Both the position numbers and the translations under genes were made by a program. A stretch of DNA of 64,000 nucleotides from Pyruvatibacter sp. HU-CL02332 (GTDB lineage: Bacteria > Pseudomonadota > Alphaproteobacteria > CGMCC-115125): NCBI RefSeq assembly GCF_040362765.1, contig NZ_BAABWK010000002.1, positions 310,001 through 374,000 on the forward strand. Reading direction: 5' to 3'. Position 1 is the first letter of the stretch. Each line of letters begins with the position of its first letter. Positions 1 through 64,000 of the stretch are shown here, piece after piece. The notes under the pieces are model-generated. The model searched no databases. It was given only the letters and a program-made list of their open reading frames with translations, and was not told the DNA's origin.

Positions 1-1
1 C

Positions 2-202
2 CATCGCTTCCGTGCGGTGGACGTGTTGATGACCAATTTTCATCTACCACGCTCGACGCTGTTTGTGCTGGTGTCAGCATTTGCCGGCGTTACAACCATG
101 CGGCAAGCCTATAAGCACGCAATCGACACGGGCTACCGTTTCTATTCCTATGGCGATAGCAGCCTGCTTTTCCCTAATTCTCAGGACAACGCCGCGACAT
201 GA
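2..202 (+). CDS. queA: S-adenosylmethionine:tRNA ribosyltransferase-isomerase, C-terminal end (partial)
   Basis: The frame is open from the window edge and ends at the TGA at 200-202. The visible 66 residues carry the QueA C-terminus, including the stretches [19 protein letters not shown] and AYRFYSYGD-like [14 protein letters not shown], which are highly conserved in this family. QueA transfers and isomerises the ribose of SAM onto 7-aminomethyl-7-deazaguanine in tRNA to make epoxyqueuosine. Its stop overlaps the tgt start by 4 bases (ATGA), so the two genes are translationally coupled and act in the same queuosine pathway. The N-terminal four-fifths lie outside the window. Confidence 0.93.
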
Positions 203-1338
203 CGAGCTTTGACTTTCACCTTGATGCGACCGATGGCGAAGCACGGACAGGCCGAATAGAAACGCCGCGCGGCACCATTCGCACGCCAGCGTTTATGCCC
301 GTCGGCACGGCCGGGACGGTCAAAGCGATGACGACAGACACCGTGAAATCAACCGGTGCAGATATCGTTCTGGGCAACACTTATCATCTGATGCTTCGTC
401 CGGGTGCGGAGGAAGTCGCGGCTCTTGGCGGGCTCCACAAGTTCATGAACTGGGACAAACCCATTCTGACGGACTCGGGTGGGTTTCAGGTCTGGTCCCT
501 CGCCAAACTGCGCAAGATGACCGATGAGGGTGTAACTTTTCAAAGCCACATCGATGGCTCAACACATTCGCTGACGCCGGAACGCTCAATCGAAATCCAG
601 TGTCTGCTGGGCGCGGACATTCAGATGATTCTGGATGAATGCACTGACTATCCTGCGACCCGCGAACAGGCCCAATCCAGCATGGATCTAACCACGCGAT
701 GGGCGAAACGCTCCAAGCAGGCCTTTGCAGATCAACCTCACCGTAAGGAAGGTCAGGCGCTGTTCGGCATCGTGCAGGGCTCGACGTATCCAGATCTGCG
801 CCTGCAACATGCTGAGGCTCTGGTGGATATCGGTTTTCACGGCTATGCCCTTGGGGGGCTGTCGGTGGGGGAAGAGCAGGGCGCCATGCTGGAAACGGTC
901 GAAGCCGTCGCTCCGGCGCTGCCAAAACAGCAGCCTCGTTACCTCATGGGCGTCGGCACGCCGGAGGATCTGGTGGAGGCCGTTCGGCGGGGCATTGATA
1001 TGTTCGACTGCGTGATGCCGACGCGGTCTGGCCGCCATGGGCAGGCGTTTACGCGCCACGGGCGGGTTGCCCTTAAAAATGCCCGGCATGGCGCTGATCC
1101 TCGGCCGCTGGACGCGGACAGTCCCTGCGAGGCCTCGAATCTCTATTCGCGGGCCTACCTCCACCACCTTTACAAAAGCGGTGAGTATCTGGCCGCCATG
1201 CTCATCACCTGGAACAACGTGGCCTACTATCAGTGGTTAATGGCGCAGATGCGCGCCGCGATTGCCGAGGGCCGGTTTGAGGCGTTTGTGACCGATTTTT
1301 ATGCCCAACGCGAAGCAGGCGACATAGACCCCATTTAG
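199..1338 (+). CDS. tgt: tRNA-guanine transglycosylase (queuosine pathway), zinc site degenerate
   Basis: 379 residues, full length for bacterial Tgt, which exchanges guanine-34 for preQ1 in GUN anticodon tRNAs. The substrate-binding DSGGFQV motif lies near residue 91, and the predicted nucleophile is Asp270 in MFDCVMPTR. The C-terminus aligns without gaps to E. coli Tgt (PLDA...YSRAYLHHL...YYQ...LMA). However, the structural zinc motif C-x-C-x2-C...H reads S308-P-C310-E-A-S313 and N339, so three of four ligands are missing. The rest of the protein looks intact and it is coupled to queA, so it is probably functional without this zinc. Such loss may be a lineage trait; I cannot check how widespread it is. 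Confidence 0.96.
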
Positions 1339-1475
1339 GGACCCATTTGGGCCAGCATTTGAGCAGCCCAGACCCGACAAAATGGCGCGGAATTGCAGGT
1401 TGACCGCAGCGCTTTGCGCCCCTAGTTTCCCGCCACACATGCACGCCGGGCCTTGCAACCCGCAGAGCACTAAGT

Positions 1476-1551
1476 GGGCCCGTAGCTCAGCTGGTAGAGC
1501 GGCTGACTTTTAATCAGTAGGTCACAGGTTCGAACCCTGTCGGGCTCACCA
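1476..1551 (+). tRNA. tRNA-Lys (anticodon TTT)
   Basis: A complete 76-base cloverleaf with encoded CCA. The acceptor stem 1476-1482 (GGGCCCG) pairs with 1541-1547 (CGGGCTC, one G-T). The D arm contains AGCTGGTAGAGC, the anticodon stem GCTGA/TCAGT (1502-1506, 1514-1518) encloses loop CTTTTAA with anticodon TTT at 1509-1511, and the T arm has GGTTCGAACCC. It stands alone between tgt and a small membrane protein gene, with no second tRNA beside it. Confidence 0.98.
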
Positions 1552-1645
1552 CTCTCTCTTTTCCAAGACACGCCAAAATAGACAGCCCCCCTTTGGGGAT
1601 GCCGCTATGCTGGAGAACTATGGAAATGGGCGAGGGGACATCTCA

Positions 1646-1978
1646 ATGACAAAACGGACTTTTGAATTCTTGGTTCTGGCGGCAGGGCTCGGTTTCACCT
1701 TGGCCTTTGCGGTTATCGTGGTCCCCCCCTTGTTCGAATCCGGCGACATCATTGGTGCGTTTGGTGCGGGGTTTGTGAATCCCTATGCCTCGGGCTACTC
1801 GCTGGACACTATCCTGTGCGGCGTCATTCTCGCGATCTGGGTCCTGTATGAGCGCAGTGCCCACGGGATTGCCCATGGCTGGATTGTTCTGCCACTCATT
1901 CTTGTGCCCGGTGTCGCCACGGCCTTTGCGCTTTACCTTGTTATCAGAACCCGAAGCGGGGCTGTATCGAACGCCTGA
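1646..1978 (+). CDS. Small three-helix membrane protein, DUF2834-like
   Basis: 110 residues with three evident hydrophobic segments (about residues 8-27, 52-68 and 77-97) separated by short polar loops; the middle loop FESGDIIGAFGAGFVNPYASGYSLD is typical of DUF2834 membrane proteins. The function of that family is unknown. A longer reading from 1607 exists, but GAGGGG at about 1633 gives a good ribosome site for the ATG at 1646, and the extra residues look like untranslated sequence. It follows the tRNA gene and precedes a TPR gene by 68 bases. Family assignment is from pattern only. Confidence 0.7.
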   Translation: MTKRTFEFLVLAAGLGFTLAFAVIVVPPLFESGDIIGAFGAGFVNPYASGYSLDTILCGVILAIWVLYERSAHGIAHGWIVLPLILVPGVATAFALYLVIRTRSGAVSNA

Positions 1979-2046
1979 CGGCGGCTTTAAGCTGTGCTTT
2001 AGTTTCAACATACGAGCAATTCCTCTCGAAACTCGGAGCTTAGTCT

Positions 2047-2937
2047 GTGCGTAACCTGTTGACCTGGATCGGGACCATCGGATTTCTCGGCGCTGTGGGC
2101 TATTTCGCGCCAACATTTGCACCGACCTTCCTTCAGTCCACGCTTTTCGAGCAAGGCAACTCTGAGCAGAACCAAGCCTTTGAGGACTGTCGGTCCGGCG
2201 ACACGGCCCGGCAAATCGAAGGGTGTGGCTGGCTGATCGAAAATCGGGACGGTCTAAGCAACGAAGATTTGTCGATGGCATTCCACAATCGCGGGCAGGG
2301 GCATTCAGAGACCGACAACCACGAACAGGCGTTTGCGGACTATGATGAGGCCATTCGTCTGGAACCGGACGATTACATCACATACTACGTGCGTGGATTT
2401 CTTCATCAGTACCGGGAGGACTATGAGGCAGCCGTTGCCGACTACACGCTGGCGCTGGAGCTGGAAACAGAGGACCCGGACGTTTATCGGGATCGGGCCT
2501 TAGCGCTTTACTATGTGGGCAAATACGAAGAAAGCCTGCCGGACCTCTATGCCGCGCTGAAGATTGACCCAAACCATGCAGAGACACTCAACTCGTTGGC
2601 ATGGACGCTGTTGTCGTTGGGACGACCGGAACAGGCGCTGCCTGTATCCGCAAAGTCGCTTGAGGAAGACGGGGAGAAATCCGCCAACTCGCTTGATACC
2701 TATGCACACATCATGGCGGAGCTTGGTCGGCAACAAGAAGCGTTGGAGTATTTTGTAAAAGCAGCCCGCATGGGTGACACCTACTATGTGCGGCAGATAC
2801 AGCAGGCCCTGTCAGCCAAAGGCTTTATGTCCTCGCCGCCTGATGGCGTCATGACCGGACGAACGCGCGAAGCGCTCAAGGCCTGCATCGCCCAGAACTG
2901 TCAATTGCAGCTGACAGAGCCCGACACGGGCAGCTGA
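2047..2937 (+). CDS. Membrane-anchored TPR protein with C-terminal peptidoglycan-binding-like segment
   Basis: 296 residues starting at GTG, with GGAG about 9 bases upstream. Residues 4-28 form a signal anchor or uncleaved signal peptide. Residues 80-185 hold three clear tetratricopeptide repeats (for example AFADYDEAIRLEPDDYITYYVRG and AVADYTLALELETEDPDVYRDRA), followed by a fourth, less regular pair. Residues 245-285 (VRQIQQALSAKGF...DGVMTGRTREALKACI) match the pattern of PG_binding_1 domains, which bind cell-wall glycan. TPR repeats mediate protein-protein contacts, so a periplasmic scaffold facing the wall is likely. No specific function is recognised. Confidence 0.78.
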   Translation: MRNLLTWIGTIGFLGAVGYFAPTFAPTFLQSTLFEQGNSEQNQAFEDCRSGDTARQIEGCGWLIENRDGLSNEDLSMAFHNRGQGHSETDNHEQAFADYDEAIRLEPDDYITYYVRGFLHQYREDYEAAVADYTLALELETEDPDVYRDRALALYYVGKYEESLPDLYAALKIDPNHAETLNSLAWTLLSLGRPEQALPVSAKSLEEDGEKSANSLDTYAHIMAELGRQQEALEYFVKAARMGDTYYVRQIQQALSAKGFMSSPPDGVMTGRTREALKACIAQNCQLQLTEPDTGS

Positions 2938-2962
2938 TTTCGGGTCTTAGATTTAGTCACAG

Positions 2963-2997
2963 AAAAGGCCGGGCTCCGCATTGGAACCCGGCCTTTT
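2963..2997. terminator. Bidirectional rho-independent terminator
   Basis: A stem AAAAGGCCGGG...TCC / GGAACCCGGCCTTTT with a single C-A mismatch and a five-base loop lies between two convergent genes. The A-run on the left and T-run on the right make it usable from both strands. Confidence 0.88.
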
Positions 2998-3013
2998 GCA
3001 TAGCGTTCAGGAA

Positions 3014-3421
3014 TTAGTGGCTGACGCCGGGCTCCATGCCTTTGGCCTGGTCGATCCATTTGGTAACCATGGACTCACTGGGCACCTGACGTGTGAGGCT
3101 CTTTTCGTCGTTGGTCTTTTGGAGCGCTTCAGCCAGGTTGGCTGCATTGCGGTGCTTCAGCTCTTTGACGGTGTCCACGCCAGCAGCTTCCAGAAGCTCG
3201 GCGTACTCACCGCCGATGCCTGAAATACGCATCAGGTCTGAGTGGTTGACCCATTTCAGGATCAGTTTTTCAGAGATGTCGGTTTTTGCCGCAATCTCGC
3301 CGCGGCCCTTTTTTCCGCCACCGGCTTCCAGCAGATCGCCGGTTGTGGTGATGTTGGCTGTGGCAAGTTTTTCAGCATAGGCAGGACCTACACCTTCTAT
3401 GTCTTCAATCGGATAGCTCAC
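3014..3421 (-). CDS. DUF4332-type helix-hairpin-helix protein
   Basis: About 135 residues. I place the start at the GTG at 3421, because GAGGAAGGAAG sits just upstream; an ATG at 3448 would run through that ribosome site. Two tandem helix-hairpin-helix-like repeats are visible: IEDIEGVGPAYAEKLATANI near the N-terminus and LMRISGIGGEYAELLEAAGV near residue 65, the arrangement found in DUF4332 proteins. Such motifs usually contact DNA or RNA without sequence specificity, but the role of this family is not established. It converges on the TPR gene and shares its terminator. Confidence 0.78.
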   Translation of the reverse strand: MSYPIEDIEGVGPAYAEKLATANITTTGDLLEAGGGKKGRGEIAAKTDISEKLILKWVNHSDLMRISGIGGEYAELLEAAGVDTVKELKHRNAANLAEALQKTNDEKSLTRQVPSESMVTKWIDQAKGMEPGVSH

Positions 3422-3562
3422 GGGTATTCTTCCTTCCTCAGGGGTCAATCAGCCCCGTTCGATCAGGGACTTGGTAATACTTTGCAGCGAGTTTACGGCG
3501 ATTCCAAGCCCGCAGGAGCAGCAAGTTGGATATCAAATCTGACATGATGTCAGCCTCGGTTT

Positions 3563-3580
3563 TGCCCCGTTTTAGGGGCA
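3563..3580. other. Short inverted repeat between divergent genes
   Basis: TGCCCC, six bases (GTTTTA), GGGGCA: a perfect 6-base inverted repeat in the 208-base gap between the DUF4332 gene and the DUF1007-NicO pair. It could be an operator or a leader hairpin for the metal transporter genes 50 bases downstream. It does not match the known RcnR consensus as I remember it, so the role is open. Confidence 0.35.
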
Positions 3581-3629
3581 TACTCATTCATCTGATTTGT
3601 CGGAGTCGGCACAATTGAGGCTGCTTATC

Positions 3630-4301
3630 GTGAAACGCATTCACCTTGCCATCTGGGCCATGCTGGCGGCTCTTGCCATCGGCGCGCCTTCCGCGACCGC
3701 GCATCCGCATGTCTGGATCGACATGACCGTTTCATCCGTGTTCGGGGATGAGGGCAAGCTCACAGGCTTCACCCATGTCTGGGCGTTTGATGAGTTCTAT
3801 ACGGTGTTTCAGCTTGAAGGGTTTGAGCTGTCATCAGGCGACAAGCCCAGCCAGGAGCAGTTAGACAAATATGCCGTCGAGATGACCGACAGCATTGCCC
3901 AGTTTGGTTATCTGATGCGGATAGAGGGCAGGGACGGTCGCCTTGATGTGGACGCCGGCAACCAAAGCGCCCGGGTGCGACCGGACCAGCGGCTTGAGCT
4001 TACCTTTACCGTTGATCTCAAACAGCCCGTGGATGCCACAGACTGGCCGGTCAGGTATTCAGTGTATGATCCTGACTATTACATTGAGATGCTGCACGAA
4101 AAGGGCACTGGCGTGCTTATGACAGGCAACCCGCCGGCGACCTGCACCATGGATGTGGACCGCCCGTCGCCGACCTTTGAGATGATCAGCCTTGCAGCCT
4201 CTCTGGACAGAATGGACCAGGGACCGGATACACTCGGTGCTGCCTTTGCTGAAAATGTCACCATTGATTGCCGCCCTGAAGAGGCCCGTAGTGCTGAGTA
4301 G
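3630..4301 (+). CDS. DUF1007 family periplasmic protein, partner of the NicO transporter
   Basis: About 223 residues from the GTG at 3630 (GAGG 9 bases upstream); a TTG at 3597 is the alternative. The signal peptide is MKRIHLAIWAMLAALAIG... with cleavage after SATA, exposing the N-terminal HPHVWIDM, the hallmark of DUF1007. This family occurs next to NicO/RcnA-type nickel-cobalt permeases and is thought to be their periplasmic component; the N-terminal His-x-His could bind metal, which is inference. The gene overlaps the following permease by 11 bases, consistent with a two-gene operon. Confidence 0.87.
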   Translation: MKRIHLAIWAMLAALAIGAPSATAHPHVWIDMTVSSVFGDEGKLTGFTHVWAFDEFYTVFQLEGFELSSGDKPSQEQLDKYAVEMTDSIAQFGYLMRIEGRDGRLDVDAGNQSARVRPDQRLELTFTVDLKQPVDATDWPVRYSVYDPDYYIEMLHEKGTGVLMTGNPPATCTMDVDRPSPTFEMISLAASLDRMDQGPDTLGAAFAENVTIDCRPEEARSAE

Positions 4302-5400
4302 ATTGATCCGGCCCGCTGGCGTATTGCTGGCCTTTGCACTTGCATTCAGTGTCATCCTCAGCCTGCCGTGGGCGTCCCATGCGTCCGCTCAGCTTGGCGT
4401 GGAGCGCCAGGAAACGGCTCCGGTGGAAACGGCTGAAACACCCGTCAATACTGAAGTAGAAGCATCATTCCTCACGCGAACGATTCTATATATTCAAAGC
4501 GAGCAGCAACGTTTGCACCGCAGCCTCGCCGGGGCCATTCGGACCTTGAAGGATGAAGGCTCAGCGAGTGCGGCGTGGGCCCTCATCGCGCTGTCTTTTC
4601 TCTATGGGGTGTTTCATGCGGCAGGCCCTGGCCATGGCAAGGCGGTCTTGTCCACCTATCTTGTCACGCAGCCTACTGCTCTCAAGCGAAGCCTTCTGCT
4701 GGCAGCAGCCTCATCCTTTATGCAGGGCGTGACCGCCATCGTGGTTGTGACCGTCATCATTGCCATCTTCGGTCTGGCACTCAGAACCTCGGGCGTCATT
4801 GTTCAATGGCTTGAAGCTGCAAGCTTTGCGCTGGTGGCAGTGGTCGGGCTCTGGCTCGTGTGGAGGTCAGCCAAAGCGCTGGCACCGCGGTTTGGGTTCA
4901 GCCTTGGGGCACCGGGTCACCATCATCATGACCACGCACATGGTCATGCTCACAGCCATGACCATCATCACGATCACGATCACGATCACGATCATGAGCA
5001 CGGGCCGGACTGCGGACATACACATTTCCCGACGCCCGAAGAGAGCATGAATGCCGGGTCGCTTAGGGAAATGGTGGGGATTGTTCTGTCGATTGGTATC
5101 CGCCCATGTTCCGGCGCCATTCTGGTTCTGGTTTTTGCTCAAGTGCTCGGGATGACTTTTGCCGGCATTGCAGCCGTTCTTGCCATGTCAGCAGGCACAG
5201 CCATTGCGGTCGCGCTGATCGCGCTTGCCGCCGTTGGCCTGCGGGACGGTGCCTGGGCGCTGACCCGGCTTGACGATGCGCGCGTGGAAGTCGCGGTTCA
5301 TAGCCTTGCGGTTCTTGGTGGGATGCTCCTGCTGGTCATGGGCACGCTCTTTGCCATTGCCAGCGCAACACAACCCAGCGGTGCAATGCTGGGTATTTGA
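4291..5400 (+). CDS. NicO/RcnA-family nickel-cobalt transporter with His-rich loop
   Basis: 369 residues from GTG 4291, with GAAGAGG six bases upstream; the longer reading from 4192 would lie inside the DUF1007 gene. After an N-terminal hydrophobic segment and a periplasmic stretch come six or so membrane segments. The family motif HAAGPGHGK is near residue 109. A cytosolic loop of about 38 residues (roughly 211-248) is almost entirely His, Asp and Gly, a metal-binding region typical of RcnA-like proteins. The second conserved half begins at GIVLSIGIRPCSGAILVL. Direction (export versus uptake) cannot be told from sequence; RcnA homologues export. Confidence 0.9.
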   Translation: MLSRLIRPAGVLLAFALAFSVILSLPWASHASAQLGVERQETAPVETAETPVNTEVEASFLTRTILYIQSEQQRLHRSLAGAIRTLKDEGSASAAWALIALSFLYGVFHAAGPGHGKAVLSTYLVTQPTALKRSLLLAAASSFMQGVTAIVVVTVIIAIFGLALRTSGVIVQWLEAASFALVAVVGLWLVWRSAKALAPRFGFSLGAPGHHHHDHAHGHAHSHDHHHDHDHDHDHEHGPDCGHTHFPTPEESMNAGSLREMVGIVLSIGIRPCSGAILVLVFAQVLGMTFAGIAAVLAMSAGTAIAVALIALAAVGLRDGAWALTRLDDARVEVAVHSLAVLGGMLLLVMGTLFAIASATQPSGAMLGI

Positions 5401-5516
5401 CCCTCGACGGTTCTTCGGGCACACGCTTCTACAGGCATTGTCGGACTTGAAAGCGCTCAGCATCGCTGACCTCAGGTCGCGCCAATCGCGCGGGTGGCTT
5501 TTGGGGGGAACCACAC

Positions 5517-7634
5517 ATGTTTTCAAAATGGGCAAAACGAATTGTTGCTGCGGCGTTTGTGCTTGCAGTCGGATGGTGGCTGTTCTCCGGGGAAGACGAC
5601 GAACGGCTTTTTGCATCGGCTCTGACTGAGGCCGACTACCTGCAACCGACCCCGCTGATCGTCAATCCGCGTGGCCGAGACACCGTCAGCCTTAATGGCC
5701 CGTGGAACATAATCATCGACCCGCAAGATCGCGGGCTGCCTACACGCGCATTGGGTCTCACGCTGCCTGGCTTCTTCGAAAACCTTCAGGACACCGGCCC
5801 CATGGAGCTGGTGGAATACAGGTTTGACGAGTCGGAGAAACTGCAAGTGCCCGGCGACTGGAACACCCAGCGCGAGGATCTGTTCTGGTACAAGGAACGC
5901 GTCTGGTATCAGCGCTACTTTGATGTAGCCAGGCAAGACACCCAGTCTTACCACCTGTATTTTGGTGCCGCTCACTATGAGGCACACGTCGCCGTGAATG
6001 GGGTTTACGCGGGAACCCACAAGGGCGGTTTCACGCCTTTCAATCTCGATGTGACCGACCTTTTGGTAGACGGGCAAAACAGCGTCGTTGTTTCGGTAAG
6101 TTCGAAACTGAACCATGGGACCGTGCCAACCGCCAACACGGACTGGTTCAACTATGGTGGCCTGACGCGTGACGTCATGCTGGTAAGCACGCCGAGCATT
6201 TTCATTCAGGACTATGAGGTGACTTTGCTGGATGAGGTCACGAAGGACATTCGTGTAGCCATTGACCTCAACCAGCCCCTGCGGGATGTGCCTGTAAGCG
6301 TCAAAATCGCCGAGCTGAATGCAGATATCAGCATGACAACGGATCGCGATGGCCATGCGGAAGCGCGCCTTACTGCGCCAAACGCAATGCTGTGGTCCCC
6401 GGAAACCCCTAACCTGTACGACGTGACGCTGGAGACCGGAGGGGCAGAAATCCAGGACCGGATTGGACTTCGCACCATTCGTGTGGAGGGCGACCGGATC
6501 CTGCTCAACGGTCAACCCGTTTTCCTGCGCGGTATGTCAGCACATGAAGAAACCACGACCCGGTACGGTCGCAATGCAACACCGGATGACGGCAAGGCGG
6601 TCCTTTCGTTGATCAAGGAATTGGGTGGCAACTACGTCAGGCTCGCGCACTATCCGCACAACGCCCATACCGTCAAACTGGCGGACGAGATGGGGCTGAT
6701 GGTTTGGTCAGAGATACCTGTCTATTGGGACGTGGACTGGCATGATACCGGCAGCCTCGCGGATGCCCGGAACCAGTTGGAAGAGATGATCACACGGGAC
6801 CGCAACCGGGCCTCAGTGATCACGTGGTCGATCGGGAATGAAACACCGAATTCTGACGCACGCCTTTCATTCATGGAAAATCTCGCGGACCATGCCAGGG
6901 CCGTGGACAGCACCCGGCCGGTGTCAGCGGCGCTGGTGGGCGATGAGGTTGGCCAGCAACTCGGACAGGCCATTGCGGTTCGGGCCCTGACGTCTGACGA
7001 CACACCGGAAGCGACAAAACAGGCCATCCGGGAATTCCTGGGACCTCTCAACAGCTGGCTGCTGGATCAAGCACTCGCGTGGGAGATCATCGATCCACAA
7101 GCGCCGATCATTATTGAGCTGGAAGACCCACTGGGCGACAGCGTCGATATTGTCGGCATCAATGAATATATCGGCTGGTACTACGCCGCCTTCCTTTCGC
7201 CAGTGTTCGATATTCCGGAGGCAGAACTGCGAGAGCAGATGTTTGAGCTGACGCCCAACATCACCCTCCGCAATGCATACGGAAAGCCGCTCGTCATCAG
7301 TGAAACAGGGGCTGGCGCCGTGGCTGGCCGACGCGACGCGGACATGTCCATCTGGTCTGAGGATTATCAGGCCAAGGTCTATGAACGGCAGATCGAAATG
7401 CTTCAGAATTCTGACCAACTGGCGGGCCTGTCGCCATGGATCATCAAGGATTTCAGATCCGCCATGCGACCGCTGAATGGTGTTCAGGACTTCTGGAACC
7501 GCAAAGGCCTTGTCTCCGAAACGGGTGAGCGCAAAGCCGCCTTTCATGTGCTAAAGGCTTATTATCAGGGTTTGGCTGCATCCGAAGCTGCACAGTCAGA
7601 ACCGCCGCAAAACGCTAACGACGAACTGGAATAA
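5517..7634 (+). CDS. Membrane-anchored glycoside hydrolase family 2 protein (beta-galactosidase/glucuronidase-like)
   Basis: 705 residues. Residues 8-24 form a signal anchor. A sugar-binding jelly-roll domain (about 60-215, with LNGPWNIIID and VPGDWN) is followed by an immunoglobulin-like domain (about 225-325) and the TIM barrel. The family 2 acid/base is Glu442 in SIGNETP and the nucleophile is probably Glu596 in PLVISETGAG. The HYPHN motif of the barrel is also present. GH2 enzymes remove beta-galactosyl, glucuronosyl or mannosyl residues; the substrate here is unknown. It has a strong GGGGGG(A) ribosome site. It stands alone, without sugar transporters or regulators, and is followed after 7 bases by the formaldehyde dehydrogenase gene. 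Confidence 0.9.
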   Translation: MFSKWAKRIVAAAFVLAVGWWLFSGEDDERLFASALTEADYLQPTPLIVNPRGRDTVSLNGPWNIIIDPQDRGLPTRALGLTLPGFFENLQDTGPMELVEYRFDESEKLQVPGDWNTQREDLFWYKERVWYQRYFDVARQDTQSYHLYFGAAHYEAHVAVNGVYAGTHKGGFTPFNLDVTDLLVDGQNSVVVSVSSKLNHGTVPTANTDWFNYGGLTRDVMLVSTPSIFIQDYEVTLLDEVTKDIRVAIDLNQPLRDVPVSVKIAELNADISMTTDRDGHAEARLTAPNAMLWSPETPNLYDVTLETGGAEIQDRIGLRTIRVEGDRILLNGQPVFLRGMSAHEETTTRYGRNATPDDGKAVLSLIKELGGNYVRLAHYPHNAHTVKLADEMGLMVWSEIPVYWDVDWHDTGSLADARNQLEEMITRDRNRASVITWSIGNETPNSDARLSFMENLADHARAVDSTRPVSAALVGDEVGQQLGQAIAVRALTSDDTPEATKQAIREFLGPLNSWLLDQALAWEIIDPQAPIIIELEDPLGDSVDIVGINEYIGWYYAAFLSPVFDIPEAELREQMFELTPNITLRNAYGKPLVISETGAGAVAGRRDADMSIWSEDYQAKVYERQIEMLQNSDQLAGLSPWIIKDFRSAMRPLNGVQDFWNRKGLVSETGERKAAFHVLKAYYQGLAASEAAQSEPPQNANDELE

Positions 7635-7641
7635 TCCAACT

Positions 7642-8751
<1,110 letters not shown>

Positions 8752-8752
8752 A

Positions 8753-8782
8753 AAAAGGCCGCTGCGGGTGCAGCGGCCTTTT
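8753..8782. terminator. Bidirectional rho-independent terminator
   Basis: AAAAGGCCGCTGC, loop GGGT, GCAGCGGCCTTTT: a perfect 13-base stem between the convergent frmA and aldehyde dehydrogenase genes, beginning two bases after the frmA stop. Confidence 0.95.
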
Positions 8783-8807
8783 CCAATTCCGGATTCAGAT
8801 CAGGTGC

Positions 8808-10217
8808 TTAGCGCGCCATGTTGATGATCTTGAGTTGGGTGAATTCCTCAAGGCCATCGGCGCCGAGCTCAGCGCCGACACCTGACATCTTGGAACCACC
8901 AAACGGGATCATCGGGTCCAGTTCGGCGTGCTTGTTCACCCAGATGGTACCGGCGTCCATCTTGTCAGCCAGTGCGTAGGCACGGTCTGTGTCCTTGGCC
9001 CAAACGGAGCCGCCAAGTCCATAAGGCGACGCATTGGCGCGGGCGACCGCATCATCGGCATCAGAGTATTTGATGACCGGGAGAACCGGGCCGAACTGCT
9101 CCTCATCCACAAGGCGCGTGCCGTCTTCGATGTCGCGCACAATGGTCGGGCGGATGAAATAGCCTTTTTGATCAGGCGTCGTGCCACCGGCAATGATGTT
9201 GCCGGAGTCACGGGCGTCTTCGATCAGGTCTTTGACCTTGTCGTACTGCATCTTGTTCTGGAGTGGCCCAAGCTGGGTGCCCTGTTCCAGACCGTCACCG
9301 ATGATGGCTTCCTCAGCCAGCTTGGCAAGCTCGGCACACATCTCATCATAGATGCTTTCATGCACATACAGACGCTTCATGGCGATGCAGACCTGACCGG
9401 AATTCTGGAATGCGGACTGGAAGAGCTGTGGTGCGGCTTCCTTGGGGTCCACATCATCCAGCACGATACCGGCATCGTTGCCGCCGAGTTCCAGTGTCAC
9501 GCGCTTCAAGAGTTTGGCTGCTCCTTCCATCACCTTGGCACCGGTTGCAGTTGAGCCTGTGAATGACACCTTGCGAATGTCAGGATGGGCCGTCAGCGGC
9601 GCACCCAGATCGTTTGCATCCGTGATGACGTTCACAACACCAGCAGGCACGATCTCTTTGAGGAGGCCGGCGAGCTTGAGTGTGGTGAGCGGCGTAGTCG
9701 GGGCTGGCTTCAGCACAAGCGTGTTACCGGCAAGCAGCGCTGGTGGCAGCTTGAACGCCATGAGGATCATCGGGAAGTTCCACGGCACGATGGCGCCGAT
9801 GACACCCAGCGGTTTGCGGTGGGCCTCAACCCGGCGGCCTTCATTGTCGTCCAGCACTTTGACCGGCATATCCAGCGTTGCGAAGTAACGCATAAAGGCA
9901 ACTGTGCCGAGCACTTCACCGGTTGCATCCGGCAGGGGCTTACCCTGTTCCTGGGTCAGCAGACGGGCAAAGTCTTCGGCTTCCGCTTCAATAGCATTGG
10001 CGATGGCATTGATGACGGTGCGGCGCTGCTCAATCGGTGTGGCTGCCCACGCCGGGAATGCGGCTTTTGCAGCGGCTACCGCGTCATTGAGTTGCCCTTC
10101 GGAGGCACGGGGTGCCTTGGTAATCACGCCTTCGGTGGCTGGATTGACAACATCCATCGTGCTGTCGCCGTCCACCAGATTGCCGCCAATCAGCAGCTTG
10201 TATGCCTGTTCCGCCAT
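8808..10217 (-). CDS. NAD(P)-dependent aldehyde dehydrogenase
   Basis: 469 residues with the full ALDH fold. The cofactor motif VPWNFPM is near 144-150, FTGSTATG near 219-226, the general base Glu243 lies in LELGGND, and the catalytic Cys277 in NSGQVC. The C-terminal PFGGSKMSGVGAELG is also conserved. It oxidises an aldehyde to the acid; the closest pattern is the broad ALDH class that includes succinate-semialdehyde and aromatic aldehyde enzymes, and the substrate is not predictable. It lies 91 bases downstream of the AbgT transporter gene on the same strand, so co-transcription is possible. Confidence 0.92.
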   Translation of the reverse strand: MAEQAYKLLIGGNLVDGDSTMDVVNPATEGVITKAPRASEGQLNDAVAAAKAAFPAWAATPIEQRRTVINAIANAIEAEAEDFARLLTQEQGKPLPDATGEVLGTVAFMRYFATLDMPVKVLDDNEGRRVEAHRKPLGVIGAIVPWNFPMILMAFKLPPALLAGNTLVLKPAPTTPLTTLKLAGLLKEIVPAGVVNVITDANDLGAPLTAHPDIRKVSFTGSTATGAKVMEGAAKLLKRVTLELGGNDAGIVLDDVDPKEAAPQLFQSAFQNSGQVCIAMKRLYVHESIYDEMCAELAKLAEEAIIGDGLEQGTQLGPLQNKMQYDKVKDLIEDARDSGNIIAGGTTPDQKGYFIRPTIVRDIEDGTRLVDEEQFGPVLPVIKYSDADDAVARANASPYGLGGSVWAKDTDRAYALADKMDAGTIWVNKHAELDPMIPFGGSKMSGVGAELGADGLEEFTQLKIINMAR

Positions 10218-10308
10218 GTTTCCGTCTCCCTAGAATGTGCCGCAGGCTGATGCCTGCCGTTTTCTTTGAGGAAACAGTAACGCGTAATTGCAATACGCAA
10301 AGTGTTTT

Positions 10309-11829
10309 TTAGAACGTGCTTGAAATACCTGGCCCCAAAGGTAGACCAAGCGCCAGCCAGCCGACGAAAAACACCGTCGAGGCAACCCCAAACGCAATGG
10401 CGAATGGCAGCATGGTGGCCACCAGTGTGCCGATGCCAAAGTTGGGATCGTAGCGTTTTCCGACAATCAGGATGAGCGGGAAATAGGGCAGCAGCGGCGT
10501 GATCATGTTGGTGGAACTGTCGCCGATACGGTAGGCGGCCTGCGTCGCTTCTGGCGACAGGCCCAGCAGCATGAGCATTGGGACAAAGATCGGCGCCAGA
10601 AATGCCCATTTGGCCGATGCACTGCCGACCAGAATGTTGATCGTTGCCGCCAGAAGAATGAGCGATACCAGAAGCGGGGACCCCTCAAACCCGATGGAGC
10701 GCAAAGTATCCGCACCCACGACAGCCGAGATGATGCCAAGGTTGGACCAGCTGAACATGGCGATGAAGTGGGCTGCGATGAATGCGAGCACGATGTAGAC
10801 GCCAAGGTCAGACATGGCATCTGCCATCATCCGCACCACGTCCTTGTCTGATGCAATCACCCGTGTCGTCACGCCATAGGCAATGCCCGCGACGAGGAAT
10901 GCGATGAACATCAGCGAAACAAGGCTGCGCATCAAAGGCAGGAAGCTGCCGTCCTCACCGCGCAAGGGAAAGCCCGGTGCCCATGCCAGCGCCGCCACGC
11001 CAGCCGCCAGCACCACAACAGAGAGCAGGGCGGCCTGAATGCCCCGACGCTCGACGGCTGAGACATCACCATCGACAGCGGGGACGGGTGTTTCCGTCGG
11101 TTCCCATTTGGGCAGACGGGGTTCGACAATTTTGTCGGTCACCCAGGTGCCGACAATGACGAAGAGCGGCACCAGACCGAGCATCAGATAATAGTTTGCG
11201 GTTACTTCAACGACGTAGTCCGCGACCACCAGGCGAGCTGCTTCCTGGGTGATGCCCGCCAAAAGGGGATCAAGGGGTGTTAGGATGAGATTGGAACTGA
11301 AGCCACCGGCCACACCTGCAAAACCTGCCGCGAGGCCTGCCACCGGGTGCCTTCCGGCCCCCATGAAAATAGCCGCACCTAGAGGTATGAGCACCACATA
11401 GCCCGCGTCAGCCGCCAGCGACGACATGATGCCTGCAAAGACGAGAGCAGCTGTGATGAGGCGCGGAGACACCCCGGAAACCAGCGACCGCAGAGCAACG
11501 GTGAGGAACCCCGTTTTCTCCGCAACACCAACGCCCAGCATGACAAGCAGCACGTAGCCCAACGGAGCAAAGCTCGTGAATGTCTTGGGCATTTCCACCA
11601 GCAGCCGCTGGATCTGATCGGCGGCAAGAAGACTCTTGGCCTCCACAACGTCGCCGGTGCCGGGGTGAGGCACTGCGACACCGGCTGCGGCTGCAATGAC
11701 GGACGCAATGACCACCAGCACGATCATCAAGGCGAACAGTGTTACCGGATCGGGCAGGGCGTTGCCGGTGCGTTCCACACCATCGAGGAAACGCGTGAGC
11801 ATGCTGCGGCGTGGGGCGGTCTGCGTCAT
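10309..11829 (-). CDS. AbgT family transporter (p-aminobenzoyl-glutamate type)
   Basis: 506 residues with about eleven to thirteen membrane segments. The N-terminus FLDGVERTGNALPDPVTLFALMI is characteristic of AbgT, as are the re-entrant-loop motifs ADAGYVVLIPLGAAIF, GFSSNLILTPLDPLLAG and IGDSSTNMITPLLPYFPLI. The E. coli member imports p-aminobenzoyl-glutamate, while others export sulphonamides by proton antiport; which applies here cannot be told. It precedes the aldehyde dehydrogenase gene and follows znuB on the same strand after 60 bases, but it is probably a separate unit. Confidence 0.93.
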   Translation of the reverse strand: MTQTAPRRSMLTRFLDGVERTGNALPDPVTLFALMIVLVVIASVIAAAAGVAVPHPGTGDVVEAKSLLAADQIQRLLVEMPKTFTSFAPLGYVLLVMLGVGVAEKTGFLTVALRSLVSGVSPRLITAALVFAGIMSSLAADAGYVVLIPLGAAIFMGAGRHPVAGLAAGFAGVAGGFSSNLILTPLDPLLAGITQEAARLVVADYVVEVTANYYLMLGLVPLFVIVGTWVTDKIVEPRLPKWEPTETPVPAVDGDVSAVERRGIQAALLSVVVLAAGVAALAWAPGFPLRGEDGSFLPLMRSLVSLMFIAFLVAGIAYGVTTRVIASDKDVVRMMADAMSDLGVYIVLAFIAAHFIAMFSWSNLGIISAVVGADTLRSIGFEGSPLLVSLILLAATINILVGSASAKWAFLAPIFVPMLMLLGLSPEATQAAYRIGDSSTNMITPLLPYFPLILIVGKRYDPNFGIGTLVATMLPFAIAFGVASTVFFVGWLALGLPLGPGISSTF

Positions 11830-11889
11830 GGTGGTGATCCCCTCAGATCAACTGTGACCGGCACTTTGGATGCCGAATCTCAGACCAGT

Positions 11890-12684
11890 TTAACCCCGCT
11901 TGGGGCCAAGGGGCAGCAGGCTTAGGGAGAAGATCAACGCAGCCGCAATAACGATGGATGGGCCAGACGGCGTGTCGAGGTAGAGCGACATGAAAAGTCC
12001 GCCGACAGCAGCGGCAATAGCCAGGCCTATAGCGGCCAGCGCCATTTGTTCCGGTGAGCTTGAAAGCCTGCGCGCTGCGGCTGCTGGAATGATCAGGAGG
12101 GCTGTTACGAGCAGCACACCAACGACTTTCATGGCGACGGCGATTACGACTGCCAGAAGCAGAACCAAGGCAAGGCGATAGCGGGCAGGGTTGATGCCTT
12201 CGGCCGCGGCCAGTTCTTCATCCATTGTTGCAGCAACAAGCTTGCGCCAGATGAAAGCCAGTGCCGCCAGCACGGCAAATGCGAGACCAAAAATGACGGC
12301 GAGGTCGGCGACGGATACCGAGAGCACGTCGCCAAAAAGATAGGCCGTCAGGTCGACACGTAGGCTCGGGCTCAGCGCGATGACGATGACGCCCAGCGCC
12401 AGCGACGAGTGAGCGAGAATGCCCAGCAATGTATCCAGAGCAAGGCCCGTGTGCCGCTCCATGGCAAGTAAGATGAGCGCGACGGAAATGGTGACGGCGG
12501 CAACGCCAATTGTGAGGTCTATACCCAGTGTGATGCCAAGGCCGATGCCCAGCAAAGCCGCATGGGCCGTCGTGTCCCCGAAATAGGCCATGCGCCGCCA
12601 GACGACAAAGCAGCCCAGCGGGCCCGCCATTGCGGCCACCCCCACGGCAGCCAATACGGCACGCACAAAAAAATCATCCAGCAT
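11890..12684 (-). CDS. znuB: Zinc ABC transporter permease
   Basis: 264 residues from the ATG at 12684, overlapping the end of znuC by 11 bases; a longer reading to 12867 only runs antiphase through znuC. About eight hydrophobic segments are seen. The ABC-3 family motifs GPLGCFVVWRRMAYFGDTTAH (near 20-40) and LLVTALLIIPAAAAR (near 200) identify the ZnuB-type permease of high-affinity zinc uptake. It is translated from the zur-znuC-znuB transcript and would work with ZnuC and the divergently encoded ZnuA. Confidence 0.94.
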   Translation of the reverse strand: MLDDFFVRAVLAAVGVAAMAGPLGCFVVWRRMAYFGDTTAHAALLGIGLGITLGIDLTIGVAAVTISVALILLAMERHTGLALDTLLGILAHSSLALGVIVIALSPSLRVDLTAYLFGDVLSVSVADLAVIFGLAFAVLAALAFIWRKLVAATMDEELAAAEGINPARYRLALVLLLAVVIAVAMKVVGVLLVTALLIIPAAAARRLSSSPEQMALAAIGLAIAAAVGGLFMSLYLDTPSGPSIVIAAALIFSLSLLPLGPKRG

Positions 12685-13456
12685 GGGTGTGCTCTTTGTG
12701 GGAATGGCCGTCGTGGCTGTGGTCATGAGCGACATCGCCGCCGATGTCATGCTCGTGGTCATGGCGGTGTTCATAGAACGCCAGAGCGTCGGCAGCCTTT
12801 GGGCCAAACAGGCGCACATATTCAGAATGCTGTGACACTTCGTGTGGCTGCCCGGTGCAGCACACATGGCCGTTCAGGCAAATGACCTTGTCAGTTGCGG
12901 CCATGACCACGTGCAGATCATGGGACACCATCAACACACCGCAGCCGCGGTCCGTACGCAGGCGTTGAATCAGTTCATAGAGCGCCAGTTCGCCAGCGTG
13001 ATCGACGCCAGCCACAGGTTCATCAAGCACGAGTATGTGCGGATCCTGAATGAGCGCGCGCGCCAGAAGCACGCGCCGAAACTCGCCACCGGACAACGTA
13101 TGGACGGAGCTGTCCACGAGGTGGGCGACGCCGGTTTCCTCCAGCGCGGCCAGAATTTTGGCGCGAGGCCGGGCGAACGTGGACGTCAACAAACGCGATA
13201 CGCGCACAGGCATCATCGGGTTGAGAGTCAGGCGCTGGGGAACATAGCCGATGGTGAGGCCCGGCTTGCGGGTCACAGTGCCGGATGACAGGTGCTGGAT
13301 TCCCAGCAATGCGCGCACAAGGGTTGTCTTGCCGCCGCCATTGGGGCCGATGATTGTGACAATCTCGCCGGCATCAACACTGAGGTTGATGTTGTGCAGC
13401 AATGTGCGCTCCCCGATGACAACGGAGGCTGCATTGGCAGAAAGAAGGTGCGTCAT
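12674..13456 (-). CDS. znuC: Zinc ABC transporter ATP-binding protein with His-rich tail
   Basis: 260 residues from the ATG at 13456, whose ATGA overlaps the zur stop. It has Walker A GPNGGGKTT (about 38-46), signature LSGGEFRR, Walker B ILVLDEPVAGVD and the switch SHDLHVV. The last 30 residues are His/Asp-rich (HRHDHEHD...HDHSHDGHSHKEHTH), an extension found in many ZnuC proteins that may bind or sense zinc. It powers zinc uptake through ZnuB. Confidence 0.95.
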   Translation of the reverse strand: MTHLLSANAASVVIGERTLLHNINLSVDAGEIVTIIGPNGGGKTTLVRALLGIQHLSSGTVTRKPGLTIGYVPQRLTLNPMMPVRVSRLLTSTFARPRAKILAALEETGVAHLVDSSVHTLSGGEFRRVLLARALIQDPHILVLDEPVAGVDHAGELALYELIQRLRTDRGCGVLMVSHDLHVVMAATDKVICLNGHVCCTGQPHEVSQHSEYVRLFGPKAADALAFYEHRHDHEHDIGGDVAHDHSHDGHSHKEHTHAG

Positions 13457-13941
13457 GCGGCGCCCCGGGCGGCGCAAGTGCCACACTGGCCGGTGACTTC
13501 CACTGTGGTTTGCTCTGTCACAAAGCCCGTGTCTTTCGCCGCCTTGGAAATGGCGCGGCCGATGCCGGGGGCTTCGAACTCAGCCACCTGCGTGCAGTCA
13601 CGACAGATCATGATCATCGGCTTGTGGGCATGGTCCGCGTGCGGGCAGGCCATGAAGGCATTGAGGCTTTCAATCTTGTGGGCCAATCCATGGCTTACGA
13701 GAAAATCGAGTGCACGGTAGATGACCGCAGGCGCCGGACGGCGGCCACGCCAGTCAATCTGCTCCATGATGTCATAAGCGCCCTGTGCACGATGACTATC
13801 CAACAGCACTTCCAACACGGCCTGCCGGTCAGGCGTCAAACGCGCCTTGCTCGCGGCCAGGTGCCGTTGCGCATTGGCCAGCGCATCCTTGCGGCAGGCA
13901 TCATGGTTGTGCGTTTTGGTGGGGAAAAGCGAATGGGTCAT
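13453..13941 (-). CDS. zur: Zinc uptake regulator, Fur family
   Basis: 162 residues. A winged-helix N-terminal domain (RLTPDRQAVLEVLLDSHRAQGAYDIMEQI) is followed by the Fur-family dimer domain. Two CxxC pairs (CRDC near 117 and CGTC near the C-terminus) form the structural zinc site; CPHADHAH is the likely regulatory site region. With zinc bound, Zur represses zinc uptake genes. It is first in the zur-znuC-znuB operon and divergent from znuA, with a palindrome between them, so it probably controls both directions including itself. Confidence 0.93.
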   Translation of the reverse strand: MTHSLFPTKTHNHDACRKDALANAQRHLAASKARLTPDRQAVLEVLLDSHRAQGAYDIMEQIDWRGRRPAPAVIYRALDFLVSHGLAHKIESLNAFMACPHADHAHKPMIMICRDCTQVAEFEAPGIGRAISKAAKDTGFVTEQTTVEVTGQCGTCAARGAA

Positions 13942-13966
13942 GGGTGCATCTTGCCATGTTTGTAAT

Positions 13967-13981
13967 TGTTATACTATAACA
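13967..13981. promoter_or_regulatory. Candidate Zur operator in the zur/znuA divergent promoter
   Basis: TGTTATA-C-TATAACA: a perfect 7-1-7 inverted repeat in the 69-base gap between zur and znuA, AT-rich in a GC-rich background. Length and sequence are of the kind known for Zur boxes (GTTATA...TATAAC cores). One site so placed could repress both promoters. Assignment rests on position and symmetry; no binding data. Confidence 0.8.
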
Positions 13982-14010
13982 TATTGAAACGTGATCAGGA
14001 GAGCACCCCC

Positions 14011-15165
14011 ATGAGCCATCTTGCCCGGACTTCCAATCTTGCGCTGCGCCTTGTTACAGGTGCCAGTCTCGGCATGCTTGCCTTTACAGGACAGGCCGCC
14101 GCCCAGGCAAATGTCGTGGCTACAATTCCCGCGGTTCATTCTGTCGTCAGCGGTGTGATGGGCACGACGGCGACGCCTCATTTGCTGGTGAGCGGTGCGG
14201 CCTCTCCTCATACCTACAGTCTCAAGCCATCCAATGCCCAGGCGCTTGCCGATTCTCAGCTTGTGGTCTGGGTGGGTCCGCAGATGGAAGCGTTTCTTGA
14301 TGGTGAATTGAAAACACTGGCACCGGACGCAAGTGTCGTGACCATGCTGTCCCTGGATGATGCGGTTACGCATTCCATCCGCGTTGGTGGTCTGTGGGAT
14401 GCCCATGACCACTCGGCCCATGGTGGACATGACGACCATGGTGATGAACATCACGGTGAAGAAGAACACTCGGACCACAAGGGCCATGATGAGCACGCGG
14501 GTCATGACGACCACGATCATGACAAACATGCGCATGACGAACACGCGCATGATGACCATGACGATCACAAGGACCATGCCAAGCACGACGATCACACCAG
14601 CCACGACGAACATGCCAGTCACGACGAACATGCTCATGAAGATGATGCAGATGTTGATGCGCATATGTGGCTCGACCCGCGAAACGCCATCGTTCTGAGC
14701 GCGGCAGTTAAAGGCGAGCTGGCTCGCATCGACCCGGACAATGCAGCGACCTACGAACAGAACCACGCTGCGCAGGTTGCAATGCTGGAAGCCCTCGACA
14801 CAGAAGTGGCCGGCTCACTTGAAGCAGTAGCAGATGTGCCATTCATCGTGTTTCACGATGCGTACCAGTATCTGGAAGCGCGTTACGAGCTGAGCAGCGT
14901 TGGCTCAATCACCGTGTCACCGGAAGTCGCGCCGGGTGCTGCGCGTGTCCGTGCCATGAAAGAACGCATTCAGGAGCGCAACGCGCACTGTGTATTTGCG
15001 GAACCTCAGTTCAAGCCGAGCATTCTGGAAGCCGTCATTGAAGGCACCGATGCCAAGTCCGGTGTTCTTGATCCAGTGGGTGCTGATATTGAGCCAGGCC
15101 CGCAAATGTACCCGCAACTGGTGCGCAAGCTGGCGGCAGACCTGACGGCGTGCCTGGGCTCTTAG
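14011..15165 (+). CDS. znuA: Zinc ABC transporter substrate-binding protein with very long His/Asp loop
   Basis: 384 residues from the ATG at 14011 (AGGAGAG upstream). A signal peptide (cleavage near AAAQ, residues 28-31) precedes the cluster A-I solute-binding fold. A metal ligand His is expected in SPHTYSLKPS; the second lies in DAHMWLDPRN after the loop; the third in FHDAYQYLEARY. Between the first two, roughly residues 131-211 are a loop made almost only of His, Asp, Glu, Lys, Ala and Gly, much longer than the 20-30 residues common in ZnuA. It delivers periplasmic zinc to ZnuBC. The loop DNA is built from degenerate CATGAC/CACGAC units, suggesting growth by repeat expansion. Confidence 0.95.
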   Translation: MSHLARTSNLALRLVTGASLGMLAFTGQAAAQANVVATIPAVHSVVSGVMGTTATPHLLVSGAASPHTYSLKPSNAQALADSQLVVWVGPQMEAFLDGELKTLAPDASVVTMLSLDDAVTHSIRVGGLWDAHDHSAHGGHDDHGDEHHGEEEHSDHKGHDEHAGHDDHDHDKHAHDEHAHDDHDDHKDHAKHDDHTSHDEHASHDEHAHEDDADVDAHMWLDPRNAIVLSAAVKGELARIDPDNAATYEQNHAAQVAMLEALDTEVAGSLEAVADVPFIVFHDAYQYLEARYELSSVGSITVSPEVAPGAARVRAMKERIQERNAHCVFAEPQFKPSILEAVIEGTDAKSGVLDPVGADIEPGPQMYPQLVRKLAADLTACLGS

Positions 15166-15178
15166 GAGCCATCAACTG

Positions 15179-16129
15179 TCAAAGAAGGGCAGCCGTTCCA
15201 TAAAACAGGGCAGCACCCACAAGGATGACTAGTACTCCGCCGACAGCGCTCATGCTGTTGAGCGTGAGGCTGGCCTCAGCCGAGACAGAGCCGCGGGTCC
15301 AGATGGTCAGAACGCCGACACCGGCAAGGGTTAGAGCCATGCCGATGGAAATGGCGACGACAGTCAGTAGCCCCAGCATCCAGGCACCGCTGGCCAGAGC
15401 AAACAGGACCGCAATCAAAGCGCCTGTGCACGGCACAGCGCCAACAGCAAGGGAGAGCAGACCGCGTTCACGCAGCGAGCCGGAACTTGGGTGATGATGG
15501 TGGGTCTCATCGGCCGCATGATCGTGCCCGCAGGTGGACTGCGCAGCAGCCGTTCCGCCCGGCCAGGGAAGGTCTATGCCGTGAGGAGCCAGCAGCAGTA
15601 CGACAGCTCGGTACAGCATCAATGCGCCCGCCGCCATGATGAGGCCGTAGCTGACAAGTTTGACGGCTGTAAATGCCGGCCCAGACGCGTCAATCACGCC
15701 GCCAAGCAGGATGGCAGCAAAAACGGCTATTGCGGCGGCGGAGCCAACATGAAGTGCGGCAATCTCGCCTGCCATCCGGAACGCTTCACGCACCGGCGCG
15801 GAGCGGCCCGCGAAGTAGCCGGCTACGACCAGCTTGCCGTGTCCTGGACCAATGGCGTGAACCGCGCCATAGGAAAATCCAAGCCCCAGGGGGAGGAGGG
15901 CTGCGGTTGTAAACTGGCCGGACTGTGCCGCTGCCTCGGCGCCTGCGAGGGCCTGAATGAGGTAGCTATGGAGCTTTTCGACCTGATAGATCATTTCGTC
16001 CATCAAGGAGAATTCGGCATACATGCCGACGCACGACGTGCAGGCAGATGCTGTGTCCGGCAGCGATACCAGACATGCAGCAATAGCTGACAAAACATAC
16101 ATTACGAAGCGTGATTGGCGTAAAATCAT
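15179..16129 (-). CDS. NicO-family nickel/cobalt transporter, second copy
   Basis: About 316 residues from the ATG at 16129; a TTG at 16159 and an ATG at 16102 are alternatives, and no clear ribosome site decides. A signal-like segment ends near TASA-CTSCVG, followed by a periplasmic helix and about six membrane segments. The family motif HAIGPGHGK is present, and a short His-rich loop (CGHDHAADETHHHH) precedes the second conserved half GLLSLAVGAVPCTGALIAVLF. It converges on znuA with a 13-base gap, suggesting a role in divalent-metal balance. Unlike the copy at 4.3 kb it has no DUF1007 partner. Confidence 0.87.
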   Translation of the reverse strand: MILRQSRFVMYVLSAIAACLVSLPDTASACTSCVGMYAEFSLMDEMIYQVEKLHSYLIQALAGAEAAAQSGQFTTAALLPLGLGFSYGAVHAIGPGHGKLVVAGYFAGRSAPVREAFRMAGEIAALHVGSAAAIAVFAAILLGGVIDASGPAFTAVKLVSYGLIMAAGALMLYRAVVLLLAPHGIDLPWPGGTAAAQSTCGHDHAADETHHHHPSSGSLRERGLLSLAVGAVPCTGALIAVLFALASGAWMLGLLTVVAISIGMALTLAGVGVLTIWTRGSVSAEASLTLNSMSAVGGVLVILVGAALFYGTAALL

Positions 16130-16157
16130 GAGGTAGAGTATGACTATCAATGAACCC

Positions 16158-16170
16158 AATGTCCCACATT
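16158..16170. promoter_or_regulatory. Candidate operator between divergent nicO and tetR genes
   Basis: AATGT-CCC-ACATT, a perfect 5-3-5 inverted repeat 11 bases upstream of the TetR start and 28 bases from the NicO start. TetR regulators often bind such sites in their own divergent promoter. The repeat is short and could be chance. Confidence 0.35.
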
Positions 16171-16181
16171 AATTTGGCCCC

Positions 16182-16838
16182 ATGAGCAGCAGTTCTCTAG
16201 ACCCAACAGCGAAGCCCGCGCCCAAGGGAAACACCAAGATCAAGCTCATTCGCGCTGCCGAACGGCTGTTTGCTGAAAATGGTCTCGGGGCAGTTTCCGT
16301 GCGCGACATCACGCGCGCGGCTGGGGCACGTAATGAGTCGGCGCTGCATTATCATTTCGGCAGCAAGGAAGCGCTCATTCGCGCGGTCTTCGCTGACCGG
16401 ATCCGCGACATCGACAGCAAGCGACTGGCGCTTATTGCAGACATTGACCGCTCCGGCTCTACTCAGGATGTTCGGCTGCTGATGGAAGTGACCATCGCTC
16501 CGATGCTGGAAGCCTGTCTTGATGAAGGAGGTCGGCTCTACGCGACATTCCTCATGCAGATTACCGCTGATCCGCGCTTTGATGTTGACCGGCTGATGGA
16601 CGATCTGGCACCGGAAGGCGCTCGGGAAGTAACCAGCAGGCTGCGGCGCATGCTGCCGGACCTGCCCGAAGAGACGCGTGCAACCCGTCTGCGGCGGCTG
16701 GCCACCATGACGATTTCCATCATGGCCGACCACGCCCGCGAAGTGGCGAACGGAACAGCGCCCGATCTTGATTGGGCCATTGCTGAAGCAGGCACAAGCA
16801 TCGCCAGCTACCTTACCGGCAAGCCCGGCTCAGTCTGA
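16182..16838 (+). CDS. TetR/AcrR family transcriptional regulator
   Basis: 218 residues. The helix-turn-helix domain spans about 18-70: IKLIRAAERLFAENGLGAVSVRDITRAAGARNESALHYHFGSKEALIRAVF would be the whole element, with the recognition part ending in the LHYHFGSKEAL motif. The C-terminal ligand domain resembles the regulators of the YcnB/TetR_C type but is not specific enough to name a ligand. It is divergent from the NicO gene and 134 bases upstream of a GST gene, either of which could be a target. The ATG start leaves no obvious Shine-Dalgarno, so translation may be leaderless or weak. Confidence 0.88.
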   Translation: MSSSSLDPTAKPAPKGNTKIKLIRAAERLFAENGLGAVSVRDITRAAGARNESALHYHFGSKEALIRAVFADRIRDIDSKRLALIADIDRSGSTQDVRLLMEVTIAPMLEACLDEGGRLYATFLMQITADPRFDVDRLMDDLAPEGAREVTSRLRRMLPDLPEETRATRLRRLATMTISIMADHAREVANGTAPDLDWAIAEAGTSIASYLTGKPGSV

Positions 16839-16857
16839 CCCCAACCGACTGAACATC

Positions 16858-16892
16858 ATGCGGCCATGGTCCGGATCATTTCCGGACCGCAT
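16858..16892. other. Strong hairpin between tetR and GST genes
   Basis: GGTCCGGA, loop TCATT, TCCGGACC (16868-16888) is a perfect 8-base stem, flanked by ATGCG/CGCAT arms that can extend it. It begins 20 bases after the TetR stop. There is no proper T-run, so it may be an operator or an imperfect terminator. Confidence 0.5.
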
Positions 16893-16972
16893 AGGTCCAA
16901 AATCTTTCACTGCAAAATCGGGTGCCAGAGCTTCATGTGCATCCTTCTGAAATTCATTGATGAGGTTTGACA

Positions 16973-17641
16973 ATGGCATTGGTTATTTACGGCATGGGTC
17001 CGTCACCCTTCGTGCGCAAGGTACGGGTTGCCTTTGTTGAAAAGGGAATGGACTACACGCTCGAGAATGTGAACATCTTTCCAGCGCCAGACTGGTTCAA
17101 GGAAATCAGCCCGCTAAAGCGCATTCCGGTGCTCCGTGACACGGACCGTCCGGAACCGAACACCATTCCGGATTCCTCTGCCATCTGCGCTTACGCGGAA
17201 CAGGTCCAGCCCACACCGTCGCTATACCCTTCGGAGGGTTTTGAGCGCGGTCGCGCTGCGTGGATTGAGGAATATGCGGACACGGAGATGGCCGGGGTAG
17301 TTGGCCTGGGCGTATTCAGACCCGTCGCTCTGGCGGCCTTGATGGGCAAGGACATTGACGCAGCCACGGCGGAAAAAACCATGGCGGAGCGGATGCCTGC
17401 CATCTTTGACTTTCTTGAAGCTGAACTTGGCGATGACGACTATCTTGTCGGCAACAGTTTCTCGATTGCCGACATCTCGGTTGCAACGCAGTTTGTGAAT
17501 CTCCAGCATGCAGGCTTCAAGCCGGATGCAGCGCAATGGCCCAAGCTGGCAGCCTATGTGGCCCGCATACATGACCGCCCCAGTTTCAAGGCGCTGATTG
17601 AAGAAGAAGCGGCGCTGTTTGCAAAAACCCGCGCGGCCTAA
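16973..17641 (+). CDS. Glutathione S-transferase family protein
   Basis: 222 residues from the ATG at 16973 (TGAGG about 8 bases before). The thioredoxin-like N-terminal domain (MALVIYGMGPSPFVRKVRVAF) has the cis-proline region KRIPVLRD and the glutathione gamma-glutamyl contact DSSAICAYAE. The helical C-terminal domain includes the N-capping box FSIADISVA. GSTs conjugate or reduce electrophiles with glutathione; the substrate is unknown. The first residues contain a Ser (GPSPF) that could be the catalytic hydroxyl. It lies downstream of the TetR gene, a frequent pairing for detoxification. Confidence 0.9.
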   Translation: MALVIYGMGPSPFVRKVRVAFVEKGMDYTLENVNIFPAPDWFKEISPLKRIPVLRDTDRPEPNTIPDSSAICAYAEQVQPTPSLYPSEGFERGRAAWIEEYADTEMAGVVGLGVFRPVALAALMGKDIDAATAEKTMAERMPAIFDFLEAELGDDDYLVGNSFSIADISVATQFVNLQHAGFKPDAAQWPKLAAYVARIHDRPSFKALIEEEAALFAKTRAA

Positions 17642-17654
17642 TCCAAAAATGGGT

Positions 17655-17686
17655 GGAGTGCCTGGCCCCAATGCCTCTGGCACTCC
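17655..17686 (+). terminator. Terminator-like hairpin after the GST gene
   Basis: GGAGTGCC and GGCACTCC pair perfectly around a 16-base loop, 13 bases after the GST stop. Only a weak T tract follows, so efficiency is uncertain. Confidence 0.4.
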
Positions 17687-17772
17687 CTCATTTAGCTGCC
17701 CATTGGCGTTCGCTTCCCCCTGTGGCTAACCTGTCTGTCAAACGAGACAGACAAAACGGGGGAAACACAGAC

Positions 17773-18951
17773 ATGGCTTACGCGCCGCAAGATCGACCTT
17801 TCTATGATGCCGACAGTCACATCATGGAACTGCCGGATTTTCTCAAGTCATATGCGGATCCGGACCTGCGGGACGAGATCCCTGAAGTGAGTTACTCAGC
17901 CTCATTGGTCACGGACGAAGAAGTGGCTGTTATCGTCAATCAGGGCGGACGCCATTCCCCCGAGCATGTGCAGGCGCAGATCGACCTGGGCGACAAGCTG
18001 ATTGAAAGCTCGAAAGAGATTCAGGCGCTCGGCGCGTTCAACTCGTCTGACCGCAAGGTCGCCATGGACATGCTGGGTTTCAAAAAGCAGCTCGTGTTTG
18101 CCACGCACTCTGTCGTGCTGCCGTTCCACCCCAGCTCCAAGACCGAAGCTCGACTCCGCTATGGCGGAACGCGGGCTCACAACCGGCACATGAGCGAGTT
18201 TTGTGCGTCCGACGATCGTTTGATGGGCGTGGGTGTTGTGCCGCTGGATGTGCCTGAGCTGGCCATTCAGGAACTAGAGTGGGCCATCAACAATGGCCTT
18301 GAGGCGATCTGGATCCCGCACCGGGCACCGATAGGGCATTCACCGGGCCATGTAGACCTTGAAGGGTTCTGGGCACGACTGGCTGAAGCAGGTATTCCGT
18401 TCTGTCTTCATGTGGGCGGTGCGCCGCTGCAGATCCATAAGTCGTGGGGCAATAACGGGCGCGGCGCGACACGTGACTGGATGGGCGGCGGCGAGAACGT
18501 ACGCACCAAGGACGCCATGGTTCTGCATCAGCAGCCCGAAATGTTTGTCAGCATGATGATGGCGGAAGGCATCTTCCACCGTCACCCCAAGCTGCGCGGC
18601 GCTGTTGTTGAGCTGGGGGCAGGCTGGGTTCCCCAGATGCTCCAGCGGCTTGATGACGTGTGCAAGGTGTATAGCCGGGTGGATGAGTCCATACGCTTTG
18701 ACCGCAAGCCCAGCGAACAGCTGACAGAGCAGATGGGCTTCACGCCGATGCCGCACGAAAACATCAGCAATATGATCGAGCAGTCCAATGCTGATCTGTA
18801 TCTGTTTTCCAGCGACTACCCGCATGTGGAAGGCACCCGCGATCCCATCGCGCGGTTTGAGCGCACGATGGGTGATCGGGGCGAAGACATCAAAACCAAG
18901 TTCTACAGCGAGAACTTCCTTCGTCTCTGGCCAGAAGCGCGGGTGGCCTAA
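17773..18951 (+). CDS. Amidohydrolase-2 family metal-dependent hydrolase
   Basis: 392 residues from the ATG at 17773, with GGGGGA just upstream; the reading from 17653 runs through untranslated sequence. The N-terminal YDADSHIMELPDF carries the D-x-H type first metal ligand motif of the amidohydrolase TIM barrel. Further ligands are expected at FCLHVGG and the Asp of LFSSDYPHVEGTRDP. Relatives decarboxylate or hydrolyse aromatic acids; this subgroup is common in organisms degrading aromatic or terpenoid compounds. Substrate not predictable. It follows the GST gene after about 130 bases, possibly a separate unit. Confidence 0.88.
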   Translation: MAYAPQDRPFYDADSHIMELPDFLKSYADPDLRDEIPEVSYSASLVTDEEVAVIVNQGGRHSPEHVQAQIDLGDKLIESSKEIQALGAFNSSDRKVAMDMLGFKKQLVFATHSVVLPFHPSSKTEARLRYGGTRAHNRHMSEFCASDDRLMGVGVVPLDVPELAIQELEWAINNGLEAIWIPHRAPIGHSPGHVDLEGFWARLAEAGIPFCLHVGGAPLQIHKSWGNNGRGATRDWMGGGENVRTKDAMVLHQQPEMFVSMMMAEGIFHRHPKLRGAVVELGAGWVPQMLQRLDDVCKVYSRVDESIRFDRKPSEQLTEQMGFTPMPHENISNMIEQSNADLYLFSSDYPHVEGTRDPIARFERTMGDRGEDIKTKFYSENFLRLWPEARVA

Positions 18952-18963
18952 GGCACCGATCGT

Positions 18964-20997
18964 CTAGCCGCGCAGATCAAGCCACGCGACTTCATCTTCT
19001 GTCAGGCTTAGATCAAAGACCGCGAGGGAGGTGCGCAGTTCGGCCAGCGTCCGCGGACCGACAAGGGCGCAGGTGGGCATCTTTTGTGTCAGCACATAGG
19101 CCAGGGCGACGGTCATGGGGTGGACGTTCTTTTTTTCCGCAAGTTCATAGGCGCGGCGGCGACGTTCGAAATTGTCATCGCTGTAAAAGGCGTACACCAG
19201 ATCATGGTCGGTCTTGATGTCAGGGCCGGCACGGTCCGTGAAGAAGCCGCGTGCCTGCGATGACCAGGAGAAGAGGGCGGTGCCTGTTTCCTCGAGCCAC
19301 GTCCGATAGTCATCGTCTGAGCAGGCGGCGACGCCTGGCCAGATCGGGTTGTTCATACGGGCCAGTGAGAAATTGTTGGAGAGCACACCGAAGCCCTGCT
19401 TGCCATTGGCAGCCGCATAGGCATTGGCTTCCGCCATGCGTTCCTTGCTCCAGTTGGAGCCGCCAAACACACTGATCTTGCCTTCGTCCTTCAGCTCATT
19501 GAGCAGGTCGACCCATTCACCGATGGGCACGCTGGTGTCGTCGCGGTGCAGGAAGTAAATGTCTGCCCGGTCCGTGCGCAGGCGCTCCAGACTTTCTTCG
19601 AGCTGGGGACGCACAGCATCCGGGCGGCAGTCCGGTGTATGGGCGCCCTTGCAGATGAGAACGAGATCATCGCGGACCCCGCGGTCTTCCATCCAGACGC
19701 CCAGCAGCTTTTCCATGATGCCGTCGCCATAGAGATGCGCGGTGTCAAAGCAGTTGCCACCCTGCATGTAGAAGTCATCAAACTGCACTGATGCGTGAGG
19801 CATTGCTGTCTGGTTATCGCAACCCATGATGAGGGCCGAGACTGGTCTGGCGACACCCTCAATGGTCCGGGTCTGCATCCGGGCTGTGTCTGACACGGCA
19901 AGGGGCAGGCGGCTGGCTGTGGGCCACGCCTTTTTGGTGCTTTCCGCGTCATAGCGGAAGCGGGCACTGTCGCGCCACTGATCCAGGGTGCGCATATTGC
20001 CCAGCGTATCTGCGATGGGCACAAGAGGGCTCTCGGTCAGGCCATTGGCGATGCACTCGGCTACATGGTCGGCTTCAATCTCGTACAGCCATTTGTCCTG
20101 GGGGACATCAATGGTCTGTGTGTCCTTGCCGAAGCGACGCAACTCAATGGATGACGACCCGCCTTCCACACCGGCCGCGTGCCAGGGGCTGGCGATGTGC
20201 AGCGATCCGGTTTCGCCGTAAATGTTTACGTCGTTGGGCAACCATGCGGAGACAGCCGTCGAGAGCTGAGCAATCACATCATTGTCGAATGTGAGAAGGG
20301 CAGCCGCCCATTCATCAACTCCGGTCTCACCCAGCCGTGCCGAGCCCGCAACTTTGATGGGGTCTGCAAATCCCTGTTTGTCGTTGGCACCTGCCACGAG
20401 GCGGGCAACGGACACAGGGTAAAGCCCCACATCCATGAGACCACCGCCACCAAGCTCGTTGGCGAACAGGCGGGAGGATGCATCAAACGTGGCGTGAAAA
20501 CCGAAGCTGGCCTCAATCGTCCGGACCCGGCCGATCTCGTCGCTTTCAATCATCTCCACAAGCTTGCGGGTCTGCGGCGCCAGGCGGAACATGAAGGCTT
20601 CCATGAAGAAAACGCCGGCTTCGCGGGCGGCTTCAACCATGGCCATTGTATCCGCGTGATTGAGGGCTGCAGGCTTTTCCACCAACACATGCTTGCCTGC
20701 CTGGGCGGCACGGATGGCCCATTGGGCATGGCTTGTATGCGGTGTCGCCACATAGATCGCATCGACATCCGGATCAGCCAGGAGGGCCTCATAGTCGCCG
20801 GACGGTGCAAAGGTTTTGGCACCTGCTGCTACGTCTGGGTTCTTGTCGGCCTGGAGTTTTTCGACAAAGGCCTGCGCCGTGTCAGACGCACGGCTGCCGA
20901 CGCGCGACAGGGTGCCGGAATTGCTTTTGGCCACCGCGCGCGCGAATGCCTGCGCAATGGAACCAGTGCCAAGAATGCCCCAGGAGAGACCGGACAT
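18964..20997 (-). CDS. Gfo/Idh/MocA oxidoreductase fused to an aldo/keto reductase
   Basis: 677 residues with two complete enzymes in one frame. Residues 1-345 are a Gfo/Idh/MocA dehydrogenase: Rossmann motif GILGTGSIAQ, the EKPAALN signature and GGGGLMDVGLYPV. Residues about 365-677 are an aldo/keto reductase: catalytic Asp and Tyr in CFDTAHLYGDG, Lys in LICKGAH and His in YFLHRDD, with the C-terminal NADP-binding region CALVGPRTLAELR. Both domains act on sugars or polyols with NAD(P)H, so successive oxidation and reduction, as in epimerisation, is an attractive inference. No frameshift or internal stop is seen at the junction. The ATG is preceded by no long leader and the gene stands alone. 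Confidence 0.93.
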   Translation of the reverse strand: MSGLSWGILGTGSIAQAFARAVAKSNSGTLSRVGSRASDTAQAFVEKLQADKNPDVAAGAKTFAPSGDYEALLADPDVDAIYVATPHTSHAQWAIRAAQAGKHVLVEKPAALNHADTMAMVEAAREAGVFFMEAFMFRLAPQTRKLVEMIESDEIGRVRTIEASFGFHATFDASSRLFANELGGGGLMDVGLYPVSVARLVAGANDKQGFADPIKVAGSARLGETGVDEWAAALLTFDNDVIAQLSTAVSAWLPNDVNIYGETGSLHIASPWHAAGVEGGSSSIELRRFGKDTQTIDVPQDKWLYEIEADHVAECIANGLTESPLVPIADTLGNMRTLDQWRDSARFRYDAESTKKAWPTASRLPLAVSDTARMQTRTIEGVARPVSALIMGCDNQTAMPHASVQFDDFYMQGGNCFDTAHLYGDGIMEKLLGVWMEDRGVRDDLVLICKGAHTPDCRPDAVRPQLEESLERLRTDRADIYFLHRDDTSVPIGEWVDLLNELKDEGKISVFGGSNWSKERMAEANAYAAANGKQGFGVLSNNFSLARMNNPIWPGVAACSDDDYRTWLEETGTALFSWSSQARGFFTDRAGPDIKTDHDLVYAFYSDDNFERRRRAYELAEKKNVHPMTVALAYVLTQKMPTCALVGPRTLAELRTSLAVFDLSLTEDEVAWLDLRG

Positions 20998-21142
20998 GCG
21001 CCCTCACTTATAGAAATCTGTGATGTGGATCAGACGAGATTGCAGACATACGAAAGTGCCCGCAAAACACTATGCGACGTGCTCATTCGCACCAAGCAAA
21101 ACGAACGTCAATTGGAAGTTTCACCGCAAGGCAAAAGGGGCC

Positions 21143-22018
21143 TTAGGCGTAACTGCTGTGCACCATCATCGCCGCTTCGGGAAAGAACAGCTTAGGCAGC
21201 CCCTTCAACGGCTCTGGCATGTAGTCGCGGGCATTAAAGGCACGCCATTTGTTGCGGTCTTCAAGCAGGCGGTCAGCAACGGCCAGCAGAACCAGCGGGT
21301 TCACACCCATGCCGATATGCGAGCAGATGATTTCGATGTTTTCGCGCGGTGTCGCGTCGCCCGTATCGAGGAATTCCTCCGGGATCATGGCGAGGTCTTC
21401 ATGCACGACGCCGTCATACGGGCTGTAGATGGCAATAAGCGGCACATCCTTGGGAGGCTCGTGGAGCGCCAGCTCTTCAATCTCGGCTTCGTTGAGAAGC
21501 TCTTCAACCGGGCGGCCCATGATAAGCCGGGAGGCCATGCGGACGCCCTTGTTGATGCCATGGTGGTGGCCGGCCCGCAGATTGGCCGGGCTGCCTAGCG
21601 TAATGACGCGGTCCACGTCCTTGGGGAACATGCGCGCCAGTTCGCGGGCATAGACGCCGCCAAGGCTCTGGCCAATGAGGGAGACGGCCTTGCCATTCTC
21701 ATCCGCCATGGATTTGATCCGGTCGCCAAGCAAGCTGCCAAGGGTGGCGATGTATTCCATGCTCTCAGGACCGCGGTTGATCCCAAGTCCCCAGCTGTCA
21801 GCAACAAAGCCGCGCCGATTGAGGAAACGGTTTAGAGGGCGCAGAGAGACTTCCGGACCGGAAAAGCCCGGCAGGGTCAAAACGGGCGTCGCCCCATCCG
21901 CACGTGGCGCCACCTGATCCAGAAGTGGTTCAGTCAGGACCTTGGCGGTGAACTCGCCGCCGGCCCAGAGCGCATCGCCCTGCAGACGGAGGAAATCAAG
22001 CGTGGTTTTAACTGGCAT
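21143..22018 (-). CDS. Alpha/beta-fold hydrolase, lipase-like
   Basis: 291 residues from the ATG at 22018 (GAAGGG five bases before). VLTLPGF supplies the oxyanion loop, the nucleophile elbow is LIGQSLGGVYA (Ser near 117) and the acid and His are likely in IYSPYDGVVH and CSHIGMG. The pattern ITLGSPANLRAGHH resembles triacylglycerol lipase and PGAP1-like acyl hydrolases. It lacks a signal peptide, so it is probably cytosolic. A 22-base perfect palindrome lies about 170 bases upstream of its start and may regulate it. Confidence 0.85.
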   Translation of the reverse strand: MPVKTTLDFLRLQGDALWAGGEFTAKVLTEPLLDQVAPRADGATPVLTLPGFSGPEVSLRPLNRFLNRRGFVADSWGLGINRGPESMEYIATLGSLLGDRIKSMADENGKAVSLIGQSLGGVYARELARMFPKDVDRVITLGSPANLRAGHHHGINKGVRMASRLIMGRPVEELLNEAEIEELALHEPPKDVPLIAIYSPYDGVVHEDLAMIPEEFLDTGDATPRENIEIICSHIGMGVNPLVLLAVADRLLEDRNKWRAFNARDYMPEPLKGLPKLFFPEAAMMVHSSYA

Positions 22019-22190
22019 ATGACCCTTCGCCCGAAGGCGAGTCCTCATGTGAATATTTTCAACAAGAGTGTGACGCCTTTTAAATGGGCACGCTATGCCT
22101 TTTTGAAAGTCTCATTATGACTATTTTTTAGGCATTTATGGCAGTGGCTACATTTTGGACGCCCCTGATTTGGCCTCAGACTATGTGGCT

Positions 22191-22212
22191 ATTAGTCCGT
22201 GTACGGACTAAT
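22191..22212. promoter_or_regulatory. 22-base perfect palindrome, candidate operator
   Basis: Arms ATTAGTCCGT and ACGGACTAAT flank a GT centre, giving 10 perfectly paired bases each side. It lies 172 bases upstream of the lipase-like gene and 52 bases downstream of the SPOR lipoprotein stop. No T-run follows on either strand, so it is not a standard terminator. Length and symmetry are those of a dimeric TetR- or GntR-type binding site. I find no second copy elsewhere in the window by eye. Confidence 0.6.
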
Positions 22213-22263
22213 GCTATGCCTATGAAATCATGAGAGTTATCAGGATATCGGCCCGCCGGACCG

Positions 22264-22986
22264 CTAAAGCGCACTGCCCGAAAAAGTGACAGTTTTGCAA
22301 TAGACACCCTTGGCGGAGAGGGCCTGACACAGCCCATTGGCGGCTGTGCGAGAATTGACAGGTCCGGCCAAGAGTCTCCGAAAAACACCATTTTTGCCGG
22401 TGTCGATTCGTTGAATTTTGACGTCCAGACCCGTCAATTCCGACGGATGTGCGGCCTTCAGCTCAGCCCAGCCATCCTTCAACCTCTCCAAGGTGCGGTA
22501 GGAAGCAAGGTGAATGCCGACAGGACCAGCCGCTGAAGCCTGGGGCTGTGCAGCCCGGGCCGCTGGCGTTGCCTTGGCAGGCTTCGGCGCTGTGGTCGGT
22601 TTGGCCGGACTTGGCTTGGGGGCAGCTGTTGGAACTGACGCCGTAATCGGCCCCAAAGCACTTTCAAGGGCAGCCATCCGCTGATCCAACTCGCCTTCGC
22701 GGCTGACCAGCTGTTCAAAACTCGGCCGCACGATGGAGTAGTCCAGTTTCAGCTGTGCCAGATCATATTCGAGCCGCGCTAACCGGGCTTCCATGGTCTC
22801 GCCGGGAATATTGGTTGGCAGATCTGCCTGCACAGTGGGGGCGGTGCTCCCAATGGAGGCTGTGGTTATGTCTGATGTGTCAGGCATCTGAGCACATGCC
22901 GCAAGCAGCAATGATGCCCCTAGCGCGCACCCTGCGAGGCGCACATTGCGGCTTGTTGCCTGTCCGGGCGGCTGTCTTCTGCCCAT
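22264..22986 (-). CDS. SPOR-domain lipoprotein
   Basis: 240 residues from the ATG at 22986; the reading to 23130 lacks a ribosome site. The signal peptide ends in a lipobox (LLLAAC, Cys31). A coiled-coil segment follows (about 65-115, MEARLARLEYDLAQLKLDY), then a Pro/Ala/Lys-rich linker and a C-terminal SPOR domain (about 165-240: GIHLASYRTLERLKDGW...RLLAGPVNSRTAANGLC). SPOR domains bind denuded peptidoglycan at division sites, so an outer-membrane-tethered wall-binding protein is likely. It shares this domain with the protein at 29.5 kb. Confidence 0.87.
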   Translation of the reverse strand: MGRRQPPGQATSRNVRLAGCALGASLLLAACAQMPDTSDITTASIGSTAPTVQADLPTNIPGETMEARLARLEYDLAQLKLDYSIVRPSFEQLVSREGELDQRMAALESALGPITASVPTAAPKPSPAKPTTAPKPAKATPAARAAQPQASAAGPVGIHLASYRTLERLKDGWAELKAAHPSELTGLDVKIQRIDTGKNGVFRRLLAGPVNSRTAANGLCQALSAKGVYCKTVTFSGSAL

Positions 22987-23440
22987 AACCACCACCTCAT
23001 CGCGGGCGGATAAGGGGCTAAAGCTGCCAAATCCGCGCGAATCAACGAAAAAACGTCCAACCTCGCTGGTACCCGCGCCCCGGTCAGGCGTCAAACCTGA
23101 GATTGTTGAATGGAGCAGGGTACAGACCAAACCACACCCCGTTCATCTGATCGTCGATGCTGAAGAAGCCGCCACAATGATTAACAAATGGGCAAAAACC
23201 TGCCTCCGACAGGCAAAAATGCCCCAAAATTAACCAAGAAATCTATTGGTTCTTCTGGATTTTCAAGTAAGGCGGCAAGGTTTGTACCGGTTAACAGGCG
23301 TTTAGGCGGACCGGCCCGGATCATGCAATCCAGGCATTGAAACCGGAAAGATGGACTGCGCGACCCGGCATCGGGGGATGTTGAGTGCGGTAGTTCATGT
23401 TTTCGCACCACTTGGCGAACTTGTGAGAAGGATTGCCGAT
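22987..23440. other. Intergenic stretch between divergent genes, no gene seen
   Basis: It holds the leaders of the SPOR lipoprotein (leftwards) and of a small membrane protein (rightwards). A small inverted repeat, AACCAA-8 bases-TTGGTT, lies at 23232-23251. The stretch 23180-23300 is visibly richer in A and T than its surroundings and may contain promoters. I see no convincing open reading frame or RNA gene. Confidence 0.5.
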
Positions 23441-23758
23441 ATGTTTGAAGGTGTGCCCGTTGAGGGATTGATCGGCATTGGAGCCTTTATCGGCTCAATG
23501 ATCCTGCTGGCGCTCATCCATGGGGTAAGCGCGGCAGTACAAAATGCCCAAGCATCACGCCGGGAAGCGGCGAAACTCGTAACCCATTTGAGCAATCTGG
23601 CCTCAGCTGCCGAGGGCAGCAACAGCGGCCCCAAAGGCCCTGGGCCTGCCGGATCGCCCCGACCGGTTCGGCGGCGCAAGGTCGTCAGTGCCCAAAAGTC
23701 AGCCGCCCGACCAGCCGACCGCACGTCCTATGGCCCGCGCAGCATGGCGGGCCGCTAG
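23441..23758 (+). CDS. Small single-pass membrane protein of unknown function
   Basis: 105 residues from the ATG at 23441, favoured by GAGAAGGA eight bases upstream; starts at 23378 and 23351 would add up to 30 residues. One hydrophobic helix (about residues 8-31, VEGLIGIGAFIGSMILLALIHGV) is followed by a short helix and a basic, Pro/Gly/Ser-rich tail (about 60-105, with PRPVRRRK). The basic tail would face the cytoplasm. I do not recognise a family. It precedes the CapD-type dehydratase gene by about 157 bases. Confidence 0.6.
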   Translation: MFEGVPVEGLIGIGAFIGSMILLALIHGVSAAVQNAQASRREAAKLVTHLSNLASAAEGSNSGPKGPGPAGSPRPVRRRKVVSAQKSAARPADRTSYGPRSMAGR

Positions 23759-23915
23759 CGCAGACCGGCTCATAACCGTTCACCGCTTTTTCAGACAGAT
23801 TTTGCGGGCAGGCGCTGTGTCTGCTACTGCCAAGTCTGGGATGTTTGCATGCTTCGCCCGCGATTTGCGGGTGAGGTCTGTTTCCCTGTGAACTGGACCG
23901 GTAGCAGGCGCCTTG

Positions 23916-25838
23916 ATGGCTGGACTTAACGAAAAAACACTCCGACGTGCGGTGATATCTGCACACGATCTGGGCGCTGCCATACTGGCGTATCCCATTG
24001 CCGTGTTTTTGCGTCTTGGCCGCGAAGCTGCCGACCATGATCCTATCGTTCTGGGGCAGGCGTGGCTTCTGTTCGTTATCGTGGCGATGGGGGTCATGGC
24101 GGGGACGCGGCTCGACCGCGGGTCATGGCGCTATGCCTCCATAGATGATGCGTTCCGGATCGGGCGGGTATCGGTCATTGCCAACATGATCTTCCTGCTG
24201 GCGCTGTTCCTGCTTTTCCGCGCGGAGGCCATTCCGCGTTCTGTCGTCCTCATCAACATCTTTGTGTTTGCAGCCCTGCTTGCAGGCCCGCGGCTTTTGT
24301 ATCGCGCCTATCGCGATGGACGCATGGCGACCTTGCTGGAGCGTGGCACCCACTGGCGCATCCCGGTCCTGATTGTTGGGGCAGGGGATCAGGCCGAGGC
24401 GTTTCATCGGCAGATGCTGCGTGACACCGATGCTCCCTATCGGGTCATCGGCATCCTGGATGACGACCCTGCGCGCATTGGCACGACCATTCGCGGTGTG
24501 CGCGTCCACGGTCCATTGGCCGAGCTTGCGGAAATCACAAGCAAACTGGAACGCCGAGGGGCCCGTCCTGAAAGACTCGTTCTGACCGCCGACTATGAGG
24601 GGTCAGCCAGCCGGTCTGATCTGTTTCATATGGCATCTGAGCTTGGCATGCGGCTGGATCGCATTCCGGCCCAAAGCACCCTGCGCAAGGAAGACGGCAA
24701 GCAGCTTGAAGTGCAGCCGGTGGACGTCGAGGATCTCCTGAGCCGTCCGCAAGCGCAGCTCGACAAGTCTGACATGCGACACCTGCTGGCGGGCAAGCGT
24801 GTTGTCGTAACGGGTGCAGGCGGCTCCATTGGCTCTGAACTGGTTTTGCAGATTGCCGAGTTTGACCCGGCGAGCATCACCTTGCTCGATCAGTCAGAAT
24901 ACAATCTCTACGAAATCGATCGCGTGCTGGGTGAGGAATATCCCGACCTTCCGCGTACGGCGCATCTGTGCAATGTGCGCAATGCGGATCAGGTGGATAG
25001 CATTTTCGCCGAAGCGTCACCGCAGGTCGTGGTGCATGCCGCTGCGCTGAAGCACGTGCCTTTGCTTGAACCGCAACCATCACAAGCGGTCCTGACCAAC
25101 ATACATGGCAGCCGTAACGTGGCTGACGCCAGCGTCAAATGTGGTGCCGATGTGATGGTGATGATTTCCACCGACAAGGCGTCTGACCCGATCAGCATCA
25201 TGGGCGCCAGCAAACGTGTGGCGGAATCCTACGCGCAGGTGCTGGATATTGATCAGCGCAACCGACCCAACGGGACGCGTTTTGTAACCGTGCGCTTTGG
25301 CAATGTGCTTGGATCTGCCGGTTCCGTGGTGCCGCTGTTTCAAAAGCAGCTTGAAAAGGGTGGGCCGCTTACGGTCACCGACCCGGAGATGGTTCGCTAC
25401 TTCATGACCATCCGCGAGGCTGTGCAGCTGGTGCTCTTTGCCAGTGCCCGTGAGATGAAGCTGGATGCCAGCATCGGGTCCATTCTGGTGCTGGATATGG
25501 GTGAGCCGGTGCGCATCATCGACATGGCCCGGCAGATGATACGCCTCGCAGGTCTCGAGCCTGATGAGGACATTGAGATCAAGATCACCGGTGCGCGTCC
25601 CGGCGAGCGGCTGTCAGAGCCCTTGTTTGACAAACGTGAAGAACATCTGCCGTCCGGACACCCCGGACTCTTGCTGGCGCGGCCCGATGTCGGCGGCCTG
25701 GCGCAGGTCCGGCAGTCGATAGATCAGATGGTTGATCTGGCGCGCAAGAGCGACGAAGCAGCTGTTCGCACGGCGCTGGAGGCACAGGTTTCAGGTGCAC
25801 CAAAAGGTGATGTGTCCGCTGCTGTGGCCAGCAACTAA
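23916..25838 (+). CDS. Membrane-bound nucleotide-sugar 4,6-dehydratase (WbpM/CapD/PglF family)
   Basis: 640 residues from the ATG at 23916. The N-terminal 130 residues hold four membrane segments, followed by a first Rossmann domain (VLIVGAGDQAEAF near 151) and a second, catalytic SDR domain (VVVTGAGGSIGSE near 296) with STDKAS and MGASKRVAE. The family converts UDP-GlcNAc to UDP-4-keto-6-deoxy sugars for O-antigen, capsule or glycan precursors. In PglF/WbpM the usual catalytic Tyr is replaced by Met within the MGASKR motif, as here. It lies 189 bases upstream of glmU-glmS, which supply UDP-GlcNAc, its substrate. Confidence 0.92.
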   Translation: MAGLNEKTLRRAVISAHDLGAAILAYPIAVFLRLGREAADHDPIVLGQAWLLFVIVAMGVMAGTRLDRGSWRYASIDDAFRIGRVSVIANMIFLLALFLLFRAEAIPRSVVLINIFVFAALLAGPRLLYRAYRDGRMATLLERGTHWRIPVLIVGAGDQAEAFHRQMLRDTDAPYRVIGILDDDPARIGTTIRGVRVHGPLAELAEITSKLERRGARPERLVLTADYEGSASRSDLFHMASELGMRLDRIPAQSTLRKEDGKQLEVQPVDVEDLLSRPQAQLDKSDMRHLLAGKRVVVTGAGGSIGSELVLQIAEFDPASITLLDQSEYNLYEIDRVLGEEYPDLPRTAHLCNVRNADQVDSIFAEASPQVVVHAAALKHVPLLEPQPSQAVLTNIHGSRNVADASVKCGADVMVMISTDKASDPISIMGASKRVAESYAQVLDIDQRNRPNGTRFVTVRFGNVLGSAGSVVPLFQKQLEKGGPLTVTDPEMVRYFMTIREAVQLVLFASAREMKLDASIGSILVLDMGEPVRIIDMARQMIRLAGLEPDEDIEIKITGARPGERLSEPLFDKREEHLPSGHPGLLLARPDVGGLAQVRQSIDQMVDLARKSDEAAVRTALEAQVSGAPKGDVSAAVASN

Positions 25839-26027
25839 CGCGCAGTAGAGCCCAAAACGGCAAATCGCGGCTGATTGCTGGTTAACGCCGATTTAGAGAC
25901 GTAATAGTAACGCTCGGAAATCATACTTTATTTCGATTCACCGACCGGCTGCCGTATGCATCGCCGGACCGCTGAAATCGACCAGATGCCTATCAGCCCA
26001 GACGCTTATCCGCAGAGAGCCTGAGAC

Positions 26028-27389
26028 ATGACTTCACCTTCTTCCGACACGCGCCCCCTGGCAGTGGTCATCCTTGCCGCCGGCAAGGGGACACGCATGC
26101 GGTCGGACATTCCCAAGGTGCTGCACAAGATTGCCGGCAAAAGCATTGTCGGGCACGCGGCGTCTGCACCCGCTGAGCTTTCGCCGGACAGGCTGGTGAT
26201 CGTTGTCGGGCCGGGCATGGAAGGCATCGCTGATGACGTGCCAGGTGCTGTTGCTGTCGTTCAGCATGAGCGCCTGGGGACGGCACATGCGGTACTCACG
26301 GCGCGCCAGGCGCTTGCCGATTTCGACGGCGACCTAATGGTCCTCAATGGCGACGTGCCGCTCATTCAGCCAAAAACGCTGGTGGACCTGCGAGAGTCCA
26401 TCACCACGGGTGCTGCCGTTGCTGTGCTCGGGTATCACTGCAGCACCGAGCACGCCTATGGACGACTGATTATTGATGAAAATGGCGCGCTCGACCGCAT
26501 CGTCGAAAACAAGGATGCGACGGACGCGGAGAAGCAGACAAATCTGTGCAACTCGAATGCGATTGTTCTGGCTGCGGAGCACGCCTGGGACATTCTGACG
26601 GCAATCGGCAATGACAATGCACAGGGCGAGTACTACCTGCCGGATGTGGTCAAGGTTGCGCGGGCCAAAGGGCTCAACTGCACTTATGCGCTGGCGCCGG
26701 AAGACGAAGTTCACGGGATCAATTCACGGTCCGAGCTAGCCCGGGCTGAAGGTTTTCTGCAAGCGCGCCTGCGGCAACGGGCCATGGACGAGGGCGCAAC
26801 CCTGATTGCTCCGGACACGGTGTTTTTCAGCCATGATACGAAGCTGGGACGCGACGTCATCGTGGAACCGCATGTGGTTTTCGGCCCCGGTGTCACCGTA
26901 GCGGACAACGTCACCGTCAAAGCATTCTCGCACCTTGAAGGAGCAACCGTCGCAGACAGCGCCACTGTGGGCCCCTATGTGCGGCTGCGGCCAGGCGCTG
27001 ATGTGGGTGTCGGGGCCAAGATCGGCAACTTTGTCGAAGTGAAGAAAGCCTCCATCGAGGAGGGCGCCAAGGTCAGCCATCTGTCCTATATCGGTGACGC
27101 ACGCATTGGCGCACACGCCAATGTAGGTGCAGGTACCATCACCTGTAACTACGATGGCTATGACAAGCACTTCACCGATGTGGGAGCGGGGGCGTTTATC
27201 GGCTCCAACACTTCCCTGGTGGCGCCGGTGAAAATTGCTGATGGCGGCTTTACCGGATCGGGCAGCGTTATCACCAAGAATGTAAGCGCTGACGCGCTGG
27301 CAGTGGAACGTGCGCAGCAGAAGGAGGTTGCCGGGTGGGCTGCCAAGTTCCGCGCGCGCAAGGAAGCTGCCAAGAAGAAGGGGTCTTAG
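26028..27389 (+). CDS. glmU: Bifunctional N-acetylglucosamine-1-phosphate uridyltransferase / glucosamine-1-phosphate acetyltransferase
   Basis: 453 residues, close to the usual 456. The N-terminal uridyltransferase has LAAGKGTRMRSDIPKVLHK (about 14-33), GTAHAV and LNGDVP. The C-terminal half is a left-handed beta-helix with hexapeptide repeats, including the acetyltransferase site region SHLSYIGDARIG and GAGTITCNYDG. It makes UDP-GlcNAc for peptidoglycan and lipid A. It is followed after 3 bases by glmS, giving a compact operon. Confidence 0.97.
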   Translation: MTSPSSDTRPLAVVILAAGKGTRMRSDIPKVLHKIAGKSIVGHAASAPAELSPDRLVIVVGPGMEGIADDVPGAVAVVQHERLGTAHAVLTARQALADFDGDLMVLNGDVPLIQPKTLVDLRESITTGAAVAVLGYHCSTEHAYGRLIIDENGALDRIVENKDATDAEKQTNLCNSNAIVLAAEHAWDILTAIGNDNAQGEYYLPDVVKVARAKGLNCTYALAPEDEVHGINSRSELARAEGFLQARLRQRAMDEGATLIAPDTVFFSHDTKLGRDVIVEPHVVFGPGVTVADNVTVKAFSHLEGATVADSATVGPYVRLRPGADVGVGAKIGNFVEVKKASIEEGAKVSHLSYIGDARIGAHANVGAGTITCNYDGYDKHFTDVGAGAFIGSNTSLVAPVKIADGGFTGSGSVITKNVSADALAVERAQQKEVAGWAAKFRARKEAAKKKGS

Positions 27390-27392
27390 GCC

Positions 27393-29216
27393 ATGTGCGG
27401 CATTGTTGGTGTTATCGGCAAAAGCGATGTAGCTCCCGTCATTCTCGAGAGCCTGCGACGGCTCGAGTATCGCGGCTATGATAGTGCGGGCATCGCAACC
27501 CTGGTGGATGGTGCCATTGATCGCCGTCGAGCGATCGGCAAGCTCAATGCGCTGTCAGGCGAACTGGATCTCTCGCCCCTGAATGGCACCATTGGCATTG
27601 GCCATACCCGTTGGGCCACCCACGGCGCGCCAACTCAAAACAATGCACACCCCCATGCGACGGAAAATGTGGCCGTTGTTCACAATGGCATCATCGAGAA
27701 CTTTCGCGAATTGCGGCAGGAGCTCGAGGCCGCGGGAGCAACCTTCTCGTCAGACACCGACACTGAGGTCATTGCTCATCTGATTAATGGCTACCTGGCT
27801 GACGGCAAGAAACCCAAGGATGCGGTGGAGGCAACACTGTCCCGCCTGGAAGGTGCCTTCGCGCTGGCGATCGTCTTCAAGGGCGAGAACAAGCTGATGA
27901 TCGGTGCGCGTCAGGGCAGTCCGCTGGCGGTTGGCTATGGCGACGGCGAGATGTATCTGGGGTCCGACGCCTTTGCGCTGGCTCCCATGACAAACCGGGT
28001 GGCCTATCTGGAGGATGGCGACTGGGTCGTCATTACGGATACCAGCGCTGTTGTGTACAACGCCGAAGGCCGTGAAGTGTCGCGTCCAGTGCAGGTTGTT
28101 CCCGTGTCTGCGGCGCTCGTGGACAAGGGCAACCATCGCCACTTCATGGCAAAGGAAATCCACGAGCAGCCGGAAGTGGCCGGGCATGTGCTGGGTCACT
28201 ATGTGGACCCGTACACGCAGACAACGCGGGTGCCGGACCTGCCATTTGATCTCGCGGACATTCCCAAGATCACCATCGTGGCTTGTGGCACAGCCTATTA
28301 TGCGGCTGTGGTTGCCAAATACTGGTTCGAGCAGTTGGCGCGCGTTCCGGTGGAAGTGGATGTGGCGTCAGAGTTCCGCTATCGCGAAGGTGCGATGACG
28401 CCGGGCGGTCTGGCGCTCTTCATCAGCCAGTCAGGCGAGACCGCCGATACGCTTGCGGCGCTGCGCTATTGCCGTGAGAACGGACAACACATTGCCAGTA
28501 TCGTGAATGTCACTGAGAGCACGATTGCGCGGGAGTCGGATCATATTTTCCCGACACTTGCCGGCCCCGAAATCGGCGTTGCCTCGACCAAAGCCTTTGT
28601 GTGTCAGCTGATGGTTCTGGCGATACTTGCCATTGCCACCGCACACCGGCGCGGCACAATTGATGATGCCGAGCACGCACGCCTCACAAGTGAACTGACC
28701 GCGATGCCCCGGCACCTGTCAGACGTCCTGCGGCTTGAGCCTCAGATCGAGAAACTCTCCTATGAGCTGTCGAATGCCCGCGACGTGCTTTATCTGGGGC
28801 GCGGTGTCAGTTTCCCGCTGGCGCTGGAAGGTGCGCTGAAGCTCAAGGAAATTTCCTACATTCATGCCGAGGGCTATCCGGCGGGTGAACTCAAGCACGG
28901 ACCGATTGCACTTATTGATGACACGCTTCCGGTGATCGTCATCGCACCGTGGGACAAATTGTTTGAGAAGACCGTGTCCAACATGCAGGAAGTGATGGCG
29001 CGTGGCGGGCGGATCATTCTGCTGTCCGACAAGCGCGGCATCGACATTGCCGGAGATGAGGCGAGTGCATTGTTGCAGATGCCTGACGTCGATCCGTTCA
29101 CGGCGCCGATCCTGTACGCCGTACCGCTTCAGCTGATCGCCTATCACACCGCCGTGCATAAAGGCACGGATGTGGATCAGCCACGCAATCTGGCAAAGTC
29201 AGTGACGGTCGAGTAG
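27393..29216 (+). CDS. glmS: Glutamine-fructose-6-phosphate aminotransferase (isomerising)
   Basis: 607 residues, the usual length. After removal of Met1, Cys2 in MCGIVGV is the N-terminal nucleophile of the glutaminase domain (LRRLEYRGYDSAGIA, GHTRWATHG). Two SIS domains follow, with ISQSGETADTLAALR and the C-terminal KSVTVE. It makes glucosamine-6-phosphate, the first step toward UDP-GlcNAc, upstream of GlmU in the pathway. No glmS ribozyme is expected in this group and none is seen; the gene lies immediately behind glmU. Confidence 0.97.
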   Translation: MCGIVGVIGKSDVAPVILESLRRLEYRGYDSAGIATLVDGAIDRRRAIGKLNALSGELDLSPLNGTIGIGHTRWATHGAPTQNNAHPHATENVAVVHNGIIENFRELRQELEAAGATFSSDTDTEVIAHLINGYLADGKKPKDAVEATLSRLEGAFALAIVFKGENKLMIGARQGSPLAVGYGDGEMYLGSDAFALAPMTNRVAYLEDGDWVVITDTSAVVYNAEGREVSRPVQVVPVSAALVDKGNHRHFMAKEIHEQPEVAGHVLGHYVDPYTQTTRVPDLPFDLADIPKITIVACGTAYYAAVVAKYWFEQLARVPVEVDVASEFRYREGAMTPGGLALFISQSGETADTLAALRYCRENGQHIASIVNVTESTIARESDHIFPTLAGPEIGVASTKAFVCQLMVLAILAIATAHRRGTIDDAEHARLTSELTAMPRHLSDVLRLEPQIEKLSYELSNARDVLYLGRGVSFPLALEGALKLKEISYIHAEGYPAGELKHGPIALIDDTLPVIVIAPWDKLFEKTVSNMQEVMARGGRIILLSDKRGIDIAGDEASALLQMPDVDPFTAPILYAVPLQLIAYHTAVHKGTDVDQPRNLAKSVTVE

Positions 29217-29269
29217 CTCCCTCGGTCATAGACCCAGGTAGAAACCGAAAGTCCATAAGACTTGAAGCA

Positions 29270-29306
29270 TATTTCGATTCATTCACGTGAGAATGCGCAC
29301 GAAATA
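29270..29306 (+). other. Interrupted hairpin downstream of glmS
   Basis: Outer arms TATTTCG (29270-29276) and CGAAATA (29300-29306) enclose an internal loop and an inner stem CATTC/GAATG around loop ACGTGA. It starts 54 bases after the glmS stop and is followed by CGCTTTTAAA. It could be a weak terminator or a regulatory RNA element. Confidence 0.45.
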
Positions 29307-29450
29307 CGCTTTTAAACTGCCGAAAAACAAATTGCACAAACGCACTTCGCTGCAAGGCCTGATGGGTCATTGTTTGACCTGACTGGACCGTATGGGTGCG
29401 ATCTGGGGGCATGAACCTCCGCCATACGTCTGCTAAGTTGAAGGAGTGAC

Positions 29451-31073
29451 GTGGTGGAGCGATTCGTGAAATCTAAAACGACCACATTTGGCGTATCCCT
29501 TTGGGGACTAGTCCTGGGTGCTTTGGTAGTGCTTGCAGCAGGGCTTGCTATGCCTAGCGCAGCTCTATCGCAGGCCCAAAGTCAGCCACAAACTCAGGCG
29601 GAAGCTAAACAGGCCATTCTGGCGCGCACCAATGAGGCCACGCAGGCCCTTATTGACGGACGGCTAAATGACGCCTTGCGCCTGTTCAATGAAATCATCG
29701 CCACCAACGCCCAACTGCCGCGCATCATGGCAGCGGCCCACTATCATCGTGGCATCATCCACCAAAAACGCGGCGCGTTTAACGAGGCTGCAGCGGACTA
29801 CACTACCGCGCTGTGGCTGGAAGAACTGCCGGACAACATGCGTGCACGGGCCCATTACAATCGTGGCACGGCGCTGGATAATCTGGGGCAGCAGGAGCGC
29901 GCCAAGCAGGATTTTGATCTGGCCATTTCCCTGGCCCCGGACATGTCTGCTGCTTACAACAACCGCGCAAATGTATTGCGCCGGGTAGGGGCTCTTGAGG
30001 CCGCCGTTGCGGACTATGACCAGTCCATTGCCCTTGGAAACCCGCTTCCGCATCTGCCGCACTACGGCCGGGCTATCGCCAAGGAAGCATTAGGTGACAT
30101 AGAAGGCGCGCGGGCTGACCTCGAAAAGGCCATCTCTCTGGCGCCGGACTATGAGCCTGCCGGCGCAGCCCTTGCCGCCTTGCCGGCAGCGCCCTCGGCC
30201 CTTGCCGTTGCAGCCACACCGGAACCTGTGAAACCCGCAGCATCTGCCATGGCGGATCTTGCTGAGCTACCACCGGCTAAGATAGCAATCGTGGAAACCG
30301 CGATGCTTCCACCACCACCTGCGCCAACTCCGGTTTCAACTCCGACGTCTGCACAAGTGGCAAAACCGGTTCAGCCGCAGCGTGTTGAAGTGCCTTCGCG
30401 GATGTCGGTTGCCTCCGCTCCGGTGGCCATCCGTCCGGCGGCTGTTCCGCAGGCTCAGCAAGTAGCTCAGCAATGGGCGCAGCCGGTTCAGGCAGCCCCA
30501 TCAGTCGAAGCGCGCCGCATCACCACAGCGGGCACAGCCCAACCGGTGACAGCAACCAAGACCGCACCCATGCCGATGATGGGTACATGGACGACGACCA
30601 TTCTGCCTGCGGGAAGCAATGCAGTTCTGACGCTGGACGACGTGACGCCACAGCCAGCGCTCCCGGCCACCGCGTTGCGGACATCACAGGAAACGCAGAT
30701 AGCCGCCATGGCACCACAACCCAGAACAGGGCTCTCGTTTCCCGGTGTTGCGACTGAAGGTTTCCGGCAGGCAGCTCTTGCGCCTGCTCCGGCTCTCCAG
30801 CGCAGCTATGCGCCATCAAGTTCAACAGGTTATGCGGTGCAACTTGCAAGCTTCCGTTCTGAGGCTGAGGCCGCACTGGCGTGGGAGAGTGTCCGGTCCT
30901 CCCACGCCACTACATTGCAGGATCGCGAGCATCTGGTGCAGCGTGCCGAGGTGCCCGGGAAAGGCACGTATTATCGCCTGCGTGTCGGCCCCATGGCGGG
31001 CAAGTCAACAGCAGCTGCATTGTGCAACACGCTGAAGGCCGAAGGTCAGGACTGCTACGTCACCAAGTTGTAA
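29451..31073 (+). CDS. Periplasmic TPR and SPOR domain protein
   Basis: 540 residues from GTG 29451 (AAGGAG just upstream; GTG 29454 is equally possible). A signal peptide ends near ALSQAQS (residues 39-45). Residues 45-200 contain four TPR units (for example AHYHRGIIHQKRGAFNEAAADYTTAL). Residues 210-455 are a long low-complexity Pro/Ala/Val/Gln linker. The last 80 residues form a SPOR domain (YAVQLASFRSEAEAALAWE...YYRLRVGPMAGKSTAAALC), expected to bind septal peptidoglycan. The architecture suggests a division- or wall-associated scaffold. Together with the SPOR lipoprotein it brackets the glmUS region. Confidence 0.88.
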   Translation: MVERFVKSKTTTFGVSLWGLVLGALVVLAAGLAMPSAALSQAQSQPQTQAEAKQAILARTNEATQALIDGRLNDALRLFNEIIATNAQLPRIMAAAHYHRGIIHQKRGAFNEAAADYTTALWLEELPDNMRARAHYNRGTALDNLGQQERAKQDFDLAISLAPDMSAAYNNRANVLRRVGALEAAVADYDQSIALGNPLPHLPHYGRAIAKEALGDIEGARADLEKAISLAPDYEPAGAALAALPAAPSALAVAATPEPVKPAASAMADLAELPPAKIAIVETAMLPPPPAPTPVSTPTSAQVAKPVQPQRVEVPSRMSVASAPVAIRPAAVPQAQQVAQQWAQPVQAAPSVEARRITTAGTAQPVTATKTAPMPMMGTWTTTILPAGSNAVLTLDDVTPQPALPATALRTSQETQIAAMAPQPRTGLSFPGVATEGFRQAALAPAPALQRSYAPSSSTGYAVQLASFRSEAEAALAWESVRSSHATTLQDREHLVQRAEVPGKGTYYRLRVGPMAGKSTAAALCNTLKAEGQDCYVTKL

Positions 31074-31154
31074 GACTGTGCCGCAGTGTCTGGCGTTTAC
31101 GGACTGTCTGACGTGTGACTAGACTGCCCCGAAATTTATTCGGGGAGACGATTG

Positions 31155-31625
31155 ATGGTTGCAGCACTCAAAAGCGAGTTTCTTTGTTCCATGGCGGCAT
31201 CGCTTGATGCATCGCTGCCGGTTGGCGCGGGGCCCATCGGCAATCGCATGGTGGCTTATGTGGCCAGCGGCACAGTCGAAGGTGACAAACTCAAGGGTGA
31301 TATATTGCCGGGCGGGGGTGACTGGGCGCTGGTCCGCCAGGATGGCTGCCTGGTGATTGATGTGCGCATCTGCATCAAGACCCATGATGGTGCGATCATC
31401 TATGTGACCTATGGCGGGCGGATGGACATTCCCGCTGACCTTCAGCCCAAGGTGTTTAATCCGCAGACTGCTGAAAGTGTGGATCCGGCCGACTACTATT
31501 TCCGAACCTGTCCGCTGTTTGAAACGGGTGACGAGCGCTATGCCTGGCTGAATCGCATTCAGGCTGTCGGTGTTGGCCGTCTGACCTCCACGGGCGTCAG
31601 CTACGATGTGCATCAAATCCTCTAA
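31155..31625 (+). CDS. DUF3237 family protein
   Basis: 156 residues from the ATG at 31155 (GGGGAGA upstream). The DUF3237 pattern is visible: NRMVAYVASGTVEGDKLKGDILPGGGDWALVRQDG near the N-terminus, then DVRICIKTHDGAIIYVTYGGRM, and the C-terminal WLNRIQAVGVGRLTSTGVSYDVHQI. This is a small beta-rich fold whose function is not established, frequently found among genes for aromatic or lipid degradation. The next gene follows after 41 bases. Confidence 0.87.
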   Translation: MVAALKSEFLCSMAASLDASLPVGAGPIGNRMVAYVASGTVEGDKLKGDILPGGGDWALVRQDGCLVIDVRICIKTHDGAIIYVTYGGRMDIPADLQPKVFNPQTAESVDPADYYFRTCPLFETGDERYAWLNRIQAVGVGRLTSTGVSYDVHQIL

Positions 31626-31666
31626 AGCGACTGGACAGGCCGTGCACGGGCCCTAGCTTTGCAGCT

Positions 31667-31900
31667 ATGACTGATCACGACGACATTCCTCATCCGGAAA
31701 CCAGCCAGGAAGCGCAGGCTATTGCGGCGGCGCGGACACTGATTGCGCAATATGGCGAGGACGCACAGGTCATTGCCATGATGCGCGTGTCCGAGCTTGG
31801 GTTCTCAGGCGATATTGACGGCTACACCCATTGGGAAATGGTGCTGGCTGCTGTTGAGGTGCTGACCGACGAAGCCGGTCCGCCGCGCCTCGACTCCTAG
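31667..31900 (+). CDS. Small conserved-looking cytosolic protein, unknown function
   Basis: 77 acidic residues predicted to be mostly helical (SQEAQAIAAARTLIAQYGEDAQVIAMMRVSELG would be the core). Near the middle HWEMVLAAVEVLT could pack as an amphipathic helix. I do not recognise a family. It sits 41 bases behind the DUF3237 gene on the same strand and its last 4 bases overlap the end of the convergent DUF454 gene. Reality of the gene is supported by position and codon use rather than by homology. Confidence 0.65.
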   Translation: MTDHDDIPHPETSQEAQAIAAARTLIAQYGEDAQVIAMMRVSELGFSGDIDGYTHWEMVLAAVEVLTDEAGPPRLDS

Positions 31901-32433
31901 CTAGCGGCGTCGTTCTGATCGGCGTGCGAGGACGGGCGGCTTGCCACGTAAGCCGAGCCAAACATGCAAAGACCGACACCCAGTGCCGCTAAAGCCCAGT
32001 GCATATCAGCACCAAATATCATCCACGCAGATGCCAGCCCCATGCTGCTGAGTGCAAATAGTTTGGCGCGCGGCTTGATAACGCCATAGGTCTCCCATTC
32101 CACAATGAATGGGCCAAACAGCTTGTTTGAAATCAACCAGTGATGAAGGGCAGGTGACCCCTTGGCGAAAGCCCAGGCGGCGACCAGCAGGGGTCCTGTT
32201 GTGGGGATCAGCGGCAGGAACACGCCAACCGCACCAATCATCAAAAATGTGACGCCAAGGGCGATCCACAGGCCACGACGGGACATGTGCAACCAGCTAT
32301 TGCGGAGCTCTTCCTTCACCGCCTCTTTGATGAGGCGGTCGGTTTCCGCAGGGTCTGTCTCGTCATCGTTGAGCCGCAAGAAGGCCTCCGCAGATGCTGC
32401 TGCATCCCACATGCCCAAATTGTTGTGCGACAT
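31897..32433 (-). CDS. DUF454 (YbaN-like) inner membrane protein
   Basis: 178 residues. After an acidic N-terminal extension of about 50 residues come the DUF454 motifs RRGLWIALGVTFLMIGAVGVFLPLIPTTGPLLVAAWAFAKGSPALH (about 53-97), with the PLIPTTPFLL-like stretch typical of the family. The C-terminal third adds two further membrane helices. Function unknown. The N-terminal extension is longer than in YbaN. It is divergent from the thiolase-like gene at 32.5 kb, separated by 65 bases. Confidence 0.86.
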   Translation of the reverse strand: MSHNNLGMWDAAASAEAFLRLNDDETDPAETDRLIKEAVKEELRNSWLHMSRRGLWIALGVTFLMIGAVGVFLPLIPTTGPLLVAAWAFAKGSPALHHWLISNKLFGPFIVEWETYGVIKPRAKLFALSSMGLASAWMIFGADMHWALAALGVGLCMFGSAYVASRPSSHADQNDAAS

Positions 32434-32498
32434 CGGTCATTCCCCCTAAACTCCCGGCCAAACGATATTGAACAACACAAAACATGGGGAACGCGTTA

Positions 32499-33995
32499 AT
32501 GACCCAGGACATCGGGATCACGTCGCTTGGCGGATATATTCCGCGCCTTCGCCTACAACGTAAGTCTGTTGCAGCCGCACACCAATGGCTGGCACCAAAT
32601 TTAATGGGCAAGGCCAAGGGTGAACGATCCCTGGCAAACTGGGACGAAGACGCGCTCACCATGGCTGTAGAAGCCTCCCGGGACGCCCTGGGGAGGGATG
32701 ATGACCGCAGCCATATTGACGCCATTTACTTTGCATCAACCACGATGCCATTTTCTGACCGCCTCAATGCGGGGATGGTGGCAGCGGCCCTGACGCTGGA
32801 AAGCGGCATCCAATCCGCTGACATTGCGTCTACCCAGCGCGCCGGCACAACGGCCCTCATTCAGGCCCTGAACGCAGTGGGCGCCGGCACCTCCAAGAAC
32901 GCGCTGGTCGCCGCAGGTGAACACCGCCGGACACGGGCTGCCAGCACGCAGGAGATGGATTTCGGCGATGCGGGTGCCGCGTTGACCGTGGGTGCGGACA
33001 AGCTCATCGCAAAATTCATTGGCAGTCACACGGAGACGGTCGACTTTGTTGACCACTTCCGCGGCGAAGGCGAAGAGTTTGACTACAATTGGGAAGAGCG
33101 CTGGATCCGCGACGAGGGCTTTTCCAAAATCGTGCCCAAGGCGATTGCAGCGGTTCTGGAAAAGACAGGCATCAGTGCAGACGGCATCGATCATTTCGTG
33201 ATGCCGTGCACGTTCCCGCGTCTGCCAGCCACCCTTGCCAAGAAGTCCGGTATCGATCCCGACAAGGTGCGCGACAACCTGGCCCTTAATTGTGGTGAAG
33301 CAGGTGCCGCCCACGGGCTGGTCATGCTGGTGCATGCGCTGCAGGACGCCAAGCCAGGCGAGAAAATTCTCGTGCTTCAGTTTGGTCAGGGCTGTGACGC
33401 ACTGATCTTTGAAACGACTGACCTCATCGGAACCATGTCCGAAAAGCGCGGCATTACCGGATCGCTCGCGCAGGGCCGTCCGGAAGACAACTACATGAAG
33501 CTGCTGGTGTTCAACGAACTGGTTGAATGGGAGCAGGGCATGCGCGCGGAGCAGGACAACAAGACCGCGCTCACCACGCTGTACCGCAATGAAGACATGA
33601 TCATGGGCCTTGTGGGCGGCAAGTGCACCAAGACGGGCACGGTGCAGTTCCCACGTTCGCGCATATCCGTAAACCCGAACGACCATACGGTGGATACGCA
33701 GGAGCCGTACAAGTTTGCCGAGAAGGAAGCGAAGATACTGTCCTGGTCAGCTGACTTCCTGTCATTCTCCAAGGCACCGCCCAACCACTACGGCATGGTG
33801 ACCTTTGAAGAAGGTGGCCGGATCATGATGTCGTTCACGGATGTTATTCCGGGCACGGTGGATTCCGGCATGGAGGTGGACCTCGCATTCCGCATCCACT
33901 CCAAGGATTCACGGCGCGGGTTCACCCGGTATTTCTGGAAAGCCGTGCCGCGTGTCAGTGCTCAGGCCGGCGCAACCGCTCAGGCGGCGGAATAG
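32499..33995 (+). CDS. HMG-CoA synthase/KAS III-like thiolase-fold protein fused to DUF35 OB fold; altered active site
   Basis: 498 residues from the ATG at 32499 (GGGGA 8 bases before). Residues 5-340 follow the HMG-CoA synthase/ketosynthase III fold; residues about 370-498 are a DUF35 rubredoxin-like ribbon plus OB fold (FEEGGRIMMSFTDVIPG). By eye alignment, the Cys-His-Asn triad of KAS III is replaced by Gln113 (ASTQRAGTTAL), Cys237 (MPCTFPRLP) and Glu267 (NCGEAGAAHG). The zinc ribbon keeps only Cys376 (GGKCTKTGTVQFP). Such fusions act with thiolases on acyl-CoAs or steroids; this one may be decarboxylating or non-condensing. It is coupled to a hydrolase gene and two genes upstream of a thiolase gene. 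Confidence 0.85.
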   Translation: MTQDIGITSLGGYIPRLRLQRKSVAAAHQWLAPNLMGKAKGERSLANWDEDALTMAVEASRDALGRDDDRSHIDAIYFASTTMPFSDRLNAGMVAAALTLESGIQSADIASTQRAGTTALIQALNAVGAGTSKNALVAAGEHRRTRAASTQEMDFGDAGAALTVGADKLIAKFIGSHTETVDFVDHFRGEGEEFDYNWEERWIRDEGFSKIVPKAIAAVLEKTGISADGIDHFVMPCTFPRLPATLAKKSGIDPDKVRDNLALNCGEAGAAHGLVMLVHALQDAKPGEKILVLQFGQGCDALIFETTDLIGTMSEKRGITGSLAQGRPEDNYMKLLVFNELVEWEQGMRAEQDNKTALTTLYRNEDMIMGLVGGKCTKTGTVQFPRSRISVNPNDHTVDTQEPYKFAEKEAKILSWSADFLSFSKAPPNHYGMVTFEEGGRIMMSFTDVIPGTVDSGMEVDLAFRIHSKDSRRGFTRYFWKAVPRVSAQAGATAQAAE

Positions 33996-34729
33996 TGGCA
34001 ACGCTCATTCTCGTTCACGGCGCATGGCACGGTGCATGGTGCTGGGACAAGCTGATACCGGAGCTTGAAGCGAAGGGACACACGGTTCTGACGCTTGATC
34101 TGCCGGGGCATGATTTGCCGGACGGTGCGCCTGCGACCACGACGCTGGAAGATTATGGCCGCGCTGTTGCGTTGCTTGCCAATGCGCAAAGCGAGCAGGT
34201 TGTGCTTGTGGGTCACTCCATGGGCGGCGGCGTCATCTCACAGGCGCCCAGCTACTCGACCAACATTGCCGGGCTGATCTATCTGGCAGCCTTCGTGCTC
34301 CAGCATGGCGACAGCATCGCCACTTTGGCGGGGGCGTCCGAGGTAGATGAGTTGAGTGACCATGTGGACATGGCACCGGACGGCGGACGCACAGTCATTC
34401 AGGACGGGGCAGGGAGCTTCGTGTTTTACGAAGACTGCACGCCGGAAGATCAGGCCGCGGCCAATGCGCGGCTGATCCCGCAGCCCATACAGCCTTTGAT
34501 GGATGCTCTTGAAGATATGGAGGGCAGGGCGATGGCGCTGCCTGCCATTGGCATTGTCTGCGAGCAGGACCGGGCAGTACATCCCGGCCTGCAGCGCATG
34601 ATGTATGACGCGCGCAACGACATGCCGACTTATGAGATGGATGCCAGCCATTCTCCTTTTGTGTCGAAACCCAAAGAACTGGCTGATCTCATTACAAAGG
34701 CTGTCATGCAAATGGCAGATGCATCATGA
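33995..34729 (+). CDS. Alpha/beta hydrolase of the HGAWHGAWCW (salicylate esterase-like) type
   Basis: 244 residues from a GTG that overlaps the previous stop by one base, hence translationally coupled. The oxyanion motif LVHGAWHGAWCWDKLIPEL, the nucleophile elbow LVGHSMGGGVIS (Ser near 79) and the C-terminal His in DASHSPFVSKPKEL are those of methyl-ketone/methyl-salicylate esterase and hydroxynitrile lyase relatives. In bacteria such enzymes hydrolyse small esters. Coupling to the thiolase-like protein suggests action on a related acyl compound. The next gene overlaps its end by 4 bases. Confidence 0.88.
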   Translation: MATLILVHGAWHGAWCWDKLIPELEAKGHTVLTLDLPGHDLPDGAPATTTLEDYGRAVALLANAQSEQVVLVGHSMGGGVISQAPSYSTNIAGLIYLAAFVLQHGDSIATLAGASEVDELSDHVDMAPDGGRTVIQDGAGSFVFYEDCTPEDQAAANARLIPQPIQPLMDALEDMEGRAMALPAIGIVCEQDRAVHPGLQRMMYDARNDMPTYEMDASHSPFVSKPKELADLITKAVMQMADAS

Positions 34730-35100
34730 CTCTTGTTGGACTTGTTGGCCGCATTCTCCTCGGCACCTATTTTTTGCTGCCAGGTATCATGAAGTTCGTT
34801 GACCCGGCTTCCGGCATCACGCTCATGACGGAGCGCGGCATGCCATTTGTTGAGCCGCTTTATTGGACGGCTGCGGTTCTCGAGGTTGTTCTGGGGGCCA
34901 TGCTGATCATTGGCTTTCGACCAGTCATTGCGGCCCTGTCACTGGCAGCCCTTACACTGGCTATCAACATCGGTGTCCACAATTTCTGGGCGGTACCGGA
35001 GGAACTGGTGTTTGCCGAAGCGCAGCTGTTTGTGAAAAACACGGGCATTCTTGCGGGGCTTTTGGTTACAGGTGCTTGGGAGTATTCTAAGCGCAAATAG
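34726..35100 (+). CDS. DoxX family membrane protein
   Basis: 124 residues with four membrane segments. The start GRILLGTYFLLPGIMKFVDP is the typical DoxX N-terminus. DoxX proteins were first described as a subunit of archaeal thiosulphate:quinone oxidoreductase, but most bacterial members have no assigned role. It overlaps the hydrolase gene by 4 bases (ATGA) and precedes the thiolase gene by 55 bases, forming a four-gene cassette. Confidence 0.87.
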   Translation: MTLVGLVGRILLGTYFLLPGIMKFVDPASGITLMTERGMPFVEPLYWTAAVLEVVLGAMLIIGFRPVIAALSLAALTLAINIGVHNFWAVPEELVFAEAQLFVKNTGILAGLLVTGAWEYSKRK

Positions 35101-35155
35101 GCATTTGAATTGAAACAGGGCCGCGTAGACCGGCCCACCAAGGAGGAGACGCATT

Positions 35156-36358
35156 ATGGCTAGCGGCATCAAAGATAAAGTCGCCATTCTGGGCATGGGC
35201 TGCTCGAAATTCGGCGAGCGGTGGGACAGCGATCCAGAGGACCTGATGGTCGAAGCCTATCTCGAAGCCATGCAGGATGCAGGCGTTGAGCCGACGCAGC
35301 TCGATGCGGCGTGGTTCTCTACCCACATTGATGAAATTGGCACCGGCAAGGGCGGCACGCCGCTCTCCATCGCGCTGAAGCTGCCGAACATTGCTGTGAC
35401 CCGCGTTGAGAATTTCTGCGCGTCCGGGTCTGAAGCCTTTCGCGGTGCTGTTTATGCGGTTGCCTCAGGCGCCTGTGACATCGCCCTGGCGCTGGGCGTC
35501 GAGAAGCTGAAAGACACGGGCTATGGCGGTCTGCCCACAGGCAACATGGGCACGCTCATTCCCCAGTGGTCACCGACGGGCTCTGCGCCGGGCAACTTTG
35601 CGCAGCTGGCGTCCGCCTATCGGGCCAAGCACGATGTCTCCAAAGACGATCTCAAGCGCGCCATCGCGCATGTGTCCGTAAAGAGCCACGAAAATGGAGC
35701 CAAGAACGGCAAGGCGCATTTGCAAAAAGCCGTCTCTGAAGAGCAGGTGCTTAACGCGCCGATGATTGCTGAACCGCTGGGTCTGTTTGACTGCTGTGGT
35801 GTGTCGGACGGCGCGGCTGCGGCCATTGTCACGACGCCGGAAATCGCCAAGGCCATGGGCAAGCATGACATCGTCACCGTGAAAGCGCTGCAGCTGTCTG
35901 TCTCCAACGGTCTTGAAAGCCAGCATAACTCCTGGGACGGCTCCTACTTCCATACGGCGCGCATCGCCGCCAAGAAGGCCTATCAGGAAGCGGGCATTGA
36001 AAAGCCACGCGACGAGGTCTCGATGATGGAAGTGCATGACTGCTTCTCTGTCACCGAGCTTGTGACCATGGAAGATCTGTTCATCTCGCCGGAAGGTGGG
36101 GCTGTGAAAGACGTCATGGACGGCTTCTATGACGCGGACGGTCAGGTGCCGTGCCAGATTGATGGTGGCCTGAAATGCTTTGGCCACCCCATTGGCGCTT
36201 CCGGCCTGCGGATGCTCTACGAAATGTACCTGCAGCTGCAGGGCCGCGCAGATGCCCGTCAGCTGGCGGATCCCAAGATCGGCCTCACGCATAATCTGGG
36301 CGGCTCACCATCTCAGAATGTGTGCTCGGTCTCGATCATCGGGGCGCATGGGGCATAG
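35156..36358 (+). CDS. Thiolase family protein (SCP2/acetyl-CoA acetyltransferase type)
   Basis: 400 residues behind a strong AAGGAGGAG. Nucleophile Cys in VENFCASGSEAFRGA (near 86), catalytic His in CFGHPIGASGLRM, and MEVHDCFSVTELV typical of SCP2-type thiolases that work with DUF35 proteins. The C-terminal GGSPSQNVCSVSII is in the place of the second active Cys. Thiolases of this group cleave 3-oxoacyl-CoAs in lipid or steroid side-chain degradation. Its partner is probably the OB-fold protein at 32.5 kb, since such thiolases often need a DUF35 subunit. It ends the cassette at a strong terminator. Confidence 0.92.
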   Translation: MASGIKDKVAILGMGCSKFGERWDSDPEDLMVEAYLEAMQDAGVEPTQLDAAWFSTHIDEIGTGKGGTPLSIALKLPNIAVTRVENFCASGSEAFRGAVYAVASGACDIALALGVEKLKDTGYGGLPTGNMGTLIPQWSPTGSAPGNFAQLASAYRAKHDVSKDDLKRAIAHVSVKSHENGAKNGKAHLQKAVSEEQVLNAPMIAEPLGLFDCCGVSDGAAAAIVTTPEIAKAMGKHDIVTVKALQLSVSNGLESQHNSWDGSYFHTARIAAKKAYQEAGIEKPRDEVSMMEVHDCFSVTELVTMEDLFISPEGGAVKDVMDGFYDADGQVPCQIDGGLKCFGHPIGASGLRMLYEMYLQLQGRADARQLADPKIGLTHNLGGSPSQNVCSVSIIGAHGA

Positions 36359-36381
36359 CTCCACGACGCTCGTTGCAAAAG

Positions 36382-36412
36382 AAAAGGCCGGGGAAATTCC
36401 CCGGCCTTTTTT
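36382..36412. terminator. Bidirectional rho-independent terminator
   Basis: AAAAGGCCGGGGAA...TTCCCCGGCCTTTTTT, a near-perfect stem with a tiny loop, placed between the convergent thiolase gene and the small secreted-protein gene. Confidence 0.95.
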
Positions 36413-36430
36413 GTGCGCTGGTGCGGTTGC

Positions 36431-36976
36431 CTAGTTGATCTGGCGAACCGCGAAACCTTCGAAGCTTTCAGCCACATCGTCGTCGATCATGTGGCTATAG
36501 GCCAGGTCCAGACCATTATCGGTCAGGGTCCGCTTGTAGACGCGGTAGTTGGCTTCGTCAGAGCGCTTGAACGACAGCATGGTGATGGTGAGGGTGTCGC
36601 CGGCAATACGTGCCCAGGCACAGCCGACCTGTGACACCGGATTGCAGTCATCCTGCGCTTCAAAAACGCCGGGCTGATCTGTTGGATCAAACACCAGGGT
36701 CATGGAGTGCTGCTCTTCTTCCCCGGCTGACCACAGCACTTCACGCTGCGAGACGATGAAGCCGCTGGCACCCTTGGGATAGATCTGCACATCAAGGTCT
36801 GTCCCGCGGAAATCCACATTCTCCATGGCACCGGTCGTGGCCGTTACGCCGTCGCCCAGCCACTGGCCGAGGAATGGCTCAATGCCGGTAAATGCATTGG
36901 CAGACGGCGCGCCGAACATTGCAGCCATTGCTGCCAATGCGGCTGCCAGACGGAGTCTGGCCGTTGTTTTCTTCAT
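36431..36976 (-). CDS. Secreted protein of unknown function, lipocalin-like size
   Basis: 181 residues from the ATG at 36976 (GGGGAGAG upstream); the reading to 37144 lacks coding character. A clear signal peptide ends near PSANA-FTG (residue 28). The mature part begins FTGIEPFLGQWLGDGV and is beta-rich, with two Cys (QDDCNPVSQVGCAW) that could form a disulphide. FLGQWLG is the type of start seen in small lipid-binding barrels, but I do not recognise the family. It is the last gene of the leftward group, 180 bases behind the DUF3089 gene. Confidence 0.78.
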   Translation of the reverse strand: MKKTTARLRLAAALAAMAAMFGAPSANAFTGIEPFLGQWLGDGVTATTGAMENVDFRGTDLDVQIYPKGASGFIVSQREVLWSAGEEEQHSMTLVFDPTDQPGVFEAQDDCNPVSQVGCAWARIAGDTLTITMLSFKRSDEANYRVYKRTLTDNGLDLAYSHMIDDDVAESFEGFAVRQIN

Positions 36977-37149
36977 GGTTTTCTCTCCCCTAGGCCCGGC
37001 AGCTTTTGCGCTCGAGCTGTCACGCTTCCATCCCGGATGGTCCGTCATTTGGGTGCGGACTCGTTTCCTTGGATGAAAGCCTAGCGCTGCTGCGACCAAA
37101 CGCCAACGGGGCAGGAGTGCGGTGCAGCAATTACGCGGACACACGTGCG

Positions 37150-37174
37150 TATATGGCTACTGAATCGCCATATA
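37150..37174 (-). other. Inverted repeat across the DUF3089 stop
   Basis: TATATGGC and GCCATATA (37150-37157 and 37167-37174) form a perfect 8-base stem around a 9-base loop covering the stop codon. No T-run follows. It may be an RNA stability hairpin or chance. Confidence 0.35.
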
Positions 37175-38320
37175 TGCTGCAGCGCGCAATGCTGCGTTCT
37201 CGCGGATCGAGCCATAGAAGAGATTGTAGTCGTAGACGTGGTAGTCCTCATTCTCGAACACCAGTTCACCGAACTCATCCGGCGGCAGCTGGTCCATGTA
37301 GGCAATGCCGCCTCGGCACTGGACTAAGACATCCAGCACCTGCGGGTCGGCCAGCCGGGTCACGGGCTGTTCCTCGCCCAGAGCGGCCGCATAGGGCAGG
37401 GCACCTTTGTGAAGGTCGCCGCCGGCAGCCTCGCCATTGTCGCTCCAGCTAAGTGGATTGGTGCAGTTGATGGCGCGCCCGGCGACAGGCACGAGGTCGC
37501 TGCCTTCCCAGATGCGCTGCTGATCAAACCACACCTTGGGGTCCCCATCGGGCCCAAAGGAATTGAAGCTGACAAGGCAGCCCGTCTGGTCAGGCTCCGC
37601 ACACGGAGGAACATGCGCCAGCAATCCGTCAAACAGGTGGGACGGCATGGACATGCCGACAGGATAGGCCGCAACAAGTCGCTGCTTGAGCTCAGGGCGC
37701 TTGAGATAGTCCTGCATCAGGCGAATGAGATGCAGTGAGCCCTGACTGTGGGCGGCAAGGATAAAGGGGCGCCCATTGTTGTAGAGGCGGATATAGGTCT
37801 CGAAGGCGCGTGCGACATCCTGATAAGCAAGGTCGAGCGCCAATTCTCCCTGCGGCTCTTCAAGCTCTGCCCAGGGTTCCATGAAGGCATAGATGGCAGC
37901 CTGACGGTATCGCGGCGCATACACCCGGCCAGCCAGATTGTACGCACTCGCCTGATGGGCCATCACCGCATTGTCGATGATGTAGCGAGAGGCCACGTCG
38001 TTGATGTCCGCGTTCCATGCCTCACTGGTGAGGAAGGTCGTGGGGTGGATAAAGAAAACGTCGATCCGTGCTGCTTCATCCGCGACTGCCGGTGACATGC
38101 CTGCTGGACTCAAATCTGCCGTGTCTGCGCGGCCGGGCATGGCGGCCCAGGCTTCGGGCGTTTCATAGTCCGGTGCCGCAGGCGGTGTGAACTCGGCGAA
38201 TGGTTTTCCCGGATTTACGTAGTAGGCAACCAACTCCCCGCGGAACAGGTACGCGGCAGCACCGCCAATCGCAATCAGCGCGACAAGTCCCGCTGCTCCC
38301 CAAGCCAGATATCGCAGCAC
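37157..38320 (-). CDS. DUF3089 alpha/beta hydrolase, membrane-anchored
   Basis: 387 residues. Residues 5-26 are a signal anchor. The DUF3089 pattern follows: ARIDVFFIHPTTFL, NADINDVASRYIIDN, and AHSQGSLHLIRLM with the nucleophile Ser; the C-terminal half has QDYLKRPEL and YVDYNLFYG-like VYDYNLFYGSIREN. Members resemble lysophospholipases and are found in Alphaproteobacteria; the substrate is unknown. Its orientation and a 69-base gap suggest it is transcribed with the YceI and enoyl-CoA hydratase genes upstream. Confidence 0.87.
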   Translation of the reverse strand: MLRYLAWGAAGLVALIAIGGAAAYLFRGELVAYYVNPGKPFAEFTPPAAPDYETPEAWAAMPGRADTADLSPAGMSPAVADEAARIDVFFIHPTTFLTSEAWNADINDVASRYIIDNAVMAHQASAYNLAGRVYAPRYRQAAIYAFMEPWAELEEPQGELALDLAYQDVARAFETYIRLYNNGRPFILAAHSQGSLHLIRLMQDYLKRPELKQRLVAAYPVGMSMPSHLFDGLLAHVPPCAEPDQTGCLVSFNSFGPDGDPKVWFDQQRIWEGSDLVPVAGRAINCTNPLSWSDNGEAAGGDLHKGALPYAAALGEEQPVTRLADPQVLDVLVQCRGGIAYMDQLPPDEFGELVFENEDYHVYDYNLFYGSIRENAALRAAAYMAIQ

Positions 38321-38389
38321 AGTTTCGTCCTTCTCTTAAATCACAGTCGATGCTTTTCAGCGCCGCAGGTCGGTCAGAATGTCCGGCGG

Positions 38390-38983
38390 CTACTCGTCGT
38401 CGCGCTGGAGCAGTTCGGTTTCAATCACCAGCGTGATGTCGTCGCCCACAAAACTCAGACCGAAATCCATTCCAAAGTCAGAGCGCTTGATAGCGCCACT
38501 GGCTGAAAAACCCCAGCGTGTTGTTCTGGAGGAAAATGGATCAGATGCGGTTCCATTGAAAGCGACATCCAGCACAATTGGTCGGGTCTCCCCCAGGAGC
38601 GTGAAGTCGCCGCTGAGTTTTCCTGTCGTTTCGCTGGTCACATCGAGGCCCGTGGCCTTGAAGGTCATGGTTGGATGATCCTCAACATCAAACCATGAGC
38701 CGCCCATGAGATTGTCGTCCCGGGCCTTCAGACCGCTGTCGAGACTGGCCACATCGATCGTGAGTTCAACCACCACACCTTCAGGCCGATCAACGTCGAG
38801 GACGGCGCGTCCTTCAAACTTCTCGAACTCACCATAGGTCCGTGACAGGCCCAGATGCATGACGCTGAACATGATGTGCGTGTGGCCAGGGTCGAAATCC
38901 AGCTGCACGGTTTCAGACCGGGCTGGCGACAAACCAATAAGCACCGCTGCTATCAGCGCGGATACACCAGACAGAAAACGCAT
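38390..38983 (-). CDS. YceI family periplasmic lipid-binding protein
   Basis: 197 residues. A signal peptide (MRFLSGVSALIAAVLIGLSP) is followed by the YceI eight-strand barrel pattern: DPGHTHIMFSVMHLGLS, FDVEDHPTMTFKATGL, and GDFTLLGETRPIVLDVAF. YceI proteins bind polyisoprenoids or other long hydrophobic molecules. Its start overlaps the stop of the enoyl-CoA hydratase gene by one base (TGATG), coupling a periplasmic lipid carrier to acyl-CoA enzymes. Confidence 0.92.
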   Translation of the reverse strand: MRFLSGVSALIAAVLIGLSPARSETVQLDFDPGHTHIMFSVMHLGLSRTYGEFEKFEGRAVLDVDRPEGVVVELTIDVASLDSGLKARDDNLMGGSWFDVEDHPTMTFKATGLDVTSETTGKLSGDFTLLGETRPIVLDVAFNGTASDPFSSRTTRWGFSASGAIKRSDFGMDFGLSFVGDDITLVIETELLQRDDE

Positions 38984-39780
38984 CAGGCAATCTCTCCATC
39001 GCCGGTCAGAAACTCTTTCATGGCGTCCATGGCTTCAGGATCATCCGCCAGCAGGCGCATAAATTCCGCGCGCTCGTCAGCGAGCCCCTGTGACAGGGTT
39101 TTCTGGGTTGCCGACTTCACCAGCATTTTCGCCGCCGCAAGGGAGCGGGGCGTCTTTTGCGCCAGCTCCTTGCCCAGACCTACAGCGGCGGCGACCACAT
39201 CGCCAGTCTCAAATCTGTGAACGAGACCCAACTCTGCCGCTTCCTCCGGGCCGGCGACGCGACCGCGCAGGATCATCTCCAGTGCCCGTGCTTCCCCAAT
39301 GACGCGGGGCAGCCGCTGCGTGCCGCCGGCGCCGGGAAAAATGCCGATATTGGTTTCCGGCAGACCAATCGTGTAAGCGCCCTGGCCGGCGATCCGGAAA
39401 TCACAGCACAGCGCAAACTCAAAACCACCGCCCATGCACATGCCGTTGATGGCGGCGATGGTGGGCTTGGGGCAATTATCGACGCGATTGAACAGAATGG
39501 AGATGTCGGTCTCTGCGGCAGCACTTTCCACAATGTCGTCAACGCTGCGCCCGGTGGATTTGACAAAGTCACCTGCCGCGATGATCTCCTCCACATCGTA
39601 GTGACGGATAAAGACGTTCGGCAGCCCGCCGGTGAACACAATGGCCCGCACATTGTCGTCCTGCTCATAGGCAGCGACGATGCGATCAAGCTCCTTCACC
39701 ATTTCCATGTTCATGTAGCCCATGGGCGGGTTTTCAAAGGTTACGATGGCAACCGGGCCGTCATCAGACATCATGATCAT
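38983..39780 (-). CDS. Enoyl-CoA hydratase/isomerase family protein
   Basis: 265 residues. Crotonase-fold motifs are complete: oxyanion loop AINGMCMGGGFEFALCCDFRIA (about 105-126) and the catalytic PETNIGIFPGAGGTQRL. The acid/base glutamates are both present (GGGFE and LPE). It adds water to, or isomerises, 2-enoyl-CoA. The N-terminal VTFENPPMGYMNMEMV is in the place of the usual NRP..NAL segment and is slightly unusual. AGGAGA lies upstream of the ATG at 39780. It lies 21 bases behind the DUF6285 gene and overlaps yceI by one base. Confidence 0.92.
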   Translation of the reverse strand: MIMMSDDGPVAIVTFENPPMGYMNMEMVKELDRIVAAYEQDDNVRAIVFTGGLPNVFIRHYDVEEIIAAGDFVKSTGRSVDDIVESAAAETDISILFNRVDNCPKPTIAAINGMCMGGGFEFALCCDFRIAGQGAYTIGLPETNIGIFPGAGGTQRLPRVIGEARALEMILRGRVAGPEEAAELGLVHRFETGDVVAAAVGLGKELAQKTPRSLAAAKMLVKSATQKTLSQGLADERAEFMRLLADDPEAMDAMKEFLTGDGEIA

Positions 39781-39801
39781 GACTTGTCTCCTGCTGAGGG
39801 G

Positions 39802-40191
39802 TTACACATCGAGCGTATTGGTCTGCTCAATCGCTCTTTTGTATGCAGCGTAGCGCGGCTGATCGATGGACAGTTTGGTGAGCGTCGTGGCCCAAAGATG
39901 ATCCGCCAGGTGGGGCGTATCCAGTGTGACGCGTCCTTCGCGGATCTCCGTGCAGAGCTCTTCGTTCAGATCCTGCAACATGCCACCATGGCCCAACAGG
40001 CCTTCAAGGCGTTCAGATTCCTGCGCGTTATCACTGGGCGCGATGGCCAGTTCGCGTTCGACGATGGCAAGCGCGTTCGCAGCCACGCGGGCGTGGAAAG
40101 CGTCGTGGCCTTCCAGCTTCGGCATCGCCACTTTTTCTAGGAACTCGCGCACGGCTGTCACGAGATCATGGGCTGCTGGTTGGTCCTGCAT
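39802..40191 (-). CDS. DUF6285 (LvaB-like) small protein
   Basis: 129 residues, predicted all helical and without membrane segments. The pattern QDQPAAHDLVTAVREFLE, ALAIVERELA and RYAAYKRAIE is that of DUF6285 proteins, encoded next to APH-type kinases. In Pseudomonas putida the small partner LvaB is needed for the kinase LvaA to phosphorylate 4-hydroxyvaleryl-CoA; similarity of this protein to LvaB is my inference from context and size. Its start overlaps the kinase stop by one base. Confidence 0.8.
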   Translation of the reverse strand: MQDQPAAHDLVTAVREFLEKVAMPKLEGHDAFHARVAANALAIVERELAIAPSDNAQESERLEGLLGHGGMLQDLNEELCTEIREGRVTLDTPHLADHLWATTLTKLSIDQPRYAAYKRAIEQTNTLDV

Positions 40192-41222
40192 TATTTTTGT
40201 CCTCCGCGCGGCGCCAGAAGGGTGAGTAGGTCAATCTCCGTTTCAGATGACCGCCTGCCAATGGCCGCCCGCTCTACAGAGCGGTCCATGCCACTGGTGA
40301 AGGCCGACACCATGATCATGCACATGATGCCCCATTTGAGCGTGCCCAGAACTTCCCAGTATTTGACACGCTCAGGATCGACGGTGGCACCGCCGGCGGC
40401 TTCATATCCGGCGAACATATCCTCGCGAGAGCCAAAGCCTCCTACCGGATTGTCAATTTCGCCAAAGCGCCAGGAGTTGACGCAGATCCAGCCTAGATCC
40501 TCCATCGGATCACCCACATGGGCGAGTTCCCAGTCGAGCACGGCACGCACACCATCCGCCCCGATCATCAGATTGCCATTGCGGAAGTCACCATGCACAA
40601 GGGTCAGGCTGTCATCCGTCGGCAGGTTGTCTTCCAGATATCTGAATGCCAGCTCGAAGACCGGGTGCGGGTGCTTCATCGAGTTGTAGATGTCGCGGTA
40701 CTTGTCGATTTCAGACCGGGCCGGTGACGTTTGTATCTCCGGCAGCGAGCCGCGTGGCACGGCGTGAATGCGGGCAAGGATTTCTCCGCACTGGCGTGCC
40801 AGCTTTGGCCGGGCGTCCGCATATTCCGCATCACGCAATATCTTGCGGGCAATGGTTTCGCCTTCAATGCGGTCCATCACAAACCCGTCGCCCAGATCAT
40901 CGGCATCGGTGAGCACAAGCTTGACCGGGGGAACCGGCACGCCCTGCTTGGCGGCCAGCTGAATGAGCGCCGCTTCGGTCGCCAGAGGAACCGCTGTATC
41001 GCGTTTGTTGTTGGTGCTGCCGCCAGGGGCGCGGCGCAGGATCAGGTGATGGTTGTTATGCCCGGCCTGAGCTTCAAATGCCCATGTCTCCTGACTGGCT
41101 CCGCCGGACAGCCGACGGACGCCGCCCACATGTTCCGTATTGGCCCAGACACGTCCCAGAGCCTTCTTGAGTGGCTGTGCCAGCACGTGCGGTGTGTCGT
41201 CCAGTTTTGCAGCGCTACTCAT
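40191..41222 (-). CDS. APH/ACAD10-type phosphotransferase (LvaA-like acyl-CoA kinase candidate)
   Basis: 343 residues. Protein-kinase-like fold with VRRLSGGASQETWAFEA as the nucleotide loop, the catalytic loop HGDFRNGNLMIG (about 204-215) and the metal motif LDWELAHVGDPMEDLGW. The subgroup is that of the N-terminal kinase of human ACAD10/11 and of LvaA, which phosphorylate 4-hydroxyacyl-CoAs. Substrate not proven here. ATGA overlap with the DUF7064/7065-like gene upstream and one-base overlap with the DUF6285 gene downstream show tight coupling. No acyl-CoA dehydrogenase gene of the ACAD10/LvaC type is in the window. Confidence 0.9.
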   Translation of the reverse strand: MSSAAKLDDTPHVLAQPLKKALGRVWANTEHVGGVRRLSGGASQETWAFEAQAGHNNHHLILRRAPGGSTNNKRDTAVPLATEAALIQLAAKQGVPVPPVKLVLTDADDLGDGFVMDRIEGETIARKILRDAEYADARPKLARQCGEILARIHAVPRGSLPEIQTSPARSEIDKYRDIYNSMKHPHPVFELAFRYLEDNLPTDDSLTLVHGDFRNGNLMIGADGVRAVLDWELAHVGDPMEDLGWICVNSWRFGEIDNPVGGFGSREDMFAGYEAAGGATVDPERVKYWEVLGTLKWGIMCMIMVSAFTSGMDRSVERAAIGRRSSETEIDLLTLLAPRGGQK

Positions 41223-42250
41223 GACGCGATGCTCACGGGCTTGCCGTCAACGATCTGGTCGAGATATTCCGACAGGCCGTACCCAACCTGACCGTTGCAA
41301 GTGTACTCGGTCATGCCTTCGGTGATGCGGGTCAGCATTTCTTCGCCGTCAGGTGTCTTGCGGCGGTTGCGCAAGGGAATGAGCGACATCACCTTGCCTG
41401 ACACTTCATAGTCGGCGCCGCTTTGCGTCTTGATGCGGGCGGTGAGGGCGGTCTGGTACCAGTTCTCGTCCCAGTCGCTGTCGATCTCGGCATGGTCGAT
41501 CAGATCGTATTTGCCGTCTTTCAGCACCATGCCGCCCATGCGACTTTGGCCTTCGGCATTTGTCACGATGGAAATCATCATCGCGAAGTCAGCGCCAAAG
41601 TTCATCGGCAACCAACGATACCAGTGGATCGCCTGCCAGTACCGTGGTCCCCACGACTTGTCGCGCAGGCCGTGGCCGGAGACGTCAAAGCGTTCATCGC
41701 CAATGATGAAGTGCCCCGAAGCGGCCATGTGCTGCTCGTAATGTGCCTTGGCAAAACTCTTTTCCGGATCGATCTCCAGCGAAGAGCCGTCTTCTTTCAC
41801 GGTCTCACCGCCAAACATCGGCGAGACGCCCTCATAGGCAAGATCAACCTCACAATCGACAATCGGGTTGTTCTTGAAGGCGGCTGCCGGGTCCGCCATC
41901 TCGTTGGGATCGGTCAGCACGCAGACCTTGCCCTTGTAGGTGACGCGTAGCTTCTTGAACGGCTCCACGACCTCAAAATGCATGCCGCCGGCCTTAAGCT
42001 CCTTGTTGCCGTCGATCTTGGGGCGCGCATACATGAACGCGACTCGCCCGTCCGGCAGATACAGGCAGTTGGTCATTTCGGCGTAGCCCTCATTCGGGCG
42101 ATTGCCCAGACGGAACCAGCCACCGATCTTCTGATCGGGGTCAAACATGTTGAAATACATGCTCTCATTGTAGTTGGACGCTGCGTCAGGCTCGTGGCAG
42201 TACTCGTCTTCAGGCTCCAGGCGGACGCGATATCCTTCAGGGATTTTCAT
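41219..42250 (-). CDS. DUF7064/DUF7065-like protein of unknown function
   Basis: 343 residues from the ATG at 42250 (GAGGAA 9 bases before); the longer reading to 42283 is less likely. Beta-rich throughout, with many Trp and Tyr and no signal or membrane segment. Motifs visible: NESMYFNMFDPDQKIGGWFRLG, CEVDLAYEGVSPMFGG, AHYEQHMAASGHF, and GHGLRDKSWGPRYWQAIHWYRWL. The last resembles the double lipocalin fold of the AttH/CrtC type, suggesting binding or hydration of an isoprenoid or lipid, but this is inference. It is the first gene of the coupled kinase operon. Confidence 0.72.
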   Translation of the reverse strand: MKIPEGYRVRLEPEDEYCHEPDAASNYNESMYFNMFDPDQKIGGWFRLGNRPNEGYAEMTNCLYLPDGRVAFMYARPKIDGNKELKAGGMHFEVVEPFKKLRVTYKGKVCVLTDPNEMADPAAAFKNNPIVDCEVDLAYEGVSPMFGGETVKEDGSSLEIDPEKSFAKAHYEQHMAASGHFIIGDERFDVSGHGLRDKSWGPRYWQAIHWYRWLPMNFGADFAMMISIVTNAEGQSRMGGMVLKDGKYDLIDHAEIDSDWDENWYQTALTARIKTQSGADYEVSGKVMSLIPLRNRRKTPDGEEMLTRITEGMTEYTCNGQVGYGLSEYLDQIVDGKPVSIAS

Positions 42251-42408
42251 CTGTGTTTCCTCAGGCGAAGCCTCATGGGGCACCGCTCATTTGTTTATCT
42301 GCAATGACTTTTCGAGGATCATTCTAGACGTCACAGCGCGGATGACCAGCCGTGCCATTGCGCGCTAGAGTGACGTTTGATCCACCTCAACCCCGAGTCG
42401 CAGCAATC

Positions 42409-43131
42409 ATGAGCGATCCACAATCCCCCCTGATTGAACCCAAGGAACCGTCACGCTTCCTGTCGCGACTGCGCAACTACTTTCTGACGGGCCTGGTGGT
42501 TGCAGCCCCGGTCACGATTACCGTTGTGCTGGTGATGTGGTTTGTGGATTTCGTGGATGCCTGGTTCACCCCGATGATCCCAGACCAGTATCGCCCTGAG
42601 CGGTACCTGGATTTCACGGTGCCGGGTCTGGGCGTCATCATTGCGGTGGTGCTGCTGACCTTGCTAGGGGCCCTGACGGCAAATCTGTTTGGCCGGACGC
42701 TGGTCAACTACGGCGAACGGCTGGTGGGCCGTATGCCGCTGGTCCGCAATATCTATGGCGCGCTCAAGCAGATTTTCGAGACGGTCCTCAGCCAGTCGCA
42801 ACAATCCTTCAGAGAAGTGGCACTCATCGAGTATCCACGTCGCGGCGTCTATTCCATTGCCTTTGTCACGACCGCCGCCAAGGGTGAAGTGCAGGCGCGG
42901 GCAGATGAAGAGATGGTGAGTGTCTTTCTGCCGACCACGCCAAACCCGACCAGCGGGTTCTTGCTGTTCGTTCCCCGGCGGGATGTCATCACGCTGGAAA
43001 TGTCCGTTGAAGACGCAGCCAAGATGGTGATCTCAGCAGGTCTGGTGGCGCCGGAGTTTGATGCCGACGGCACCACGCTGTCCGGCTATCACGTGCGAAC
43101 GCAGGCTGAAGAAGATGAGCTGCACAAATAG
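42409..43131 (+). CDS. DUF502 family membrane protein
   Basis: 240 residues from the ATG at 42409; an earlier start at 42352 lacks a ribosome site. Two membrane helices (about 25-48 and 73-98) with LRNYFLTGLVVAAPVTITVVL are followed by PLVRNIYGALKQIFETVL and the soluble domain FVTTAAKGEVQ...VSVFLPTTPNPTSGFLLFVP, all characteristic of DUF502. The function is unknown; in many Alphaproteobacteria it lies beside recG, as here. A cupin gene follows after 3 bases. Confidence 0.9.
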   Translation: MSDPQSPLIEPKEPSRFLSRLRNYFLTGLVVAAPVTITVVLVMWFVDFVDAWFTPMIPDQYRPERYLDFTVPGLGVIIAVVLLTLLGALTANLFGRTLVNYGERLVGRMPLVRNIYGALKQIFETVLSQSQQSFREVALIEYPRRGVYSIAFVTTAAKGEVQARADEEMVSVFLPTTPNPTSGFLLFVPRRDVITLEMSVEDAAKMVISAGLVAPEFDADGTTLSGYHVRTQAEEDELHK

Positions 43132-43134
43132 GTC

Positions 43135-43473
43135 ATGACCGGGACCAGTAATCTTTTTTCCGGTCTTCCTGACTCTGCGCTTCCGACAGAACAATTCGAT
43201 ACGTTGCTGGACCACAGTAATGTCAAAATTGAGCGGATCATCTCAACCGGGCACCAGGCACCCGAAACAGGATGGTTTGATCAAGAACAGGATGAGTGGG
43301 TCTGTGTTCTTGAAGGAGATGCCAGACTGGAAATTGACGGTCAGGGAGAGACGGCACTTTCACGCGGTGACTGGACACTCATCCCGGCCCATCAAAAGCA
43401 TCGCGTCACCTACACGCGGACATCACCGCCCACAGTCTGGCTCGCAGTACATATCTACCCGGCGCGCAAGTAG
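43135..43473 (+). CDS. Cupin domain protein
   Basis: 112 residues forming a single small beta barrel: DEWVCVLEGDARLEIDG (motif 1 region) and LSRGDWTLIPAHQKHRV (motif 2 region, with His-x3-His-like spacing PAHQKHRV). The N-terminal third is an extension. Small cupins bind a metal and act as regulators or isomerases. It is read from the same transcript as DUF502 (3-base gap), and its end overlaps the convergent recG end by 19 bases. Confidence 0.82.
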   Translation: MTGTSNLFSGLPDSALPTEQFDTLLDHSNVKIERIISTGHQAPETGWFDQEQDEWVCVLEGDARLEIDGQGETALSRGDWTLIPAHQKHRVTYTRTSPPTVWLAVHIYPARK

Positions 43474-45590
43474 CGGATCGCTTCGTCGCGCTCAAACAGA
43501 TAGAGCAGCACGCGCAACGCGGCACCGCGTTCTGTCTCAAGTTCGGGGTCCTTGTTGAGGATGAGCTCCACATCATCTCTGGCAGCAGCAATGAGGTCCG
43601 CATGGGCTTCCAGAGAGGCCAGTCGGAATTGAGGCAGCCCGGACTGACGTGTTCCCAGAACTTCGCCAGCGCCGCGCAGGATCAGGTCTTCTTCCGCGAT
43701 GACAAATCCGTCTTCAGTATCGCGCAGGGTGGCGATGCGTTTCTTGGCCATCTCTCCCAAAGGCGTCTTGTAGAGCAGCAGGCAGCTTGATGCGGCAGAC
43801 CCACGGCCGACACGGCCCCGCAGCTGGTGGAGCTGGGCGAGGCCAAAACGTTCCGCATGTTCAATCACCATGATCGAGGCATTGGGCACATCGACGCCGA
43901 CTTCGATCACGGTTGTGGCCACTAGAATATCGATCTCACCTGCCTGAAACGCGGTCATGACCTCTTCGCGTTCCGGGCCTTTCATGCGGCCATGGACCAT
44001 GCCGACCCGCGCACCGAGCGACGCCTTGAGGCCGGCATAGCGTTCTTCTGCGGCAGCAACGTCCAGCACATCGGATTCTTCGACGAGGGGGCATACCCAA
44101 TAGACCTGGCGGCCCTCGCTGATGGCGCGGCCAAGGCCGGACGTGACTTCATCCATACGTTCAAGCGGCAGGGCACGCGTCGCGATGGGTTTGCGGCCCG
44201 CGGGTTTTTCCGTCAGGCGGGAGACGTCCATGTCGCCATAGGCTGTGAGCTGAAGGGTGCGGGGTATCGGTGTCGCCGTCATCACCAGCACATCCGTTCC
44301 GGCCACGCCCTTGGACGACAGTTCCATGCGTTCGCGAACGCCGAAGCGATGCTGCTCATCCACCACCGCAACGGCCAGGTCCTTGAACGCCACGCTTCCC
44401 TGAAAGAGAGCGTGGGTGCCCACGAGGATGTCTATGTCTCCGGCTTCAGCTGCAGCCACAATGGCGTCGCGCGCCTTGCCCTTGTCACGTCCGGTCAGCA
44501 CGGCCATGCGGATGCCCGCTGCTTCGCAAAGTGGCTCAAGTGTCTTGGCATGCTGGCGAGCGAGGATTTCGGTTGGCGCCATCAAGGCCGCCTGTGCGCC
44601 TGCTTCAACGGCCACCAGCATGGCCATGAGCGCCACCATGGTTTTGCCCGAGCCAACGTCACCCTGCAGCAATCGCAGCATCCGGTAGGGCTCTTTGAGG
44701 TCTGACTCGATTTCCGCCACGGCCACACGCTGGCCACGGGTAAGCTCGAAGGGGAGGGCATCTTCAACCCTGCGCCGCAATGTCCCGTCACCGGACAGCG
44801 GCCGGCCACGGCTGCGCTTCATTCGGGCACGCACCAGCGCCAGCGCCAACTGGTTGGCCAGCATCTCGTCATAGGCCAGGCGCGCACGCGCAGGGTGACG
44901 CGGATTAACTGACTCGGGACTGTCTGGTTGATGGACCGCCTTAACCGCCTCATGCCAATGGGGATATTTCTGCTGTCGCGCCCAGGCTGCATCCATCCAC
45001 TCAGGCAATTCCGGCACTCGCTCCAGGCCTGCCAGAATGGCCTTGGTCAGCACCTTGCCGGAGAGGCCTGCGGTCAACGGATAGACCGGCTCATAGGGCG
45101 GCAGCTTTGCCGCATCTTCCAGCGTCAGCATGTGGTCAGGATGGGTCATCTGTATCTGACCGCCATAGGCCTCGACCTCGCCGGAGATGACGCGTTTTTC
45201 GCCTTCCGGCAGCGTGCGGCGCAGATAGTCTTCGCGGGCATGAAAGAAAGTGAGGGTGATTTCACCGGTCTCATCCGTACACGGAATCCGGTAGGGCGCA
45301 CGACTGCCGCGCGGCGGCGCGTTATGCGGCCCGATCGTGACCTCAAGAGTGGCAATCACGCCGGGCTGCGCGTCAATGATGTGCGGACGGTTGCGGCGAT
45401 CAATCAGCCCGACCGGCAGGTGCCATAGCAGGTCCACGACCTTGGGACCGGTCAGCTTTTCCAGCAGTTTTTGCAGGCGCGGGCCGATACCGGGCAGCTT
45501 GACGGCGTCCGCGAACAGCGGAAACAGCGCCTCGGGGCGGCCCTTGGGGGGCACGGCTTTGGCGTTTGATGTGGTGGACGGCGGGGTCAT
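43455..45590 (-). CDS. recG: ATP-dependent DNA helicase RecG
   Basis: 711 residues. N-terminal wedge/OB domain (GIGPRLQKLLEKL, then TLEVTIGPHNAPPRG...YRIPCTDETGEITLTFF), Walker A GDVGSGKT with Lys316, Walker B VVDEQHRFG, TATPIPRT, and the helicase C motif ATTVIEVGVDVPNA with QLRGRVGRG. RecG regresses stalled replication forks. The C-terminus ends RYLRAG. The order DUF502-recG (convergent here) then sdhE-mfd is typical of Alphaproteobacteria. It lies about 100 bases downstream of an unrelated hydrolase gene. Confidence 0.97.
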   Translation of the reverse strand: MTPPSTTSNAKAVPPKGRPEALFPLFADAVKLPGIGPRLQKLLEKLTGPKVVDLLWHLPVGLIDRRNRPHIIDAQPGVIATLEVTIGPHNAPPRGSRAPYRIPCTDETGEITLTFFHAREDYLRRTLPEGEKRVISGEVEAYGGQIQMTHPDHMLTLEDAAKLPPYEPVYPLTAGLSGKVLTKAILAGLERVPELPEWMDAAWARQQKYPHWHEAVKAVHQPDSPESVNPRHPARARLAYDEMLANQLALALVRARMKRSRGRPLSGDGTLRRRVEDALPFELTRGQRVAVAEIESDLKEPYRMLRLLQGDVGSGKTMVALMAMLVAVEAGAQAALMAPTEILARQHAKTLEPLCEAAGIRMAVLTGRDKGKARDAIVAAAEAGDIDILVGTHALFQGSVAFKDLAVAVVDEQHRFGVRERMELSSKGVAGTDVLVMTATPIPRTLQLTAYGDMDVSRLTEKPAGRKPIATRALPLERMDEVTSGLGRAISEGRQVYWVCPLVEESDVLDVAAAEERYAGLKASLGARVGMVHGRMKGPEREEVMTAFQAGEIDILVATTVIEVGVDVPNASIMVIEHAERFGLAQLHQLRGRVGRGSAASSCLLLYKTPLGEMAKKRIATLRDTEDGFVIAEEDLILRGAGEVLGTRQSGLPQFRLASLEAHADLIAAARDDVELILNKDPELETERGAALRVLLYLFERDEAIRYLRAG

Positions 45591-45691
45591 GGATCATCAT
45601 TTAGCATGATCCCCGAGGGCCTGTCCGCCCATCGCTCGCTTATCAAGGCAGATAAAACCAGCGGACACTGTTGGGCCGAACGCCCACCGCC

Positions 45692-46573
45692 CTAAAGATG
45701 GCTGATCAGTTTTTGAATGATCTCATCTTTGAAATTCAGCACGATGGAGAAGTGACCGTCATCTTCTGTAAAGGTGGCTTCGATGTCCGGCACCCGCGCG
45801 GCGTAGTACCGGCCGATGGATGAGGGCACGACCGTGTCTGCATGGCCGTGCCACAAATAGGTCGGCACCTGTATCTCGGAGATGCGCCAGCCCCAGGGGC
45901 TGCCATAGATGCGGCTGTCACTCGACATGCCGGCAACACCGCTGCCGATCGCTTCCCGCCAGCTGGCCAGCATCAGGCGGCTCATGTCGCTTTTCATGAG
46001 ATCTTTGTCGGCTTCGGCCCGCGGCTGCTTGGCCCGATAGGCAGCAGCGCGACGCATCCAGTTGTCATCCATCACAATGGCGCGCCCGATGCCAAACAGC
46101 GCCTGGCGGGCAATGGGACGACGGGCGAGGTTGGTTAGCATCTTCAGCCGCCCCTGGCTCATGCCGGGCGCTTCTGGTGGTCCCAGTGGGCAGACGAGTG
46201 CTGCCGCCACCACGCGGTCCGGCAGCCAATGGGCGCAGGCGGCGGCATAAGGTCCACCGCCTGACACGCCCATGACGGCAAACCTGTCTATGCCCAGATG
46301 GTCCGCCAGCGCGGCAACATCCTTTGGAAAATCCGCCAGCTTGCGGCGGCGCTTGGGGCTTGAAAGGCCATAGCCCGGGCGATCAATGCCAATCAGCCGT
46401 GCGCCCTCGATGGTCAGAAAAGAGGCCTCAAGCCGCGACCCGGGAAAGCCATGCAGATAGAAGACAGGCGGCAGGGTCTGGTCGCCGGTATCGGAATAGC
46501 CAAGTTTACGGCCATCGGGCAGAGGAGCGGTCAGCCGGGCATTCTGGCTCTTGATCGTCTCGAAGGCGTTCAT
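45692..46573 (-). CDS. Alpha/beta hydrolase
   Basis: 293 residues. PVFYLHGFPGSRLEASF gives the oxyanion site, MGVSGGGPYAAACAHWLPDRV the nucleophile elbow (Ser near 100), and the late TYLWHGHADTVVPSS and DDGHFSIVL the acid and His. The pattern is of the epoxide hydrolase/haloperoxidase class; no substrate is predicted. It is divergent from sdhE across 120 bases that contain a 20-base-period direct repeat touching its start codon. Confidence 0.87.
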   Translation of the reverse strand: MNAFETIKSQNARLTAPLPDGRKLGYSDTGDQTLPPVFYLHGFPGSRLEASFLTIEGARLIGIDRPGYGLSSPKRRRKLADFPKDVAALADHLGIDRFAVMGVSGGGPYAAACAHWLPDRVVAAALVCPLGPPEAPGMSQGRLKMLTNLARRPIARQALFGIGRAIVMDDNWMRRAAAYRAKQPRAEADKDLMKSDMSRLMLASWREAIGSGVAGMSSDSRIYGSPWGWRISEIQVPTYLWHGHADTVVPSSIGRYYAARVPDIEATFTEDDGHFSIVLNFKDEIIQKLISHL

Positions 46574-46606
46574 TTAGCGGGTATTTCCAGCGTTTAGCGG
46601 TCATTT
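46573..46606. repeat. Two-copy direct repeat with 20-base period
   Basis: TTTAGCGGnnATTT occurs at 46573-46586 and again at 46593-46606, exactly 20 bases apart, in the divergent promoter of the hydrolase gene and sdhE. Two copies on the same face of the helix suggest a tandem protein-binding site. Confidence 0.5.
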
Positions 46607-46693
46607 GACGGACAAGCGGGTGGCGAGATTGTGTGGGCGATATAGCTATCAGGGGGCTGACTTACAGCCCCTCAACAAGGTATATCGCACGCC

Positions 46694-47005
46694 ATGACCG
46701 ACAACACGCCTTCATATGAGTCTTCAAACCTCGACGACGACGCCCGTCGCCGCCGGATCAAGTTCCGTGCGTGGCACCGTGGCATCAAGGAGAATGACCT
46801 TATCCTTGGGACATTCGCTGACGCCTACGTCGAAGAATTGACCACGGATGACCTCACGGATTTCGAGCGGCTCATGGAAGCGCCGGATCAGGACGTCTAT
46901 GGGTGGATATCGAACACCAAGCCTGTTCCTGACGAATACAAGACCAATCTGATGACGCGGCTCCAGTCTCACATCGTGCCACAACGCACACGGCTTGAAC
47001 GCTAG
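46694..47005 (+). CDS. sdhE: Succinate dehydrogenase assembly factor (FAD assembly)
   Basis: 103 residues. The RRRIKFRAWHRGIKENDLILGTFAD segment contains the family RGxxE motif (RGIKE), which assists covalent FAD attachment to SdhA. LMEAPDQDVYGWI matches the second conserved helix (fam. DUF339). It is 12 bases upstream of mfd, a conserved alphaproteobacterial pair with no known functional link. Confidence 0.94.
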   Translation: MTDNTPSYESSNLDDDARRRRIKFRAWHRGIKENDLILGTFADAYVEELTTDDLTDFERLMEAPDQDVYGWISNTKPVPDEYKTNLMTRLQSHIVPQRTRLER

Positions 47006-47017
47006 ACGGACGATCCG

Positions 47018-50000
47018 ATGAATTCCTCCCTCACACACGCACCGGGCCATGGGACGGCGGCGGACGGACAGTTCGTCTCTGCTGCCGGACGCCTTACCAC
47101 GGGCGGTGTGCCGGAGGGCTTTGATGCCATCGCCCTAAGCGATCTGGCGCGGGCGCGTGGCGAGCTCGTTGTGCACATCGCCCGCGATGAACCACGGCTT
47201 GCGCGGCTGAAGGAAGCGTTGCGCTTTTTTGCGCCGGACCTGCCGGTTATCGAGCTGCCGGGGTGGGACTGTCTGCCCTATGACCGCGTCTCGCCAAACA
47301 GCGATGTGATTGCGCGGCGCATGGCGGCACTTGCAGAGCTTGCCGGGCGTAACGAGACTTCCGGTCCGGCTGTTCTGATTGCGACAGTGAACGCCACGCT
47401 CCAGCGCATGCCGTCACGCAGCACCATGGCACAATCAAGCTGGCGCGCGGAGCAGGGCGACCGTATCGACCTGGACGCCTTGTTGGCCTATCTGGGCCGT
47501 GACGGATATCTGCGCTCAGGCACGGTGCGTGAACAGGGCGAGTTTGCCGTTCGCGGCGGCATCGTGGACATCTTCCCGCCTGGCTTTGAAGAGCCGGTCC
47601 GTCTTGATCTGTTCGGCGATACGCTTGAAGGCGTGCGCTCTTTTGATCCCGAGACACAGCTGACAACCGGCAAACTTGATCGCGTCGAGCTGGTGCCCGC
47701 CACAGAAATTCTCCTCGACGAAGAAACCACCCGGCGGTTCCGTGCCGGCTACGTCCAAAACTTCGGCACGGTTACCGGCGAGGACCCGCTTTACGAAGCG
47801 GTCAGTGAAGGACGTCGTCATCAGGGCATGGAGCATTGGCTGCCGCTCTTCCACGAAGAAATGGCCACCCTGTTTGACTATGCCGGGCCCAGCACGGTCA
47901 TTACGCTTGATCCTCTGACGGAAGAAGCCGCTGGCGAACGCCGCGAGATGATTGATGACTACTACGCGGCCCGCACCGAGGACGCTGATGTCAGCCAATC
48001 GGTGGCCAAGGCTTCGAAGAAGAAGAAAAATGCTGGTGCTGCCGGGTTTGACGCACCGGCCTATCGCCCCATGCCGCCGGACTCGCTCTATCTGACAATG
48101 GACGAGTTGAAGGCGACACTTGGGGAACATCCAACCCGTGCGCTTTCCCATTTCGATGTGCCTGATGGTCCTGATGCCCTGGACATGGGCGCGCGGCCGG
48201 GTCGTGACTTTGCGCCTGAGCGCAAAGCAGAAAACGCAAACGTCTTTGACGCGCTACGCGGACATATCAATTCGCTGAAGAAAAACAGTAAGCGCGTGGT
48301 TCTGGCTGCCTGGTCAGACGGGTCTGCTGAACGCATGAGCCACGTGCTTGGCGAGCATGGCATTCAACCGGTTGTCATTGCGGATGACTGGAAGGACGCG
48401 CAAAGCCTGCCAGCGTCAACCGTCGCTCTGGTCGTCCTTGGCCTTGAGACAGGCTTTGAGACACCAACAACCGCCATCATTGCGGAGCAGGACATTCTGG
48501 GAGACCGGCTTGTCCGCACGCGCAAGGCACGCCGTGCGCAGAACTTCCTGTCCGAGGTATCAAGCCTCAGTCAGGGCGACTTCGTGGTGCACGTGGACCA
48601 TGGCATCGGCCAGTTCACCAGCCTTGAAACCATCGAAGTGCAGGGCGCACCTCATGACTGCCTGCTGATTGTCTATGCGGGCAATGACAAGCTCTATCTG
48701 CCGGTAGAAAACATCGAGCTTCTGTCGCGCTACGGGTCGGATGACACGGAAGTGCAGTTGGACAAGCTTGGCGGCGGCGCCTGGCAGGCCCGCAAGTCCA
48801 AGATGAAGGAGCGCATCCGCGAGATTGCGAACCAACTCATCGCTGTCGCTGCCGCCCGGGCGCTCAAGACCGCGGAACCTGCCGTCCCCGCGCCGGGTCT
48901 CTATGACGAGTTCTCCTCACGCTTCCCCTATGAGGAAACCGAAGACCAGCAGAACGCCATCGGTGATGTTATTTCTGATCTTGCCGAGTCCAAACCAATG
49001 GATCGCCTGGTGTGTGGCGATGTGGGCTTCGGGAAGACCGAAGTTGCGTTGCGTGCAGCCTTTGCTGCTGCCATGTCCGGCAAGCAGGTAGCGGTCGTCG
49101 TGCCCACGACCTTGCTGGCCCGCCAGCACACCAAGACCTTTACTGAGCGCTTTGCGGGCTGGCCGCTCAAGGTTGCGCAGCTGTCCCGTATGGTCACCGC
49201 GAAACAGGCGGATGAAACCCGCGAAGCCATGGCGTCCGGGGATTTGGATATTGTGGTTGGCACCCACGCGCTGCTGGCAAAGTCGATCAAGTTCAAGGAT
49301 CTGGGCCTGCTGATCGTTGATGAAGAGCAGCGCTTTGGCGTGACCCACAAGGAACAACTCAAGCAGCTCAAGGCCGACGTGCATGTGCTGACGCTGACCG
49401 CAACGCCGATCCCGCGCACCCTGCAGCTGGCGCTCACCGGCGTGCGCGAACTCTCTTTGATTACGACGCCGCCGGTGGACCGGCTGGCAGTTCGTACCTT
49501 TGTCACGCCGTTTGACCCGGTGGTCATTCGTGAAGCTTTGCTGCGCGAGCGGTATCGCGGTGGACAGAGCTTCTATGTGTGCCCGCGGATCTCAGACCTG
49601 GCGGATGCGGAAGCTTTCCTCAAGGAATATGTGCCGGAAGTAAAATCCGTTGTGGCCCATGGCCAGATGCCACCGGGCGAGCTCGATGACATCATGAATG
49701 CGTTCTATGACGGCAAGTATGATGTGCTGCTGTCGACGACGATCGTGGAGAGCGGTCTCGACATTCCCACGGCCAACACCATGGTGGTGCACCGGGCGGA
49801 CCGGTTTGGTCTGGCGCAGCTCTATCAGCTGCGCGGCCGGGTCGGGCGCTCGAAGGCGCGTGCGTTTGCCTATTTGACGGTCCCGCCAAACCGCACCCTG
49901 ACCGTCAACGCCGAGAAACGCCTGAAGGTTCTCCAGTCACTGGACTCGTTGGGTGCCGGTTTCAATCTGGCAAGCCATGACCTTGATATCCGCGGTGCCG

Positions 50001-50587
50001 GCAACCTGCTGGGAGACGAGCAGTCCGGACACATTCGTGAAGTCGGCTACGAGCTGTATCAGCACATGCTGGAAGAAGCGGTGGCGCAGGCGCGGGCAGG
50101 GGGCCTCGACAAGGAAGAGGGCGAATGGTCACCCCAGATCAGTGTCGGCACGGCGGTTCTTATACCGGACACCTATGTGGCTGATCTTGACGTGCGCATG
50201 AGCCTTTATCGCCGTCTGGCATCCCTTGAAGAGCATCAGGAAATTGAAGGCTTTGCCGCTGAGCTTATTGACCGCTTCGGGCATCTGCCGGGCGAGGTGA
50301 AGCATCTGCTTGAGATCGTTGAGATCAAGCGCCTGTGCCGAGCGGCCAATGTGGAGAAGATTGACGCGGGTCCCAAGGGCTGCGTCATCAGTCTTCGCAA
50401 CAATGAGTTTGCGAACCCGGCAGGCCTTGTTCAGTTCATCAATCGCGCCCGTGGGGACGCCAAGCTGCGGCCCGACCACAAGATTGTAGTGAAGCACAAC
50501 TGGCCGGACGCGGAAGACCGCCTCAAGGGCACCCGTGCCGTCATGGAAGAACTGGCAACGCTCGCAGAGGGTGGCTCGGGGGCCTAG
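47018..50587 (+). CDS. mfd: Transcription-repair coupling factor
   Basis: 1189 residues, usual length. N-terminal UvrB-homology region (LPVIELPGWDCLPYDRVSPN), a Lys/Ala-rich spacer (ASKKKKNAGAAG near 328), the RNA polymerase-interaction domain with FVVHVDHGIGQF, and the RecG-like motor: Walker A GDVGFGKTE at 667-675, IVDEEQRFG, TATPIPRTLQL, STTIVESGLDIP and QLRGRVGRSK. The C-terminal TRCF domain (ADLDVRMSLYRRLASLE...DRFGHLPGEVKHLLE) is complete. It removes RNA polymerase stalled at lesions and recruits UvrA. Confidence 0.97.
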   Translation: MNSSLTHAPGHGTAADGQFVSAAGRLTTGGVPEGFDAIALSDLARARGELVVHIARDEPRLARLKEALRFFAPDLPVIELPGWDCLPYDRVSPNSDVIARRMAALAELAGRNETSGPAVLIATVNATLQRMPSRSTMAQSSWRAEQGDRIDLDALLAYLGRDGYLRSGTVREQGEFAVRGGIVDIFPPGFEEPVRLDLFGDTLEGVRSFDPETQLTTGKLDRVELVPATEILLDEETTRRFRAGYVQNFGTVTGEDPLYEAVSEGRRHQGMEHWLPLFHEEMATLFDYAGPSTVITLDPLTEEAAGERREMIDDYYAARTEDADVSQSVAKASKKKKNAGAAGFDAPAYRPMPPDSLYLTMDELKATLGEHPTRALSHFDVPDGPDALDMGARPGRDFAPERKAENANVFDALRGHINSLKKNSKRVVLAAWSDGSAERMSHVLGEHGIQPVVIADDWKDAQSLPASTVALVVLGLETGFETPTTAIIAEQDILGDRLVRTRKARRAQNFLSEVSSLSQGDFVVHVDHGIGQFTSLETIEVQGAPHDCLLIVYAGNDKLYLPVENIELLSRYGSDDTEVQLDKLGGGAWQARKSKMKERIREIANQLIAVAAARALKTAEPAVPAPGLYDEFSSRFPYEETEDQQNAIGDVISDLAESKPMDRLVCGDVGFGKTEVALRAAFAAAMSGKQVAVVVPTTLLARQHTKTFTERFAGWPLKVAQLSRMVTAKQADETREAMASGDLDIVVGTHALLAKSIKFKDLGLLIVDEEQRFGVTHKEQLKQLKADVHVLTLTATPIPRTLQLALTGVRELSLITTPPVDRLAVRTFVTPFDPVVIREALLRERYRGGQSFYVCPRISDLADAEAFLKEYVPEVKSVVAHGQMPPGELDDIMNAFYDGKYDVLLSTTIVESGLDIPTANTMVVHRADRFGLAQLYQLRGRVGRSKARAFAYLTVPPNRTLTVNAEKRLKVLQSLDSLGAGFNLASHDLDIRGAGNLLGDEQSGHIREVGYELYQHMLEEAVAQARAGGLDKEEGEWSPQISVGTAVLIPDTYVADLDVRMSLYRRLASLEEHQEIEGFAAELIDRFGHLPGEVKHLLEIVEIKRLCRAANVEKIDAGPKGCVISLRNNEFANPAGLVQFINRARGDAKLRPDHKIVVKHNWPDAEDRLKGTRAVMEELATLAEGGSGA

Positions 50588-50601
50588 TTGCTATCGGGGC
50601 G

Positions 50602-51246
50602 CTATTGGGCAGCCTGCTCGCTGAGCTTCGCCTGCACCTTGTCGATGGCCCGCAAATAGCCTTCGGTTTCCTGCGCGCCAACCACCGCAAACTTGCCTTC
50701 AAACAGGAAGGTGGGAACGCCGGAGATGCCCATTTCACGGGCCTGATTGGCTTCGTTGGCGACGAGGTCCGCATCCTTGTTGTGAAGCAGCAGATAGGCC
50801 ACCAGCTCATGGTCCATGCCTGCTTCCTTGGCGGCATCGACCAGAACCTTACGGTCACCAATGTCCTCGCCATCCTCGAAATAGCGACGGAACAGGATTT
50901 CAACGATCTCGTTTTGTGTCCCGGCACTTGCCCCCCACCGGATCAGCCGATGCGAATCAAATGTATTAGGCGAGCGCTGAATTTTGTCGAAAGCCAGGGT
51001 AATTCCAGCTTCGTCTGCCGCCTCTCGAATGACGTTGCCGACCTCCTTGGAGCGGTTCTTGCCAAACTTGGCTTCCATGTATTCGCGACGGTCCACGCCT
51101 TCAGCGGGGATCGTCGGGTCCAGCTGATAGGGGCGCCAGCGCAGGTCGATTTCAATGTCGGGGCGTTCAGCCTTTGCCATGTCGAAGCGGCGTTTGCCGA
51201 TGTAGCACCACGGGCAGACGGTGTCTGATACGACGTCAATGAACAT
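50602..51246 (-). CDS. DsbA family oxidoreductase (FrnE-like)
   Basis: 214 residues from the ATG at 51246 (GGAGG seven bases before). The N-terminal DVVSDTVCPWCYIGKRRFDMA has the CPWC active site, followed by the helical insert and VPTFLFEGKFAVVGAQ, the cis-proline region. FrnE-like proteins are cytosolic disulphide isomerases, related to 2-hydroxychromene-2-carboxylate isomerases. No signal peptide. It converges on mfd with a 14-base gap and diverges from the SDR gene. Confidence 0.92.
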   Translation of the reverse strand: MFIDVVSDTVCPWCYIGKRRFDMAKAERPDIEIDLRWRPYQLDPTIPAEGVDRREYMEAKFGKNRSKEVGNVIREAADEAGITLAFDKIQRSPNTFDSHRLIRWGASAGTQNEIVEILFRRYFEDGEDIGDRKVLVDAAKEAGMDHELVAYLLLHNKDADLVANEANQAREMGISGVPTFLFEGKFAVVGAQETEGYLRAIDKVQAKLSEQAAQ

Positions 51247-51410
51247 GAGATGGCCTCCCATTCAGCCAGAATTCGAAAATCTGTTTCGAGGTCATTATGG
51301 CCGCAAGCGGCACTCAGGCCAAATCACGCCCTGCTGAGCATGATGTTGACGCGGCGCGACGGATTTCTAGGATGCGGCTCCCTTGTTCGCAGCCATCCCG
51401 GAGCCTTCCA

Positions 51411-52175
51411 ATGACCGATGCCCATGTATTTGACCTGACAGGCAAGACAGCCCTCATCTCCGGCACTACTTCAGGGTTCGGGCGGCACATGGCCATCACG
51501 CTGGCCAAGGCGGGCGCCCATGTGGCCATTACGGGTCGGCGGGTTGAGCGGTTGGATGAGCTGAAGAAGGAAATTGAGGCCTTTGACGGGCGGGCATTGC
51601 CGATCGCTCTTGATGTGACCGACATGGACAGCATCAAGACCTGCATCGAGACCTGCGAAACGGAACTCGGCCCGTTGGACATTCTCGTCAACAATGCGGG
51701 CATGAACATCGACCAGATGGCCACGGATGTGACCGAGGACTCTTATGACACGGTGATGGATACCAACCTCAAAGGTTCATTCTTCATGGCGCAGGAAGCT
51801 GCGAAACGAATGATCGAGAAAGGTCGTCCCGGGCGCATCATCAACATCGCATCCATTGGCGGCCACACAGTTCTGCCCGGCTTGTCTGTCTACTGCATGT
51901 CAAAGGCATCCGTCCTGATGATGACCAAATCACTGGCACGCGAATGGGCGCGATACGACATCAATGTCAACGCCCTATGCCCGGGCTTCATCGAAACAGA
52001 GCTCAACGCACACTGGTTCGCCACCGAACCCGGCCAAAAGCAGGTGAAGGGGTACCCGCGGCGACGCCTGGGTGAAATTGCGGATCTGGATGGGGCTTTG
52101 TTGCTGATGGCGTCAGATCAAGGCCGGATCATCACTGGTACGTCACTAACCATTGATGACGGTCAATCGCTGTAG
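51411..52175 (+). CDS. Short-chain dehydrogenase/reductase
   Basis: 254 residues from the ATG at 51411 (GGAG 8 bases before); earlier in-frame starts are unlikely. Rossmann motif TALISGTTSGFGRHMA (about 14-29), NNAG, catalytic Ser in NIASIGG, and Tyr-x3-Lys in YCMSKASV (about 162-169). The C-terminus GTSLTIDDGQSL is typical of 3-oxoacyl-type and polyol SDRs. Substrate unknown; the neighbours do not give a hint. A structured intergenic stretch follows. Confidence 0.92.
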   Translation: MTDAHVFDLTGKTALISGTTSGFGRHMAITLAKAGAHVAITGRRVERLDELKKEIEAFDGRALPIALDVTDMDSIKTCIETCETELGPLDILVNNAGMNIDQMATDVTEDSYDTVMDTNLKGSFFMAQEAAKRMIEKGRPGRIINIASIGGHTVLPGLSVYCMSKASVLMMTKSLAREWARYDINVNALCPGFIETELNAHWFATEPGQKQVKGYPRRRLGEIADLDGALLLMASDQGRIITGTSLTIDDGQSL

Positions 52176-52623
52176 TTTCGCGTTGCATCTACCGGTTCCT
52201 AAGTGAGCCGTGCCGGATGGATGGAGAGAGGGGACAAGGTACTCCGGATAGTCCACCAGCACGGCTCAAAAGGATGCCTTCCTAGCGAAGACAGGACAAT
52301 TTACGGAGGCTGGCTCCTTCCGGATCACTGCAACTCGACTTTTTTCTGAAAAAATTCTTCTCGTGATACGTGCATTCCAAAAACGCGAGTTTGGCTTCAA
52401 AATCGAGAGATTCTTGGAATTTTCGGCCAAACCACTGCCTACAAGCGTGCTTTGCAGCCAATTGCTCGCTTAAGTAGTTCATACGGTTTTAACTCAACCT
52501 GTCACATTCTCTAAACCAGAAGTTGTCCTCTTGCCGGGGCAACGGTCAGGTTTGATGACTTGTTGCTGTTCGATACAGCGGTTTCATCGGACCTGATTCA
52601 CACCTTTCTGGACGGGGACCCAG
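52176..52623. other. Intergenic stretch with structured element and AT-rich segment
   Basis: 448 bases between the SDR and the chemoreceptor genes. TGAGCCGTGC (52204-52213) and GCACGGCTCA (52259-52268) pair perfectly around 45 bases in which GGAC (52232-52235) can pair with GTCC (52251-52254). The part 52310-52500 is richer in A and T than neighbouring DNA. A 66-codon frame at 52282-52482 (minus) lacks a ribosome site and conserved look and is not called. The chemoreceptor promoter should lie in 52500-52620. Confidence 0.55.
52204..52268. ncRNA. Possible structured RNA (long-range stem)
   Basis: A perfect 10-base closing stem with a purine-rich interior (GGATGGATGGAGAGAGGGG) and inner GGAC/GTCC pairing, 28 bases after the SDR stop. 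There is no T-run on either side for a terminator. It could be a small RNA, a 3' UTR element or a protein-binding site. I do not recognise a family; it does not match the 4.5S RNA apical loop. Confidence 0.3.
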
Positions 52624-54708
52624 ATGAACACTTCAAAGTTGGCAGCCGTGACAGGCTCACTGAAATCCGCTGGAAAAAGCGCCGGTGGTTTTTTCGGATT
52701 CATGAACAATCTCAAGATTTCAACGCGCGTCTTTGGCGGTTTCGGTATCGTCCTGGCGTTGCTCACTCTTGTTGGCGGGTTGTCCGTTTTTGCCCTTGGC
52801 GATGCGGAAGAGACCTTCACCGAATATCGCTCTCTGGCTCGCCAGGCGAACGCGGTAAGCATCGTGCAAGCGCACCTGCTGACCACTCGCATCAAGGCAA
52901 AAGACTTTATCATCACCAAGTCCGACAGCGCTGCTGACGCAGTCCATAAATATGTCGATCGCACCATTGCAGACATCGAACATGCGCTTGAGGTCGTTCA
53001 AGACCCAGACCGGCGTGAAATGCTGCTCAAAATGGAAGAAGAAATGGCTACCTACGAGGTCCATTTCGATCACGTCTTAGAACTGAACGCAAAGCGCAAT
53101 GAGCTGGTTACGACAGTGCTCGACAAGGCTGGACCTCGTGTCGAGTCAGAACTTTCGCAAATCATAGAAAGTGCTTACAGGGACGGAGACGCGGAAGCAG
53201 CGTTCCTGGCAGCCGATGTCCGGCGCAATCTGCTCATGGCTCGGCTCCATGCATCGAAGTATCTGGTGGACAACCGCGAAGAGTCCTACGAGCGCGTCAT
53301 GTCTGAGTTTTCTGCTCTGGCCACCAAGACGGATAGTCTTCTTGGCAGCCTTCAGAACCCGGAACGCCGTGCACTCGCAGAAGATGCTCTCCTGTATGTG
53401 GGTAAGTATCGCGCCTCCTTTGACGAAGTGCACACGACCATCGTGGAGCGCAATGAAGTCATCACAGGCAAACTGGATGTGATTGGCCCGAAAATCGCCG
53501 AGGCCATCGAAAGCTATGAAATGTCCATCCAGTCCGAGCAGGACACTCTTGGACCTCAGGCCGCTGCCAACATCCATGCATCGGTGATTGTTGACCTGGT
53601 CATTGCAGGGGCCAGCCTGGTCTTCGGCGCCATCATCGCTTGGATGATTGGCATGGGTATTTCTCGCCCGATCAACCGTATGACTGCGGTCATGAAAGAA
53701 CTTGCCAATGGCAACAAAACCATCGACGTACCGTCACGGGATCAAAAAGATGAAATCGGCGCCATGGCTCAGGCTGTTCAAGTCTTCAAGGAAAATGCAC
53801 TTGAAGTAGATCGTCTGAACGAAGAGCAGGCAGAGCGTGACCGCAAGGCAGAAGAAGAAAAGCGTCAGGCCATGATGTCTCTTGCTGACGACTTTGAATC
53901 TTCGGTCAAACAGGTCGTCACAAGCGTATCCAACGGCGCTTCGGACATCACGACTGCGGCTCAGCAACTCACAGCTGCTGCAGAGAGTGCCACGCAGAAG
54001 TCGACAGCCGTTGCTGATGCCTCAACTGAAGCATCTGGCAATGTGCAGACGGTCGCTGCTGCATCTGAAGAAATGTCCAGCTCTATTCAGGAGATTGCAC
54101 GTCAGGTTTCAGATTCAACACGCAGCACGGGTGAAGCCAAGGATGAAGTCGAACAGACCGACGCCGTGGTCCGAGACCTTGCTGACGCTGCCCAGAAAAT
54201 TGGCGAAGTTGTTACGCTGATTTCTGACATTGCCGAGCAGACAAACCTCCTGGCTCTCAATGCGACGATTGAGGCTGCACGGGCAGGGGAATCCGGCAAG
54301 GGCTTTGCGGTTGTTGCGTCCGAGGTCAAAAACCTTGCGCAGCAGACGGCCAAAGCAACTGGTGAAATTGCTCAGCAGATTGATGGCGTGCAGAGCACAA
54401 CTGATACCGCGGTGCAGGCCATTGGCCGGATCAAGGACACCATCATGAAGGTGGACGAGATCGCAAGTTCAATCTCGGCAGCTGTGGAAGAACAAACCGC
54501 AGCGGTGGCTGAAATTTCAAACAGCACGCAGCATGCCGCACGCGGCACGCAGCAGGTGAATGAAAACATCGGTGAAGTTCAGCGCACATCAGAGGAGACA
54601 GGCACCGCGGCCCGTCGTGCCCTTGATACGGCGACGGACCTTTCCGGCCAGTCAGAAGATCTTCGCCAGAAGGTCGAACAGTTCCTGGGCCGCGTGCGCG
54701 CTGCCTAG
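52624..54708 (+). CDS. Methyl-accepting chemotaxis protein, large helical sensor domain
   Basis: 694 residues. A basic N-terminus is followed by TM1 (about 37-58), a long all-helical periplasmic domain (about 60-310) of the size and pattern of helical bimodular (HBM) sensors, TM2 (about 316-342), HAMP (about 343-395, [21 protein letters not shown]), and the signalling coiled coil with hairpin tip [20 protein letters not shown] (533-552). [10 protein letters not shown] near the end is an adaptation-site region. HBM receptors sense organic acids such as TCA intermediates. No cheA, cheW or cheR gene is in the window, so this is an orphan receptor gene. Confidence 0.93.
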
Positions 54709-54732
54709 GTCATAGTCAGACACAACAATTGG

Positions 54733-54765
54733 CGGGCGTCCGGTTTATTCCGGGCGCCCGTTTTT
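54733..54765 (+). terminator. Rho-independent terminator after the chemoreceptor gene
   Basis: GGGCGTCCGG, loop TTTATT, CCGGGCGCCC followed by GTTTTT, beginning 25 bases after the stop and 8 bases from the convergent ligase end. Confidence 0.88.
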
Positions 54766-54772
54766 GCTTATG

Positions 54773-56299
54773 CTACAGGCGTCGTGGCAGCTGTTTGCGC
54801 GCCAGTTTGCCATTGGCGGTGCGGGGCAATTCATCAAGGAAGCGGATTTCTCTTGGACGCTTATAGGGCGCCAGATTTTTTGCGGCATGGGCCAACAAGT
54901 CTGCAATCTCCGGTGTGGTTCCTTCGGGCTTCACGAATGCGGCAATCAGGTGGACGCCGGACGACACTTCCACTTCACGCACGGCCACCTCATGGACACC
55001 GTGGTGACTTAGAAGTGCCGCTTCTACTTCTGCCGGACTCACGCGGTAGCCCTGCGCATTCATCACGTCATCAGCCCGGCCTTCAAACCACACATAGCCA
55101 TCTTCATCCATGTGGGCGAGGTCGCCCCCACAAAACCAGTCGCCGCGCCAAACCTGCGCGTCTTCTTCAGGGCGCTTCCAATAGCCAAGCATGAGCGCAG
55201 GGTCCGTCCGGTGGACAGCCAGCAAGCCCGTCTCACCGGGTGGGAGAGGTGTCGCATCCACCGTTTCATCAGCTGGCAGAATGGCGACGCAGCGTCCCGG
55301 CTGGGGTCGTCCCGGCGATCCAGGTCGCGGGGGCGTGACAGGACCAGATGAGATGTAAGTGGAGCACTCACTCATGCCCAAAGCTTCAAAGAGCGGCAGG
55401 CCTGTCGTGTGAGCCCAATCTGCAGCTACCTGGTCAGGCAGAGGTTCACCGGCTGTGAGGCCATGGCGCAATGTTGGAATACCGTGGCTGATATCGCTGT
55501 CACGCAATAGCTGTCGATAGAGACTTGGCACAGCCGCAAACAACGTGCCTTTGTGAGCACGTATCAGGCGCGGCCAGACATTGATGTCCTTTGGACCGTT
55601 GTAGAGAACCGTCGCCGCACCATTGGCCCAGGGATCAGACAGACCAACGCCCAGGGTGTATGTCCAATTCACGGCCCCTGCATGCACCATCACATCATCC
55701 GACGTCAGGCCATACCAGCCGTCGACCATGGGCTTTCGGCCCCAGACGCTTCGATGCGCATGCAGCACCCCCTTTGGTGTGCCGCTGGTGCCTGACGTGT
55801 ACACCAGAAAGGCGGGATCATCCTTGTGCGTATCCGCATATCCAGCGCCAGGTGTCTGAGCCAGCTCTGCAATGTCCGGCGGCAGGAGCGAGGGCGTCTG
55901 GCCGTTCTCGATTGGCAGGTCTGGTGAAAGTGCGATCAGAACCGCACCTGAGTTTTCCAGAACGAAGGCTGCCTCGGATGCAGTCAGCTGCGCGGATGTC
56001 GGCACCGGCACAAAGCCCCCGGCAATCGCACCGAAGAACATCAATGCAGCTTCCGGCGTGTTGCCCATGCGTATGAGCAACCGGTCTCCCTTTGAGAGGC
56101 CCCGTGCCACAAGCCCGGCAGCGATACCCTGAACCGCGCGATCAATAGCGGCATAGCTCCAGCGGTCCGGCTGTCCCTCACCATGCTCAATCGTCAGCGC
56201 AATTCTGGCGGGATCGCGATGGGGGGCTGGGGCAAGACAGAAGGCCGCCATGTTGAATTCTTCAGGCGGCACGTCGCCCGTATAGTGGTGTTCGTTCAT
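54773..56299 (-). CDS. Acyl-CoA synthetase / benzoate-CoA ligase family AMP-forming enzyme
   Basis: 508 residues from the ATG at 56299. P-loop [20 protein letters not shown] (about 169-188), the adenylate site [48 protein letters not shown] and the C-terminal [14 protein letters not shown] with the catalytic Lys. The subgroup is near benzoate- and cyclohexanecarboxylate-CoA ligases. It activates an acid as acyl-AMP and then acyl-CoA. It is divergent from the CoA transferase gene across 168 bases, which suggests a common set of acyl-CoA reactions. Confidence 0.92.
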
Positions 56300-56467
56300 A
56301 GCGGCGGTATAGAGCGCGGGGCCGCAGCGCGCCAGTCTTGCCCCCGCGTCACCAGGTTTACGCAGGGTCACGCTAGGCCGCATATGAGCATTTGCTGGAC
56401 CCCTCCCAAGCGGCTAAAACCGAACGCAACAAAGCTATTTGCATCAACACAATCGGGAGAGATCGTC

Positions 56468-57598
56468 ATGGGTAAAGGACCGCTTTCAGGCGTCAAGGTT
56501 CTGGAGTTTGCAGGCATCGGCCCGGGACCGTTCTGCGCCATGCTGCTGTCAGACATGGGCGCGGAAGTCATTCGCATTGACCGCAAGGGATCTCGCGGCG
56601 GGTCCAAGTTTGACGTCACCGCGCGCGGTCGCAAATCCATTGCGCTGGACCTCAAGAACCCAGACGCCATTGAAACTGTTCTCAAGCTTGTTGAGCAGGC
56701 GGACATCCTGCAGGAAGGCTTCCGTCCCGGTGTGATGGAACGCCTTGGCCTTGGTCCGGATGTGGTTCTCGGCCGCAACCCCAAAATCGTCTATGGCCGC
56801 ATGACCGGCTGGGGTCAGGAAGGCCCGCTGGCACACGCTGCCGGCCATGACATCAACTACATTTCTCTCACCGGCGCGCTTCATGCCATCGGTCCCAAGG
56901 AAGGCAAGCCCGTTCCGCCCCTCAACCTTGTGGGTGATTTTGGCGGCGGTGCGCTTTACCTCGCCATGGGCATGCTCGCGGCTTTGCACAGTGCCAGTGC
57001 CACCGGCAAGGGCCAGGTCGTCGACACGGCCATGACCGATGGGGCCACGTCGCTTATGTCCATGTTCTTCGGCTTCATGGCGTCCGGCATGTGGGAAGAC
57101 GACCGCTATCGCAACATGCTGGATGGCGGTGCGCATTTCTATGACACCTATGAATGCTCGGACGGCAAGTTCGTCTCGCTGGGCTCCATTGAGCCGCAGT
57201 TCTACGCCTTGCTGCGCGAGAAGGCTGGCCTCAACGACCCGGCCTTCGATGCCCAGATGGACAAGGGTCAGTGGCCGGACCTCAAGGAAAAGCTCGCGAC
57301 CGTCATGAAGTCCAAGACCCGCGACGAATGGTGCGAGATCATGGAAGGCACGGACATCTGCTTTGCGCCGGTCCTGTCCATTGGTGAGACGATCAATCAC
57401 CCCCACAACGCGGCACGCAAAACCGTTGTTGAGATTGATGGTGTTGCACAGCCCAACGTGGCGCCACGCTTCTTTGGCACACCGTCAGAAATTCAGGGCC
57501 CACCCCCAGAAGCTGGCGGCAACACCGACGAAGTCCTGGCGGCGTGGGGCTTTTCATCAGACGACATTGCGGGCCTGAAAACCAAAGAAGCGATTTAG
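56468..57598 (+). CDS. CaiB/BaiF family CoA transferase (alpha-methylacyl-CoA racemase-like)
   Basis: 376 residues from the ATG at 56468 (GGGAGAG upstream); the track-length reading from 56183 runs through the promoter. [33 protein letters not shown] is the classic N-terminal motif. The conserved Asp in [18 protein letters not shown], the pattern [13 protein letters not shown], and [18 protein letters not shown] favour alpha-methylacyl-CoA racemase, which epimerises 2-methyl-branched acyl-CoAs in isoprenoid and bile-acid type side-chain degradation. A transferase is the alternative. It leads a four-gene rightward run. Confidence 0.93.
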
Positions 57599-57631
57599 GT
57601 CCCTTATCTATCCTAGTTTGGAGTAAGCGGC

Positions 57632-58369
57632 ATGAGTGCATTGCCGGGCACAACGGGCCGGCGGCGCATCTATTTGATGCGTCATGGCCACGTGAACTAT
57701 TTTTCTCGCCAGGTGCGGGAGACCGGCGACACCTCACTGGTGCCGCTTACCGAACTGGGGCAGGCCCAAGCCAAGGCGGCCGGTCAGGCGTTGGCCCATG
57801 TGACGTTCGACCGCGCGATCTGCTCTGGCTATCCGCGCACGGAACAAACAGCAAAGCTCGCGCTTGAACAGCTGGACACGACTGCGCCGGAGCTTGAATA
57901 CGACCGGCGTCTTGTTGAAATCCACGGCGGTGGTTTTGGGCCGGTCATGGAGCAGGATGACATTGCGTCCGTCATGACCTTCACATTTGATCAGGCCGCC
58001 GAACCTGACGCGAAGATGGGGCCTGCGGGTGAAGTCTTCGGTGACGCAATGGACCGCGCTGTCGAGGGCATCAATGATCTCCTCAACTCACCCAACTGGC
58101 ACACAGCGTTGGTGGTTGCCCATGAAGGCATCAACCGTCTGCTGCTTGGTTGGTGCACCGGCAATGGCCTGAAAGCCATTCAGGCGTTTGAACAGGACCC
58201 TGCCTGTATCAACATCATTGATATGGACCTGGTGCCCAAGGAGACAGGTGAGGGGACCGAGATCGTCCGCAAGATCATCAAGGCCGTGAACGTGACGCCT
58301 TACAACTACGTGAAGCACGGCATGAACATGACGAGCCTCGAGGCCATTTTTGCCCGTGATCCGGCCTAG
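57632..58369 (+). CDS. Histidine phosphatase (phosphoglycerate mutase-like) family protein
   Basis: 245 residues. RRIYLMRHGHVNYF contains the phospho-acceptor RHG motif; GYPRTEQTAKLAL and VVAHEGINRLLLGW give the second Arg and His. These enzymes remove phosphate from small molecules or proteins, and the specificity is open. It follows the racemase-like gene after 33 bases and precedes the DUF4174 gene by 28, so they may be co-transcribed. One could imagine a role with acyl-phosphate intermediates, but nothing in the sequence shows it. Confidence 0.9.
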   Translation: MSALPGTTGRRRIYLMRHGHVNYFSRQVRETGDTSLVPLTELGQAQAKAAGQALAHVTFDRAICSGYPRTEQTAKLALEQLDTTAPELEYDRRLVEIHGGGFGPVMEQDDIASVMTFTFDQAAEPDAKMGPAGEVFGDAMDRAVEGINDLLNSPNWHTALVVAHEGINRLLLGWCTGNGLKAIQAFEQDPACINIIDMDLVPKETGEGTEIVRKIIKAVNVTPYNYVKHGMNMTSLEAIFARDPA

Positions 58370-58397
58370 GCCACTTGGCACGCAGGCCCATGCCCCT

Positions 58398-58928
58398 ATG
58401 TCTTGGGATATGACCTGGAAAACATGCCTTGTAACCACACTGGCCGCAGCAACGGCTTCGCTCTGCGTGACACCAACCTTTGCCCAGATCGATCGATTAG
58501 AAAGGACCTACCGTCCCATCATCATCGTGGCGGAGGCCAGCAACGACCCAGTGCTCGACGACATTCGCATTGTGCTGCGGCAGTCACGCGACGCGCTGGC
58601 GGATCGTGACGTCATGGTGATCACTGTGGTCGGCGATGATGTAACCGCCTGGGACCCCGCGCTTGATGAGGCGCCGGGCCACTCTTTCGACGCCACCCGC
58701 CTGCGCACGTCATATGGCCAGGCTGGAGCTCCGATCTCCATTACGCTTGTCGGCAAGGACGGTGGCATCAAGGATCGGGGCACTGTGCCCAGCGACATCC
58801 AGGACATGGTGGACCTGATTGACACAATGCCTATGCGGCAACGCGAGATCGAAGACCGCGAGCGTGAAATAGAGCGTCGTGAGGAAATCGAAAACCGCAT
58901 GTGGGGCGGCGAGACTTTCGGCAGATAG
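58398..58928 (+). CDS. DUF4174-like secreted protein
   Basis: 176 residues from ATG 58398 (ATG 58410 is equally possible; no strong ribosome site). A signal peptide ends near TPTFA-QIDRL (about residue 29). The mature part has a thioredoxin-like alternation (PIIIVAEASNDPVLDDIRIVLRQSRDALADRDVMVITVV and ITLVGKDGGIKDRG) with no CxxC, as in DUF4174. The last 30 residues are a charged Glu/Arg coiled coil (REIEDREREIERREEIENR). Function unknown; it is the third gene of the racemase-led run. Confidence 0.72.
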   Translation: MSWDMTWKTCLVTTLAAATASLCVTPTFAQIDRLERTYRPIIIVAEASNDPVLDDIRIVLRQSRDALADRDVMVITVVGDDVTAWDPALDEAPGHSFDATRLRTSYGQAGAPISITLVGKDGGIKDRGTVPSDIQDMVDLIDTMPMRQREIEDREREIERREEIENRMWGGETFGR

Positions 58929-59001
58929 ACCATATGCCGGTGGGATTTTCACATCGCAGACAACGCGCTAGGCTCTGCCCAAACATATTGGGAGAAACGC
59001 C

Positions 59002-59589
59002 ATGAAAGAGCTGCTTGGAACCGTCGATCACATCGATGAAATCAAGACCGCCGCACCGAAAATTGCAGGCATCCACCACTCCGCTTTTCGCTGCCGTGAC
59101 GCAGGGGAAACGCGGAAATTCTATGTCGATATCCTGGGGCTGGAAGACGGTGCCGCGCTGGCCTTCGACAAGGATCCGGCAGGTAATGACCGGCCCTACA
59201 TGCACCTGTTTTTCAAGATGGGCGACGGGAACTTTCTGGCGTTTTTTGATGAGCCCAACTCGGTGAAGGAAGATCTTTTCACCATGAAGGACGGCATTGA
59301 GGATTATCACTTCGCCTTTGAAGTGGCCTCGATGGACGAACAGGCGCAGTTCAAGACGCGGCTTGAAGAAGCAAAGGTCCCCGTTTTTGGACCAATCGAT
59401 CATGAGTTCTGCCACTCGATCTATTTCTTTGACCCCAACGGTCTGGCGCTCGAAATCACGGTTCGCGACGCGTGCCACGACAAGTACATGGCGGAAGAGG
59501 GTGCAGAAGCGCGCGCAGCCATTGCCAAGTGGACGGCGAAGACCGAGGCCATGAAGCAGGCAAAGCTGACACCTGCAGCAGCGGAATAG
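59002..59589 (+). CDS. VOC (glyoxalase/dioxygenase fold) family protein
   Basis: 195 residues behind GGGAGAA. AGIHHSAFRCRDAGETRKFYVDILGLE starts the beta-alpha-beta repeat with a metal His; HFAFEVASMDEQAQFKTRLEEA and FFDPNGLALEITVRD give the second His and the Glu. The fold covers glyoxalases, extradiol dioxygenases and epimerases. The subgroup is close to biphenyl-diol-type and methylmalonyl-CoA epimerase-like proteins; not resolved. It is last in the rightward run and ends at a bidirectional terminator. Confidence 0.88.
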   Translation: MKELLGTVDHIDEIKTAAPKIAGIHHSAFRCRDAGETRKFYVDILGLEDGAALAFDKDPAGNDRPYMHLFFKMGDGNFLAFFDEPNSVKEDLFTMKDGIEDYHFAFEVASMDEQAQFKTRLEEAKVPVFGPIDHEFCHSIYFFDPNGLALEITVRDACHDKYMAEEGAEARAAIAKWTAKTEAMKQAKLTPAAAE

Positions 59590-59615
59590 CTGGCGACACA
59601 GGTACCCGTTCAAAG

Positions 59616-59654
59616 AAAAGGCCCCTTCAGCATTGGTTGCTGAAGGGGCCTTTT
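59616..59654. terminator. Bidirectional rho-independent terminator
   Basis: AAAAGGCCCCTTCAGCA, a five-base loop, TGCTGAAGGGGCCTTTT: a perfect 17-base stem between the convergent VOC and substrate-binding protein genes. Confidence 0.96.
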
Positions 59655-59675
59655 GCTTGTGCGCTTGGCGCCGGT

Positions 59676-61508
59676 CTAATTTGTACCTGCGGCCCACCAG
59701 GTATCAAAGCGAACAAAGTTAGGCTGCACCTGCGGGTGATCGAGATTGTTCCAGCGCGCCACCCACTGGTCGGGCGCGTGATAGAGAGGGATCACGTAGT
59801 GACCGGACAGCAGGACCCGGTCCAATGCCCGCACTGCAGTCACGAAATCCTCGCGCTCGCGAGCCTCAAGCATTGCTGCGATCATCGCATCCACAGCCTC
59901 TGATTTTACGCCCATATAGTTGCGCGTGCCGTCCGTGTCCGCACTGTCGCCGCCCCAATAGAATGATTGTTCGTTGCCCGGGCTCAGGGACGCGGACCAG
60001 AAGTTGAAAATCATGTCGTAGTCATAGGTCTGACGGCGCTGCTGATACTGACTTGAATCCACGTTGCGGATTTTTGCATCGATGCCCAGTCGTTCCAGAT
60101 TGCGAGCAAAGGTCAGCGCGAGGCGTTCGTCTTCCGGACTTGCGACCAATATCTCAAATGCGAATTGCGCGCCCGATGCATCGACCAGCTTGGCATCCTG
60201 AACGGTGTAGCCAGCTTCTTTGAGAAGTGCGAGCGCATCACGCATCTGAGACCGGTTGCGTCCTGACCCATCCGTTCGTGGTGCCACATATCCCGACGCC
60301 ATGATTTCCGGTGTCACCGCATCAAGGAAGGGTGCAAGCAGGGCCTTTTCAGCCGGGCTGGCTGGACGCCCCGCCGATGACAATTCAGAATTGTCATAGA
60401 AGCTCTGGGTCCGCGTGTAGAGTCCGTAGAAGAGGTTCTTGTTGATCCACTCAAAGTCAAACATCATGCCCAGCGCCTTGCGGACCTTGATATCCGTGAA
60501 GACATCGCGGCGCGTGTTGAACACCAACGCACGCATGCCTGACGGTGTGCTCTTCTTGAGCTGCTCGCGGATGATGCGGCCATCCTTGACCGGCGGCACG
60601 TCATAGCCGGTGGACCAGCGCGTGGGATCATCCTCGATGCGCAAAGTGTATTCGCCGGACTTGAAAGCCTCGAAGGAGGCGTTCGCATCCCGAAAGTAAT
60701 CGTAGCGAATGCGATCAAAATTATTGTGGCCGCGTGCGGCGGCAACGTCCTTGCCCCAATAGTCAGGGTTGCGCACAAAGGTGATGCTGCTTCCTGGATC
60801 GACATTGCCGATCGTGTACGGCCCGGACCCGATCATTGGCGTGAGACCTGTGCGCGTAAAGTCCTGCCCCTCATACACATGCTTGGGCAGGATCGGCATA
60901 AGCCCCATGATCAGGGGCATTTCCCGATCGCCTTCTTCGGTGAAGGTGAGGCGTACCGTCCGGTCGCCGGTCTTCTCCATTGAGGCGACTTTGCCGTAGT
61001 AGAACTTGTGGTTTGGACGCCCCTGGTCACGCAGCGTTTCGACGGTGAAAATGACGTCATCCACCGTCACCGGCTGTCCATCAGAAAAGCGCGCTTCCGG
61101 ACGCAGGGTGAACTCAACCCAGCTACGGTCATCCGGCGTTGTGATGGTTTCAGCGATCAATCCGTAAAGCGAAAACGGTTCGTCATAGGCGCGGCCCATG
61201 AGGCTCTCAAAGACATGCCACCGGATACCGGCTGCGGACGACCCGCGGATGATCATCGGGTTAAGGCTATCAAACCCACCAATTGCAGCCAGCTTGATCT
61301 CACCTTCCTTTGGCGCCCGGTCATTCACATAATCATACCGGGTAAAATCAGCCGGGTATTTCGGGGAACCATGCATGGCAATGCCGTGCTGCGGCGTCTG
61401 AGCCTGAGCACCGGCAGTAACCGCAAGGCTCCCGGCAAGGAAAGTCAGAAGTGTGAGAAGCATCCGCCGCATGACCATAAAAGCGCCCATCTTTGTTTTC
61501 ATTTTCAT
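59676..61508 (-). CDS. ABC transporter substrate-binding protein, family 5 (YejA/microcin C type)
   Basis: 610 residues from the ATG at 61508 (alternatives at 61490 and 61472). A signal peptide MRRMLLTLLTFLAGSLAVTAG is cleaved near GAQA-QTP. The mature start HGIAMHGSPKYPADFTRYDYVNDRAPKEGEIKLAAIGGFDSLNPM is typical of YejA-like binding proteins, as are RFSDGQPVTVDDVIFTVETL and NPDYWGKDV. It binds oligopeptides or microcin-C-like compounds in the periplasm. The yejBEF permease and ATPase genes are not adjacent, so the gene is an orphan in this window. Confidence 0.92.
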   Translation of the reverse strand: MKMKTKMGAFMVMRRMLLTLLTFLAGSLAVTAGAQAQTPQHGIAMHGSPKYPADFTRYDYVNDRAPKEGEIKLAAIGGFDSLNPMIIRGSSAAGIRWHVFESLMGRAYDEPFSLYGLIAETITTPDDRSWVEFTLRPEARFSDGQPVTVDDVIFTVETLRDQGRPNHKFYYGKVASMEKTGDRTVRLTFTEEGDREMPLIMGLMPILPKHVYEGQDFTRTGLTPMIGSGPYTIGNVDPGSSITFVRNPDYWGKDVAAARGHNNFDRIRYDYFRDANASFEAFKSGEYTLRIEDDPTRWSTGYDVPPVKDGRIIREQLKKSTPSGMRALVFNTRRDVFTDIKVRKALGMMFDFEWINKNLFYGLYTRTQSFYDNSELSSAGRPASPAEKALLAPFLDAVTPEIMASGYVAPRTDGSGRNRSQMRDALALLKEAGYTVQDAKLVDASGAQFAFEILVASPEDERLALTFARNLERLGIDAKIRNVDSSQYQQRRQTYDYDMIFNFWSASLSPGNEQSFYWGGDSADTDGTRNYMGVKSEAVDAMIAAMLEAREREDFVTAVRALDRVLLSGHYVIPLYHAPDQWVARWNNLDHPQVQPNFVRFDTWWAAGTN

Positions 61509-61817
61509 CCCGCTGGTTTGGTAGCGAGTCGCATACATTCGAAGATTGGCCCGTAACCCGGACATTCAGCAATATCGCAATCGGCAATACTGGGTTTGTT
61601 CATCTAAACGCAGGCATGCTGAGTTTTGATGACAGGCCAACAGGGCCGAATTTAGGCAGTTTCAATCACCAGACTGCGCCTCCAGCGGTGCGGTCATTAT
61701 GCTTAACAGCGGTTGATCTGCTGGTTGATTTGACAGGACAGAGCATGCCGCGTTAGCGGTGGTGCGCAATCGAAGCCCGGCCAAGGCCGGGAACGCACAG
61801 AATACAGGAACACAGAC
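61509..61817. other. Intergenic stretch between divergent genes
   Basis: 309 bases with no gene seen. It holds the leaders of the binding-protein gene (leftwards) and of the IalB gene (rightwards). A perfect small hairpin, CCCGGCC-AA-GGCCGGG, lies at 61776-61791, 26 bases before the IalB start and overlapping its leader. AGGAA at about 61806 is the IalB ribosome site. Confidence 0.6.
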
Positions 61818-62423
61818 ATGATCCGCCACACGATCCGCCGTTCAATCCGCAGCTTCATGAACCCTCAGAAACTGGGTGTCGCTGCAGGTGCTGCTTTGAT
61901 TGCTCTTGCCGGGTTTGGCAGTGCACACGCACAACAGGCGGACGGCGCCAAGGTTGAACCTTCCATTGTGGAACAGCATGGCATGTGGGTGTTTGAGTGC
62001 ACGCCCTCAGAGGGCAAGGAATTCTGCTCGATGCAGCAGGTTCTTTCCAATGCGGACACCAAGGAAGTGCTTCTGCATGTGACGATTGCCTATCACCCGC
62101 GTACGGCTGACCTACTGATGGTATCGCGCACACCGCTTGGTGTTGAGCTGCCGCTTGGCGTTGGACTGCAGGTAGATGAAGGCCAGCAGATGGCAGCGCC
62201 ATACACCAACTGCACAACGGCTGGCTGCCGGGCCACAGCTCCCTTGAGCGCGGATCTTGTGAACACGCTCAAGAACGGCAACACCATGAAAATCTCATTC
62301 GGCTATCGCGGTCAGCGCATTGATGCGCCTGTATCGCTGACGGGTTTCACCGCAGCATATGACGCGATCTCAGCCCGCAAGCCTGTTGCAACGCAGCCGT
62401 CGCTGGCAGCACCTGCGCAGTAA
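61818..62423 (+). CDS. Invasion-associated locus B (IalB) family protein
   Basis: 201 residues. The signal peptide (hydrophobic LGVAAGAALIALAGFGSAHA) is cleaved near residue 38. The mature domain starts EPSIVEQHGMWVFECTPSEGKEFCSMQQVLSN; the Cys pair in C-x9-C and the later YTNCTTAGCRA are the conserved IalB disulphide pattern. The family is periplasmic or outer-membrane and was named for Bartonella erythrocyte invasion, but is common in free-living Alphaproteobacteria with unknown role. The C-terminal tail is Ala/Pro-rich. Confidence 0.92.
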   Translation: MIRHTIRRSIRSFMNPQKLGVAAGAALIALAGFGSAHAQQADGAKVEPSIVEQHGMWVFECTPSEGKEFCSMQQVLSNADTKEVLLHVTIAYHPRTADLLMVSRTPLGVELPLGVGLQVDEGQQMAAPYTNCTTAGCRATAPLSADLVNTLKNGNTMKISFGYRGQRIDAPVSLTGFTAAYDAISARKPVATQPSLAAPAQ

Positions 62424-62453
62424 CGCGCAGGCGGCCAGCCGGGGATACGTCGC

Positions 62454-62582
62454 TTAGTCTGCTGCGGAACCGAACGGGTCCGAGCGATCTGCTGCAACCA
62501 TTGAGCAGACGAAAAGCGTCACTGCAAAAGACAGCATGCCGACGCCGACCATGGCGAGATAGGCAATGTTTCCGGTATCCAT
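62454..62582 (-). CDS. 42-residue single-pass membrane peptide, unknown function
   Basis: The frame reads MDTGNIAYLAMVGVGMLSF and continues AVTLFVCSMVAADRSDPFGSAAD, then TAA. GGGAG nine bases before the ATG is a good ribosome site. One membrane helix (about residues 7-28) is followed by a short polar tail. It is too short for usual gene finders. It is convergent with ialB (30-base gap) and lies 111 bases downstream of the acyltransferase gene. No family recognised; its size is like that of accessory subunits of membrane complexes. Confidence 0.62.
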   Translation of the reverse strand: MDTGNIAYLAMVGVGMLSFAVTLFVCSMVAADRSDPFGSAAD

Positions 62583-62693
62583 AATGTGAACTCCCATTGA
62601 GCGAAGGCCGAATGTGCCTGCGCATCTTCAACACACCCAAAGGCTATGGGCGGGGGGCCGGGAGTCGCTTTGATCTGGATCAGCCCATGAGGC

Positions 62694-63452
62694 CTAGTCG
62701 GTCTTTGAGGGTGCGACCAACGCGCGCAGCCACGAGAACAGCGAGTTGTTGCGTAAAAAGTACCGCTCCAACTTCAGCATTTCAGCCATCAGGGCGTCCG
62801 GGTCCGCATAAAGGTCTTCGCGCTTCTTTATGGTCCGGTCGGGATCAAGCTCACGCACGACACGGGCAGGGTTCCCGGCAGCAATGACGTTTGCCGGGAT
62901 GGATTTCGCGACAACAGACCCGGCACCGATCACCGAATTTTTGCCGATGGTCACGCCCTTGCAGACTTTGACGCCGTAGCCCAGCCAGACATTCTCCTCC
63001 AGAACAATCGGCTTATGCGCATCCTGCTCGCTGGTGCGGTCATAGACGTCATGCCAGTCAGAATCCGAGATGTAGACCTCACCGGCGATCATCGTGTTGC
63101 TGCCGATGGTGACGTGGTCCGACGACAGGATGCGGGTCCCCGGGCTGATCAGCACATAGTCCCCCATGTCGATGCGGCCTTCACGATCCGAGCTTGTCCA
63201 GACGGTCAGGGTAATGGGGTAGGCGGGTGTGGTCCGAAGGGTGGCGCACCTGCCGATTGAGATATTCGGCCCATACAGGCTCACATATTTGGGATGACCG
63301 GCATCCAGATAGGGGCCCACAGAGTCAAACTGTGGCTCCAGGAAATGTTTGACCCAGGCTCGCTGATACAGGCGATGCAGATGTTTGGCCCAACGGGGGC
63401 GGTGTTCTTTGCGCACGGGTTTGTCCCTTGTGGATCGGTCGTTCAGGCCCAA
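62694..63452 (-). CDS. Hexapeptide-repeat acyltransferase (LbH, CatB/NodL-like)
   Basis: About 252 residues from TTG 63452; GTG 63416 is the alternative and an in-frame stop lies just upstream. The centre is a left-handed beta helix: GPNISIGRCATLRT, GDYVLISPGTRILSSDHVTIGSNTMIAG and VWLGYGVKVCKGVTIGKNSVIGAGSVVAKSIPANVIAAGNPARVVRELD. The SDSDWHD segment carries the probable catalytic His. Such enzymes transfer acetyl or other acyl groups to sugars or lipids. It lies alone; target not predictable. Confidence 0.87.
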   Translation of the reverse strand: MGLNDRSTRDKPVRKEHRPRWAKHLHRLYQRAWVKHFLEPQFDSVGPYLDAGHPKYVSLYGPNISIGRCATLRTTPAYPITLTVWTSSDREGRIDMGDYVLISPGTRILSSDHVTIGSNTMIAGEVYISDSDWHDVYDRTSEQDAHKPIVLEENVWLGYGVKVCKGVTIGKNSVIGAGSVVAKSIPANVIAAGNPARVVRELDPDRTIKKREDLYADPDALMAEMLKLERYFLRNNSLFSWLRALVAPSKTD

Positions 63453-63533
63453 TATCCCGGGACATTAGCCCATTCCATGATTTGCTGCTAAATACGCGGC
63501 GAACATATTTCCCCATCTAGAACGTGGATTATC

Positions 63534-64000
63534 ATGACCTCCGTAGACACGCTTTTCCGGCCGTTCGAGCTCGGCCCGCTCTCGCTCTCCAATCGCATTG
63601 TCATGGCGCCCATGACGCGCAGCCAGTCGCCAAACCAGATCCCCGGCCAGAATGTGGCCGACTATTACCGTCGCCGTGCGGAAGCTGAAGTCGGCCTCAT
63701 CATTACCGAAGGCACGACCGTCGATCACCCGGTTGCCAGCTTTGACACCAATGTTCCAGCATTCCACGGCGAGGCATCGCTCAAGGGCTGGGCCAATGTC
63801 GTGAAGGAAGTGCATTCGGTCGGCGGCAAGATCATGCCGCAGCTCTGGCACGTAGGTATGATGCGCAAACCTGGCACAGGTCCAAACCCCGACCTGCCAA
63901 GTGCCGGACCTTCCGGCATGGTCAAGCCGGGCAAACAGGTTGCCGAACCAATGACCGAAAACGATGTGGCTGATCTGATTGCCGCCTTTGCCAAGGGTGC
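63534..64000 (+). CDS. Old Yellow Enzyme family NADH:flavin oxidoreductase (5' part)
   Basis: The frame starts at ATG 63534 and is open at the window end (155 codons seen). DTLFRPFELGPLSLSNRIVMAPMTRSQ is the conserved FMN-binding N-terminus; ADYYRRRAEAEVGLIITEGT and KIMPQLWHVGMM continue the TIM barrel. OYE enzymes reduce the C=C bond of enones; relatives include 12-oxophytodienoate and morphinone reductases. The active-site region with the His/Asn pair is beyond the window. Confidence 0.9.
   Translation, partial: MTSVDTLFRPFELGPLSLSNRIVMAPMTRSQSPNQIPGQNVADYYRRRAEAEVGLIITEGTTVDHPVASFDTNVPAFHGEASLKGWANVVKEVHSVGGKIMPQLWHVGMMRKPGTGPNPDLPSAGPSGMVKPGKQVAEPMTENDVADLIAAFAKG

Follow-up and report, generated by a model that had tools for sequence, protein, structure and literature searches.

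A hydroxyl group that lies off the beta position blocks beta-oxidation, and two phosphorylation-based solutions to this problem are known: the Lva and ACAD10/ACAD11 route, which employs a flavin ACAD, and the route for sterols, which uses 25-HSK (25-hydroxysteroid kinase) and 25-PSL (25-phosphosteroid lyase). In mammalian ACAD10 and ACAD11, 4-hydroxyacyl-CoA is phosphorylated and the phosphate is then eliminated by a flavin ACAD domain fused to the kinase domain. In the Pseudomonas Lva pathway, LvaA and LvaB yield 4-phosphovaleryl-CoA (PMC6692424). The 25-HSK/25-PSL pair, from the anaerobic cholesterol pathway of Sterolibacterium denitrificans (9fzn, 9g2i, 9g4c), provides a precedent for a two-step, ATP-dependent dehydration (PMC8449060, PMC11061730), for which no lyase candidate was found near the kinase gene (PMC8449060). 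A further comparison is offered by Rv3168-Rv3169 of Mycobacterium tuberculosis, which form one operon (PMC5340868).

Within the window analysed here, a 64-kb stretch of DNA from Pyruvatibacter sp. HU-CL02332, an operon on the minus strand appears to combine the kinase of the Lva route with the lyase of the 25-PSL route, which suggests flavin-free removal of awkward hydroxyl groups. ATP-dependent dehydration by phosphorylation and elimination is in itself already known. Gene 1 (41219..42250) encodes a DUF7065/DUF7064 protein of 343 residues, proposed here as a phospho-acyl lyase of the 25-PSL superfamily; gene 2 (40191..41222) an LvaA-like, APH-fold kinase, also of 343 residues (Pfam APH, 8.9e-39); gene 3 (39802..40191) a DUF6285 protein of 129 residues, the putative LvaB-like kinase subunit (9.5e-36); gene 4 (38983..39780) an enoyl-CoA hydratase, or crotonase (ECH_1, 1e-46); and gene 5 (38390..38983) a YceI-like protein (2.2e-39). 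Genes 1 and 2 overlap by four bases (ATGA), genes 2 and 3 by one (TAATG) and genes 4 and 5 by one (TGATG), with a 21-base gap between genes 3 and 4. The first-pass annotation had described five coupled genes running leftwards with exactly this spacing, and its domain assignments for all five were reproduced by Pfam.

Two further minus-strand genes follow after gaps of 69 and 12 bases: gene 6 (37157..38320; DUF3089, 4.4e-62), a likely extension of the operon, and gene 7 (36431..37144), which has no Pfam family and follows DUF3089 in each of the genus's four genomes. Since both lie close behind YceI and are again found downstream of it elsewhere in the genus, the operon may comprise seven genes. 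DUF3089 is also a repeated downstream neighbour of the module in Parvibaculaceae and their relatives, and YceI, whose N-terminus resembles a signal peptide on inspection, adjoins the module in no other genus at the loci examined; both are accessory genes. A promoter scan returned a single weak site (42348-42321), no better than chance.

The relationship of gene 1 to 25-PSL carries most of the argument. The protein matches DUF7064 (6e-37) and DUF7065 (2.6e-14), and the literature search found no paper that uses either of these names, or that of DUF6285; nor did it find a 25-PSL structure paper, the papers retrieved only naming the enzyme. Similarity to 25-PSL is detected by phmmer (E 5e-6) and covers the whole chain in a profile search (E 1.1e-13). 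The five best Foldseek matches of the AF2 model (pLDDT 94) are all 25-PSL chains (E 1e-15), and model and enzyme superpose with a VIA Z of 24.5 and 3.2 Å over 280 residues, at 21% identity. Judged by full-length sequence and modelled fold, gene 1 is a member of the 25-PSL superfamily, at an identity of only ~20%. Its motif RDKSWGPR (residues 196-203; 41642..41665, minus strand) has the form RDxSWGxR, with D197 aligned to D176 of 25-PSL. In 9g4c, a complex of 25-PSL with phosphate and product, the chain departs from the wild-type sequence at this one position of the aligned range (D176N). R196, D197, G201 and R203 are the same in all 28 diverse and all 42 closer homologues of gene 1. Given this homology and the conserved motif Asp, the operon itself probably supplies the enzyme that eliminates phosphate, gene 1 being the evident choice. 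The earlier suggestion that a phospho-acyl-CoA is left to the hydratase or to distant genes is not supported, gene 1 being the homologue of a phosphate-eliminating lyase.

The second half of the proposed module resembles the Lva system. The best PDB matches of gene 2 are 3dxp and the kinase domain of ACAD11, and the protein is related to the kinase domains of both ACAD10 and ACAD11. It is 35% identical to the kinase in the LvaA position of an annotated lva operon, and its catalytic loop HGDFRNGN (H210-N217; 40572..40595, minus strand) is intact and aligned with HRDYRTGN of LvaA. The annotated LvaB itself matches DUF6285 (E 4.8e-24) and shares 34% identity with gene 3. By these alignments the kinase and DUF6285 protein are an LvaAB-type pair, as had been proposed at first reading, and in the Lva pathway, as here, the kinase gene overlaps the gene for the DUF6285 protein, LvaB. 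The model of gene 3 (pLDDT 88) had no Foldseek match in the PDB better than E 4, and sequence searches gave no convincing match to a solved structure, so that its fold gave no hint of function.

Each of the described systems therefore resembles the locus in part. In contrast to the Lva operon, this one has no LvaC (an ACAD), LvaD or LvaE, whose place is taken by a crotonase and a homologue of a phospholyase; the phosphorylation and elimination of ACAD10 and ACAD11 are similar to the logic proposed for the operon, which however lacks their fused flavin ACAD domain. With 25-HSK/25-PSL the operon shares the dehydration logic, a homologous lyase and the motif Asp, but its kinase is of the LvaA type with an LvaB subunit, the lyases are only ~20% identical, and the kinase and lyase genes overlap here, unlike those of S. 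denitrificans.

The reading we favour, to which we assign a probability of roughly 0.6, is that the operon is an ATP-dependent dehydration module, coupling phosphorylation to elimination and feeding beta-oxidation. Firstly, the products of genes 2 and 3 would phosphorylate a hydroxyl unsuited to ordinary beta-oxidation, whether gamma, tertiary or further away, with an acyl-CoA as the likeliest carrier. Secondly, the 25-PSL-like beta-barrel enzyme of gene 1 would eliminate the phosphate to leave an alkene, with D197 as the presumed catalytic residue and R196 and R203 probably holding the phosphate, a step that would itself need no flavin ACAD. Thirdly, the crotonase of gene 4 would hydrate the enoyl-CoA, or first isomerise it, to give a 3-hydroxyacyl-CoA. 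Were the intermediate a 4-phosphoacyl-CoA, simple beta-elimination would yield a 3-enoyl-CoA and isomerisation would then be required. Gene 4 retains both catalytic glutamates (E121 and E142, aligned with 3-hydroxypropionyl-CoA dehydratase, 5zai) and had no equivalog-level match. Computation shows that the proteins are homologous to known ones, that their catalytic motifs are intact, that the gene order is conserved and that the partnership recurs; the roles of individual residues and the order of the steps are our inference, as are a common intermediate for kinase and lyase and a substrate in the form of a CoA ester.

The gene arrangement is not due to chance. The five-gene order is repeated in 4/4 genomes of the genus (the order- and family-level surveys amounting to this one genus and its four genomes) and partly in other families, and is conserved well beyond the strain in which it was first noticed. 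A lyase gene is directly followed by an LvaA-like kinase gene at 26 of the 74 loci with room for one (~0.1 by chance), most of which continue with DUF6285; they occur in Parvibaculaceae, Pseudomonadales/Gammaproteobacteria and MAGs labelled Myxococcota and Actinomycetota, and the kinases concerned belong to several deep clades. DUF6285 is present in 26/29 genomes with DUF7064, compared with 88/385 overall. Crotonases 26-36% identical to gene 4 lie beside the lyase or kinase in Variovorax, Cupriavidus, Embleya, G326/G247 and others, and acyl-CoA synthetases and ACADs are found near such loci. Lyase orthologues are often solitary (Hyphomonas, most Phenylobacterium, SAR86), and in some genomes (L077-L082) kinase and DUF6285 genes occur, with or without ECH and DUF3089, with no lyase at that place, so that neither strictly requires the other as a neighbour. 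The solitary lyases of SAR86 have an LLM oxidoreductase and an MFS transporter as neighbours, and the surroundings of those in SAR86 and Phenylobacterium gave no consistent hint of a substrate.

The main rival to gene 1 as the lyase, in our judgement unlikely, is that the LvaAB-like pair makes a phospho-acyl-CoA whose phosphate is then removed by an ACAD11/LvaC-type dehydrogenase with its gene elsewhere in the genome, gene 1 acting otherwise on the same substrate family. That the locus has no ACAD gene, as originally noted, holds for the 64-kb window, in which there is no ACAD match and in whose operon an LvaC-type ACAD, LvaD and LvaE are absent, but not for the genome, where six of 32 ACAD-family matches have the ACAD11/LvaC-type catalytic Asp (ADGPDEVH and variants), ACAD11 being the top PDB match of the strongest. 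ACADs near the lyase or the kinase-DUF6285 pair elsewhere suggest that one may take part in the pathway: in three lineages kinase-DUF6285 comes with an E-type ACAD, the one in Sulfitobacter pontiacus being 67% identical to C1:959928 of this genome, and in Sulfitobacter alexandrii the lyase shares a gene run with an ACAD of the Asp (LvaC-like) type. Several genomes with kinase-DUF6285 have no adjoining lyase. Against this, the Asp is missing from the E-type ACAD, the best match to an LvaC-like ACAD is just 37% identical, no kinase lies within 1.5 kb of any of the six Asp-type genes (one has two other APH kinases at a distance of 3-6 kb), and both the tight coupling of lyase to kinase and the conserved 25-PSL motif would be left unexplained.

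Somewhat less likely again is a module that works, as 25-HSK/25-PSL does, on a free tertiary alcohol that is not bound to CoA, for instance a side chain of sterol, hopanoid or terpenoid type, with the crotonase acting later. The nearest relatives of gene 1 with solved structures, 25-PSL and kievitone hydratase, work on tertiary carbons of the prenyl type (the substrate of the latter bearing a prenyl group), and YceI proteins can bind isoprenoids. The first-pass idea of a hydrophobic or isoprenoid substrate is still a guess: the gene 1 relatives speak for it, but the adjacency of YceI is, at the loci examined, confined to this genus. A CoA ester is favoured by the LvaA/ACAD11-like kinase with its LvaB-like subunit, which acts on acyl-CoA in the sole characterised case, and by crotonases and acyl-CoA synthetases as recurrent neighbours.

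It is improbable that gene 1 is instead a hydratase, akin to AttH, CrtC or kievitone hydratase, which makes the alcohol for the kinase whilst the lyase step takes place elsewhere. The fold is common to all, with similar scores for AttH (2ich, VIA Z 25.6) and kievitone hydratase (7a0t, VIA Z 22.9), but sequence kinship is closer to 25-PSL, as the profile E of 0.0019 for AttH and the lack of any profile match to kievitone hydratase indicate, and AttH keeps the D and W of the motif without the two flanking Arg that gene 1 and 25-PSL have in common. The APH domain of gene 2 and weak APH(3') matches would suit an antibiotic-resistance phosphotransferase with incidental neighbours, but this is scarcely credible, since every resistance model falls far under its cut-off (APH(3') at 42.7 bits against 205), and the partner of gene 2 is LvaB-like in a conserved acyl-CoA gene neighbourhood.

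Descriptions to date make Rv3168 a putative enzyme of aminoglycoside resistance and Rv3169 a protein of unknown function. The pair likewise joins an APH kinase (3ats/3att) to a distant relative of gene 1, which matches the Rv3169 family model at 1.7e-16, below that model's cut-off, and it looks like a distant member of the same kind. It is far diverged, and the related pair of Mycobacterium branderi, unlike the operon here, showed no neighbouring DUF6285 gene. A more general proposal, tentative and rated a little short of even odds, is that DUF7064/7065 proteins are widespread acyl-CoA phosphate lyases that need no flavin and that, together with LvaAB-type kinases, provide a second, ACAD-independent means of removing non-beta hydroxyls, Rv3168-Rv3169 included. 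If so, DUF7064/7065 would gain a specific and testable activity, LvaB/DUF6285 a role beyond levulinate metabolism, and the mycobacterial pair a suggested function.

The leftward five-gene run described in the first-pass annotation is present in full on the minus strand: gene 1 (42250-41219; Pfam DUF7065/DUF7064), a putative lyase; gene 2 (41222-40191; APH), an LvaA-like kinase; gene 3 (40191-39802; DUF6285), LvaB-like; gene 4 (39780-38983; ECH_1), a crotonase; and gene 5 (38983-38390; YceI). Successive junctions comprise a 4-base overlap, a 1-base overlap, a 21-base gap and a 1-base overlap. A DUF3089 gene, then a gene without a match in Pfam or NCBIfam (36431-37144), follow 3' of gene 5 after gaps of 69 and 12 bases; as they follow so closely, and recur as a pair after YceI elsewhere in the genus, the transcription unit may reach 36431. 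Within the genus, the family-less gene keeps its place 3' of DUF3089. The window spans C2:310001-374000 of a 3.45 Mb genome that carries one DUF7064 and one DUF6285 copy.

Searched as a single sequence against solved structures, gene 1 matched 25-phosphosteroid lyase (25-PSL; 9fzn, 9g2i, 9g4c) at E 5e-6, and a profile of 28 homologues matched it over almost the entire chain at 1.1e-13, with AttH (2ich) a distant runner-up (0.0019). An AlphaFold model (42 homologues; pLDDT 94, pTM 0.90) returned 25-PSL chains at Foldseek ranks 1-5 (E 1e-15) and aligned to 9g4c with a VIA-align Z of 24.5 (3.2 A, 280 residues). Z values were comparable for AttH, decalin-forming pericyclases and kievitone hydratase, and the fold family is therefore wider than the lyases; it is at the level of sequence that 25-PSL is singled out. 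The 9g4c chain, whose crystal contains phosphate and the product desmost-1,4-diene-3-one, differs from wild type solely by D176N in GSRDRSWGVR (aligned range 18-351), the mutant from which a catalytic role for this Asp in 25-PSL is read. Its gene-1 equivalent, D197, is invariant alongside R196, G201 and R203 in 28/28 diverse and 42/42 closer relatives; AttH keeps the Asp and Trp of the motif and is missing both Arg. Gene 1 also matched the Rv3169 family model at 1.7e-16, under the model's cut-off. Homology supports gene 1 as a lyase, a predicted activity.

The first-pass assignment of genes 2 and 3 as an LvaAB-like kinase pair holds up well: a Pseudomonas aeruginosa plasmid carries an lva-type operon (regulator, kinase, annotated lvaB, ACAD, SDR, acyl-CoA synthetase, transporter) whose LvaB belongs to DUF6285 (E 4.8e-24), and identity is 35% between gene 2 and its kinase and 34% between gene 3 and its LvaB. 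LvaA is reported to associate with LvaB, and 4-phosphovaleryl-CoA to be formed (PMC6692424). Top PDB matches for gene 2 were 3dxp and the ACAD11 kinase domain, and its predicted kinase activity is likewise supported by homology. Gene 3 is predicted to consist of helices only, its model finding no PDB match in a structure search. Gene 4 retains the catalytic Glu pair (E121, E142) of crotonases and reached the cut-off of none of the specific NCBIfam models.

Two established schemes phosphorylate a poor leaving group and then eliminate it: one in anaerobic cholesterol degradation, where 25-hydroxysteroid kinase (25-HSK) phosphorylates and a C-O lyase eliminates (PMC8449060, PMC11061730), and one on 4-hydroxyacyl-CoA, carried out by LvaA/LvaC and by ACAD10/11, in which the phosphate is eliminated by a flavin ACAD (PMC11342911, PMC12440821). 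Judged from its genes, the operon would combine the kinase of the second scheme with the lyase of the first and probably works like both 25-HSK/25-PSL and LvaAB; it falls within neither of these complete systems, the ACAD, SDR and synthetase of the lva operon being missing. On the simplest reading, which we hold at a probability of about 0.6, the kinase pair would convert a hydroxyacyl-CoA to a phosphoacyl-CoA, gene 1 would eliminate phosphate to leave an enoyl-CoA, and the crotonase would hydrate this to a 3-hydroxyacyl-CoA; we infer the intermediate common to kinase and lyase, the CoA ester and the step order.

The gene order extends beyond this strain: lyase-kinase-DUF6285-ECH-YceI, with DUF3089 downstream, occurs in 4/4 genomes of the genus, and another family of the class has lyase-kinase-DUF6285 plus ECH and/or DUF3089. 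Of 385 genomes in the class, 29 carry DUF7064 and 88 carry DUF6285, with both in 26/29 (odds ratio 41; 15/17 by genus; statistics that ignore kinship). Among the nearest 80 named loci with a gene-1 homologue, 74 had room downstream of it; a kinase lay directly downstream in 26 of these (~0.1 expected by chance), usually with DUF6285 next. Such loci occur in Parvibaculum and other Parvibaculaceae/Rhodobiaceae, several Gammaproteobacteria/Pseudomonadales, and MAGs labelled Myxococcota and Actinomycetota; kinases adjoin more distant lyases too. The partnership looks recurrent, given that lyase-neighbour kinases spread over several deep clades of the kinase tree, in which long branches leave exact placement unsure. 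Crotonases 26-36% identical to gene 4 lie beside or near the lyase or kinase in Variovorax, Cupriavidus, Embleya, Phenylobacterium and genomes G326/G247 and G205, and acyl-CoA synthetases and ACADs are often among the neighbours, all pointers to acyl-CoA chemistry.

The main alternative, that an ACAD11/LvaC-type ACAD encoded elsewhere performs the phosphate elimination, seems improbable. Six of the genome's 32 ACAD matches have an Asp-type active site and the nearest to LvaC finds ACAD11 first among PDB entries, but this closest relative is just 37% identical, and no Asp-type ACAD has a kinase within 1.5 kb, although two further APH kinases lie 3-6 kb from one of them. In Sulfitobacter alexandrii, an Asp-type ACAD and the lyase share one gene run, and elsewhere both kinase-DUF6285 without lyase and lyase without adjacent kinase are found; these observations, with the E-type ACAD described below, hold confidence in the simplest reading at the level already given. 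Less likely readings make gene 1 a hydratase or the substrate a free tertiary alcohol. An E-type ACAD (ITEGAEE site; L093:8926-10224, that is G000:C1:959928-961223 on another contig of this genome) shares 67-71% identity with ACADs that adjoin kinase-DUF6285 or lie close to it in Sulfitobacter pontiacus, Phenylobacterium and genome G361, and ordinary dehydrogenation may, because of this resemblance, be part of the pathway. It sits between genes for a TetR protein and a histidine kinase, and an FMO-like monooxygenase is encoded farther out. At locus L211 (G000:C2:1143880-1151444), an MscS channel gene sits between two APH kinases, an ACAD11-type ACAD lying 3-6 kb off.

The published Rv3168-Rv3169 operon of M. 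tuberculosis (PMC5340868) pairs the protein after which the Rv3169 family, matched by gene 1, is named with an APH kinase whose structure was determined as that of a putative aminoglycoside phosphotransferase (PMC3691515). This suggests, as a lead rather than a result, kinase-lyase chemistry there also. The operon appears to belong among actinobacterial pairs of a kinase and a distant DUF7064-type gene, observed at loci L019 and L017.

Several of the lyase-free kinase-DUF6285 pairs (loci L077-L085) adjoin ORFs of ~700 and ~1160 aa, probably recG and mfd, as lyase-bearing loci do; perhaps the lyase was gained or lost at one old site. Several diverged DUF7064 copies cluster in small genomes of one family (L070 and L071, from G208 and G297; G100). 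In lva-like operons at L088, L018 and L089, a histidine-phosphatase-family gene adjoins LvaB, its product perhaps stripping phosphate off stalled phospho-acyl-CoA. In marine SAR86 (L198, L187), a solitary lyase orthologue adjoins a luciferase-like monooxygenase and an MFS transporter.
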